Source: Alloprevotella sp. OH1205_COT-284
GTDB taxonomy: Bacteria > Bacteroidota > Bacteroidia > Bacteroidales > Bacteroidaceae
Length of the DNA stretch: 38,823 nt
NCBI RefSeq assembly: GCF_003859795.1
Contig: NZ_RQYI01000024.1
Span: forward strand, 1-38,823
Reading direction: 5' to 3'
The notes under the pieces were generated by a model that was given only the letters and a program-made list of their open reading frames with translations, made no database searches and was not told where the DNA came from. Both the position numbers and the translations under genes were made by a program. This document shows, one piece after another, positions 1 to 38,823 of the stretch. Position 1 is the stretch's first letter. The number at the start of each line of letters is the position of its first letter.

Positions 1-15
1 GAGTTCAACTATTAT

Positions 16-87
16 AGGAGTACATTTGACCATTAAATGAAAAAGAGAGCATTTTTGCCCCCTTTCAGGAGTACATTTGACCATTAA
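16..87. repeat. two copies of a 21-bp direct repeat, 51-bp period
   Basis: Positions 16-36 and 67-87 are identical over 21 bp; each contains AGTACATTTGACCATTAA. A 30-bp unrelated stretch separates them. Such spacing would fit the tail of a CRISPR array, but only two copies are visible, the repeat is short, and no cas gene is in the window. Each copy also contains TACATTTG, which fits the Bacteroides-type -7 box TAnnTTTG, so tandem promoters or the end of a mobile element are alternatives. Confidence 0.6.
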
Positions 88-250
88 GCCCAAAAAGCAT
101 TGGAGAATAACGTATCGTGAGGCGAATTGATCGTTTTTTGTCGGCGTGCAAGTTTTTGCGGAGCAAGATCGTGTGTGTATCGGTGTGTGTGCTTTTGGAC
201 GAAAGCCGGGTTTCTTGTGTTATGAGGGCGAGAGCAAGAGGAAAAGGAAA

Positions 251-287
251 GATCCGTGTTGAAAACAAATAGTCTTCAACACGGATC
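251..287. terminator. bidirectional terminator downstream of rpoD
   Basis: A perfect 13-bp stem pairs GATCCGTGTTGAA (251-263) with 275-287 around an 11-nt loop. On the minus strand it lies about 60 nt past the rpoD stop and is followed by a T-rich run; on the plus strand it is followed by TTTTG. It is probably the rpoD terminator and may also stop plus-strand transcription entering from the left. Confidence 0.75.
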
Positions 288-346
288 TTTTGTATCTGTA
301 TGGAGCGTTTCGGCTTTTCGGGAGGGCGGGACGATGCTTTCGGAGC

Positions 347-1207
347 TTATCCTAAATATTTCAGCAAGATGCTGACGTTGGCCTCTTCACGAAGACGACG
401 CAAGGCGCGCTCCTTGATTTGGCGAACACGTTCGCGAGTGAGGCTCAAAGAAGTGGCGACTTCTTCGGCCGTCATTTCGGTGCGACCGATGCCAAACAAC
501 ATTTTGACCACGAGACGTTCGCGTTCGGAAAGAACTTGCAGTGCGGTGTCGATGTCGGTTGAGAGGGATTCGCGCTCCATGCTACTGTCGGTTCCGGGGG
601 CAGAGTCGTCGGTCATGATGTCGATCATCGAGTTTGACTCGTCGTCTTGGAAGGGGGCGTCTACGCTCACCTTCTTTCCGCCGGCGTTGAGGCTGTCTTT
701 GATGCGGTCGAGGTCGGTGTCGAGTATTTCCGACAATTCTTCGGCCGAGGGACGACGCTGATAAAGTTGTTCAAATTCCGTGCTTGCCCGACTGATTTTG
801 GCTTGCAGACCAACTTGATTCAAGGGCATGCGAACGATGCGGCTTTGCTCACTGATGGCTTGGAGGATGCTTTGACGTATCCACCAAACGGCATAAGAGA
901 TGAATTTGAAGCCACGTGTTTCGTCGAATTTTTGTGCAGCTTTCATCAAGCCGATGTTGCCCTCGTCGATCAGGTCGTTGAGCGACATGCCTTGATTTTG
1001 ATATTGTTTGGCCACGGAAACGACGAAACGCAGATTGGCTTGCACCAATCGGGTGAGGGCTTCTTGGTCGCCGTGGCGGATGCGTTGTGCAAGTTCCACC
1101 TCTTCATCCATGGTGAGGAGTTCCAAACGTCCAATTTCGGTGAGATATTTGTCGATGGCCGCATCACCGCGGTTGGTTATGCCTTGTGAGATCTTTAATT
1201 GGCGCAT
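347..1207 (-). CDS. rpoD: primary sigma factor RpoD (sigma-ABfr type)
   Basis: This is a 286-residue sigma-70 family factor that directs RNA polymerase core to housekeeping promoters. I set the start at 1207, where MRQLKISQGITNRG matches the usual N-terminus of Bacteroidetes RpoD; the frame stays open upstream to 1420 but that extension looks non-coding. Seen in order: region 1.2 (DKYLTEIGRLELLT), region 2 with core-binding and -10 recognition (FDETRGFKFISYAVWWIRQS), region 3 (VDAPFQDDESN), and region 4 with the helix-turn-helix (LTRERVRQIKERALRRLR). Region 1.1 is absent, as is normal for this phylum. It diverges from the RelA/SpoT gene and has its own good promoter (1262-1293). It ends in a bidirectional hairpin. 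Confidence 0.96.
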   Translation of the reverse strand: MRQLKISQGITNRGDAAIDKYLTEIGRLELLTMDEEVELAQRIRHGDQEALTRLVQANLRFVVSVAKQYQNQGMSLNDLIDEGNIGLMKAAQKFDETRGFKFISYAVWWIRQSILQAISEQSRIVRMPLNQVGLQAKISRASTEFEQLYQRRPSAEELSEILDTDLDRIKDSLNAGGKKVSVDAPFQDDESNSMIDIMTDDSAPGTDSSMERESLSTDIDTALQVLSERERLVVKMLFGIGRTEMTAEEVATSLSLTRERVRQIKERALRRLREEANVSILLKYLG

Positions 1208-1261
1208 GTCGATGAATTTTACACTAAAATGAGAAAAGGGCACAAGTGCCCAAATGAGTTG

Positions 1262-1293
1262 CAAAAATACGTAACTAAGGTCGAAACTCCAAA
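1262..1293 (-). promoter_or_regulatory. rpoD promoter, Bacteroides type
   Basis: Read on the minus strand, TTTG (1293-1290) is followed by 20 nt and then TATTTTTG (1269-1262), followed by C. This matches the established sigma-ABfr consensus TTTG-N19-21-TAnnTTTG. Transcription would start near 1254, about 50 nt before the rpoD start codon. If the encoded sigma factor reads this promoter, rpoD is autoregulated. Confidence 0.75.
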
Positions 1294-1405
1294 TTTTATG
1301 GGTGAAATACAAGCGGAATTGCGTTTTTTTGAAGAAAAACAAGGAATGGTGCGGATAGAATCGTATTTTTTTATAATTTCGAAGTCCCATTCTCTTTCGT
1401 ACACC

Positions 1406-3328
1406 ATGAATCATCATCAAGACATTTGCTTACCCGTGGTCAGCGAAATGCTGACACGTCTTGCCGAACGGATTGCGCCGGCCGATTTGGTGCGTATTCG
1501 GGAGGCATATGAATTTGCCCATTTGGCGCACACCGGACAGACACGGAAAACCGGAGAGCCTTACATCATTCATCCCGTGGCGGTGGCGCGCATCGTGGCA
1601 GAAGAGTTTTTGATGGACGCCAATTCGATCGTGGCAGCTTTTCTTCACGATGTGGTCGAGGACACCCCATACGGCGTGGAGGATATTCGTGAAAGATTTG
1701 GCGACGATGTTGCTTTTCTCGTAAAGGTGGTGACCAAACCCAAGGGGAAGAGCGAATGTGCCAACGACTGCAATCGTCAGGAAAATAATTTTCGACAGTT
1801 GCTCGACTCCGTGCGCCACGATCTCCGTGCGGTTTTGGTGAAACTCGCCGACCGTTTGCACAACATGCGCACGTTGGGCAGTATGCAGCCGGTCAAGCAA
1901 ATGAAAATCGGCGGAGAAACCGACTTTTTCTATGCTCCTTTTGCCAATCGCTTGGGATTGCACGGGCTTCGGCGAGAATTGGAAAATCTTTCTTTCAAGT
2001 TTCGTTGTTCGGATCGTTACGAACGTCTTGAAAAGCTGTTGGCCGACGATATAGCATACAATGCGGATCGTTTGGAGAAATTCACCGAACAGATGAGAGC
2101 CTTGTTGGCCGAACATCAGTTATATGTACGTACCGAGGTGCGCTACCGCATGCCTTACAGCATAGACAAACGAATGCGGAAAACCGGGCGCGACTTCTCT
2201 CATGTGGAGCATCGATACGTCATTCGGGTGATTTATGACCGCGAACGGCTTTCGCCTCAGGATCGACAGCGACGCGATAAGGCCATTTGTCTGCGGATTT
2301 ATGGTGTTCTGACCAATCATTTCAAAGAGAAAACCGGAAGTATTCTCAACTACATCGACAATCCCAAAGAAAACGGTTATCAGTCTTTCCATGTTCAGCT
2401 GCTTGGCAATGAGGGGATTTGGGAGGAGATACATATTTCTTCCGAGCAAATGGTGAAGCGCACGAAGTTGGGGCTGATACTCGATAAATTCGATGATGCC
2501 AACCAACCGTCCGTCGGCACCAATCGTTTTCTGACGAAAGACGATCGGCAGTGGTTGGATAAGTTTTGTCTGATGTTACAACAAGTGGCCGAAAATGACG
2601 GCGATGTGCAATATATGGAAGGAGTGACGGCGGCACTTTACAGCGAAGACATCACCGTCTACGACAAAGCCGGCCGTGCTTTTATGTTGCCCCAACAGGC
2701 CACGGCCATTGATTTCGCATTCGAGATTGGCAAGGGAGCGCATGCGCAATATGCACGTATCGACGGCCGCCTCGCGTCGCTCAAAACGCCATTGGAACAG
2801 GGTAACTGCGTGGAGATCAAAATTCATCCGGAGGCTGCTCCCAAGCCCGATTGGGTAAATCATATCAAGACCTACAAGGCGAAGAAATTTCTTAAAGCCT
2901 TTTTGCGGCGCACTCATCAACAAGCCCCTCATCGCTGCGAGGTTTGCGCTCCGCTTCCGGGGCAAGAAGTCATCGGCTTTGTCGAAGACGAAAAGACCAC
3001 CATACACCGTCGCGACTGTCCCATGGCCATCAGTCTTTCCGCAAGGAGGAGCGATGCGATGGTCGATGTGGAATTTATGGCACAAGACCATTTGCTTTAT
3101 CCCGTCAGAACGCAAATTCGTGCCATAGACCGTTGCCATTTGTTGCGCGACATCGTGTGCTGTCTGACGGAAGATCTGCATTTGTCGATGGAATACCTGC
3201 ACACCGAAATGGCCGATAACATCGTGGAGTGTACGGTACACTATTCAGTCCATTCTGCCGAAGAACTTCGTGTTGCAGTGCGTCGTTTGGCCACCATTGA
3301 CGGCGTCGACGAAGTGTATAAATTATAG
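1406..3328 (+). CDS. RelA/SpoT family (p)ppGpp enzyme with altered synthetase site
   Basis: This 640-residue protein has the full Rel architecture and acts in the stringent response, making and/or degrading (p)ppGpp. I start at ATG 1406 (MNHHQDICLP); the frame is open further upstream but runs into the rpoD promoter region. The HD hydrolase domain is intact: His56, His81-Asp82 in LHDVVEDT, and Asp149 in KLADRLHNMRT. The synthetase domain keeps PYSI and NGYQSFH, but the Asp usual in the DLFAIR-type motif aligns with His269 (VEHRYVIR), and the usual EVQIRT reads EIHISS (Glu341 kept, Gln to His, Arg to Ser). TGS, CxxC-type zinc-finger (CEVC...HRRDC) and ACT-like domains follow. I infer a hydrolase-biased SpoT-like enzyme; Bacteroidales commonly carry a second homologue for synthesis. 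Confidence 0.9.
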   Translation: MNHHQDICLPVVSEMLTRLAERIAPADLVRIREAYEFAHLAHTGQTRKTGEPYIIHPVAVARIVAEEFLMDANSIVAAFLHDVVEDTPYGVEDIRERFGDDVAFLVKVVTKPKGKSECANDCNRQENNFRQLLDSVRHDLRAVLVKLADRLHNMRTLGSMQPVKQMKIGGETDFFYAPFANRLGLHGLRRELENLSFKFRCSDRYERLEKLLADDIAYNADRLEKFTEQMRALLAEHQLYVRTEVRYRMPYSIDKRMRKTGRDFSHVEHRYVIRVIYDRERLSPQDRQRRDKAICLRIYGVLTNHFKEKTGSILNYIDNPKENGYQSFHVQLLGNEGIWEEIHISSEQMVKRTKLGLILDKFDDANQPSVGTNRFLTKDDRQWLDKFCLMLQQVAENDGDVQYMEGVTAALYSEDITVYDKAGRAFMLPQQATAIDFAFEIGKGAHAQYARIDGRLASLKTPLEQGNCVEIKIHPEAAPKPDWVNHIKTYKAKKFLKAFLRRTHQQAPHRCEVCAPLPGQEVIGFVEDEKTTIHRRDCPMAISLSARRSDAMVDVEFMAQDHLLYPVRTQIRAIDRCHLLRDIVCCLTEDLHLSMEYLHTEMADNIVECTVHYSVHSAEELRVAVRRLATIDGVDEVYKL

Positions 3329-3478
3329 CATTGCACAACTGCAATGGAGGTTTCCGTAAGTTCTCTCAATACCAACCAAATGAGCCGTGTCATCGTTTGA
3401 ACATCGGACTTGATGTTTGGGCGTATCGCCTTCCGCCGGCTTCAAAAGAGAACCATCCGATAGGTCCCGCTTAAACCG

Positions 3479-3520
3479 CCACACCGCCGCGACTTCTGTT
3501 TTGAAGTTGCGGCGGTGTGG
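3479..3520. terminator. hairpin between convergent genes
   Basis: CCACACCGCCGCGACTTC (3479-3496) pairs with 3503-3520 around the loop TGTTTT, with one G-T wobble. It lies between the converging rel-family and carboxyspermidine synthase genes. There is no strong T-run on either side, so it is a likely but atypical bidirectional terminator. Confidence 0.6.
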
Positions 3521-3553
3521 TTGGTTAAAGGAGTTCTTCCGGTCTTTCCTGTG

Positions 3554-4759
3554 TTACAATTCAAGATCTCCGTTGTGGATTTCGTGCCAAGGCAAACCTT
3601 GTTTGTTCAGTTCTTCCATAAAGGGATCGGGATCGAACTCTTCCACGTTGTGTACGCCCGGTTTATTCCAAAGACCAAGCATGAAGAGGCGGGCGCCGAT
3701 GCAGGCCGGTACGCCCGTGGTGTAACTCACACCCTGCATGCCCGTTTCGTCGTAGGCCGCTTGGTGCGAACAGTTGTTGTACACGTAGTAAGTGCGTTCT
3801 TCGCCGTCCTTGATGCCTCGTATGCGGCAACCGATCGACGTTTCACCCTCATAGTTTTCTCCGAGATCTTGGGGGTTGGGCAGCACGGCTTTGAGGAATT
3901 GCAAGGGTTGGATCATGTGGCCTTCGTAGTTGATGGGCACAATCGAGTCCATGCCGATGTTTTGGATCACGCGGAGATGCGTGAGATATTCCTGGCCGAA
4001 AGTCATCCAGAAGCGTGCGCGTTTGATTGTGGGGAAGTTGATCACCAAACTTTCAATTTCTTCATGGTGCAGGAGGTAGCTTTCGCGCGGCCCGATGTTG
4101 GGATAGTTCAGCGTTTTATGGATTTCGAGAGGTTCGGTCTCCACCCATTTGCCGTTCTCCCAATACATTCCCTTTTGGGTGATTTCTCGAATATTGATTT
4201 CGGGGTTGAAATTGGTGGCAAAGGCCTTTCCATGGTCGCCGGCGTTGCAGTCTACGATGTCGAGGTAGTGAATTTCGTCGAAATGGTGCTTGGCGGCATA
4301 GGCGGTGTAGATAGATGTCACGCCGGGGTCGAAACCGCAACCGAGAATGGCACAAAGTCCGGCTTTCTCGAAGCGTTCGCGATAAGCCCACTGCCATGAA
4401 TATTCAAAATGCGCTTTGTCTTTGGGTTCGTAGTTGGCCGTGTCGAGGTAGTTGCAGCCACATTCGAGGCAGGCCTCCATAATGGTGAGGTCTTGATAAG
4501 GAAGCGCAAGATTCATCACGAGGTCGGGTTTGAACTCGTTGAAGAGTGCCACAAGTTGCGGAATTTCGTCTGCATCCACTTGTGCGATTTTGACATCGTT
4601 GCGCAAGCCCATGTCGGCAATGCGTTGTGCGATGGCGTCGCATTTCGATTTGGTGCGGCTGGCAATCATGATTTCGTCAAAGACGTCGGAGTTTTTTGCC
4701 ACCTTGACGGCCGCAACAGTGGCCACGCCGCCGGCTCCGATGATCAATATCTTTCCCAT
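3554..4759 (-). CDS. carboxy(nor)spermidine synthase (saccharopine dehydrogenase family)
   Basis: This 401-residue cytoplasmic oxidoreductase starts with a Rossmann nucleotide-binding motif (ILIIGAGGVATVAA, glycines 8-11). Length and the pattern GCGFDPGVTSIYTAYA fit the carboxynorspermidine/carboxyspermidine dehydrogenase branch of the LYS9-like family, which reduces the Schiff base of aspartate semialdehyde with diaminopropane or putrescine in the alternative spermidine pathway. The decarboxylase that would complete the pathway is not in this window. It lies 125 bp downstream of purA on the same strand and could be co-transcribed. A saccharopine dehydrogenase-like enzyme of another pathway is the main alternative. 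Confidence 0.85.
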   Translation of the reverse strand: MGKILIIGAGGVATVAAVKVAKNSDVFDEIMIASRTKSKCDAIAQRIADMGLRNDVKIAQVDADEIPQLVALFNEFKPDLVMNLALPYQDLTIMEACLECGCNYLDTANYEPKDKAHFEYSWQWAYRERFEKAGLCAILGCGFDPGVTSIYTAYAAKHHFDEIHYLDIVDCNAGDHGKAFATNFNPEINIREITQKGMYWENGKWVETEPLEIHKTLNYPNIGPRESYLLHHEEIESLVINFPTIKRARFWMTFGQEYLTHLRVIQNIGMDSIVPINYEGHMIQPLQFLKAVLPNPQDLGENYEGETSIGCRIRGIKDGEERTYYVYNNCSHQAAYDETGMQGVSYTTGVPACIGARLFMLGLWNKPGVHNVEEFDPDPFMEELNKQGLPWHEIHNGDLEL

Positions 4760-4884
4760 TGAAGTGTTTTGTTTTTGTTGTTTGATGAAATGCTAATGTC
4801 TGTTGTCTTCATGAAGTCGCCGCAATGCTCGATTGCCCGGCAATGGTGCGTGTCGATGCGATGTTTCATGAAAGGCGTCGGGTC

Positions 4885-6153
4885 TTACCGTATGATTGTC
4901 GCCTCGCGTTCGGGGCCGACGCTCAGTATGGCGATAGGCGTTTTCAGTGCTTTTTCAAGATAGTCGATATAGTCGGCATAGGCTTTCGGAAAGTCCTCTT
5001 CTCTGCGGATGTCGGAAAGCGGTGTTTTCCACCCTTCCAATTCTTCGTACACGGCCGTCCAACCTTCCGTGTCGTAGGGCATGCTTTCCGTGCGGACGCC
5101 GTTTTTCTCATAGGCCACACAGACTTTAATCTTGTCGAAGGTGTCGAGCACGTCGGCTTTCATCATCACCAAGTCCGTCACGCCATTGATCATAATGGCA
5201 TATTTCAAGGCCACGAGATCGACCCATCCGCATCGGCGGTCGCGTCCGGTTACGGCTCCGAACTCTTTGCCTATTCGACGTATTTCCGTTCCCGTTTCGT
5301 CAAACAATTCCACCGGAAACGGGCCGCTTCCCACTCTCGTGCTGTATGCTTTGAAGATGCCCCACACGCGTCCCACGTTTTGAGGAGCGATGCCGAGTCC
5401 GGTACACACGCCGCCGATCGTTGTCGATGAGGAGGAAACAAAAGGATAGGTGCCGTGGTCGATGTCGAGCAATGTGCCTTGTGCTCCTTCGGCCAACACG
5501 TTTTGACCGGCTTCCAGTGCGCGGTTGATTTCGATTTCGGTGTCGCAGAGGCGGAATTTTTTCATATATTCCACACTTTCGAGCCAAACTTTCTCTTCCG
5601 CCGAAATGTCCAAGTCCCGACATCCCAAATCGTTCAATATGTCCAGATGTCGTGCTTTGAGGGCGTCATATTTCTCTTTGAAATTCTCTTCAATGTCTCC
5701 CACTCTCAAACCCACTCTCGCGGCTTTGTCGCTGTATGTCGGGCCGATGCCTTTTCCCGTCGTGCCGACTTTTGCATTGCCTTTTGCGGCTTCATAGGCT
5801 TTGTCCAGCAGTCGGTGGGTAGGCAAAATCAAGTGTGCCCTTCGGCTGATGAGGAGGCGTCGGTCGATGGAGTAGCCTGCGGCTTCGACCTCTTTGGCTT
5901 CGTTCATGAAGAGGTCGGGGGCAATGACACATCCATTGCCGATGATGTTGATTTTGTTTTCGTCGAAAATACCCGACGGTATCGAACGGAGCACAAATTT
6001 CTTACCTTCAAAAATAATGGTATGGCCGGCATTGGGGCCTCCGGCAAACCGCGCCACCAAATCGTAGCGAGGAGTGAAAAAATCCACGACCTTTCCTTTT
6101 CCTTCGTCGCCAAACACGATGCCGAGCAAGGCATCTACTTTTCCTTTTGCCAT
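4885..6153 (-). CDS. purA: adenylosuccinate synthetase
   Basis: PurA condenses IMP with aspartate using GTP, the first committed step to AMP. The 422-residue protein has the P-loop-like GDEGKGK (residues 15-21), GGPNAGHT, GTTGKGIGPTYSDKAAR, the IMP/GTP segment GAQGTLLDIDHGTYPFVSSS, and the aspartate-loop region TGRDRRCGW. I start at ATG 6153 (MAKGKVDALLG), the family's normal beginning; a TTG at 6174 would add seven residues without support. It is transcribed away from the FAD-dependent dehydrogenase gene. Confidence 0.95.
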   Translation of the reverse strand: MAKGKVDALLGIVFGDEGKGKVVDFFTPRYDLVARFAGGPNAGHTIIFEGKKFVLRSIPSGIFDENKINIIGNGCVIAPDLFMNEAKEVEAAGYSIDRRLLISRRAHLILPTHRLLDKAYEAAKGNAKVGTTGKGIGPTYSDKAARVGLRVGDIEENFKEKYDALKARHLDILNDLGCRDLDISAEEKVWLESVEYMKKFRLCDTEIEINRALEAGQNVLAEGAQGTLLDIDHGTYPFVSSSSTTIGGVCTGLGIAPQNVGRVWGIFKAYSTRVGSGPFPVELFDETGTEIRRIGKEFGAVTGRDRRCGWVDLVALKYAIMINGVTDLVMMKADVLDTFDKIKVCVAYEKNGVRTESMPYDTEGWTAVYEELEGWKTPLSDIRREEDFPKAYADYIDYLEKALKTPIAILSVGPEREATIIR

Positions 6154-6564
6154 GTTTGTAGTTGAGCGTGACAATTATGAAGAACAGCCTATAAGAAGGC
6201 ATGGAGAATAGAACGACATGTCTTCGTCGGCAGTCGCTGTTTCCTTTGACACCGTCGTTGCCTATCTTTTCCGCCATTCCGCTGTTGGCGATCAGTCGTG
6301 TAGCCCGCTACACTTCTTCTCCATCGGCAGACCGACGAAAAACAAAAGCAAATCAAATCTCAATTCCTTCCCAATACTTGCTTGTTCTTCGATATAAATG
6401 GTTGTTTTCGCTACAAAGATAAGGTTTCCGCTGCGAATATGCAAAAAAACTTTTGTATTTTTGCTACCTCAAAGCTCGTTGGCGTTTCTCCTCCTTTCTG
6501 CTTTTTGAGAGGAGGCGGAAGGCGTTGTTTTTTCAAGGGCTTTTTCTCTTCAATCGACACTGTC
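6154..6564. promoter_or_regulatory. divergent intergenic region purA / FAD dehydrogenase
   Basis: No convincing gene lies in these 411 bp; small reading frames here have no family features. A plus-strand -7 box (TATTTTTG, 6456-6463, followed by C) sits about 100 nt before the FAD dehydrogenase start, but I do not find a clear -33 TTTG at the right distance. No clear purA promoter was identified. Confidence 0.5.
6456..6463 (+). promoter_or_regulatory. candidate -7 box for FAD dehydrogenase gene
   Basis: TATTTTTG followed by C matches TAnnTTTG. The -33 element is not evident, so this is a partial promoter match supported mostly by position. Confidence 0.4.
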
Positions 6565-8199
6565 ATGATCACCACCCTCCAACTTCGTGTCACTCCCGAC
6601 ATCGCTTTTGTTGCTTCCACCCTTCGCCGTCATGTGGCGCAAGAGCTGTCGGTGGAACCACACGAGATACGCGCCCTTCGCCCCAAGAAGCGAAGCATCG
6701 ATGCGCGCCAACGCACCATTTTTGTCAATCTCACGCTTGAAGTCTACATCAACGAAAATCCCTGCACAACGGCCTATGAGCGCATCGACTATCCCGATGT
6801 GTCCAAATCTCGTTCCGTCGCGGTGGTCGGTGCAGGCCCTGCCGGTTTGTTTGCCGCGCTGCGCCTGATCGAACTGGGCATCCGCCCGATCGTGTTGGAA
6901 CGTGGGCGCGATGTTCGTGCCCGTAAGGCCGATTGCGCCCGCATTTCTCGCGAGCACGTTGTCGATCCCGATAGCAATTATGCCTTTGGCGAAGGCGGTG
7001 CGGGAGCTTATTCCGACGGCAAACTCTACACGCGCTCCAAAAAGCGTGGTGACGTCGATCGCATACTTCGCATTTTTTGCCAACACGGAGCCTCCACCGA
7101 CATTCTTGCCGACGCCCACCCTCACATCGGCACCGATCGTCTGCCGGCCATTATCGAAGCCATGCGCGAACAGATTAAAAGTTGCGGCGGCGAGGTGCAT
7201 TTTCTCACCCGTGTCGATCGACTCCTCTTTTCGGCCGATCGGAGCGAGGTGCTCGGTGTAGGTTGCGCCGACGGTCGCGAATTTCATGCTCCCGTCATTT
7301 TGGCTATCGGCCATTCCGCCCGCGACACCTATCGCTATCTCCGCGCCGCCGGTGTCGATGTCGAACAAAAAGGCGTGGCCATGGGCGTTCGGTTGGAACA
7401 CCCTTCTTGTCTTATCGACAAAATCCAATACCACAACCCCATGGGGCGCGGCAAATATCTCCCTGCCGCCGAATACGCTTTTGTGCAGCAAGTGGGCGGC
7501 CGTGGCGTGTATAGTTTCTGCATGTGTCCCGGCGGCTATGTCGTGCCTGCGGCCACCGCAGACGAACAACTCGTGGTCAATGGCATGAGCCCTTCCAGTC
7601 GCGGTGGCAAATGGTCGAACTCCGGCATGGTGGTGGAAACGCGTCCCGAAGATCTCGACGGCGAGTTGAAGCCGTTTCTTGACGAAGCCATGAACGACGA
7701 CAGTTTTGCCGCTCTCCATGCCGACATCGACGATCGGGGCAATCCGCTTCGCATGATGTATTTGCAAGAAGCCATTGAGCGTGCGGCTTGGATACAGGGC
7801 GGTCGTTCGCAATGTGCGCCGGCTCAACGCATGGCCGACTTTGTGAACGGGCGTCTTTCGGCCGATCTTCCCCGCACCAGTTATGCCCCCGGTGTCATCG
7901 CCTCTCCCCTGCATTTTTGGATACCGCGTTTCATCGGTTCCCGTCTTCGCGAAGGGTTTGCCGTCTTCGGTCGCCGCAGTCGGGGTTTTCTCACCAACGA
8001 AGCCGTTCTCATCGCCGCCGAAACACGCACTTCGGCACCTCTCCGCATCACGCGCACGACCGACACCCTTCGCCACATCCGCCTCTCCGGCCTCTATCCT
8101 TGCGGCGAGGGGGCAGGCTATGCCGGCGGCATCGTTTCGGCCGCCATGGACGGCGAACGCTGTGCGGAGGCCGTGGCAGCGGCTCTTGCCGAAAAATGA
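6565..8199 (+). CDS. FAD-dependent dehydrogenase (COG2509-like)
   Basis: This 544-residue flavoprotein has an N-terminal alpha/beta domain of about 80 residues, then a dinucleotide-binding fold with GAGPAG (89-94) and the acidic end of the second strand (VLERG). The motif YSFCMCPGG near residue 320 and the C-terminal GLYPCGEGAGYAGGI are hallmarks of the uncharacterised FAD-dependent dehydrogenase family. The substrate is unknown. I chose ATG 6565 (MITTLQLRVT); the frame is open to 6382 but the upstream part contains the likely promoter. It is monocistronic and faces tamL convergently. Confidence 0.88.
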   Translation: MITTLQLRVTPDIAFVASTLRRHVAQELSVEPHEIRALRPKKRSIDARQRTIFVNLTLEVYINENPCTTAYERIDYPDVSKSRSVAVVGAGPAGLFAALRLIELGIRPIVLERGRDVRARKADCARISREHVVDPDSNYAFGEGGAGAYSDGKLYTRSKKRGDVDRILRIFCQHGASTDILADAHPHIGTDRLPAIIEAMREQIKSCGGEVHFLTRVDRLLFSADRSEVLGVGCADGREFHAPVILAIGHSARDTYRYLRAAGVDVEQKGVAMGVRLEHPSCLIDKIQYHNPMGRGKYLPAAEYAFVQQVGGRGVYSFCMCPGGYVVPAATADEQLVVNGMSPSSRGGKWSNSGMVVETRPEDLDGELKPFLDEAMNDDSFAALHADIDDRGNPLRMMYLQEAIERAAWIQGGRSQCAPAQRMADFVNGRLSADLPRTSYAPGVIASPLHFWIPRFIGSRLREGFAVFGRRSRGFLTNEAVLIAAETRTSAPLRITRTTDTLRHIRLSGLYPCGEGAGYAGGIVSAAMDGERCAEAVAAALAEK

Positions 8200-8254
8200 C
8201 GCGAAACGGGCACGCGCCGACAATCGGGCTTGCCGATTTTTAAGTCGGAAAAAA

Positions 8255-8313
8255 TCTCCGCCGACATCGGAAAAAGAAAACGACAACTCTTTTTCTTCCG
8301 ATGTCGGCGGAGA
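8255..8313. terminator. long hairpin downstream of FAD dehydrogenase gene
   Basis: TCTCCGCCGACATCGGAA (8255-8272) pairs perfectly with 8296-8313. The inner flanks (AAAAGAAAA and TTTTC) can extend the stem imperfectly. It starts 55 nt past the stop codon and probably acts as a terminator between the convergent genes. Confidence 0.7.
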
Positions 8314-8337
8314 AATCGTTTTCTACGTCGATTTTCT

Positions 8338-8726
8338 ACCCTTATTTTTGTTTTTTGCCGTTTTGCTTCCGCTAAAACGCTTATCATCCTGATAATTAGC
8401 AAGTTTCTTGCGAAGGCAAGTGAAGGCAAACCTTTAAGGGGATTTTTAATAATCTAAAAATCAGCACCCTTACGGTGAAGGCAAAAACACTCTTTGCCTT
8501 CACTTGCTTTCACTGACGAAAGACGAAACAACGGCTTTTTCGAGGGAGTGAAAGCAAAAACAAGACCCAATCCCCTGATATTCATACTCTTGCAATCTCT
8601 TATTTCATTTTGCCTTCACTTGCTTTCACCGTAAGTCGTTTGATAGTCAGATAATTAAGTCGTTTAGCGGAGGCAGTGAAGGCAAAAAGTCATCATAAGG
8701 GTAACGCGCGCGTGCGCGAGAGAGAG
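8338..8726 (+). repeat. structured intergenic element, copy A
   Basis: About 389 bp without a gene, homologous to the reverse complement of 25536-25925. The words GTGAAGGCAAA and TTTGCCTTCAC recur several times in both orientations, giving a conserved 11-bp hairpin (8475-8485 with 8493-8503, 7-nt loop) and a 10-bp-period tandem (GAAGGCAAGTGAAGGCAAA, 8412-8430). The right end (8699-8726) is alternating purine-pyrimidine GC followed by GA repeats and is identical in the other copy. Between the conserved blocks the two copies differ. I know of no named family; it could be a MITE-like or REP/BIME-like element or a structured RNA. Confidence 0.8.
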
Positions 8727-8891
8727 TATTTCGGAGAAATGGAAATGTCGAAACGCTCACGCCCTCCTTTGTAGAAAAACTTACCTCAGAGGCCGACGCG
8801 CCTGCGCCTTATGTAGATTTTCCGCCGCGTGGTGTAGGTGATCCGAAAAGCGATGTCCTTTTTCTCAACCGACGCCTCCTGCCCTTTTCGG
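8727..8891. other. spacer between element A and tamL
   Basis: No gene. A single stretch near 8788-8805 (CTTACCTCAGAGGC) resembles one junction of the 21-bp tandem repeat seen at 18025-18192 and 25454-25516. Confidence 0.4.
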
Positions 8892-11486
8892 TCAGAAGGG
8901 ATAACCGATGGCAAAATGGTAGGCCAAACCGTCGCGGAAGCGGGGAATGTTGTAAAAGCCTTTTCGCTCCGTGGTGTAGGGAGCGTGTAGGCCGATGCCG
9001 ACATCGAAGCGGAGCACGAGGAATTGCAGGTCGTAGCGCAGCCCGAAGCCCGTGCCGACGGCGATGCGTCGCAGATTGGTGGCCGAGATCTCTCCTTGGG
9101 GGCGCAGAAGGTCGGATTTCATGAGCCAGATGTTGCCGGCATCGAGGAAGACCGCGCCGTGGAGCGAACCAAAAAGATGTGCCCGCAGTTCGGCGTTGGC
9201 TTCGAGTTTGATGTCGCCCGTTTGGTCGATGTAGGAGTAGACGGAAGTCGGGGCATCGTAGCCTCCGGGGCCGGCGGTGCGCACGCTGAATGCGCGCACG
9301 GAGTTGGCACCTCCGATGTAGAACTGCTCGCTGTATGGCGCGTGGGAACTGTTGCCATAGCTATACACCGCGCCGGCAAAGGCACGGGTGGCCAGACGAA
9401 AGCGCGAAGAGAGCATGCGCGAATAGCGGAACTCGGCCGTGGCTTTGACGAATTGTGCAAAGGGCGAGCCGAAAAGCAGTTTTTCTTGGGTCGAAAACGA
9501 TTTTCCGAAAGCCTTGTAGAAGGCCGAAAGCACATTGCCCGACTCTTTGACGGTGAACTGCATCCACTTGGGATGACGAGAGGTTTCGCGGGAGCGATAG
9601 GTGAAGCTGTAAGACAAAGAGGGAATGAACTGATTGCGCATCGAGGCAAAGAGTGCCGGATTGGCCGAAGTGATTGAATCGAATGCCGCGGTGGTGCTGA
9701 GGATGCGGTTGTATTCGAGATTGAGGAGGGTCAGCTCGTGCGTGTAGCGGGGATGTCTATACCATTTGTAGGTCATGTCGCCGCCCATGGTGACAAGTTG
9801 GAAAAATCCGGATCGGTTGCGCCAGTCGGCATTGAGCGAAAACACGGTGGAACCGACGACGGGACGGTTTTGTCCTGTTAAAAAGGCCGGCTGCAAGTGG
9901 GGGGAAGGCCGTCGGGCAAGGGTGTCGGTGAGGCTGCGGTGAAACATGCGGTCGGCGCGGCTCTGCATGAAGCCGGGAAGGAGCAGGCGCGGAAACTTAA
10001 AACTCAACTGCGTGCCCAACTGATAGCTGTTGAGCAGAGAGTTGCCGCCGTTGCGGCCGCTGCCCATTTGCCAGTCGTAGTTGCCGTTGATTTTGAATTC
10101 CACCGTTTCGCCTCCTCGAAAGGCATTGTGTTTGGCCAATTCGTAGCTCACGCCCGGCCCGATTTGTTCGTTGGATTTGAGGGTGCCATACATCTCAAAC
10201 GAAGAGTCGTAGGCCGGTGCCATGTTGGCCGTGATGTAGAGGTCGAGGGTGTCGGCGGCAGAGGTGGTGTCTTGGGGAACGTAGTCGATGTCCATCGAGG
10301 AAAACACGCCCATGCCGTAAAGGCGTTCGAGCGTGGATCTCTGATCGGCCAAGGAGTAGAGATTGCCGTGGCGGTGGGCAATGGCGCGCTGCCAAATGCC
10401 GGCTCGCAAGGGGATTTTTTTTCCGGAAAAACGAAAGGTGTAGTTCGGCACTTCGAGCGTGGCGGCCACGGGAGTTCCTTTGGCGTCGCGGATTGTGATG
10501 TGGGTGTGGCCGATGTGCCACGGGCGGCGTGCGTTTTGCGGACGTCCGGGAGAGGGCAGCACACGCAGTTGCACAAATCCCTTTTGCGCCATTGTGTCGG
10601 CTTGAAAGACGGTGTGTCCCGGTGCATAGAAGAAATAGCCGTTGTTGCGCATGAGGGTTTCGATGCGCGATTGTTCTCCCGTCAGATGTCGCACGTTGAA
10701 AGCCTCGCCCTTTCGGAGGAGGCATTCGCGTCGGGTGCGGCTCAGCAGGGAGTCGGCCACGGGATCGAAACCGACATAGGCCACGGAGTCGAGATAGAAC
10801 AAGCGGCCGGGCTTGATGTAGTAGGCCAAACGCGCTTTGCGGCGATCGGGGGAAACGAGCACTTCATGGTCGGTTTCGGCACGAAAATATCCGAAGTTAC
10901 GCAGCGTGTTGGCGGCCACCTTGGCACGTGTGGCCGGCGACACGTTGGACACCAAAATGGGGGCTTCGGCAAACGTGTTGAACAACCATTTGCCGACGGC
11001 GGTTTCCGAGTCTGCAAATTGATTGTAGACCCTCAGTCCGAATTTCAACGGAGAGGTGAACGACGACGATCCGAAGAGCGCGCCGTTGGGGGCATAGGCC
11101 AGCACGGCCGAAATCTCTTCGCGGGCTTCGGTCATGGTGCGGCGTTCCGATTTCTCGCGAATCTTTTGTCGGCGCCGCTCTTCTTTGGCCAACTTCGCAG
11201 CTTGTGCGGCTTTTTCGCTTTCCGTGAGCGGTGTTTTTCGGGCGTTTCCGCTCATCACGCTTTCCACCGTTCCGACGGCGTCGGCGATCGAGGCGATGAC
11301 TCCCGTCGAGTCGGTAGGAGTATTGCGGGGAGCGATGCCCGACGAACGCTCCGTTTCGTAAACGATGCGTTTGATGCCGGTATAGAGATACTCGCCGGAG
11401 GGGACGTGTTCGGTGATTGAGCAGGAAGACAACGCCGACACGACCGCCGCAAGGCATCCGCACAAATGGAGAGAGATGCGTTTCAT
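8892..11486 (-). CDS. tamL: TamL: TamA-like outer-membrane lipoprotein (Omp85 superfamily)
   Basis: This 864-residue protein has a lipoprotein signal (LSSC, Cys22), a charged Lys/Arg/Glu-rich segment (about 95-130), POTRA-like regions and a C-terminal Omp85 beta-barrel. The barrel contains the signature YIGGANSVRAF followed by GPGGYD, and ends in Phe (AIGYPF), the usual signal for barrel insertion. In Bacteroidetes the TamA role is filled by the lipoprotein TamL together with TamB. Here tamB ends 4 bp upstream, so the two should be co-translated and form one translocation/assembly or lipid-transport module. Homology to BamA makes generic Omp85 the fallback call. Confidence 0.9.
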   Translation of the reverse strand: MKRISLHLCGCLAAVVSALSSCSITEHVPSGEYLYTGIKRIVYETERSSGIAPRNTPTDSTGVIASIADAVGTVESVMSGNARKTPLTESEKAAQAAKLAKEERRRQKIREKSERRTMTEAREEISAVLAYAPNGALFGSSSFTSPLKFGLRVYNQFADSETAVGKWLFNTFAEAPILVSNVSPATRAKVAANTLRNFGYFRAETDHEVLVSPDRRKARLAYYIKPGRLFYLDSVAYVGFDPVADSLLSRTRRECLLRKGEAFNVRHLTGEQSRIETLMRNNGYFFYAPGHTVFQADTMAQKGFVQLRVLPSPGRPQNARRPWHIGHTHITIRDAKGTPVAATLEVPNYTFRFSGKKIPLRAGIWQRAIAHRHGNLYSLADQRSTLERLYGMGVFSSMDIDYVPQDTTSAADTLDLYITANMAPAYDSSFEMYGTLKSNEQIGPGVSYELAKHNAFRGGETVEFKINGNYDWQMGSGRNGGNSLLNSYQLGTQLSFKFPRLLLPGFMQSRADRMFHRSLTDTLARRPSPHLQPAFLTGQNRPVVGSTVFSLNADWRNRSGFFQLVTMGGDMTYKWYRHPRYTHELTLLNLEYNRILSTTAAFDSITSANPALFASMRNQFIPSLSYSFTYRSRETSRHPKWMQFTVKESGNVLSAFYKAFGKSFSTQEKLLFGSPFAQFVKATAEFRYSRMLSSRFRLATRAFAGAVYSYGNSSHAPYSEQFYIGGANSVRAFSVRTAGPGGYDAPTSVYSYIDQTGDIKLEANAELRAHLFGSLHGAVFLDAGNIWLMKSDLLRPQGEISATNLRRIAVGTGFGLRYDLQFLVLRFDVGIGLHAPYTTERKGFYNIPRFRDGLAYHFAIGYPF

Positions 11487-11490
11487 GAGG

Positions 11491-14400
11491 TTATGGCTGT
11501 GTTTCGGAAGTGGGGGAAGGACGAGGAGTTTTTTTGCGTCGGAAAAGGAACAGGTCGCCGATGTTGTCGCTTTTGCGACGCAACACGAGGCCGGCTCCGG
11601 TTTTCATGAGCGTGCCTTCGAGCGGATCGTGACTGTCGCGGTCGTAGAACACGCGGACATAGCGTGAGCCCGACGTGTCGAGGCGATATTCGAGCGCGAT
11701 GTTGTCGATGAAGGACTCGGAATTGTTGGTGGCTTCTGCACCCGTCGAAACCTTACCGCCGATGATGACGCGCATACGATTGTTCCAAAAGCGTTTGGAG
11801 AACTGGAAAGAGTAGTCGGTCGTGGCGGCCCCCGAAGCACTGACGCCGCTTTCAAGCCCGAGCGAGACGTCGATGGTGGAGAGTGCCTTGCCGGCGATGT
11901 TCTGAATTTCGCTTTGCAGAAAAGCATTGAGTGCGTTGGAGGCTTTCAAACCGCCGGCGGAGAGATTGTCGTCGCTGATGTACATGCCCGTGGCCAAGAG
12001 GGCGACGGCCGCTTTGCCGCGATCTTCCGAAGACATGGCCGCCAAACGGTTTTGGAGCGAAAGATCTTCGGGGGCTTCGATAATGAATTCGAGTCCCATG
12101 TCTTCGAGCGTACGAGTGATATTGACACCGGCATTGAAAACGACGGCTCTTTGTCGATTGTCTTCGGTGATGATGGTCTTGATGCGATCGGTGGCTTTGA
12201 TGCCGAGGGTGGGATTCATCACATCGCCCTTGAACTCCACGAACGATCCGGGGACAAGCGTAAACGTGCGCAGCGGAATGACGGGCAACTCATAGTTCAT
12301 CTTGCCTTCGTCGAGTGTGAGCCGTCCCGTGAGCCGCATTTCTCCTTGTCGGGTCATGCGCAGGCGGAGGTTGCCCTCGCCCGAAACATCGACATAGCTT
12401 TCGCCGTCGTTGGAGAGGAAGCAGTGGAAGTTGGCTCCGGGATGCACATTGACGCCGAGCGATAGATCGAAACCGGAGGTTTTCTCTTCTTGGGGAAGTG
12501 CCACGGCGATTGTGTCGGAGAAGTCCGTGAAAGTGACCAAGCCGTCGAGTTCGTCGTTCACGCTCAGCGGCGAGTTCATCAGCAGATAGGTGACATCGGT
12601 CGAGCCGAGCACGTCGAGTCGTCCTTTTACCCGCATTTTGTCGAGCGTGCCGCGAACGGTGCCCGAAAAGTCGGTGAAGACCTTGCCGTACACCAGCGAT
12701 TCGCGCTGCCTGCGGGCATTGATCAGTGCAAAGTTTTCGGCTTTCATGTCGAGGGCAAGTCGAATGTCGTCGAGCCGGCTCATGTCGATGTGCCCATTGA
12801 GGGTGAGGGCATTGTCGTCGGTGGAGGTGAGGGCATAGTCGGAAAACTCCAATCGGGAGTTGTTGAACTCCACGGGGCGTTCGTCCATGGCGAAGTCCAC
12901 GCCGTAGACTTTGCTGTAAATGTGGGCGTCGTTGAGATCAAGACGGCCGTTAATGAGGGGAGCATCGAGTTTTCCCGAAAGACGGATCGCTCCCTCGCCG
13001 ATGCCTTTCAGCGCAAATTCGGTGCCTTCAAAAAATCCGTTGAGCAGGTGGAGCGGAAAGGATTTCAATTCGGCTGTTCCCACAAACGAACCTTCGCCTT
13101 TGTTGAAATAGGAGCCGCTGCATTCGGCCACCTCCTGCCCCTCAAAGGTGATGAAAACGTCGGCATAGTGTTCGTCGTTGTCTTTGGGCATATAGACCAG
13201 TTCTGCGCCGAGTGTGCCGAGTGTCGCGCCTTCGTAGGAGAAGTTGCGCGCCTCCATGGTGCCCATGGCCGAAAGGTGGCGGTGGTCGTCGATGAGGTGG
13301 AAGTCGCCGCTCAAATGTCCGCCCATTTCGGGAAGATAGGGCACGACGTTCGACAGCTCTTTCAGATTTACCTCTTTGAGAGAGAAGGTGATGTCGTTTT
13401 TCGTCGGGTCGGCTCCTGCGCTGTACACTTGCAGACCCGTTCCATCGTCGGCCAGCAAATTCAGGTCGGCGCGTATGGTGCGATCGTTGCCGAAAAAGAT
13501 GAAGTTGTCGGGATTGAGCACGAAGCGTCTGTAAGCCACAATGGCGGTTTCGGGATAGAAACTCAGTTTCGTGCCGCCGGCTTCGAGAGTGGCTTTTGCT
13601 CCCAAGCTCAATCCGGTTTCTCCGCTTCCGTCGGCAAAAGAGAGGTCGGCTCCCACGCCGTTTTCAAACAAATAAGCGTTCAGCCGGGCGGTGAAGGGAT
13701 TGGGGTTGGTGTGGCGGTCGTTGTGGATCGTGCCTTTGAGTTTCATCCCCTCGTCGTCGTGTGTCAATGAGGCGTGCAGAGTGTCGATGACGAGGCCTCC
13801 CTTTTCCAGACCGCCGGCGCGGAAATGGCCGTTGAGACCCGCCGCAGGGTCGCTGTCGAGACGCAGTGAGAGGTTGGAGAGCCGATAGTCGAAGTGGCGC
13901 AAAATGCCCGAAAGCGGATTTTCCGTGCCTGCCGCGAGGTGGAGCGAGACTTCGGGGAGGGCATTGCGGAGTGTGGTTTGGTCGATGTGGCGTCGGTCAA
14001 TTTGTCGGGCAATCATGTCGGAGAGTTGCGCCATGCGTCGAGCGAGGCGTTCCCAGCCGTCGGCAGCCGTCATCTCAAAGGAGAGGTCACCGGCCGAAAG
14101 CTGGGCGGAGGTGGCGTTGAGCGTGGAAACAAAATCAAAGTCTATGTCGCGCAACATCAAACCGCGGCGGGGCGTGATGATTCTGATGTTGTTGAGTCGG
14201 CCGTCGGCCGAGAGACGATCGAAGTCTTGCGATGTTTTCAACGCTCCTTTGAAACCGAAACCGAGGGTGGTCGTGTCGGTCGAAGCCGTCAAACGCTGCA
14301 TGTCGAGGCGGTCAATGGCAATGTCGAACTCCGCGTCGTAGATGCGCCGCAATTTGGCGGCAACGTCCGCACGTCCGCTGACCAGTGCATTGTCGGCAGA

Positions 14401-16107
14401 AAGTTGCAATCGTGCGTTGCCTTTTTCCACGTCAGCCGACAGAGAGAGGCCGCCGAGCGGAAAGCGATCGTAGTGAAGTTGGCTGATTTTGGCATCGGCA
14501 TGGAGGTGAGAGTGTGTGCCGAGCGGATCGAAACCTTTGCCATGGAGAGAAAAATGTCCGGAGAGCGGTGTGAACGGACTGGCGTTGAGAAACTGAGAAA
14601 TGGAGAGGCGCGTGATGCGTGTGTTCAGCGCATAGCGTTCGACAGAGAGATCGACTTCGGCATTTCCGACCAGTTGGCCGTCATCGGGCATTATCCGGAA
14701 GTCGGAGCGATAGCGGTTGCCGCGAAAATCGACATTGCCGCCGAGCGTGAAGTGTCGCGGAAAGCGAATTGTGGTTCGGAGGTCGGGGGGCAACAAGGAG
14801 CGCACCGGCGCAAGATTGTGGCCTGCGGCCGAAAAAGAGATGTGTCCCGATCGGTGCGGAGCCGATACCGCATTTACAAAGCCTTTGGCCGACAGCGTTG
14901 CCATGTCGGGAAGGCGGAGCGTCAGTTCGCGGAGGGCAAGACTGTTCATGTTGCCCTCGGCCTCGGCTTTCACGGCGATGAGCGGTGCCGGAAGGGCTTG
15001 ATGCAGATGACGTTGCCATGTTTGCCGCTCGGTCGGGGTGAGCACGTCGTGGGCAGTGTGGATCAGGTCGTCCATACCGATGTGGCCGTTGAGCAAGAGG
15101 TGCATGCGACCGCCTTTGCCGACGGTGAGTGCATTCCGGTCGAGCTCGACGGCGGCGTCGATGCGCGAATGAGGGGTGCGGAAACGGAGGTCCGGAAGTG
15201 AGAGTCGCAAACTGTCGGTGTAGACACGGCCGGCGATTTCGGATACGGAAAGACCTCGCAGGTGTTCGGAGAAACTGACATGCCGCACACCGCATTGCAG
15301 ACGAGAATGCGAATCATAACTCAACGTATCGACCACAACCGAGAGGTGGCGAATGTCGAAAAGAGCATCTTGCGGCAGCGGCAGGGCAGAGGTATTCATC
15401 GAAACGGCACCGTCGGCAATGGTCAGGCGGCGGAAAGCGTGGTACGGTCGGCCTAAATCAAACGTACCTCCCACAAGACGGGCATCGCCCATGTGAGCCG
15501 AGAGGTGGAGCGTGTCGCCGGGCATGGACACGGAGAGGCGAGAGTGGCGAATTTGTGCTTGCCCCACTTCGATCACCCAACGGCTTGGGGCGGAGGCGGT
15601 GTCTTTTTGTGCCGTGTCAGACAGAGCAATGGCCAAATCGGCACCGGAGAGCAAAAGACGGTCAAGGCGCATCTTTTCTTTTGAACCGTCGACACCGACC
15701 GTTTCGACCGAAAGTCGCGCCACGAACCCCTTGATGCGCACATCGGGCACGAGCTGTTTGGTGCTGAGCCGCACCGTTTCCAAGTCGAAACCGGAAATGT
15801 CGGCACGTCCCTGCCACAACGGAAGAAAGGCGACGTCCAACAGCAAACCGTCGGCCTGCACGAGGGTGTCGCCTTCGGCATCGACGGCGGAGAAACCGTT
15901 GAGTCGAAAGTCGAAGAAGGGGGTGAGGCGAATGTTGTCAATACTCGCCCTGATGCCCGTTTTTTCTTCCAATGCCGACATGGCTTTGTCTGCCGCCCAC
16001 CGCTGAACGGGAGGGAGGTAGAACAAGGCCATGAGGAGAAACACAAGGCCGACGAGCACTCCGAGAGAGATGCTCGCGGCTTTGCCGAATTTATGCAATC
16101 TTGTCAT
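11491..16107 (-). CDS. tamB: TamB: translocation/assembly module, AsmA/DUF490 family
   Basis: This protein of about 1538 residues is anchored by one N-terminal membrane segment (roughly residues 11-33) followed by PVQRWAADKAMSALEEKTG, then a long repetitive beta-rich periplasmic body typical of bridge-like lipid-transfer proteins, and a C-terminal DUF490 domain (EFIIEAPEDLSLQNRLA near the end). It should span the periplasm to the TamL barrel encoded 4 bp downstream. I prefer ATG 16107, 34 bp after the preceding peptidase stop; a start at 16173 would overlap that gene by 32 bp and add a Pro/Ala-rich tail before the membrane segment. Confidence 0.9.
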   Translation of the reverse strand: MTRLHKFGKAASISLGVLVGLVFLLMALFYLPPVQRWAADKAMSALEEKTGIRASIDNIRLTPFFDFRLNGFSAVDAEGDTLVQADGLLLDVAFLPLWQGRADISGFDLETVRLSTKQLVPDVRIKGFVARLSVETVGVDGSKEKMRLDRLLLSGADLAIALSDTAQKDTASAPSRWVIEVGQAQIRHSRLSVSMPGDTLHLSAHMGDARLVGGTFDLGRPYHAFRRLTIADGAVSMNTSALPLPQDALFDIRHLSVVVDTLSYDSHSRLQCGVRHVSFSEHLRGLSVSEIAGRVYTDSLRLSLPDLRFRTPHSRIDAAVELDRNALTVGKGGRMHLLLNGHIGMDDLIHTAHDVLTPTERQTWQRHLHQALPAPLIAVKAEAEGNMNSLALRELTLRLPDMATLSAKGFVNAVSAPHRSGHISFSAAGHNLAPVRSLLPPDLRTTIRFPRHFTLGGNVDFRGNRYRSDFRIMPDDGQLVGNAEVDLSVERYALNTRITRLSISQFLNASPFTPLSGHFSLHGKGFDPLGTHSHLHADAKISQLHYDRFPLGGLSLSADVEKGNARLQLSADNALVSGRADVAAKLRRIYDAEFDIAIDRLDMQRLTASTDTTTLGFGFKGALKTSQDFDRLSADGRLNNIRIITPRRGLMLRDIDFDFVSTLNATSAQLSAGDLSFEMTAADGWERLARRMAQLSDMIARQIDRRHIDQTTLRNALPEVSLHLAAGTENPLSGILRHFDYRLSNLSLRLDSDPAAGLNGHFRAGGLEKGGLVIDTLHASLTHDDEGMKLKGTIHNDRHTNPNPFTARLNAYLFENGVGADLSFADGSGETGLSLGAKATLEAGGTKLSFYPETAIVAYRRFVLNPDNFIFFGNDRTIRADLNLLADDGTGLQVYSAGADPTKNDITFSLKEVNLKELSNVVPYLPEMGGHLSGDFHLIDDHRHLSAMGTMEARNFSYEGATLGTLGAELVYMPKDNDEHYADVFITFEGQEVAECSGSYFNKGEGSFVGTAELKSFPLHLLNGFFEGTEFALKGIGEGAIRLSGKLDAPLINGRLDLNDAHIYSKVYGVDFAMDERPVEFNNSRLEFSDYALTSTDDNALTLNGHIDMSRLDDIRLALDMKAENFALINARRQRESLVYGKVFTDFSGTVRGTLDKMRVKGRLDVLGSTDVTYLLMNSPLSVNDELDGLVTFTDFSDTIAVALPQEEKTSGFDLSLGVNVHPGANFHCFLSNDGESYVDVSGEGNLRLRMTRQGEMRLTGRLTLDEGKMNYELPVIPLRTFTLVPGSFVEFKGDVMNPTLGIKATDRIKTIITEDNRQRAVVFNAGVNITRTLEDMGLEFIIEAPEDLSLQNRLAAMSSEDRGKAAVALLATGMYISDDNLSAGGLKASNALNAFLQSEIQNIAGKALSTIDVSLGLESGVSASGAATTDYSFQFSKRFWNNRMRVIIGGKVSTGAEATNNSESFIDNIALEYRLDTSGSRYVRVFYDRDSHDPLEGTLMKTGAGLVLRRKSDNIGDLFLFRRKKTPRPSPTSETQP

Positions 16108-16141
16108 ATCGGGAGGTGGGGCGGCCGAAGCCGCAGGAGGT

Positions 16142-17503
16142 TTAGCCTTTGTAATTGAGGTGGAAGCCCACAACGGCGGCGATGCCTTTGCGGAAGATGT
16201 CGAGACTGAAATTTTCGTTGGGTGAGTGGATGGCGTTGCTCTCCAATCCGAAGCCCATTAACACGGTTTTCACGCCCAATACTTGTTCAAAGTCGCTGAT
16301 AATGGGAATGCTTCCACCGCGACGAACGGCAAGGGGACGTTTGCCGAAGGCTTCCTCGAAACCGCGTTCGGCAGCCTGATAGGCCGGAAGCGAAATGGGG
16401 CAGACATAGCCTTCGCCGCCGTGCAGGGGAGTGATTTTCACACGCACACTTTTTGGAGCAAGGCTTTGGAAATAGTCGATGAAGAGTTGTTGGATCTTCT
16501 CGTGTTGCTGATGAGGCACGAGGCGGCAACTCACTTTGGCATAGGCTTTGGAGGGGAGCACGGTTTTTGCGCCTTCGCCCTGATAGCCGCTCCAAATGCC
16601 GCAGATGTCGAACGACGGGCGGCAGGAGTTGCGTTCGATCGTGGAGTAGCCCTCTTCGCCGCGCACCTCGTCCACGTCGATCGAGCGTTTGTAGGCTTCG
16701 ACGTCGAAAGGAATGGAGGCAATCATCTTGCGCTCTTCGGCCGAGAGTTCTTCGACGTCGTCGTAGAAGCCGGGAATGGTGATGCGGCCGCGCTCGTCAA
16801 TCATTTTGGCGAGCATCTCGCACAACACGAGGGCAGGGTTGGCCACGGCTCCGCCGAAGTGTCCGGAATGCAGGTCGCGATTGGGGCCGGTGACCTCGAC
16901 TTCCCAATAGGCCAATCCGCGCAGGCCGGTGGTGAGCGAGGGAAGTTCGGGAGCGAGCATGGAGGTGTCGCTCACGAGAATGACGTCGCTTTTGAGCAAT
17001 TCGCGGTGAGCTTTGAGAAATCCCGTGAGCGAGGGACTGCCGATTTCTTCCTCGCCCTCAAAAATAAACTTCACGTTGTGGGTGAGGAGGTTGTGGCGCA
17101 CGAGATATTCAAATGCCTTGACTTGAATGAAGGATTGCCCCTTATCGTCGTCGGCACCGCGTGCCCAAATGTGTCCGTCGCGCACTTCGGGCTCGAACGG
17201 ATCGGAGTGCCACAAGTCCAAAGGCTCGGCCGGCATCACGTCGTAGTGGGCGTAGATGAGCACGGTGGGGGCAGTGTCGCTCACGTGTTTTTCGGCATAA
17301 ACAAAGGGGTTGCCCTCGGAGGGAATGATTTCGGCCTTGTCGGCTCCGGCTTCGAGCAATAGTTCTTTCCAACGAACGGCACATCGCTCTATGTCAGGTT
17401 TGCGTTCGAGGTGGGCACTGATGCTGGGAATGCGAATGAGAGAAAACAATTCTTCGAGAAAACGCGATTCGTTTTCGACGATATAGGATTGAATGTTTTG
17501 CAT
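16142..17503 (-). CDS. M20 family dipeptidase/metallopeptidase
   Basis: A 453-residue cytoplasmic zinc peptidase of the CNDP-like M20 branch. Visible metal and catalytic motifs are AHYDVMP (His86, Asp88), ARGADDDKG (Asp118-120), EGEEEIGS (Glu151-153) and a C-terminal His in NAIHSPNENF. It probably cleaves dipeptides or acyl-amino acids; the substrate cannot be read from sequence. I start at ATG 17503 (MQNIQSYIVE), 20 bp after the upstream gene; a start at 17551 would overlap it. It sits just before tamB and may share its transcript. Confidence 0.9.
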   Translation of the reverse strand: MQNIQSYIVENESRFLEELFSLIRIPSISAHLERKPDIERCAVRWKELLLEAGADKAEIIPSEGNPFVYAEKHVSDTAPTVLIYAHYDVMPAEPLDLWHSDPFEPEVRDGHIWARGADDDKGQSFIQVKAFEYLVRHNLLTHNVKFIFEGEEEIGSPSLTGFLKAHRELLKSDVILVSDTSMLAPELPSLTTGLRGLAYWEVEVTGPNRDLHSGHFGGAVANPALVLCEMLAKMIDERGRITIPGFYDDVEELSAEERKMIASIPFDVEAYKRSIDVDEVRGEEGYSTIERNSCRPSFDICGIWSGYQGEGAKTVLPSKAYAKVSCRLVPHQQHEKIQQLFIDYFQSLAPKSVRVKITPLHGGEGYVCPISLPAYQAAERGFEEAFGKRPLAVRRGGSIPIISDFEQVLGVKTVLMGFGLESNAIHSPNENFSLDIFRKGIAAVVGFHLNYKG

Positions 17504-17523
17504 GATGTCGGGATATTGAGGGG

Positions 17524-17949
17524 TTAGGAATGGGCAGATAGGCTTTCCCATTCGATCGTGAGTTTATTTTTAGAGGTGAGGGTTCCGTCGATCAGCAGAT
17601 CGTAGGAAAGATTGATTCGACCGCCGTCAGGAGTGACGGAGGCACTATATGCCGTGGCATGGGTGGAGAGATCGAAATCGCCGTGAGGGGTGCGATAAAC
17701 GGCTTCCAGACATTGATCCGTCCGAAAGAGCAGATGCGAGCGCACTTCGCCGTCGCGAGTGATCGACATCCAGCGCGGAGCACCCTGCAAAGCGGTTTGT
17801 CCGCCGTTGTCGTCATCGGTGTAGCGCAACGACCATGTGCCGTCGTCGCGCAAAGCCACCATGGAGCGGCCTTCGTGGCAGATTTCGTCGGAATCGCCGT
17901 CCGGAGAAACGATGTGAAGCACGGAGGTAAATCGAGCGGGATAGATCAT
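17524..17949 (-). CDS. DUF1934-like beta-barrel protein
   Basis: A small protein of 141 residues (149 if it starts at 17973). The segments SMVALRDDGTWSLRYTDD, VYRTPHGDFDLSTHATAY and GGRINLSYDLLIDGTLTSKNKLTIEW resemble DUF1934 (YwiB-like, calycin-type beta barrel), whose function is not established. No signal peptide is evident, so it is likely cytoplasmic. It is the first gene of the run leading into the M20 peptidase and tamB-tamL, 20 bp upstream of the peptidase start. The 21-bp tandem repeat lies immediately upstream. The family call is moderate; the gene itself is well supported by spacing. Confidence 0.7.
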   Translation of the reverse strand: MIYPARFTSVLHIVSPDGDSDEICHEGRSMVALRDDGTWSLRYTDDDNGGQTALQGAPRWMSITRDGEVRSHLLFRTDQCLEAVYRTPHGDFDLSTHATAYSASVTPDGGRINLSYDLLIDGTLTSKNKLTIEWESLSAHS

Positions 17950-18024
17950 GGGCGGAATGTGAAGTTGGAACAACGAAAAGAGAAAACGATGCGACGCTCC
18001 GAGGAGGAGTTTTCAAGCACATGG

Positions 18025-18192
18025 GAGGCGGCGGTTGCTACATCAAAGGCAGAATGTCTACAACGGAAGGCCGGAAAATCCATATCAGAGGCGGAAAATT
18101 TTAGCTCAGAGGCAGAATTTTCTACCTCAGAGGTGGATTTTTTTAGCTCAAAGGTAGTTTTCGGCAGCTGAGAGGTCGTTGTTCGCAGATAG
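18025..18192 (+). repeat. 21-bp degenerate tandem repeat, eight units
   Basis: Eight consecutive 21-bp units start at 18025, 18046, 18067, 18088, 18109, 18130, 18151 and 18172. Each begins (G/A)AGG and most end (A/C)(G/C)CTCA or ACATCA; examples are GAGGCAGAATTTTCTACCTC (20 of 21 bases) and GAGGTGGATTTTTTTAGCTC. Because 21 is a multiple of three, both strands stay partly open and would encode heptad-like peptides, but I see no gene. It occupies the gap between the C10 protease stop and the DUF1934-like start. Related units occur at 25454-25516. Confidence 0.8.
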
Positions 18193-18257
18193 AGGGCAGG
18201 CCATTGCGAATGTTGCGAAACGAGCTTTTGTCGGTGCTTCGAAGCGATAGGGGGCAA

Positions 18258-19859
18258 TCATTGCAAAAACAGTTTCTTGCCGTTGCGAATGAACAGACCT
18301 CCCACGCGATCGGGCTGCACGCGGCGACCGAACAAATCATAGGTCGGGGCATTGATGTCGGCGTCGGACATGTGGAGAGAAGTTACACCGTCGGGGTTTT
18401 GAGGGAGCGTGAAAAGGGTTTGGGCGCGTATCGTCCACGGACTGCGGAGCGCAAAAGCGTGCGTCTTGCCCGGAGTAAGTTGGGAGAAACGCGCCGAAAA
18501 GCGGCGGCTCTCGCCCGGTGAGAGATAGGCATAGGCGTAGTGGCGGTGGTCGCCGTCGTTGATGACAAGCGACGAGGGCATGAGGCAGAACGTGAGCATA
18601 CGACCGCTGCGTCCCGTTCCGAGATTGGTCAGCGTCACCGATATTTCGGCGGTTGAGGTGTTGAGAAAGCGCACTTCGGGAGCGGAGTAGCGCACGTCGT
18701 CGGGCTGATGAGGCAAAACGGAGATCGGCATTTCAAACACGACGGCTTTGTCGTCGGGAGATACCCGAAAGATGCGATCGCCCGATTGCTTGAAACGGCA
18801 GTGCAGCGTAGTGGTGACGGATTGGCCGGGAGGGATTGTTGCACCGAAGAGGGCTCCGTAGTCGCCTTGATGAAAGATGAGCGTGTCGGAAGGCAGGTTG
18901 GTGAAAAACTCAAACGGTGTGGTGAGAGGTTGAGCGGCGGTGTTGCGCAAGGTGATTTCAAACGGCGAAAAAACATCGGCCACAGGCGGCATCAAAGGGC
19001 GAACGCTCTCGACCCGAACGTCTGACGCGTTGCGCACGAGGGTGTCGGGCAGGTGGAAGTCTACGCTGTCGGGAGAAAGGAGGAGTGCCGTTTGATTGCA
19101 AAAGAAACCTTGCTTGATGCCGTCTGGAGTGAGGTCGTCGGGGTGTTCAAAAACACTCAGCTCGTCAAGTCGAAACCAACCTTCGTCGTAGGCACCGCCA
19201 AATCCGAAATTGAAATGAAAACGTCCCGATTCGTCGAAACCGTCGATCACGAAGGCGTGTCCGAAAATGTTCATCGTGTAGCCGGTGTAGAACACGGGAC
19301 GACCGGCTCTGAGCTCGCGCCGGAGCAGTGCTTTCCAATCGTCGGGCGCATATTTGTAGCTGTCGAGATAAACGGCCGATTTCCAACCGAAAGCCTCGCG
19401 CAACGGAGCAATGAGTCTTTCGGGATCGGCTCCGCTGGCTTCCAAACCATAGTTCATGCGGGCAGCCGTTCCGCAGATTTGCGAGAGCAAAGCCACGGCC
19501 TCCGCATTTTGTGCGGTGTAGTTCCCCTCGTCGTAGCGCGGCAGAATGTCGGACACCGCCACGCGAGTGCCGGGAAAGAGCGTATCTACCACATAGTTCG
19601 GCGTCTTCCAACCGGGCAGGGTGTCGAGCAGTAAGACATCGCGCCCGTGATAGCTGATGATTTCTTCCAAAGCCGTGGCCACGCAGCCCACTTTGGTGCG
19701 TTGCTCATAGGTGAAGCCCGACGAGTTTGTCCATTGCGGTGCGCGATTGTTGAACGGGGCGAGCTGATGGCGCACCCACCCATGCAACAAGGGTTCGACG
19801 CGGTCGGCCGAAACGGTGAGCGAAAAGCAAACGATCAAAAAGGCGAAAAGTCGCAACAT
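18258..19859 (-). CDS. secreted C10 (streptopain-type) cysteine protease
   Basis: A 533-residue secreted protein with an 18-20 residue signal peptide. The C10 catalytic Cys is Cys59 in KVGCVATALEEIISYH and the His is His201 in GHAFVIDGFDESGRFHFNFGFGG, a spacing close to that of SpeB. The catalytic fold begins almost directly after the signal (PLLHGWVRHQLAPFNN), so the usual N-terminal pro-domain appears to be missing. Residues about 290-490 look like Ig/CARDB-type beta domains. The tail YDLFGRRV...GGLFIRNGKKLFL resembles short C-terminal sorting-type ends of secreted Bacteroidales proteins. It follows ksgA by 69 bp on the same strand. Confidence 0.88.
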   Translation of the reverse strand: MLRLFAFLIVCFSLTVSADRVEPLLHGWVRHQLAPFNNRAPQWTNSSGFTYEQRTKVGCVATALEEIISYHGRDVLLLDTLPGWKTPNYVVDTLFPGTRVAVSDILPRYDEGNYTAQNAEAVALLSQICGTAARMNYGLEASGADPERLIAPLREAFGWKSAVYLDSYKYAPDDWKALLRRELRAGRPVFYTGYTMNIFGHAFVIDGFDESGRFHFNFGFGGAYDEGWFRLDELSVFEHPDDLTPDGIKQGFFCNQTALLLSPDSVDFHLPDTLVRNASDVRVESVRPLMPPVADVFSPFEITLRNTAAQPLTTPFEFFTNLPSDTLIFHQGDYGALFGATIPPGQSVTTTLHCRFKQSGDRIFRVSPDDKAVVFEMPISVLPHQPDDVRYSAPEVRFLNTSTAEISVTLTNLGTGRSGRMLTFCLMPSSLVINDGDHRHYAYAYLSPGESRRFSARFSQLTPGKTHAFALRSPWTIRAQTLFTLPQNPDGVTSLHMSDADINAPTYDLFGRRVQPDRVGGLFIRNGKKLFLQ

Positions 19860-19928
19860 GGAGCAGAATGGGCAAAAACGGAGAATAAAACAAAAAGGAG
19901 CGTTCCGACAATCGGCGGACGGCGATGG

Positions 19929-20741
19929 CTATTGCATTTCTGCCTGCACGGCGTTGGTGAGTGCCACGAAGTCGGCCACGCTCAACTGTTCGGGACGCGA
20001 AGTGAGGAGCGGTTGGGCAAGAAATGCACTGTGGTCGCGAGTGCATCCTCTTTCGGCGTCGAGTTGTGCAAAGAGCGGTTTGAGGCTGCCGCGCATCATT
20101 TTTCGCCGTTGGTTGAAAGCCGTTTTCACGACGCGCCGCAACAATCGCTCGTCGCAACCGCAGGTTTCGTGCTCGTTGCGGGTCATGCGAATGACGGCAC
20201 TTTTCACCTTGGGCGGCGGATTGAACACGCCCGGTTCGACGGTGAACAAATATTCCACGTCATACCACAGTTGCACCAACACACTCAAAATGCCATAGGC
20301 CTTGCAACCGGGAGCGGCGGCAAGGCGTTCGGCCACCTCTTTTTGTATCATGCCCGTGCAGCACGGAATGAGGTGTCGGTAGTCGAGCATCTTGAAAAAG
20401 ATCTGAGAAGAGATGTTGTACGGATAGTTGCCCGTCAGCACGAACGAACGGCCTGCGAATACGTTTTCGAGGTGCATTTTCAAAAAATCGTCTTCGATGA
20501 TGTGCTCTTCGAGTTGAGGAAAATTTCGCCGAAGATACTCCACGCTCTCAAAATCGATCTCGGCCACCTTCAACGCTCTCCCTTTTGTCAGCAGGTATTG
20601 TGTGAGCACCCCCATGCCGGGGCCGACTTCGAGCAGCGGCAGGTCGGGGCAGGCATCGACCGTGTCGGCAATGGCACGTGCCACGGAGAGGTCTTTCAAA
20701 AAGTGTTGTCCTAAATTCTTTTTCGGACGTACGGACTTCAT
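19929..20741 (-). CDS. rsmA: 16S rRNA dimethyladenosine transferase KsgA (RsmA)
   Basis: KsgA dimethylates two adjacent adenines near the 3' end of 16S rRNA during small-subunit maturation. The 270-residue protein shows KKNLGQHFLKD (7-17), the SAM-binding loop LLEVGPGMGVLTQ (37-49), Glu61 of AEIDFE, and the catalytic NYPY (105-108). ATG 20741 (MKSVRPKKNLGQ) is clear. A -7 box lies at 20832-20839 on the minus strand, giving a leader of about 84 nt. The first ~100 codons plus the promoter region are duplicated at 30917-31355. Confidence 0.95.
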   Translation of the reverse strand: MKSVRPKKNLGQHFLKDLSVARAIADTVDACPDLPLLEVGPGMGVLTQYLLTKGRALKVAEIDFESVEYLRRNFPQLEEHIIEDDFLKMHLENVFAGRSFVLTGNYPYNISSQIFFKMLDYRHLIPCCTGMIQKEVAERLAAAPGCKAYGILSVLVQLWYDVEYLFTVEPGVFNPPPKVKSAVIRMTRNEHETCGCDERLLRRVVKTAFNQRRKMMRGSLKPLFAQLDAERGCTRDHSAFLAQPLLTSRPEQLSVADFVALTNAVQAEMQ

Positions 20742-20758
20742 GCTATGATATTTTTTTG

Positions 20759-20766
20759 TATATTTG
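20759..20766 (+). promoter_or_regulatory. -7 box for the flippase-like gene
   Basis: TATATTTG followed by C matches TAnnTTTG and lies 93 nt before the GTG start. It is just inside the ksgA leader, so the two divergent transcripts would overlap by tens of nucleotides. No clear -33 TTTG is seen. Confidence 0.5.
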
Positions 20767-20831
20767 CGGAGTAAAGCTCGCTTCTCCCAAACTAAGTGCC
20801 GAGGAGAGCTTTCCCAAGTTTTCTATAAGCG

Positions 20832-20839
20832 CAAAAATA
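20832..20839 (-). promoter_or_regulatory. -7 box for ksgA
   Basis: On the minus strand this reads TATTTTTG followed by C, a match to TAnnTTTG. It implies a start near 20825 and a leader of about 84 nt. The -33 region is not a clear match. Confidence 0.5.
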
Positions 20840-20858
20840 CAAAAAAAATACCGTTCGA

Positions 20859-21857
20859 GTGAAATCTGTCATCAACATATTCAAGTTTTTTCTTCCTTTT
20901 TTGCTCGGAGTTTGTATTTTGTGGTGGATCTATCGCGGCACCGATTGGAGAGAAATGCTGCACGGCTTTCTCCACGAACTGCATTGGGGCTGGATGTCGC
21001 TCTCGTTAGTATTCGGGGTCGTTCCGCTCACATTCCGTGCCCTGCGTTGGAAGTTGGCACTTCGTCCGCTCAACGAACATCCCTCTGCGCGTGTTTGTTC
21101 AGACGCCATTTTTCTCTCCTATGCTGCCAGTTTGGCCGTGCCGCGCATCGGCGAGGTGACACGCTGCGGAACGCTCAAAAAATATGCCGGTGTTTCTTTC
21201 TCCAAATCTTTGGGCACGGTGGTGGCCGAGCGAGTGGTCGATTCCGCGCTCATGATTATTATCGCACTGATCGGCTTTTTCTCCCAACTGCCCCAGTTTC
21301 TCAACTTTTTGCACACCACCGGCACGCAACCGCGAGAGCTGTTGGCGCGATTTACCTCAACGGGCTATCTCGTCACGTTGTTGTGCATCGTTGTGGCCGC
21401 GGCTTTTTTGGGATTGCTGTTGTGGAAGGTGGCACTCTTCAAAAAGGGACGTGAGAAAGTGCAAGGCTTTTTTGAAGGAGTGGCTTCGTTGCGAAAAGTG
21501 GAAAACGCTCCGCTCTATATCCTGTACAGCATCGGTATTTGGGCGGCCTACTATCTGCATTTCTATCTCGCTTTTTTTTGTTTCGATTTCACCTCCGACA
21601 TCGACCCTCTTGCCGGCTTGCTCATCTTCTGTGCCGGATCGTTTGCCGTTCTTGTTCCCACGCCCAATGGTGCCGGCCCTTGGCATTTCGCGGTGAAAAC
21701 GATGCTCGTGCTCTACGGCGTGGCCGAAGCTCCGGCCATTCTTTTTGCCTTTCTCGTCCATGCCGTCCAAACGCTCCTCGTTGTCGTAATGGGTGCATGG
21801 GGATGGCTTGATCTTACTATGTTTCAACAAAAAACTTCTAAAAAACAAATACCATGA
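20859..21857 (+). CDS. lysylphosphatidylglycerol synthase TM-region family protein (UPF0104, flippase-like)
   Basis: A 332-residue inner-membrane protein with multiple hydrophobic segments spread along its length (for example residues 10-24, 45-55, 125-145, 168-188 and 280-325). The motifs FRALRWKLAL, SYAASLAVPRIGEVTRCG and VPTPNGAGPWH match the LPG_synthase_TM/UPF0104 family, relatives of the MprF flippase half; the transported molecule is unknown. The start codon is GTG (MKSVINIFKFFLP). Its stop overlaps the pepD start by 4 nt (ATGA), so the two are translationally coupled. Confidence 0.88.
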   Translation: MKSVINIFKFFLPFLLGVCILWWIYRGTDWREMLHGFLHELHWGWMSLSLVFGVVPLTFRALRWKLALRPLNEHPSARVCSDAIFLSYAASLAVPRIGEVTRCGTLKKYAGVSFSKSLGTVVAERVVDSALMIIIALIGFFSQLPQFLNFLHTTGTQPRELLARFTSTGYLVTLLCIVVAAAFLGLLLWKVALFKKGREKVQGFFEGVASLRKVENAPLYILYSIGIWAAYYLHFYLAFFCFDFTSDIDPLAGLLIFCAGSFAVLVPTPNGAGPWHFAVKTMLVLYGVAEAPAILFAFLVHAVQTLLVVVMGAWGWLDLTMFQQKTSKKQIP

Positions 21858-23314
21858 GCGAAATTCTCAAACTTCAACCTGCCGCTATTTGGCGCAATTT
21901 TCATTTACTGACACAAGTTCCGCGTCCTTCCGGACATTTGGAAAAAATACAGAAATTCCTGCTCGACTGGGCTGCCGAACGTAACATTGAGGCCTTTCAA
22001 GACGAAGCGGGCAACATTCTGATGTACAAACCTGCCACGCCCGGCATGGAAGATCGTAAAACCATAACCCTGCAAGGGCACATCGACATGGTGCCGCAGA
22101 AAACGCCCGATTCGCCCCACAACTTTGAAACCGATCCCATTGAAACATGGATCGACGGCGATTGGGTGCGTGCGCGCAACACCACGCTCGGAGCCGACGA
22201 TGGTATGGCCATTGCCACCATTATGGGTATTTTTGAAGACGACACCATTCCTCACGGCCCTCTCGAAGCATTCATGACATCGGACGAGGAAACCACCATG
22301 TACGGCGTGAACTACATGAAAGACGGCCTTCTCAAAGGGGAAATCCTTCTCAATCTCGACAACGAAACGCACGGAGAACTCATGGTGGGCTCTGCCGGAG
22401 GCATCAACTTCACTGCCGAATTGGAATACGAAAACGCTGCCCCCGAAAGCGGCGACGTGGCCGTGAAAGTCGTCATCGGCGGATTGCGCGGCGGACACTC
22501 CGGCCTCGAAATCAACGAAGGACGCGGAAATGCCAACAAACTTCTGGCACGTGTCGTGGCCGATGCCATTGCCAATTTTGAAGCACGCCTTGCTTCGTGG
22601 AAGGGAGGCAACATGCGCAACGCCATTCCGCGCGATGCGGAAGCCGTTCTCACCCTGCCTGCCGAGAACGCCGCGGCACTCAAAGAAGTCGTTGCCGAAG
22701 AATGGCTCAAAGATTTTCAAGAGGAGTATGGCTATATCGAGCCCGACTTGACGCTCGTTTGCGAAGACACCGCGCAACCCTCCACACTCGTTCCCGAAGA
22801 AATCCAAGACAATCTTGTGAACGCCATTCTTGCCTGCCACAACGGTGTATTGCGCTTCATTCCGCATCTTCCCACCATTGTCGAGACTTCGAGCAATCTG
22901 TCGATCATCGAAATCGGCGAGGGCAAGGCTTTTGTCAAAATCCTTGTGCGGTCCAGCTCCGACTCGATGCGTCAATACTGCGTAGACACACTCGAAGCCT
23001 GTTTCTCAATGGCCGGCATGAAGATCGAAACCGGTGGCGACTATCCGGCTTGGCAACCTTCTCCCAAAAGCGAAATCGTGGAACTGATGACCGAAATCTA
23101 CACCGAACTCTTCAATGAAGCTCCTATCGTGCAGGTGATCCACGCCGGTCTCGAATGTTCCGTGATCCTCAGCCATTGCCCCGGCATGGATGTCGTTTCG
23201 TTCGGTCCCACGCTCAAATCTCCGCACACGCCCAACGAGCGTTGCAACATCCCCTCGGTCGAAAAGTATTGGCAACTCGTACTCGCCACTTTGGAGCGCG
23301 CTCCGAAAAAATAA
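21854..23314 (+). CDS. pepD: aminoacyl-histidine dipeptidase PepD (M20C)
   Basis: A 486-residue cytoplasmic metallopeptidase of the PepD/carnosinase-like M20C family, which cleaves Xaa-His and other dipeptides. Motifs seen: LQGHIDMVPQ (His76, Asp78), TLGADDGMAIA (Asp115), SDEETTMYG (Glu145-146), DNETHGELMVGSAGG, and the dimerisation-domain GGLRGGHSG. Length is normal for the family. It overlaps the flippase-like gene by ATGA and is followed by a strong terminator. Confidence 0.93.
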   Translation: MSEILKLQPAAIWRNFHLLTQVPRPSGHLEKIQKFLLDWAAERNIEAFQDEAGNILMYKPATPGMEDRKTITLQGHIDMVPQKTPDSPHNFETDPIETWIDGDWVRARNTTLGADDGMAIATIMGIFEDDTIPHGPLEAFMTSDEETTMYGVNYMKDGLLKGEILLNLDNETHGELMVGSAGGINFTAELEYENAAPESGDVAVKVVIGGLRGGHSGLEINEGRGNANKLLARVVADAIANFEARLASWKGGNMRNAIPRDAEAVLTLPAENAAALKEVVAEEWLKDFQEEYGYIEPDLTLVCEDTAQPSTLVPEEIQDNLVNAILACHNGVLRFIPHLPTIVETSSNLSIIEIGEGKAFVKILVRSSSDSMRQYCVDTLEACFSMAGMKIETGGDYPAWQPSPKSEIVELMTEIYTELFNEAPIVQVIHAGLECSVILSHCPGMDVVSFGPTLKSPHTPNERCNIPSVEKYWQLVLATLERAPKK

Positions 23315-23363
23315 TTCGGCCGCTCTTCTCTCGCTTTCATTCAAATCTGTTGCAGCAAACAGC

Positions 23364-23418
23364 GATGCGACCGCGCCTCATTTTAGAGGACGCGGTCGCA
23401 TCTTTTTGTTTTTTTCGT
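23364..23418 (+). terminator. intrinsic terminator of pepD
   Basis: GATGCGACCGCG (23364-23375) plus CCTC pairs with 23386-23402 around an A/T-rich loop, with a one-base bulge. A run of TTTTTGTTTTTTT follows, giving a textbook rho-independent terminator about 50 nt past the pepD stop, between pepD and the convergent radA. Confidence 0.9.
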
Positions 23419-23499
23419 TGTGTCTTGGGGAAATGTCACGGCGGTGCTGCTGCGGCGGTCGGGCAGCAAGCGGCGTGGCGGTTGGTTGCGCTCTGACAA

Positions 23500-24900
23500 C
23501 TATCCGAAGAGTTCTCGCAGGGCTTGCTCCACACGCGAAACCGGCACCAGCTCAATGTCTTGATAGCGCGAACGGTCCAACCCTTTCAAACTCTGTTCCG
23601 GCACGAGAAAACGCGAGAAACCGAGTTTCTGTGCCTCGGCAATTCGGCGGTCGATCCGCGTGACGGGGCGTATCTCTCCGCTCAAACCGCATTCGCCGGC
23701 CATCGCCACGCCTTTCTCAATGGCCGTATCGACATTGGAAGAGAGCACGGCGGCAATGACACTCAAATCCATGGCCGGATCCGAAATCCGAATGCCGCCG
23801 GCAATGTTCAGAAAAACGTCTTTCGCGCCGAGCTTGAAGCCCACGCGCTTTTCCAAAACGGCGAGCAACATGTTCAGCCGCCTCAGGTCAAATCCCGTAG
23901 AAGAGCGTTGAGGCGTGCCGTAGGCCGCAGTAGAAACCAATGCCTGTGTTTCGATCAGAAAGGGGCGCACCCCTTCGAGTGCCGAACAAATGGCCACTCC
24001 CGACAGGGCTTCGGTGTGGTGGGAAAGAAGGAGTTCCGAGGGGTTGTCCACCGGACGAAGTCCGCCGGCGTTCATCTCATAGATGCCCAATTCGGCCGTG
24101 GAACCGAAGCGGTTTTTGATGCTGCGCAAAATGCGGTAGAAATAATGCCGGTCGCCCTCAAACTGCAACACGCAGTCCACGATGTGTTCCAACACTTTCG
24201 GCCCCGCAAGGCTTCCCTCTTTGGTGATGTGCCCGATCAGCAACACGGGCACGCCCTTGTCTTTGGCATATTTCAGCAAAGCCGCCGCACACTCTCTGAT
24301 CTGCGTCACACTGCCGGGCGAAGAATCGACGGCTTCGGTTTGAATGGTTTGAATGGAGTCGATGACCACCAGTTCCGGATCGACAGCACCGATTTGGTCG
24401 AAAATATGTTCCAACTGCGTTTCGCAGAGCAGATACAGCCGTTCGCCATAGTGCAATGCCGACGACGCCCCTTGCAAGCGGTCGGCACGGAGTTTGATTT
24501 GCTTTTCGCTTTCTTCTCCGCTCACATACAAAATGCGGCGGTCGGGCATCCGCATGATCGTCTGCAACAGCAACGTGCTCTTTCCTATACCCGGATCGCC
24601 CCCCAAAAGCACCAACGAACCGGGCACCAAACCGCCGCCCAAAACGCGGTCGAACTCCGTGTCGCAGGTCGAGAGGCGGGCTTCTTCTCCGGCCACGATG
24701 TCGGTCAGACGAAGCGGACGATTGTGCTCGCGATGCAACCCTGCAACGCTTGCCGCACCGCCGCTTTTGGGAGCGGCAGCCGCAGAAACGGTAAACTCTT
24801 TGAAGGTGTTCCAAGCATGGCAGGCCGGACATTTTCCCACCCATTTCGGGGAGTCGTATCCGCACTCCGAACACACATAGGCTGTTTTGGATTTTGCCAT
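23500..24900 (-). CDS. radA: DNA repair protein RadA (Sms)
   Basis: RadA is a RecA-like ATPase that drives branch migration during recombination. The 466-residue protein has the C4 zinc finger (Cys10, Cys13, Cys24, Cys27), Walker A GGDPGIGKST (100-109), a Walker B strand ending VVIDSI (177-182), the family-defining KNRFG (262-266) and a Lon-like C-terminal domain. I start at ATG 24900 (MAKSKTAYVC), 2 bp after the merR-like stop; a TTG two codons earlier is unlikely. It is the second gene of a tight two-gene operon. Confidence 0.95.
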   Translation of the reverse strand: MAKSKTAYVCSECGYDSPKWVGKCPACHAWNTFKEFTVSAAAAPKSGGAASVAGLHREHNRPLRLTDIVAGEEARLSTCDTEFDRVLGGGLVPGSLVLLGGDPGIGKSTLLLQTIMRMPDRRILYVSGEESEKQIKLRADRLQGASSALHYGERLYLLCETQLEHIFDQIGAVDPELVVIDSIQTIQTEAVDSSPGSVTQIRECAAALLKYAKDKGVPVLLIGHITKEGSLAGPKVLEHIVDCVLQFEGDRHYFYRILRSIKNRFGSTAELGIYEMNAGGLRPVDNPSELLLSHHTEALSGVAICSALEGVRPFLIETQALVSTAAYGTPQRSSTGFDLRRLNMLLAVLEKRVGFKLGAKDVFLNIAGGIRISDPAMDLSVIAAVLSSNVDTAIEKGVAMAGECGLSGEIRPVTRIDRRIAEAQKLGFSRFLVPEQSLKGLDRSRYQDIELVPVSRVEQALRELFG

Positions 24901-24902
24901 GG

Positions 24903-25247
24903 TCAAAGTTCTCCCAATTCGCGTTTAATGGTTTGAAGTTCGGCTTTGATGGCGCGCAGACGATCGACCACTTCGGTGGCCTGCACCGTGCCTTCGCGAT
25001 TTTTGCGCAGCACCTCGCGGGCAGCCTCAATGCGCAAACCTCTCACCTTGACCAAATTGTAGATCACGCGGATGATGTCGATGTCTTCTTGTGTGTATTG
25101 TCGCACACCGCGCCCGCCTTTCTTGGGAGAGATTTGCGGAAACTCGCGTTCCCAAAAGCGAAGCAGCGTGTCGTTGACACCGAAAAGTTCGGCGACCTCA
25201 CCGATAGAATAAAAAAGTTTGAGGTTCTTGTTGGGATTAAGTGGCAT
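24903..25247 (-). CDS. MerR family transcriptional regulator
   Basis: A 114-residue protein with a winged helix-turn-helix of the MerR type: YSIGEVAELFGVNDTLLRFWEREFPQISPKKGGRGVRQYTQEDIDIIRVI, followed by a helical, heptad-like tail (residues about 75-114) suitable for dimerisation. No effector-binding domain or metal-binding cysteines are seen. I start at ATG 25247 (MPLNPNKNLKLF), the common start in Bacteroidales homologues; the frame is open upstream but covers the promoter. It is 2 bp from radA. Confidence 0.9.
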   Translation of the reverse strand: MPLNPNKNLKLFYSIGEVAELFGVNDTLLRFWEREFPQISPKKGGRGVRQYTQEDIDIIRVIYNLVKVRGLRIEAAREVLRKNREGTVQATEVVDRLRAIKAELQTIKRELGEL

Positions 25248-25285
25248 AGTGATAAATGGAAAGAGAAGCGTTGTGGTTTCGAGCA

Positions 25286-25317
25286 CAAAAATACACATTA
25301 TTTTGCAACCGAACAAC
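25286..25317 (-). promoter_or_regulatory. promoter of the merR-radA operon
   Basis: On the minus strand GTTG (25317-25314) is followed by 20 nt and TATTTTTG (25293-25286), close to the TTTG-N19-21-TAnnTTTG consensus. Transcription would start near 25278, about 30 nt before the MerR start codon. Confidence 0.65.
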
Positions 25318-25453
25318 CGCCGAAAAAAGTTTCGTCCGAAGAGATCGGACAACATGGCGTTGTCATGGCTGTTTGCCGAAAAATAACCGGAACGGAATCC
25401 GAACGTCGAATGCCGTTTTGGGGTTTCGTGGCGAATCGGGCTAAACGGCAATG

Positions 25454-25516
25454 GAGGTAGATTTGTTTAGTTCAGAGGTGGGAAACGCTACATGGGAGGT
25501 AGTGACGATTTCCGGT
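25454..25516 (+). repeat. 21-bp repeat, three units
   Basis: Units start at 25454, 25475 and 25496, each with GAGGT; the first reads GAGGTAGATTTGTTTAGTTC (20 of 21 bases). They match the register and consensus of the eight-unit array at 18025-18192 and have the same orientation. They end 19 bp before element copy B. Confidence 0.7.
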
Positions 25517-25535
25517 TTCGCCATCCTCTTTCTGC

Positions 25536-25925
25536 CTCTCTCTCGCGCACGCGCGCGTTACCCTATTGATTGCTTTTTGCCTTCACTGCCTCCGCAAAAC
25601 GATTTAATCATTTGATATTCATATATCTTACGGTGAAGGCAAGTGAAGGCAAAATAAAAGAAGGATCTGCAAGCATCTGAATATCATGTCGTTGGAAGGG
25701 ATTTTTGCCTTCACTCACTCGAAAAAGCCGTATTTCCTCTTTCGTCGGTGAAAGCAAGTGAAGGCAAAGAGTGGATTTTGCCTTCACCGTAAGGATTCTG
25801 ATTACCAGTCTATTGAAAGTTCCCTTAACAGCTTTGCCTTCACTTGCCTTCGCAAGAAACGCGCTGAAAATCAAAAGAAAAGATGTTTTGGTGAAGGCAA
25901 AACGGCAAAAAACAAAAAATAGGGG
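25536..25925 (-). repeat. structured intergenic element, copy B (inverted)
   Basis: About 390 bp homologous, on the minus strand, to copy A at 8338-8726. The GC/GA end (25536-25563) is identical to the right end of copy A over 28 bp, and the opposite end shares TTTTTTGCCGTTTTGC. The conserved hairpin is at 25758-25768 with 25777-25787 (11 bp, 8-nt loop). Block order is the same in both copies, while the sequence between blocks has diverged. It sits between the merR-like gene and the 3' end of the glycoside hydrolase. Confidence 0.8.
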
Positions 25926-26035
25926 GAGAAAAGCCGTTTTGGCGGTCGCGTAGTGGCTGTTGAAGAAGTTTTTGAGAAGGGCGAAGGCAGGGTGTTCGTT
26001 TGACGGGGAAAAATGCGAGAGAGGGATACAAAAAA

Positions 26036-26071
26036 GCGTGGCAGGCTTATTGTGAAGAAAGCCTGCCACGC
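26036..26071 (-). terminator. intrinsic terminator of glycoside hydrolase gene
   Basis: A perfect 13-bp stem (GCGTGGCAGGCTT, 26036-26048, with 26059-26071) and a 10-nt loop; on the minus strand TTTTTTGTAT follows. It lies 28 nt past the hydrolase stop. Confidence 0.88.
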
Positions 26072-26098
26072 GTTGTTTCGGGGAGCGATGAAAATCGA

Positions 26099-29000
26099 TT
26101 ATTTCACGACTTTTTTTCCATTGACGATATAAACGCCATGAGCGGAAGAGCCATTGACGATGCGACCCGAAAGGTCGTATTGCACAACGGGCGATGAGTG
26201 GAGCGCGGCTCCTTCGACGGAAGAGGGTGCTACGACTTTGAGCATCACATCGGTGATGGAACCACCGTTTTTCAAGATGTCGTTTCCTCCTCCGACTTGT
26301 CCGGCAGGGTCAATGTTGTTCCAGTCCACCTTGAAGCGTGTGCGATACATGCCGGGTTTCAACGGAGCTTGGATTTTGGGGAGCACTCCGATACCGGGAT
26401 TATTGTTGCTTTGTCCGGATAATCCGTCTTTACCTTTTTTCTGACCTTCATAGTAGTTGAAAGAGAGAACTTCATAGCTTGTTGCATCTTCGACTTCGAA
26501 GTGTCCGTCGTTATCTAAGTCCATGAAGAGATAAGCGTGCATCCAGCTACCGTTCCAACTGAGTTCGGGGGTGAGGATCGAACCGACTTCTACTTCAATC
26601 GGTTGGTTCGTGTGGTCTTGGTAGGGCATACGGTCGGCATTGGTCAAAATCGTTTGTTTTTCTTTTCCTTCTTGGGTGATGCTGACACTTTGAAGGCTGC
26701 GGTCGCTTCTTTGCGGGCGAGCATCTTTTTCAAAATTGACGGCATACGGTTCGGGAACGAAAGGCACGACGTTTACAGTGATTTGTGCCGTATGTCCTTT
26801 GGTGTTGGTCACGGTGATGATGGCCTGTCCTTCTTGGTGAGCTTTCACTACGCCATTGTCAATGGTAGCTATATCTACATCATCGGTGCTCCATGTCACA
26901 GAGGTGTGAGTGGCATTGGCCGGTAAGATGTTCCAAACCAAAGAGGTGGATTTTCCGACTTCAAGCGTGATGTCGGTATGTGCAAACTTCACTCCCGTCA
27001 CTTCCACTGCCGGAATTTTGCTGTCGCGTCCGTTGAAGACGAACACCGATGAACCGGGCAACACGAGCGTGAGCGGTGCATCAATGTCAAGGGCTACATC
27101 TTCGGTCAGGCCGGTCAAGGCGTTTTGCGTGCCAAAGGCCTTGGACAGGATGATGGAGCCGGTGATGTGTGCCGGAATTTCGAGAGCGGCACGCAAGGTT
27201 GTCTTGTAAGTGGCTTGTGAGGCAGAGGGATTGCGCAGAGCGAGGGTGGATTTGGAGCCGTTCCAAGATGCCCAACCGTAGACATTGGTTTTTGATCCGT
27301 CCCAAGGATTTCCGCCTACCCAATGGGCATCGGGCAACACGTCGGCATTGTTCTTTTGCCAGCGCAAGCATTCTGCCAAATCTCCCCAAAGGCGACCGCC
27401 GTTGATGGAGTTCATCAGTGCGTAATCGTTGTAGAGTTCCACCATGCCCGAACCGCAGGCGAAAGCACACCGCAACTCACGAACGATGCCATCGTAGTCC
27501 ATGTTTTTTGACACCTGTCCCCAACGCGAGAGGATGAAACCGTGAGTCATGAGGGTATTGATGGGGCAGATGGGGGAATTTTGCACAAAGTTTTGGTAAA
27601 CCAGACGATCGCGATAGGTGATCCATTTTTCACGATCGGTTCCTTGATTGCCGATTTCGCCGTAGTCGTTTTCCTGACGCCAAATGGCATCGGTGAATTG
27701 GAACCAAAAGGGAGAAGCCCAAGTGCCGACGGTGGTGTTGAAGAAGATGTCTTCTTTGATTGTTTCGCGCACCATGCGTTCGGCACGAATGATTCCTTCG
27801 GCGTTTTCTTCTCCGTTGGCGTCGTTTTTGGGGCCGAGTGCGCTGAACAGATCGCTGATGCCGTCAAACTTGAAGAAGCGGAAATCATAGCCGCGGTCGT
27901 TGCAGAGATCGGTGATGGCTTTGGTGAAAGCTTTGTAGTATTTGGGGTTGGACAGTTGCATGCCACCTTGGTTTTTCCAATAGTTGCGCCGATAGTTTCC
28001 GCTTGCACCATATCCGCCGACCGGACCGAGCCATGCTCCGATGCCGGAGTTCATTTTTTGAGCCACGACGTCGATTTCGGAAAATCCGTTGGGGAAGTTT
28101 TTGTTGAACGTCCAAGGGCCATAGAAGTCCCATCCGTCATCCCAAACGAAGGAATTGATGTTTTCGCCATATTTGTCGAAGAGGTTGGTTTTCCATTGGT
28201 TCACCACGTCGGTACATTGTTCCACGGTCATGGTTTGGGAGTAGTCAATGGAGTTGTTGCGGTCGATGTTGAGTTCGTACCAAGAGATGTAGGCCGGCAT
28301 GGCGCGCCAAGGCACGGCACGTTCGCGCTCGCTGTAAGCGAGGAAAGAGCGACGGGGCTGATCGGGAGCAACAAGACCGACTACGCTGCCCACTTTCCAA
28401 GTTTCGCCTTTCAACAGATTGGTGTTGCGACTCCACAATCCGTTGATAGGCACGATGGGCGATGCGGCAAGGTGCAGTATGTCGTTTTCGATGAGCGAGA
28501 GTTTGATGTTGCCCGACGAAGTGTTTTGTTCGTTTTTGAACTCGACGAAATAGCGCAATTTGTAGATACCGGGAGCGGGAACGGCCAGTGTGTAGATGTT
28601 TTTGTCTTTTTGGCTGCCGGTGTAGCCCAAATGATAGTCGTAGGCTACGGTTTGCTTTTCGCTGTTTTGTAGATCCACTCCGCAAAGGTTCAAGCGATGG
28701 TTTCCGGTACGATAAAGGAATTCGGCCTTAAATTCTCCTTTTGTCGTAATGGTTAGGTCTTGTTCGATCATGTGGACGTGAGGGGTGCCGAAGCCCAATT
28801 CTCCGATGCGGAGGGGAATTTCGTTTTGAGGGGCTTTGCGCCAAGTTTGTGTTGTCCATGAGTCGGTGATGTTATCTCCATCGCCGATGGTGTTTTGGCT
28901 TAAAACTCTTGTTGCTTTACCGGAGGGAACGGTGATGGCGGAAGAATCGAGATGCGGTTGCGAGCCGGGCAAGAGATCGTAGATCAATATGGGAAGACGC

Positions 29001-30076
29001 ACTTCGCCGGAATAAGTGATGTTGCCTGTGGAATTGATATTCTCGTCGGTGTTACCATCGAGTGTGTAGGTTGCCACATAGTAGCGTACTTCATATACGC
29101 CCTTTTGGGGAATGTCCACGGTATATGTGTTTAGATTGTGGGCATTGCCGGTGGTGCCGTAGTGATAGTCGGAAGCGACTACTTCTCCCGTCATGAGATT
29201 GCACACCTCCACGCCGACGATGTTGAGTTTGTGGTTGCCGCCGGTGTAAGTGAATGTGATGGTCTGGCTGCCTTTTTGCTTGAAACTGAGATAGCCTTTC
29301 GTTCCTTTGATTTTATCGGTGGTAAAACCGAGGTCGAGTATTTTTTGCGGCACTTGCTCTCCGGGGATCCATGTAAAACTTTCGGTCGTCCAAGCCGTAT
29401 GATTGAATGTGCCGACATTGTCTGTTTCGCCGACGGAGTTGATGCCCATCGGGGTTTCAAGTCCGGCAAAGATCTTTTTACTCAACAATACCGCTCCGCG
29501 TGTGTTGCCCACCACTTTGGGTGCACTGCCGGCTTTCTCAACATTGACTTTGTAGATCATGGGAGAGACGGAAAACATCTTGGTGTCGGCATTGGCCGTG
29601 AGTTCGAGTTCTGTGCGGAGGTAATGACTGCCGTCACGCAACACGGCACGCCATGTGAGTGCGAGGTTGTCGTGGGTGAAATCGGCTTCGATGGCTCTTC
29701 CTGCAAACTTTTTGGCTCCTTTCACGGCTTTTTCGTTGGCCTCGTAGGTCACTTCGCGGATGTTTCCGAGCGTCATTTGCGAGGCTTTCACCGTGGTGCT
29801 GCCGTTTCCGGTTTTGATTTCAAAAAGTTCGGTACCTTCTTCCAAGTTCAGTTCGGGACATCCGCCGAAAAAGAGGCTTCCTCCTTGTTTTTTGAACGTT
29901 GCTTTCAGCAGTTTGTTTTGCAGAGTGTAGCTGTCCGCACTGCTTACCAAAACGGCGGCTCCCGGTTGTACTTCCTGCGGGAATACAACTTTTTGAGCTT
30001 CGAGGGTGAGACCGAAACTCAAAGTTGCGCCTACAATCATGGTTCTCAACCATTGAGCATAAGTTGTAAGAGTCAT
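26099..30076 (-). CDS. secreted multidomain glycoside hydrolase, alpha-galactosidase-like (clan GH-D type)
   Basis: A 1325-residue exported protein. ATG 30076 gives a signal peptide (MTLTTYAQWLRTMIVGATLSF...LEA). In order: an N-terminal beta-sandwich (about 30-230), two related ~150-residue modules (about 235-380 and 410-555; compare NHKLNIVGVEV with NHRLNLCGVDL), a TIM-barrel-like catalytic region with FVWDDGWDFYGPW (Asp646-647) and FFKFDGI (Asp738, candidate nucleophile), a C-terminal beta region, a BIG2-type Ig domain (about 1025-1100), a GEVED-like domain (FMDLDNDGHFE), and a tail YDLSGRIV...GVYIVNGKKVVK. I infer an alpha-galactoside-cleaving enzyme acting outside the cell; substrate and exact family are uncertain. 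No SusC/SusD genes are adjacent. Confidence 0.8.
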   Translation of the reverse strand: MTLTTYAQWLRTMIVGATLSFGLTLEAQKVVFPQEVQPGAAVLVSSADSYTLQNKLLKATFKKQGGSLFFGGCPELNLEEGTELFEIKTGNGSTTVKASQMTLGNIREVTYEANEKAVKGAKKFAGRAIEADFTHDNLALTWRAVLRDGSHYLRTELELTANADTKMFSVSPMIYKVNVEKAGSAPKVVGNTRGAVLLSKKIFAGLETPMGINSVGETDNVGTFNHTAWTTESFTWIPGEQVPQKILDLGFTTDKIKGTKGYLSFKQKGSQTITFTYTGGNHKLNIVGVEVCNLMTGEVVASDYHYGTTGNAHNLNTYTVDIPQKGVYEVRYYVATYTLDGNTDENINSTGNITYSGEVRLPILIYDLLPGSQPHLDSSAITVPSGKATRVLSQNTIGDGDNITDSWTTQTWRKAPQNEIPLRIGELGFGTPHVHMIEQDLTITTKGEFKAEFLYRTGNHRLNLCGVDLQNSEKQTVAYDYHLGYTGSQKDKNIYTLAVPAPGIYKLRYFVEFKNEQNTSSGNIKLSLIENDILHLAASPIVPINGLWSRNTNLLKGETWKVGSVVGLVAPDQPRRSFLAYSERERAVPWRAMPAYISWYELNIDRNNSIDYSQTMTVEQCTDVVNQWKTNLFDKYGENINSFVWDDGWDFYGPWTFNKNFPNGFSEIDVVAQKMNSGIGAWLGPVGGYGASGNYRRNYWKNQGGMQLSNPKYYKAFTKAITDLCNDRGYDFRFFKFDGISDLFSALGPKNDANGEENAEGIIRAERMVRETIKEDIFFNTTVGTWASPFWFQFTDAIWRQENDYGEIGNQGTDREKWITYRDRLVYQNFVQNSPICPINTLMTHGFILSRWGQVSKNMDYDGIVRELRCAFACGSGMVELYNDYALMNSINGGRLWGDLAECLRWQKNNADVLPDAHWVGGNPWDGSKTNVYGWASWNGSKSTLALRNPSASQATYKTTLRAALEIPAHITGSIILSKAFGTQNALTGLTEDVALDIDAPLTLVLPGSSVFVFNGRDSKIPAVEVTGVKFAHTDITLEVGKSTSLVWNILPANATHTSVTWSTDDVDIATIDNGVVKAHQEGQAIITVTNTKGHTAQITVNVVPFVPEPYAVNFEKDARPQRSDRSLQSVSITQEGKEKQTILTNADRMPYQDHTNQPIEVEVGSILTPELSWNGSWMHAYLFMDLDNDGHFEVEDATSYEVLSFNYYEGQKKGKDGLSGQSNNNPGIGVLPKIQAPLKPGMYRTRFKVDWNNIDPAGQVGGGNDILKNGGSITDVMLKVVAPSSVEGAALHSSPVVQYDLSGRIVNGSSAHGVYIVNGKKVVK

Positions 30077-30143
30077 AATAGGATAGTTGTTAAGGATATT
30101 GATGGATATAAAGTTTCTTCGAAAAGAAAAGGGAAATATTAGG

Positions 30144-30151
30144 CAAAAGTA
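30144..30151 (-). promoter_or_regulatory. candidate -7 box for glycoside hydrolase
   Basis: On the minus strand this reads TACTTTTG followed by C, matching TAnnTTTG. It would give a leader of about 60 nt. No good -33 element was found. Confidence 0.4.
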
Positions 30152-30238
30152 AATAAAAAGTATCGGAAAGCCCTCTCCCCGATCGACTTTAACACATAAA
30201 ACCTGCAAACAGAGACTTTTGAAGATTAAAAAGTATGT

Positions 30239-30883
30239 TTATCTTTCGCGAGAGTTTTCCAAAATGCTTTCGGCCTCTTCACGAGAAGTGGAGAAAGTGA
30301 AGGCTGATAGTATTTCGTGCGATTGTCTGTAATCCACGATCGAGGGTGCCAAAAATCTGAGAAGTTTGATGCGATCCGAGTCGAAGTTCTCTGTTTTGAG
30401 TATTTCGGCCACCTCTGCGGCCGAGAAGGTCATTTCTTTGACGGCCGATTTGAGTATGCGCAAACGTTCGTCGGAGAAACTTTCTTTTTTGACAGCATTC
30501 AGCAGTTCCGAAAATCGCTGCGCTCTTTCCGTGTTGCCCAAATGCAGGCGGAAGCGGTAAGGACGGGGCATTCTCGGTTGCGGATATTCTGCGAGGGGCG
30601 ATGCGGGCGGCGGCAAAGGTTCCGCAAAATTGCGAAATCGCACAACTTTGCCGTTCTCAAAATAGACCATGGCGTGTTTTCTCTCATTCAAAGATCTGCC
30701 GTAAACGTATTCCCAACTGCTCGTTTGTTCGTCAAATTCGCAATAGGTGGGTGCACCAAACAGTTGGAAAACTTCGTCTTTGCTCATGCCGGGGTGAATG
30801 CGGAGGAAGTCGGGACAGACCGGCGACATGCAACTCGTCATGAGCGAAAAGGGAAACAAAAGCAAAAGGTGGTGAGGTTTCAT
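30239..30883 (-). CDS. lipoprotein with SmpA/OmlA-like and DUF4476-like domains
   Basis: A 214-residue lipoprotein (lipobox MTSC, Cys18). The N-terminal half contains HPGMSKDEVFQLFGAPTYCEF and a following YVYGRS...YFENGKVVRF, the pattern of SmpA/BamE-like folds. A proline-rich linker (about 90-110) leads to a C-terminal helical repeat (FSDERLRILKSAVKEMTFSAAEVAEILKTENFDSDRIKLLRFLAPSIVD) resembling DUF4476. The function is unknown; it should sit at the outer membrane. Its upstream flank is the duplicated ksgA fragment, which may supply its promoter. Confidence 0.8.
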   Translation of the reverse strand: MKPHHLLLLFPFSLMTSCMSPVCPDFLRIHPGMSKDEVFQLFGAPTYCEFDEQTSSWEYVYGRSLNERKHAMVYFENGKVVRFRNFAEPLPPPASPLAEYPQPRMPRPYRFRLHLGNTERAQRFSELLNAVKKESFSDERLRILKSAVKEMTFSAAEVAEILKTENFDSDRIKLLRFLAPSIVDYRQSHEILSAFTFSTSREEAESILENSRER

Positions 30884-30916
30884 GGGAGAAGGAATGAGAG
30901 GGAGAGGAATGACGAA

Positions 30917-31202
30917 ACGAACGGCCTGCGAATACGTTTTCGAGGTGCATTTTCAAAAAAAATCGTCTTCGATGATGTGCTCTTCGAGTTGAGGAAAATT
31001 TCTCCGAAGATACTCCACACTCTCGAAGTCAAGTTCGGCTACTTTCAACGCTCTCCCTTTGGTCAGCAGGTATTGTGTGAGCACACTCATGCCGGGGCCG
31101 ACTTCGAGCAGCGGAAGGTCGGGGCAGACATCGACCGTGTCGGCAATGGCACGCGCCACGGAGAGGTCTTTCAAAAAGTATTGTCCTAAGTACGGACTTC
31201 AT
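30917..31202 (-). pseudogene. ksgA 5' fragment (pseudogene)
   Basis: This is the first ~100 codons of ksgA without the rest. A 14-bp deletion after MKSV destroys the LGQHFL motif and frame, and a two-base expansion of an A-run after EEHIIEDDF shifts the frame again. The catalytic NYPY is absent, so no methyltransferase can be made. Compared with the intact gene, most substitutions in the remaining frame are silent (I see only Ala to Val, Gly to Ser and Ile to Leu changes in about 70 codons). Confidence 0.88.
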
Positions 31203-31355
31203 ACTATGATATTTTTTGTATATTTGCGGAGTAAAGCTTGCTTCTCCCAAACTAAGTGCCGAGTAGAGCTTTCCTAAGTTTTCTATAAACGCAAAAATAC
31301 AAAAAAATACCGTTCGAGTGAAATCTGTCATCAACATATTCAAGTTTTTTCTTCC
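30917..31355. repeat. segmental duplication, derived copy
   Basis: A 439-bp copy of 20444-20896 in the same orientation, about 10.5 kb away. Homology begins abruptly at 30917 and ends abruptly at 31355 (CTTCC). I count roughly 21 substitutions, one 14-bp deletion and three homopolymer changes, i.e. about 95% identity. No insertion sequence or clear target duplication flanks it. Confidence 0.9.
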
Positions 31356-31359
31356 ATAG
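31318..31359 (+). pseudogene. 5' stub of the flippase-like gene
   Basis: GTG plus the next 12 codons of the flippase-like gene (MKSVINIFKFFLP) are preserved, and a TAG arises exactly at the junction. The copied -7 boxes (TATATTTG at 31219-31226 on plus, and the minus-strand TATTTTTG near 31291-31298) are intact. Confidence 0.75.
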
Positions 31360-31793
31360 AGAGAAACAACAGCATTCTTAGGATGCCTGAAAAATATCTA
31401 TGACTTGCTTCGGGAAATGCTTCAAAGGCGAAAATCAGATAAGAAAACGACTCTGCGGAAGGCCAGAAATTTTCAACTTTCCCTTTTGAGATGTGATCTT
31501 TACATTACTCTGCTCTCTATAATATCCATCAGCCCAATAATAGCCATTGTCAGAAACTTGGAAAACAGATAGACAGCAGTCTCGTAAAAGAGGCACACAA
31601 CCGAAAAAGACAAAAGAGCAAGCAGAGGAAAGCACCCAAAGGCCAAAGCATTGACAGGAGGAATTGAAATTTTCTTTTGTATTTTATTTTTCGCATTCAT
31701 TGTTTTTGAGTATTTTTGCAGTAAAAGGGGCCTTCCCTTAAATTATATATACCCGAATGCAACATTGCAAGACAAATATAATGCTATTGTTTC
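31356..31793. other. gene-free, A/T-rich stretch after the duplication
   Basis: No convincing gene. Two overlapping minus-strand frames (31435-31635 and 31500-31700) have hydrophobic stretches but no recognisable features. The sequence is more A/T-rich than its surroundings. A -7 box for the next gene lies at 31711-31718. Confidence 0.5.
31711..31718 (+). promoter_or_regulatory. candidate -7 box for the DUF6057-like operon
   Basis: TATTTTTG followed by C. At the -33 position there is TTTT rather than TTTG. The leader would be about 70 nt. Confidence 0.45.
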
Positions 31794-33425
31794 ATGAGTA
31801 AAAAAAAGAACACCCATTCATCCTTTTCGACGAAAACGCCGAAACCCGCTGCGGGCGTCAAGCCAAAAGCGACACCGCAGCCGCGCATGAAAAGTGTGAA
31901 TAAATACTTTTCTTCTCGTTGGATTTATGGCATCGGATTCATATTGATGTGGATTTTCACCTCTTGGACTTATGGAGATGTATTCAGTCATATAGCTGCC
32001 GAAAACTACTTTTCGTTTGAACGTCTGCCTATGGATTTTGTGCTGCGGCGAGATGGAGGAGAAGTTTTTTGGGTGGGACGTTTTTTGCTTTTAGGTTTTC
32101 AAAATCAATGGTTCGGAGGCTTTTTGCTGGCTTTGATTTTGACTGTTGCCGCTTGGTTGTCGGACATCCCGTTTAGGCACAACCTCGGACGGGCGGGCAT
32201 CGGTTTTCTACCTTCTTTGACAGCTTTGGGCTACATGGTGTACCGGGGTTTTAATCTTTATGTGCGCCACGAAGTTTCCGTATTCCTCATCATTTCGGTG
32301 GGGTTGCTACTGTTGGCGGCAGCATTTGCATTTCTATTCTCCCGGCTTTGCCGCAATCGTGATTTCACCATAGTGAGGACATTCCCGACAGCGGCCGTCT
32401 TTGCCTTGTGCGGATATGGCGCATTAACATATTTCGCTTTGACACATCGGGAAGATGTGCGTCTGACTTGCCGAATGCAAAATCAATTGGACAAGGAAGA
32501 CTGGGAAGGCATGATCGAAACGGCTCGCTCGGCTCAACGGCCGACGCGCTCAATGGCCGCTCTCCACGCCTTGGGCTTGTTGCGCTCCAATCGTCTTTTG
32601 CAAGAACTTTTTGAAATCCCCTATGATTTTCCGGAATTGGATTTGGAGGACATTGGAGGCACCAATGAGTTTCCGCTATTTTTAGCCGATTGCAATTTAC
32701 ATGCAGGGCTTGTCAATGCAGCCTATCGGACGAGTATGGAAAACACCGTCTTAATCGGGCCTCGTGTTTCGCAATTCAAACGCATGGCCGTGTGCGCGAT
32801 ACTCAATGGAGAAAAGAAACTGGCCAAACGCTATTTGAATTTGATTGAAAAAATGCCGTTTGAACAAAAGTTCATCGAGAAATATGCCCCCATGCTGGAA
32901 GACGCTTCTCTCATTGAGCAAGACCCCACGTTGAAGAGTATCAAAGAATTGGCTCCGTTGGAAGAAAAATTCGAGCAAAACTATCCTCCACCTGCCTTTT
33001 TGGGCTACAACAGCCGAATGTTGGTCGGGAGCAACGCTTCTCTCATCACCTCGATTGCCACTTGTCTTTACTCCAAAGATTTGGACAATCTGTTGTCGCG
33101 CGCTCACGAGTTACGCAAGAAAACAACTCTGCCCCACTCCGTTCTTCAAGCCCTTGCCATTGCTTATATGAAGAATCCGAACATTTTGGAAATGTTCCCC
33201 GAAATCACTCAAACCATGGTTTTCAACGAATTACAAGCATTCATGGGGGAAGCAGTTCCTTATCTCGAACAGCAGTTTGGAACGGCTGCCGAGAAGAAGG
33301 AAGAATCCCAAGAAGATATGAGAGAAACTCTTAAAGAAAACTGGATGGGGTCGTACATGTACTACTATTATTGCGGAAACCTCTCGGCACCTCAACACCA
33401 GTCTGCCGATCATGCCGTCAATTAA
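31794..33425 (+). CDS. DUF6057-like membrane protein
   Basis: A 543-residue protein: a basic, Pro/Lys-rich N-terminus (1-35), about five membrane segments (43-58, 108-122, 134-150, 161-183, 198-216), then a soluble C-terminal half rich in helical pairs (for example SMAALHALGLLRSNRLLQELF, and KLAKRYLNLIEKMPF near 345) that looks like a TPR-type solenoid. The arrangement fits Bacteroidales proteins of the DUF6057 type, which have no established function. It precedes the PD40 lipoprotein by 91 bp, and the two are probably co-transcribed. Confidence 0.78.
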   Translation: MSKKKNTHSSFSTKTPKPAAGVKPKATPQPRMKSVNKYFSSRWIYGIGFILMWIFTSWTYGDVFSHIAAENYFSFERLPMDFVLRRDGGEVFWVGRFLLLGFQNQWFGGFLLALILTVAAWLSDIPFRHNLGRAGIGFLPSLTALGYMVYRGFNLYVRHEVSVFLIISVGLLLLAAAFAFLFSRLCRNRDFTIVRTFPTAAVFALCGYGALTYFALTHREDVRLTCRMQNQLDKEDWEGMIETARSAQRPTRSMAALHALGLLRSNRLLQELFEIPYDFPELDLEDIGGTNEFPLFLADCNLHAGLVNAAYRTSMENTVLIGPRVSQFKRMAVCAILNGEKKLAKRYLNLIEKMPFEQKFIEKYAPMLEDASLIEQDPTLKSIKELAPLEEKFEQNYPPPAFLGYNSRMLVGSNASLITSIATCLYSKDLDNLLSRAHELRKKTTLPHSVLQALAIAYMKNPNILEMFPEITQTMVFNELQAFMGEAVPYLEQQFGTAAEKKEESQEDMRETLKENWMGSYMYYYYCGNLSAPQHQSADHAVN

Positions 33426-33516
33426 CCACTCTTGGGGCAACATCCGCCCTTTGCCGTCCATGCTCTTGCAACATCTGCTTCATTTATCAGGAAACCTTTT
33501 ATTCTCTTCGCGAAAT

Positions 33517-35052
33517 ATGCCCAAACTTTTTTGTCTACTCTTCGTCTGCTGTTTGCTCACTGCTTGCAAACCCGACGCCGTTTTGCCGTCCAAATACACG
33601 CCGACCACCGAGCAAGCCGCCATCTATCCCGACTATCGCGACATAACCATTCCGCCCAACATCGCTCCACTCAACATTCGGATAGAGGGTGAAGGCATTG
33701 AGTATGTGGAACATATTTCCGGAAGCAGAAAAGGAGAACTGATCGCCGCAGCCGGTAAAGACGGAAAAATACAGATTGATTCCGCGGAGTGGAAACAACT
33801 GCTGATCGACAACAAGGGGGCATCGCTGAATATCACCATCTACACACACAGAAAAGAAGGTTGGCTCAAACACCCGTCTTATTCCATTCGCGTTGCTCGA
33901 GAGCCCATTGATCCGTATCTTTCTTATCGCCTCATAGAACCCTCCTACGAATTGTATCGACAACTCGGCATCTATCAGCGACATCTCGAAACGTTCGACG
34001 AAACCGCCATTTATGAAAACAACGACGAATACGATAAAAAAAACAATCACTGCATAAACTGCCATAATTATCAAAACAACAGCACCCAACGCATGCTTTT
34101 TCATGTCCGCGCCGAGCACGGAGGAACAGTCTTTGCGGACAACGGGAAAATTCGTCGTGTCGATATGAAAAACGACAGCATTTTAGGCAACTGCGTCTAT
34201 CCGGCTTGGCATCCCAAACAACCGTGGGTGGCATTTTCCTCCAACTTCACGGGACAGGCTTTTCACATCACCGACCCCCAAAAAGTCGAAGTCATCGATT
34301 ATGCCTCCGATCTCGTTTTTTATGACATGAAGCGCAACAAGATTTCCAACATTCTGAAAACCGACCACACCATGGAAACCTTTCCCACGTGGTCGCCCGA
34401 CGGAAAACGCCTCTACTATTGTGCCGCTCCTTTCCCGAAATACGACCGTCTACCCGACTCGCTGAAACAAAACAAAAACGTGCTCACGGATGTGGTTCTG
34501 GGAAATTATAAAAACGTGCGCTACAACCTGATGTCCATATCTTTCGATGAAGCGACACGCACCTTCGGACAGCCGGAATTGGAGGTGGATTGCATCTCAA
34601 TCGCCAAAAGTGCGACGCTGCCCCGCGTCAGTCCCGACGGACGCTACTTATTGTTCACACTCGGCGATTTCGGACAGTTTCACATTTGGCACAAGAGCAG
34701 CGATCTCTACGTGAAAGATCTGTCGAGCGGAGAAATCCGTCCCTTGACGACTACCAACAGTCCGGACGTAGACTCCTATCACTCTTGGAGCAGCAACGGC
34801 CGTTGGATCGTCTTTTCATCGCGTCGTGACGACGGCAGCTACACGCGTCCCTACATCGCTTACTTCGATCGCCAAGGCCAAGGACACAAAGCCTTCATCC
34901 TGCCGCAAAAAGACCCGCAACATCATCTTCTCCGCACAAAGAGCTACAACATTCCGGAGCTGATGAAAGAAAAAGTAACCGTAACTCCGGCACAATTTCG
35001 CAAAGTGATTTACGACGATGCCGGCGTACAAAAAGTAAACTACGGAAAATAA
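33517..35052 (+). CDS. PD40/TolB-like beta-propeller lipoprotein with a CxxCH motif
   Basis: A 511-residue lipoprotein (LTAC, Cys17). I start at ATG 33517, which gives a clean signal; the longer frame from 33412 would overlap the previous gene. The first 130 residues look like a beta-sandwich. Residues 179-183 read CINCH, a canonical c-type haem attachment motif, followed by a propeller with PD40/WD40-like blades: CVYPAWHPKQPWVAFSS, TFPTWSPDGKRLYY, LPRVSPDGRYLLFT and SYHSWSSNGRWIVFSS. I infer an envelope protein that may bind haem; its role is unknown. It is 5 bp upstream of the next gene. Confidence 0.82.
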   Translation: MPKLFCLLFVCCLLTACKPDAVLPSKYTPTTEQAAIYPDYRDITIPPNIAPLNIRIEGEGIEYVEHISGSRKGELIAAAGKDGKIQIDSAEWKQLLIDNKGASLNITIYTHRKEGWLKHPSYSIRVAREPIDPYLSYRLIEPSYELYRQLGIYQRHLETFDETAIYENNDEYDKKNNHCINCHNYQNNSTQRMLFHVRAEHGGTVFADNGKIRRVDMKNDSILGNCVYPAWHPKQPWVAFSSNFTGQAFHITDPQKVEVIDYASDLVFYDMKRNKISNILKTDHTMETFPTWSPDGKRLYYCAAPFPKYDRLPDSLKQNKNVLTDVVLGNYKNVRYNLMSISFDEATRTFGQPELEVDCISIAKSATLPRVSPDGRYLLFTLGDFGQFHIWHKSSDLYVKDLSSGEIRPLTTTNSPDVDSYHSWSSNGRWIVFSSRRDDGSYTRPYIAYFDRQGQGHKAFILPQKDPQHHLLRTKSYNIPELMKEKVTVTPAQFRKVIYDDAGVQKVNYGK

Positions 35053-35057
35053 TCTCC

Positions 35058-35672
35058 ATGTCTCAAAACGTCATTCTTGCAGATGCCGAATATTTGGATC
35101 ATGTGGCATTTGATTTAATCGTCAATTTCGAACGCATACTCGGGCGGCGCATTCCACCCGCCGATCTCCCCCTATGGTTAGACTGCATCGCCCTCGACGG
35201 AGGTTTGCAAGCGGGAGACCATGCCACGCAAGTGGCTTTTATCCACTCAAAAGGCAAACAACGGTTTGAGCATTTTCAGCCGGCCGACTTCGAGGCCGAA
35301 CTCAACGGAAAGGCTTTCCGTGACGAACTTGGCGAATTTGCCTTTTTATTATTGCCGGTCGAACCGTTGGTCAGTCGGGAGGAGTTTGTCATTCAAGCCT
35401 TCGAAGCCCTTTTACTCGATCCGAAAGTGGAGCGCATTATGGTGATTGCCGACTTCGACGGTCGAACCGAAGAAAGCGTATATCTCACAAAGCGCATCAA
35501 GCAAATGTGCCAAACGCCGCCCCGTCCCGAAAGTGACGACGCCTCTGCCCTTCCGCCCAAAAAGATCACTCTTTTCTCCATGGAACCTCTCTCCGGACGC
35601 GGTTTTTCGTCGGAAATACTCGGCTACTCCCTGACGGCCGCCCTCGGAGTACAAGGCAGCGAATTTCAATAA
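35058..35672 (+). CDS. conserved Bacteroidales protein (DUF6621-like)
   Basis: A 204-residue soluble protein without signal peptide. The N-terminus (ILADAEYLDHVAFDLIVNFERILGRRIPPADLPLWLDCIALDGGL) and C-terminus (ITLFSMEPLSGRGFSSEILGYSLTAALGVQ) resemble a Bacteroidales-restricted family that I recall as DUF6621. No catalytic motif is recognisable; an alpha/beta fold is likely. It sits 5 bp after the PD40 lipoprotein gene, so the two are co-transcribed, and 190 bp before the amidase gene. Confidence 0.72.
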   Translation: MSQNVILADAEYLDHVAFDLIVNFERILGRRIPPADLPLWLDCIALDGGLQAGDHATQVAFIHSKGKQRFEHFQPADFEAELNGKAFRDELGEFAFLLLPVEPLVSREEFVIQAFEALLLDPKVERIMVIADFDGRTEESVYLTKRIKQMCQTPPRPESDDASALPPKKITLFSMEPLSGRGFSSEILGYSLTAALGVQGSEFQ

Positions 35673-35832
35673 ACTCCCGACGTGAGAGGACGGTTTGCGC
35701 CGGACATGGTCTTTGGCGCACGAAACTCCTCTGATGTGCTCTTTTATTTATTCATATTTTCATTCTTGAACTTCTCAATTCAAAAGACCGTCAAAAAAGA
35801 ACCGGAGATACGATTATCTGAAAAAAAAGGCG

Positions 35833-35840
35833 TATTTTTG
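35833..35840 (+). promoter_or_regulatory. -7 box for amidase-mlaD operon
   Basis: TATTTTTG followed by C, 22 nt before the amidase ATG, so the leader would be very short (about 15-17 nt). No clear -33 element is present. Confidence 0.5.
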
Positions 35841-35862
35841 CCCCAAACTCACGAAAAAGCCT

Positions 35863-37356
35863 ATGACTTATCATCATAACAAAATGGCCGGCACGGTTCG
35901 CCTCCTCTTTGCCTTTTTGTTTTTCGGCTTCTGCGCTTTCTTTCAAAACGCGGAAGCTCATCTTGTTTCCCGACGTTTCACGTTGGTCATCGATCCCGGT
36001 CATGGGGGAAAAGACGACGGTGCAGTGGGCACATTGACCAAGGAAAAAGACATCAATCTCAGAGTCGCATTGGCTTTCGGAAAATTGGTCGAAACGCATT
36101 GTCCCGACGTGAAGGTCGTCTACACGAGAAGCACCGACAAATTCGTGCCTCTGCAAGAGCGTGCCGACATAGCCAATCGCAACAAAGCCGACTTGTTTAT
36201 CTCCATACACACCAACTCTGTTGTTTCCAACAAAAACAATGTTTACGGAGCCGAAACCTACTCCCTCGGAATGCACCGCTCATCTGAAAATTTGGAAGTG
36301 GCCAAACGAGAAAACAGTGTCATCACCTTAGAAAGCAACTATAAAAAAACATATAGCAACTTCGATCCGAAAAAGGCCGAAAGCTACATCATCTTTGAAT
36401 TGCTTCAAGATCAAAACATGAAGCAAAGCGTAGATTTGGCTTCGTGCATCCAGCGACAGTATTCCTTTCAAGGACGCAAAAACAAAGGAGTGAAGCAATC
36501 CGGATTTCTTGTTTTGCGCGCCACGTCCATGCCCTCCGTTCTGACGGAATTGGGTTTCATCAGTCATGCGGAAGAAGAGCGTTTCATGCACTCCAACGAA
36601 GGGGTCAAGACATTGAGCAAAGCCTTATTCGATGGTTTCCAAACCTATCGTCGTCGCAATTCCGGTGTGGCAACGGTTGATCCGTCGGAAACAGACCTCC
36701 CCAAACCCGACGCCGAACCGACGCCGCCCACCGTTTCTGCAACCGACGAACCGCCTTTGATGGCAGAAGTCGTTCCGGTGAAAACGCGCCCTTTTCGCCC
36801 CCAAGCATCTTCCGCAGCGACAGCAGAAGAAAACACTTCCGCAACAAGTGTAGCTCCAACCTCGCCCGCCTCCCCCGAAACAACATCATCTTTGAAAGAA
36901 ACATCGGCCTCGAAAAAAACACCGGCAGCAACTTCCGTATGTGTGCTCCCTTCCACCTCTTCCACAACCGCCGCCCCTCAACCGAAATTAGTTGAAGCGC
37001 CACCCGTTGCCGGTGTTGAGAGTTCCCACCTTCCCAAGACAGAGGTTTCGCCGACGGCTTTCTCCCCTTCCATTCCGATTTTCAAAGTGCAACTGCTCAC
37101 TTCCGATCGTCTATTACCGCCCGGCGATCGAAACTTCAACGGGATTTCCCCCGTAGAACACTATGGAGAAGCCGGAAATTACAGATATACACACGGTGAA
37201 ACCACCAACTACAAAGACGCCAAGCAAATCAGGAAAAACGTGTCGGAAGCCTTTCCGCAAGCCTTTATCGTAGCATTTTTGGATGGAAAACGAATTGAAC
37301 TCCACAGAGCCATTCGTCTTGCGCAAGCCTCCGCTTCACCACAACAAAAGAAATGA
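35863..37356 (+). CDS. N-acetylmuramoyl-L-alanine amidase (Amidase_3) with C-terminal SPOR-like domain
   Basis: A 497-residue exported zinc amidase that cleaves the bond between muramic acid and the stem peptide of peptidoglycan. A signal peptide covers about residues 1-32. Zinc ligands and catalytic residues are visible: His47 in DPGHGG, Glu63, His118 in SIHTNS, and Glu231 in LTELGF. An insert (about 135-190) lies between the last two. A Pro/Thr/Ser/Ala-rich linker of about 135 residues (265-405) leads to a SPOR-like domain (IFKVQLLTS...EAFPQAFIVAFLDGKRIEL). It overlaps mlaD by ATGA. ATG 35884 is an alternative start. Confidence 0.93.
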   Translation: MTYHHNKMAGTVRLLFAFLFFGFCAFFQNAEAHLVSRRFTLVIDPGHGGKDDGAVGTLTKEKDINLRVALAFGKLVETHCPDVKVVYTRSTDKFVPLQERADIANRNKADLFISIHTNSVVSNKNNVYGAETYSLGMHRSSENLEVAKRENSVITLESNYKKTYSNFDPKKAESYIIFELLQDQNMKQSVDLASCIQRQYSFQGRKNKGVKQSGFLVLRATSMPSVLTELGFISHAEEERFMHSNEGVKTLSKALFDGFQTYRRRNSGVATVDPSETDLPKPDAEPTPPTVSATDEPPLMAEVVPVKTRPFRPQASSAATAEENTSATSVAPTSPASPETTSSLKETSASKKTPAATSVCVLPSTSSTTAAPQPKLVEAPPVAGVESSHLPKTEVSPTAFSPSIPIFKVQLLTSDRLLPPGDRNFNGISPVEHYGEAGNYRYTHGETTNYKDAKQIRKNVSEAFPQAFIVAFLDGKRIELHRAIRLAQASASPQQKK

Positions 37357-38285
37357 TCATGAAAAAACTCTCCAATGAGGTGAAAATCGCTCTCACGGCC
37401 ATAGTTGCCGTGGCTTTGCTTTTTATCGGCCTCAACTTTCTGAAAGGCATCAATGTTTTTGAATCGAGCAATTCCTACTACGTCAAGTTCAAAGACGTGA
37501 AAGGTTTGGCCGTTTCCAATGCCGTTTACGCCAACGGTTATCCTGTCGGCATCGTTCGCGAAATCGACTACAACTATGCCGAAAATTCGGGAGTTGTGGT
37601 GCGCATCGAGTTGGACACCGAAATGAAAGTGCCTCGCAACACGACGGCAGAATTGGAACTCGCCATCATGGGAGGCGTGACCATGAACCTCATCCTTGGC
37701 AACAATCCCACCGATCACATCGCACCCTACGACACCATTTCGGGAGGGCTTTATCAAGGAGCCATGGACAAGGCCGCCGCCATGATACCGACTGTGGAGC
37801 GAATGTTGCCGAAGCTCGACAGCATTCTGACTCATTTGAACGTGATCGCGGGCGACCCCTCTCTGCGCCAATCCCTGCAAAACGCCGCGGTCATATCGGA
37901 AAACCTAAAAACCACGACAGCCCAACTCGATCGAATGATGAATGGCGAAATTCCCCGCATGATTGCCAATCTCGACAAAACGGCCGAACATGCGGCCAAC
38001 ATTACCAACGACATTGCCCAAGCCGATCTCGGAGAAACGATCAGAGAGGTCAATAGCACGTTGAGTCATGTGCAACGCTTTTCGGGACAGCTCACCGAAA
38101 CCATGAAGGAAGTACACGAAAAGCTCCACAATCCCGACAACAATCTCGGAGCGTTTCTCAGCGACAGAAAGCTCTACGATCGCTTAAACAACACTGTTTC
38201 AAATGCCGACAGCTTAATGATCGATCTCAAAGCGCATCCGAAGCGGTACGTTCATTTTTCTATCTTCGGCCGTAAAAAACAGTGA
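37353..38285 (+). CDS. mlaD: MlaD-type MCE domain protein
   Basis: A 310-residue protein with one N-terminal membrane anchor (about 11-30) and an MCE domain (about 38-120: YYVKFKDVKGLAVSNAVYANGYPVGIVREI ... VPRNTTAELELAIMGGVTMNLILG). The rest is helical, with heptad-like segments. MCE proteins form periplasmic rings for phospholipid transport with an MlaE/MlaF ABC transporter, which is not encoded here. It is translationally coupled to the amidase (4-nt overlap). ATG 37359 is a possible start two codons later. Confidence 0.9.
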   Translation: MIMKKLSNEVKIALTAIVAVALLFIGLNFLKGINVFESSNSYYVKFKDVKGLAVSNAVYANGYPVGIVREIDYNYAENSGVVVRIELDTEMKVPRNTTAELELAIMGGVTMNLILGNNPTDHIAPYDTISGGLYQGAMDKAAAMIPTVERMLPKLDSILTHLNVIAGDPSLRQSLQNAAVISENLKTTTAQLDRMMNGEIPRMIANLDKTAEHAANITNDIAQADLGETIREVNSTLSHVQRFSGQLTETMKEVHEKLHNPDNNLGAFLSDRKLYDRLNNTVSNADSLMIDLKAHPKRYVHFSIFGRKKQ

Positions 38286-38431
38286 TCTGTATCGGCGTCC
38301 GATAAAAACTGCCGATTTCTCGGAAAAATCTTTTGTCGAACACCATAAATGACACCTACAGAAAACCTTTCTTTCAGAAAGCCGTGTCAAAATCTCACAC
38401 TCTCCCATATCCGAACTTTATTTGTAAAGAG

Positions 38432-38472
38432 CAACCGCCATCAAAGAGCCGAAAACTCTATGATAGCGGTTG
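38432..38472 (+). terminator. terminator downstream of mlaD
   Basis: CAACCGCCATCAAAGAG (38432-38448) pairs with 38456-38472 around CCGAAAA, with two mismatches, and is followed by TCTTTTA. It lies about 150 nt past the mlaD stop. Confidence 0.7.
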
Positions 38473-38578
38473 TCTTTTACGGATTTCGAGGACTGTAAAC
38501 CAAGCTTCCGTAAGGAAGTGCCTCCATAATGGTTAGACGAGAGCCAACTTTCCCGATGTGGTGGTTTGAGAAATTAAT

Positions 38579-38823
38579 ATTGTAATAATTAGCTATATAT
38601 AAAGGAGTTTGAGAAAAGCATTATTAGCGCAATTCTTATGGGTCTTCCGGAATTTGGAGTGATGGACTTAATTGTCTGAAATTCTCATATGTACATGTGT
38701 ACCTGCTTTCGTAACTCCCTATATATTAGAGATTCCTAAAACACAAAGTCATAAATTGGGCACATCAGAACTTGATGTTTATAACCTATTGTAATAATTA
38801 GGTAATTAGCTATATATAAAGGA
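38579..38823. repeat. A/T-rich direct repeat at the right edge
   Basis: ATTGTAATAATTA followed by GCTATATATAAAGGA occurs at 38579-38606. It recurs at 38788-38823 with an extra GGTAATTA between the two halves (38801-38808), and is then cut by the window end. About 180 bp of unrelated sequence separates the copies. The true repeat may extend beyond the window. Confidence 0.75.

What the first reader, a model, noticed from the sequence alone, without database searches (positions are those of the whole stretch)
8338..8726. A structured ~390-bp intergenic element present twice in inverted orientation
Copy A (8338-8726) and the reverse complement of copy B (25536-25925) share block order, a conserved 11-bp hairpin of GTGAAGGCAAA with TTTGCCTTCAC, an identical 28-bp GC/GA end, and a shared opposite end, while the sequence between blocks has diverged. 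Neither copy encodes a protein. Conserved blocks with variable spacers in non-allelic intergenic sites suggest a dispersed family (MITE-like, REP/BIME-like) or a structured RNA. I recognise no described family.
Basis: partly seen in the sequence, partly recalled or inferred. Interest (0 to 1): 0.75.

Follow-up and report, generated by a model that had tools for sequence, protein, structure and literature searches.

The report
Evenly spaced repeated DNA docking elements
The two similar intergenic stretches belong to a family of about 60 DNA elements, spread at well-separated positions through the genome of an Alloprevotella-type bacterium, whose short conserved blocks look like protein-docking sites kept by selection, possibly to organise the chromosome.

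Summary
The window's genome carries 59 near-complete copies of a ~390-bp element. Related elements occur in 3 more of 58 genomes of the genus (one is Alloprevotella sp. Lung230); in a search of 399 family genomes only these four had more than one block hit. A structured RNA is not supported (almost no covariation). It is a DNA array of 21-22-bp blocks, each two ~10-bp repeats (GYGAAGGCAA), facing inward at the ends, with GC-rich alternating purine-pyrimidine tracts outside. Three results stand out. (1) Copies avoid each other: pairs closer than 8-11 kb number 0, 4, 0 and 0 in the four genomes against 14, 19, 10 and 7 expected. (2) In Lung230, block-to-block lengths up to 166 bp step by ~10.4 bp, one DNA turn. 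(3) In 14 orthologous copies the blocks are 98% identical while interiors (68%) and flanks (71-73%) have drifted. So the blocks seem kept in place, on one face of the helix. Best reading: sites of an unknown lineage-specific DNA-bridging protein that organises the chromosome. Strongest rival: a short transposon with target immunity. Neither protein nor function is shown.

The parts
8337..8728 (+). copy A, core of the element (A-G blocks, both ends)
8351..8372 (-). block A (TTTTTTGCCGTTTTGCTTCCGC), inward-facing end block
8390..8398 (.). spacer motif TGANNNTCA-like (A-B spacer; TGATAATTA here)
8410..8430 (+). block B, two 10-bp direct repeats GCGAAGGCAA GTGAAGGCAAA
8474..8487 (+). block C (GGTGAAGGCAAAAA)
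8493..8513 (-). block D (TTTGCCTTCACTTGCTTTCAC)
8548..8560 (+). block E (GTGAAAGCAAAAA)
8568..8592 (.). palindromic spacer motif CAAN5TGANNNTCAN5TTG
   Evidence: arms do not pair
8608..8630 (-). block F (TTTTGCCTTCACTTGCTTTCACC)
8667..8688 (+). block G (GCGGAGGCAGTGAAGGCAAAAA), outer end block
8704..8719 (.). GC-rich alternating purine-pyrimidine tract at the right end
   Evidence: 56 of 56 scored copies have a run of 12 or more
8770..8815 (.). remnant of the associated CTACCTCAGAGGTAG-type array
   Evidence: seen by eye
25534..25926 (-). copy B, core of the element
25833..25853 (-). block B of copy B
25633..25653 (+). block F of copy B
25540..25560 (.). CG alternating tract and GA run of copy B

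Best explanation
The element is a DNA site, not a gene. An unidentified sequence-specific protein of this Alloprevotella lineage binds the paired 10-bp repeats in each block. Because the blocks lie on the same face of the helix, the bound protein bridges them and folds the 120-400 bp between them into a compact nucleoprotein knot. Some 40-70 such sites per genome, rarely or never closer than ~6-12 kb and (in the one near-complete chromosome looked at) concentrated in one arc that includes the GC-skew origin, act together as anchors or boundaries of chromosome loops (supercoil domains); the alternating CG tracts at the ends may help as supercoil-sensitive (Z-prone) DNA. The family spread like a small mobile element and was then kept like a binding site. 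Shown: the family, its spacing, the helical step, the block conservation, the CG tracts. Inferred: the protein, the bridging, the anchoring, Z-DNA.
For: 59 copies; core length 405-413 bp in the 30 aligned although many spacer columns carry almost no information. Blocks 605 of 616 identical in 14 orthologous G033/G043 pairs, interiors 2372/3501, 600-bp flanks 71-73%; in a fifteenth pair (L345/L364), left out because one end block is 7 letters off the consensus, that variant block reads the same in both species. 8 of 14 pairs keep their length within 1 bp, among them L347/L362 (interior 82/179) and L354/L295 (91/166). Lung230 lengths up to 166 bp: period 10.4 bp, R 0.92, n 30; 10.25 bp, R 0.95, n 18 after collapsing similar interiors; 0 of 2000 jitter nulls as high. 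Over-dispersion: 0 of 40 intervals under 8 kb in G000 (null 14.3), 4 of 55 in G057 (18.9); 0 of 41 under 11 kb in G033 (10.1); 0 of 32 under 9.5 kb in G043 (7.0). Arc in G033: two largest gaps 650 and 495 kb, sum reached by 0 of 20000 nulls; 37 of 43 copies in the half centred on the skew origin. Alternating runs of 12 or more at 56 of 56 right ends in G000, 75-77% of ends in G057, 94% in G033, under 1% in controls. 17 of 60 sites shared with Lung230 (null mean 7.0, maximum 12).
Against: No protein was found. Only 4 of 58 genus genomes carry it, so the function is not general. One site filled in G043 is empty in G033, and 24 of 65 Lung230 interiors are linked by similarity, both signs of spreading. 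6 of 14 orthologous pairs differ in length by 20-123 bp, so the distance is not fixed in the long copies; three short G033 lengths (139, 162, 256) and the longer Lung230 series fit the helical step poorly. The arc is not specific to the origin: centres at 1.25 Mb and at dnaA hold 36 and 32 of 43 copies against 37; the origin rests on 20 sampled stretches and dnaA is 0.5 Mb away. No orientation bias against GC skew in G000 (28 of 60 positive). Copies lie in convergent, tandem and divergent gaps (21, 24, 13 of 58 by crude ORF calling). Distance thresholds and the 166-bp cut were chosen after seeing the data.
Confidence: 0.45

Rival explanations
1. A MITE: a short non-autonomous transposon moved by a transposase elsewhere, with target immunity that keeps new copies kilobases away from old ones; helical steps come from pairing of the two ends during transposition.
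For: Inverted ends, in G033 exact in 78 of 85 block hits. Filled and empty site. Linked interiors in 24 of 65 Lung230 copies. Mu, Tn7 and Tn3 show such immunity (PMC3562280, passages). Paramecium IESs have ~10-bp length steps attributed to a transpososome-like complex (PMC3464196, passages).
Against: Dead copies should drift evenly, yet blocks stay 98% identical in situ while interiors and flanks fall to 68-73%. No transposase was noticed among gene families that recur near the 60 fetched copies (names judged by eye), and the rve-type integrase hits in four genomes have no blocks of their own; other transposase families were not searched. No target-site duplication was recognised at the one empty site.
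Confidence: 0.35
2. A family of structured non-coding RNAs made from each copy.
For: Long complementary blocks and constant length in the window genome; several variable pairs alternate between Watson-Crick and G-U.
Against: 2 of 53 pairs with a two-sided change, covariation term -0.77 of -52.5; no Rfam match at gathering score, weak hits at 8204-8326 lie outside the core; spacer motif arms pair at 15 of 110 positions, below chance; helical length steps point to DNA.
Confidence: 0.07
3. Operator clusters of a transcription factor, or bidirectional terminators, serving the adjacent genes.
For: Most sites look intergenic; convergent gaps are the commonest pair type but one (21 of 58 against 24 tandem); copy B lies 85 bp upstream of a MerR-type gene.
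Against: Divergent gaps, where promoters face out, make only 13 of 58; the commonest recurring neighbour family occurs at 6 of 60 loci; gene control does not explain the minimum spacing.
Confidence: 0.1

Closest known systems
BrickBuilt MITE of Porphyromonas gingivalis (PMC4596501, abstract and one section read)
   Same: Bacteroidales, intergenic, multi-copy (19), small inverted ends, lineage-limited
   Different: BrickBuilt is built of tandem 23-nt repeats without spacers; here blocks sit at set distances in drifting spacers, copies repel each other, short lengths step by a helical turn
MatP/matS of Escherichia coli (PMC3330122, abstract and passages)
   Same: Works like: repeated short sites over one large arc of the chromosome (23 matS in 800 kb)
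   Different: matS is a single 13-bp site in the Ter domain; here composite elements of 120-400 bp, mainly away from the skew terminus in G033; no MatP search made
Transposons with target immunity (Mu, Tn7, Tn3; PMC3562280, passages)
   Same: Exclusion of neighbours; inverted ends with several binding sites (the latter recalled)
   Different: No transposase with these ends found; block conservation in situ
Paramecium IESs (PMC3464196, abstract and passages)
   Same: Short elements whose lengths step by ~10 bp, read as loop formation between ends
   Different: Eukaryotic, excised DNA
REP/BIME (PMC3733652, PMC6379681, search listings only)
   Same: Palindromic repeats, supercoiling link proposed
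   Different: REPs are 20-40 bp with GTAG/CGTC tags (listing); not seen here

Membership tests
MITE | terminal inverted repeats | tested here: met
   imperfect in the window genome
MITE | target-site duplication | tested here: inconclusive
   one filled/empty pair, diverged intergenic sequence, none recognised
MITE | ends shared with a transposase-bearing element | tested here: inconclusive
   none seen in flanks of 60 copies nor at 10 rve-type hits in 4 genomes; other transposase families not searched
MITE | no coding capacity | tested here: inconclusive
   no shared frame noticed in the alignments; no formal test
BrickBuilt | tandem 23-nt repeats without spacers | tested here: not met
   alignments against the abstract
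REP/BIME | 20-40-bp palindromes with a GTAG or CGTC tag | tested here: not met
   no such unit in alignments, judged by eye
REP/BIME | associated RAYT endonuclease | not tested
   no search made
structured RNA | covarying stems | tested here: not met
MatP/matS-type organiser | cognate DNA-binding protein | not testable with these tools
   no candidate protein; no binding data
MatP/matS-type organiser | sites confined to one arc | tested here: met
   G033 only: 42 of 43 copies at 437-2055 kb of 2763 kb, one at 2549 kb

The most novel reading that the evidence does not exclude
A bacterial chromosome-organising system in which some 40-70 composite, helically phased docking sites, flanked by Z-prone tracts and held at least ~6-12 kb apart, define chromosome loops in one arc, and whose DNA code has shifted in concert in each species together with an unknown protein.
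Probability: 0.3. Interest if true: 0.92.

Novelty: new variant of a known kind. Interest (0 to 1): 0.72.

Why it matters
Boundaries of bacterial supercoil domains (about 10 kb, recalled) are usually thought not to be set by fixed sequences (recalled). A family of fixed sites with a minimum spacing of that order would let one map, delete and move domain anchors. If it is instead a transposon, it is a natural record of target immunity and of the DNA-twist constraint on short transposons across four genomes.

Tried and rejected
RNA family: not supported on covariation; a second count with the count of structure pairs failed on string length and was not repeated. Promoter or orientation rule: no strand bias against GC skew, mixed gene context. 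Autonomous parent: none seen in the flanks of 60 copies; the rve-type integrases look like IS30 (recalled, no call names them) and have no blocks inside. Phage carriage: 0 matches for three exact block patterns in viral contigs. Wider distribution: exact G000/G057-type block in 49 stretches of genome contigs, 48 in Lung230 and 1 in an Oscillospiraceae MAG, own or near records possibly left out; the G033-type block was not in that scan. In 399 family genomes 18 have a match at up to 1 mismatch; the four carriers have 48-83 hits, the other 14 one each, against 9 genomes with one hit of the control pattern. In the 58 genus genomes the control pattern had one hit, in G006. Origin-centred symmetry: not specific. 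Origin at dnaA: not supported by skew.

Rows dropped or unseen: one search left out the short or edge contigs C24, C29, C37 and C38 of G000 and the C2 copy of G057; it included one mini copy (C6:28.1 kb), one variant (C1:145.7) and one edge copy (C1:229.6) of G000. One search measured 65 of 70 Lung230 loci; one search left out the 288-bp one from the wider test, and its G033 test used 27 of 42 lengths (under 260 bp). One search used 14 of 20 G043 loci: five had no clear G033 partner among the fetched loci and one pair (L345/L364) had only one block within 4 mismatches in each member. The rule of up to 4 mismatches biases block identity upward, though not to 98%. One search used 56 of 60 G000 loci, 65 of 70 G057 loci and 34 G033 loci. 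100 of 148 places were listed. One search used G043 positions, where I count 68 of 80 hits listed; unlisted copies could shorten intervals. One search scored 150 of 1931 first-look candidates in G000. Nearest-gene work used crude ORFs: in 8 of 60 loci an ORF of 200 aa or more overlaps the element by over 80 bp, mostly at one end; true gene ends were not settled.

Full report
WHAT IS THERE. A search of the window's own genome (2.305 Mb, 93 contigs) gives full-length matches at 69-82% identity (100% for the query itself) for the 40 candidates scored of 83. A sequence-only model of the E-F-G part (141 positions) gives 59 matches from position 1-5 to 140 with E of 5.5e-20 or less, plus partial ones, some at contig edges. 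nhmmer with a model of the 30-copy alignment finds, in 60 fetched loci, 57 single full-length or nearly full-length matches, two split ones (L178, L179) and one mini copy (L180).

ANATOMY. In 30 aligned copies the core measured is 405-413 bp. Blocks A, B, D, F and G are 21-23 bp and hold two ~10-bp repeats; C and E hold one. Their order is A(-) B(+) C(+) D(-) E(+) F(-) G(+). The spacers carry small motifs: TGANNNTCA-like in the A-B, B-C, E-F and F-G spacers. In E-F it is set in CAAN5TGANNNTCAN5TTG; this fuller form was matched in 22 of 56 copies and its arms are complementary at 15 of 110 positions, so it is not a hairpin. The element also matches its own model in reverse: it is an imperfect palindrome. 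Outside the right end lies a GC-rich alternating tract (56 of 56 scored copies with a run of 12 or more; 0 of 56 on the left; under 1% in control stretches).

RELATIVES. Of 58 genomes of the genus, four have the block (two free positions, up to 1 mismatch): G000 48 hits, G057 83, G033 79, G043 80; 54 have none; the control pattern has one hit, in G006. In G057 the element is shorter, often with the CG tract at both ends, and block-to-block lengths are 123 to 288 bp in 65 of 70 loci measured; no full-length G000-type match appears there among those listed (best match covers model positions 55-140). In G033 and G043 the end block is GTGAAGGTTGTGAAAGCAAAAA, exact in 78 of 85 hits in G033. The gene 3' to copy A (Omp85 family) has an element of the local type beyond its 3' end in all four carriers, and none in the 900 bp shown for G005, whose protein is about as close (60%).

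NOT RNA BY COVARIATION. 53 predicted pairs, two with a two-sided change in one sequence each. Several variable pairs alternate between Watson-Crick and G-U, which a block variable at GTGAARGC with a fixed partner would also give.

IN-PLACE CONSERVATION. Fourteen orthologous copies of G033 and G043 were aligned. Left block 298/308, right block 307/308 (24 of 28 blocks perfect), interior 2372/3501 plus 642 gap columns, outer 60 bp 605/835 left and 686/837 right, 600-bp flanks 5571/7630 and 5699/8062. Eight pairs keep their length within 1 bp, two of them with interiors only 46% and 55% identical; six pairs differ by 20-123 bp. A fifteenth pair was dropped because each member has only one block within 4 mismatches; its other end is a variant block 7 letters off the consensus that reads the same in both species. 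A neutral inserted copy would not be expected to show this. The mismatch rule biases block identity upward, but not to 98%.

HELICAL STEP. Lung230 lengths fall at 123-124, 133-135, 143-145, 154-155 and 165, with nothing between; then 169-171, 177-180 and upward. For the first series (a cut chosen after seeing the data) the best period is 10.4 bp (R 0.92, n 30), or 10.25 bp (R 0.95, n 18) after merging copies with similar interiors; no jitter null of 2000 reached it. Over all 64 lengths under 230 the fit is weaker (R 0.59 at 11.1 bp; second harmonic 10.4 bp, R 0.49), with the longer series shifted by about 0.4 turn. In G033, 27 short copies are dominated by 209-212, with 188, 199, 221-223 and 231 (R 0.80, best period 11.25); 139, 162 and 256 do not fit. 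Helical steps suggest that something bridges the two ends on one face; this fits both a binding-site and a transposon model (Paramecium IESs are the published parallel).

SPACING. Within contigs the smallest interval is 9.07 kb in G000, 5.98 kb in G057, 11.5 kb in G033 and 9.7 kb in G043. Placement at random, or jitter of each copy by 20 or 60 kb, would give many closer pairs; in each test 0 of 20000 draws had as few. The thresholds (8, 11 and 9.5 kb) were set after seeing the intervals, and the G043 list is incomplete (68 of 80 hits seen). There is an excess at 8-12.5 kb (14 against 6.1 in G000, P 0.0008; 18 against 7.7 in G057, P 0.00015). On the large scale G033 (contig of 2.763 Mb) has 43 copies: 42 lie at 437-2055 kb, one at 2549 kb; the two largest gaps are 650 and 495 kb. 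The half centred on the GC-skew origin (about 1.6 Mb, from 20 sampled stretches) holds 37 of 43; halves centred on 1.25 Mb and on dnaA (1.08 Mb) hold 36 and 32. So an arc is clear, and the origin as its centre is not.

SAME SITES, DIFFERENT VERSIONS. 17 of 60 G000 copies have, within 900 bp, the homologue of a gene that lies within 900 bp of a Lung230 copy; displaced pseudo-sites give 7.0 on average and 12 at most in 200 trials (two G000 loci share one Lung230 partner). Yet the copies looked at in each genome have that genome's own architecture and block letters, which looks like concerted change with a DNA-binding protein; searching with genome-specific patterns favours this picture. Gain or loss also occurs: a G043 copy has an empty counterpart in G033, with about 280 bp where G043 has about 1015.

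MECHANISM. Most likely a protein binds the paired repeats, bridges the blocks, and the resulting knots hold the chromosome at intervals; the CG tracts could absorb supercoiling. I put 0.45 on this as a whole and about 0.75 on the lower claim that the blocks are selected DNA-protein sites. A transposon with immunity is next (0.35). The two may both be true in time: spread first, domestication later.

LITERATURE. Searches of the held library for Alloprevotella repeats or MITEs, BrickBuilt, regularly spaced intergenic repeats, target immunity, matS/MatP, Prevotella interspersed repeats, BIME/gyrase and helical length periodicity (top rows of each listing seen) listed nothing that I recognise as this family. 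Beyond listings I saw PMC4596501 (abstract, one section), PMC3464196, PMC3562280 and PMC3330122 (passages) and PMC5441646 (abstract). A paper outside this library could describe it.

Noticed in passing
window 8770-8815 and 25480-25530; L279, L280, L270, L291: Next to (or inside) the elements lie arrays of short half-palindromes (CTACCTCAGAGGTAG type in G000/G057; CTCCGACGTTTTT type in G033/G043). Some other genomes of the genus without the element show arrays of other units behind the same gene (by eye).
   Followed up: no
G000:C68:5213-5407, G057:C10:7456-7650, G057:C6:121527-121790: Transposase remnants that look like IS30 (recalled) lie within about 1 kb of an element in 3 of 10 rve-family hits in four genomes, although the IS itself has no blocks: maybe a target preference.
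   Followed up: partly
G033:C6:1082352 versus about 1.6 Mb: dnaA lies about 0.5 Mb from the GC-skew origin in G033.
   Followed up: no
window 8220-8325: Long hairpin (CTCCGCCGACATCGGAAAAAGA and its complement) between copy A and the FAD-dependent protein gene, probably a terminator; weak Rfam hits to eukaryotic families there are below threshold.
   Followed up: no
L180 (G000:C6:28.1 kb) and L179 (G000:C1:145.5-145.9 kb): A mini copy of about 94 bp with one block pair, and a variant copy with extra blocks.
   Followed up: no
L345 (G043) and L364 (G033): An orthologous copy whose right block has changed in the same way in both species.
   Followed up: partly
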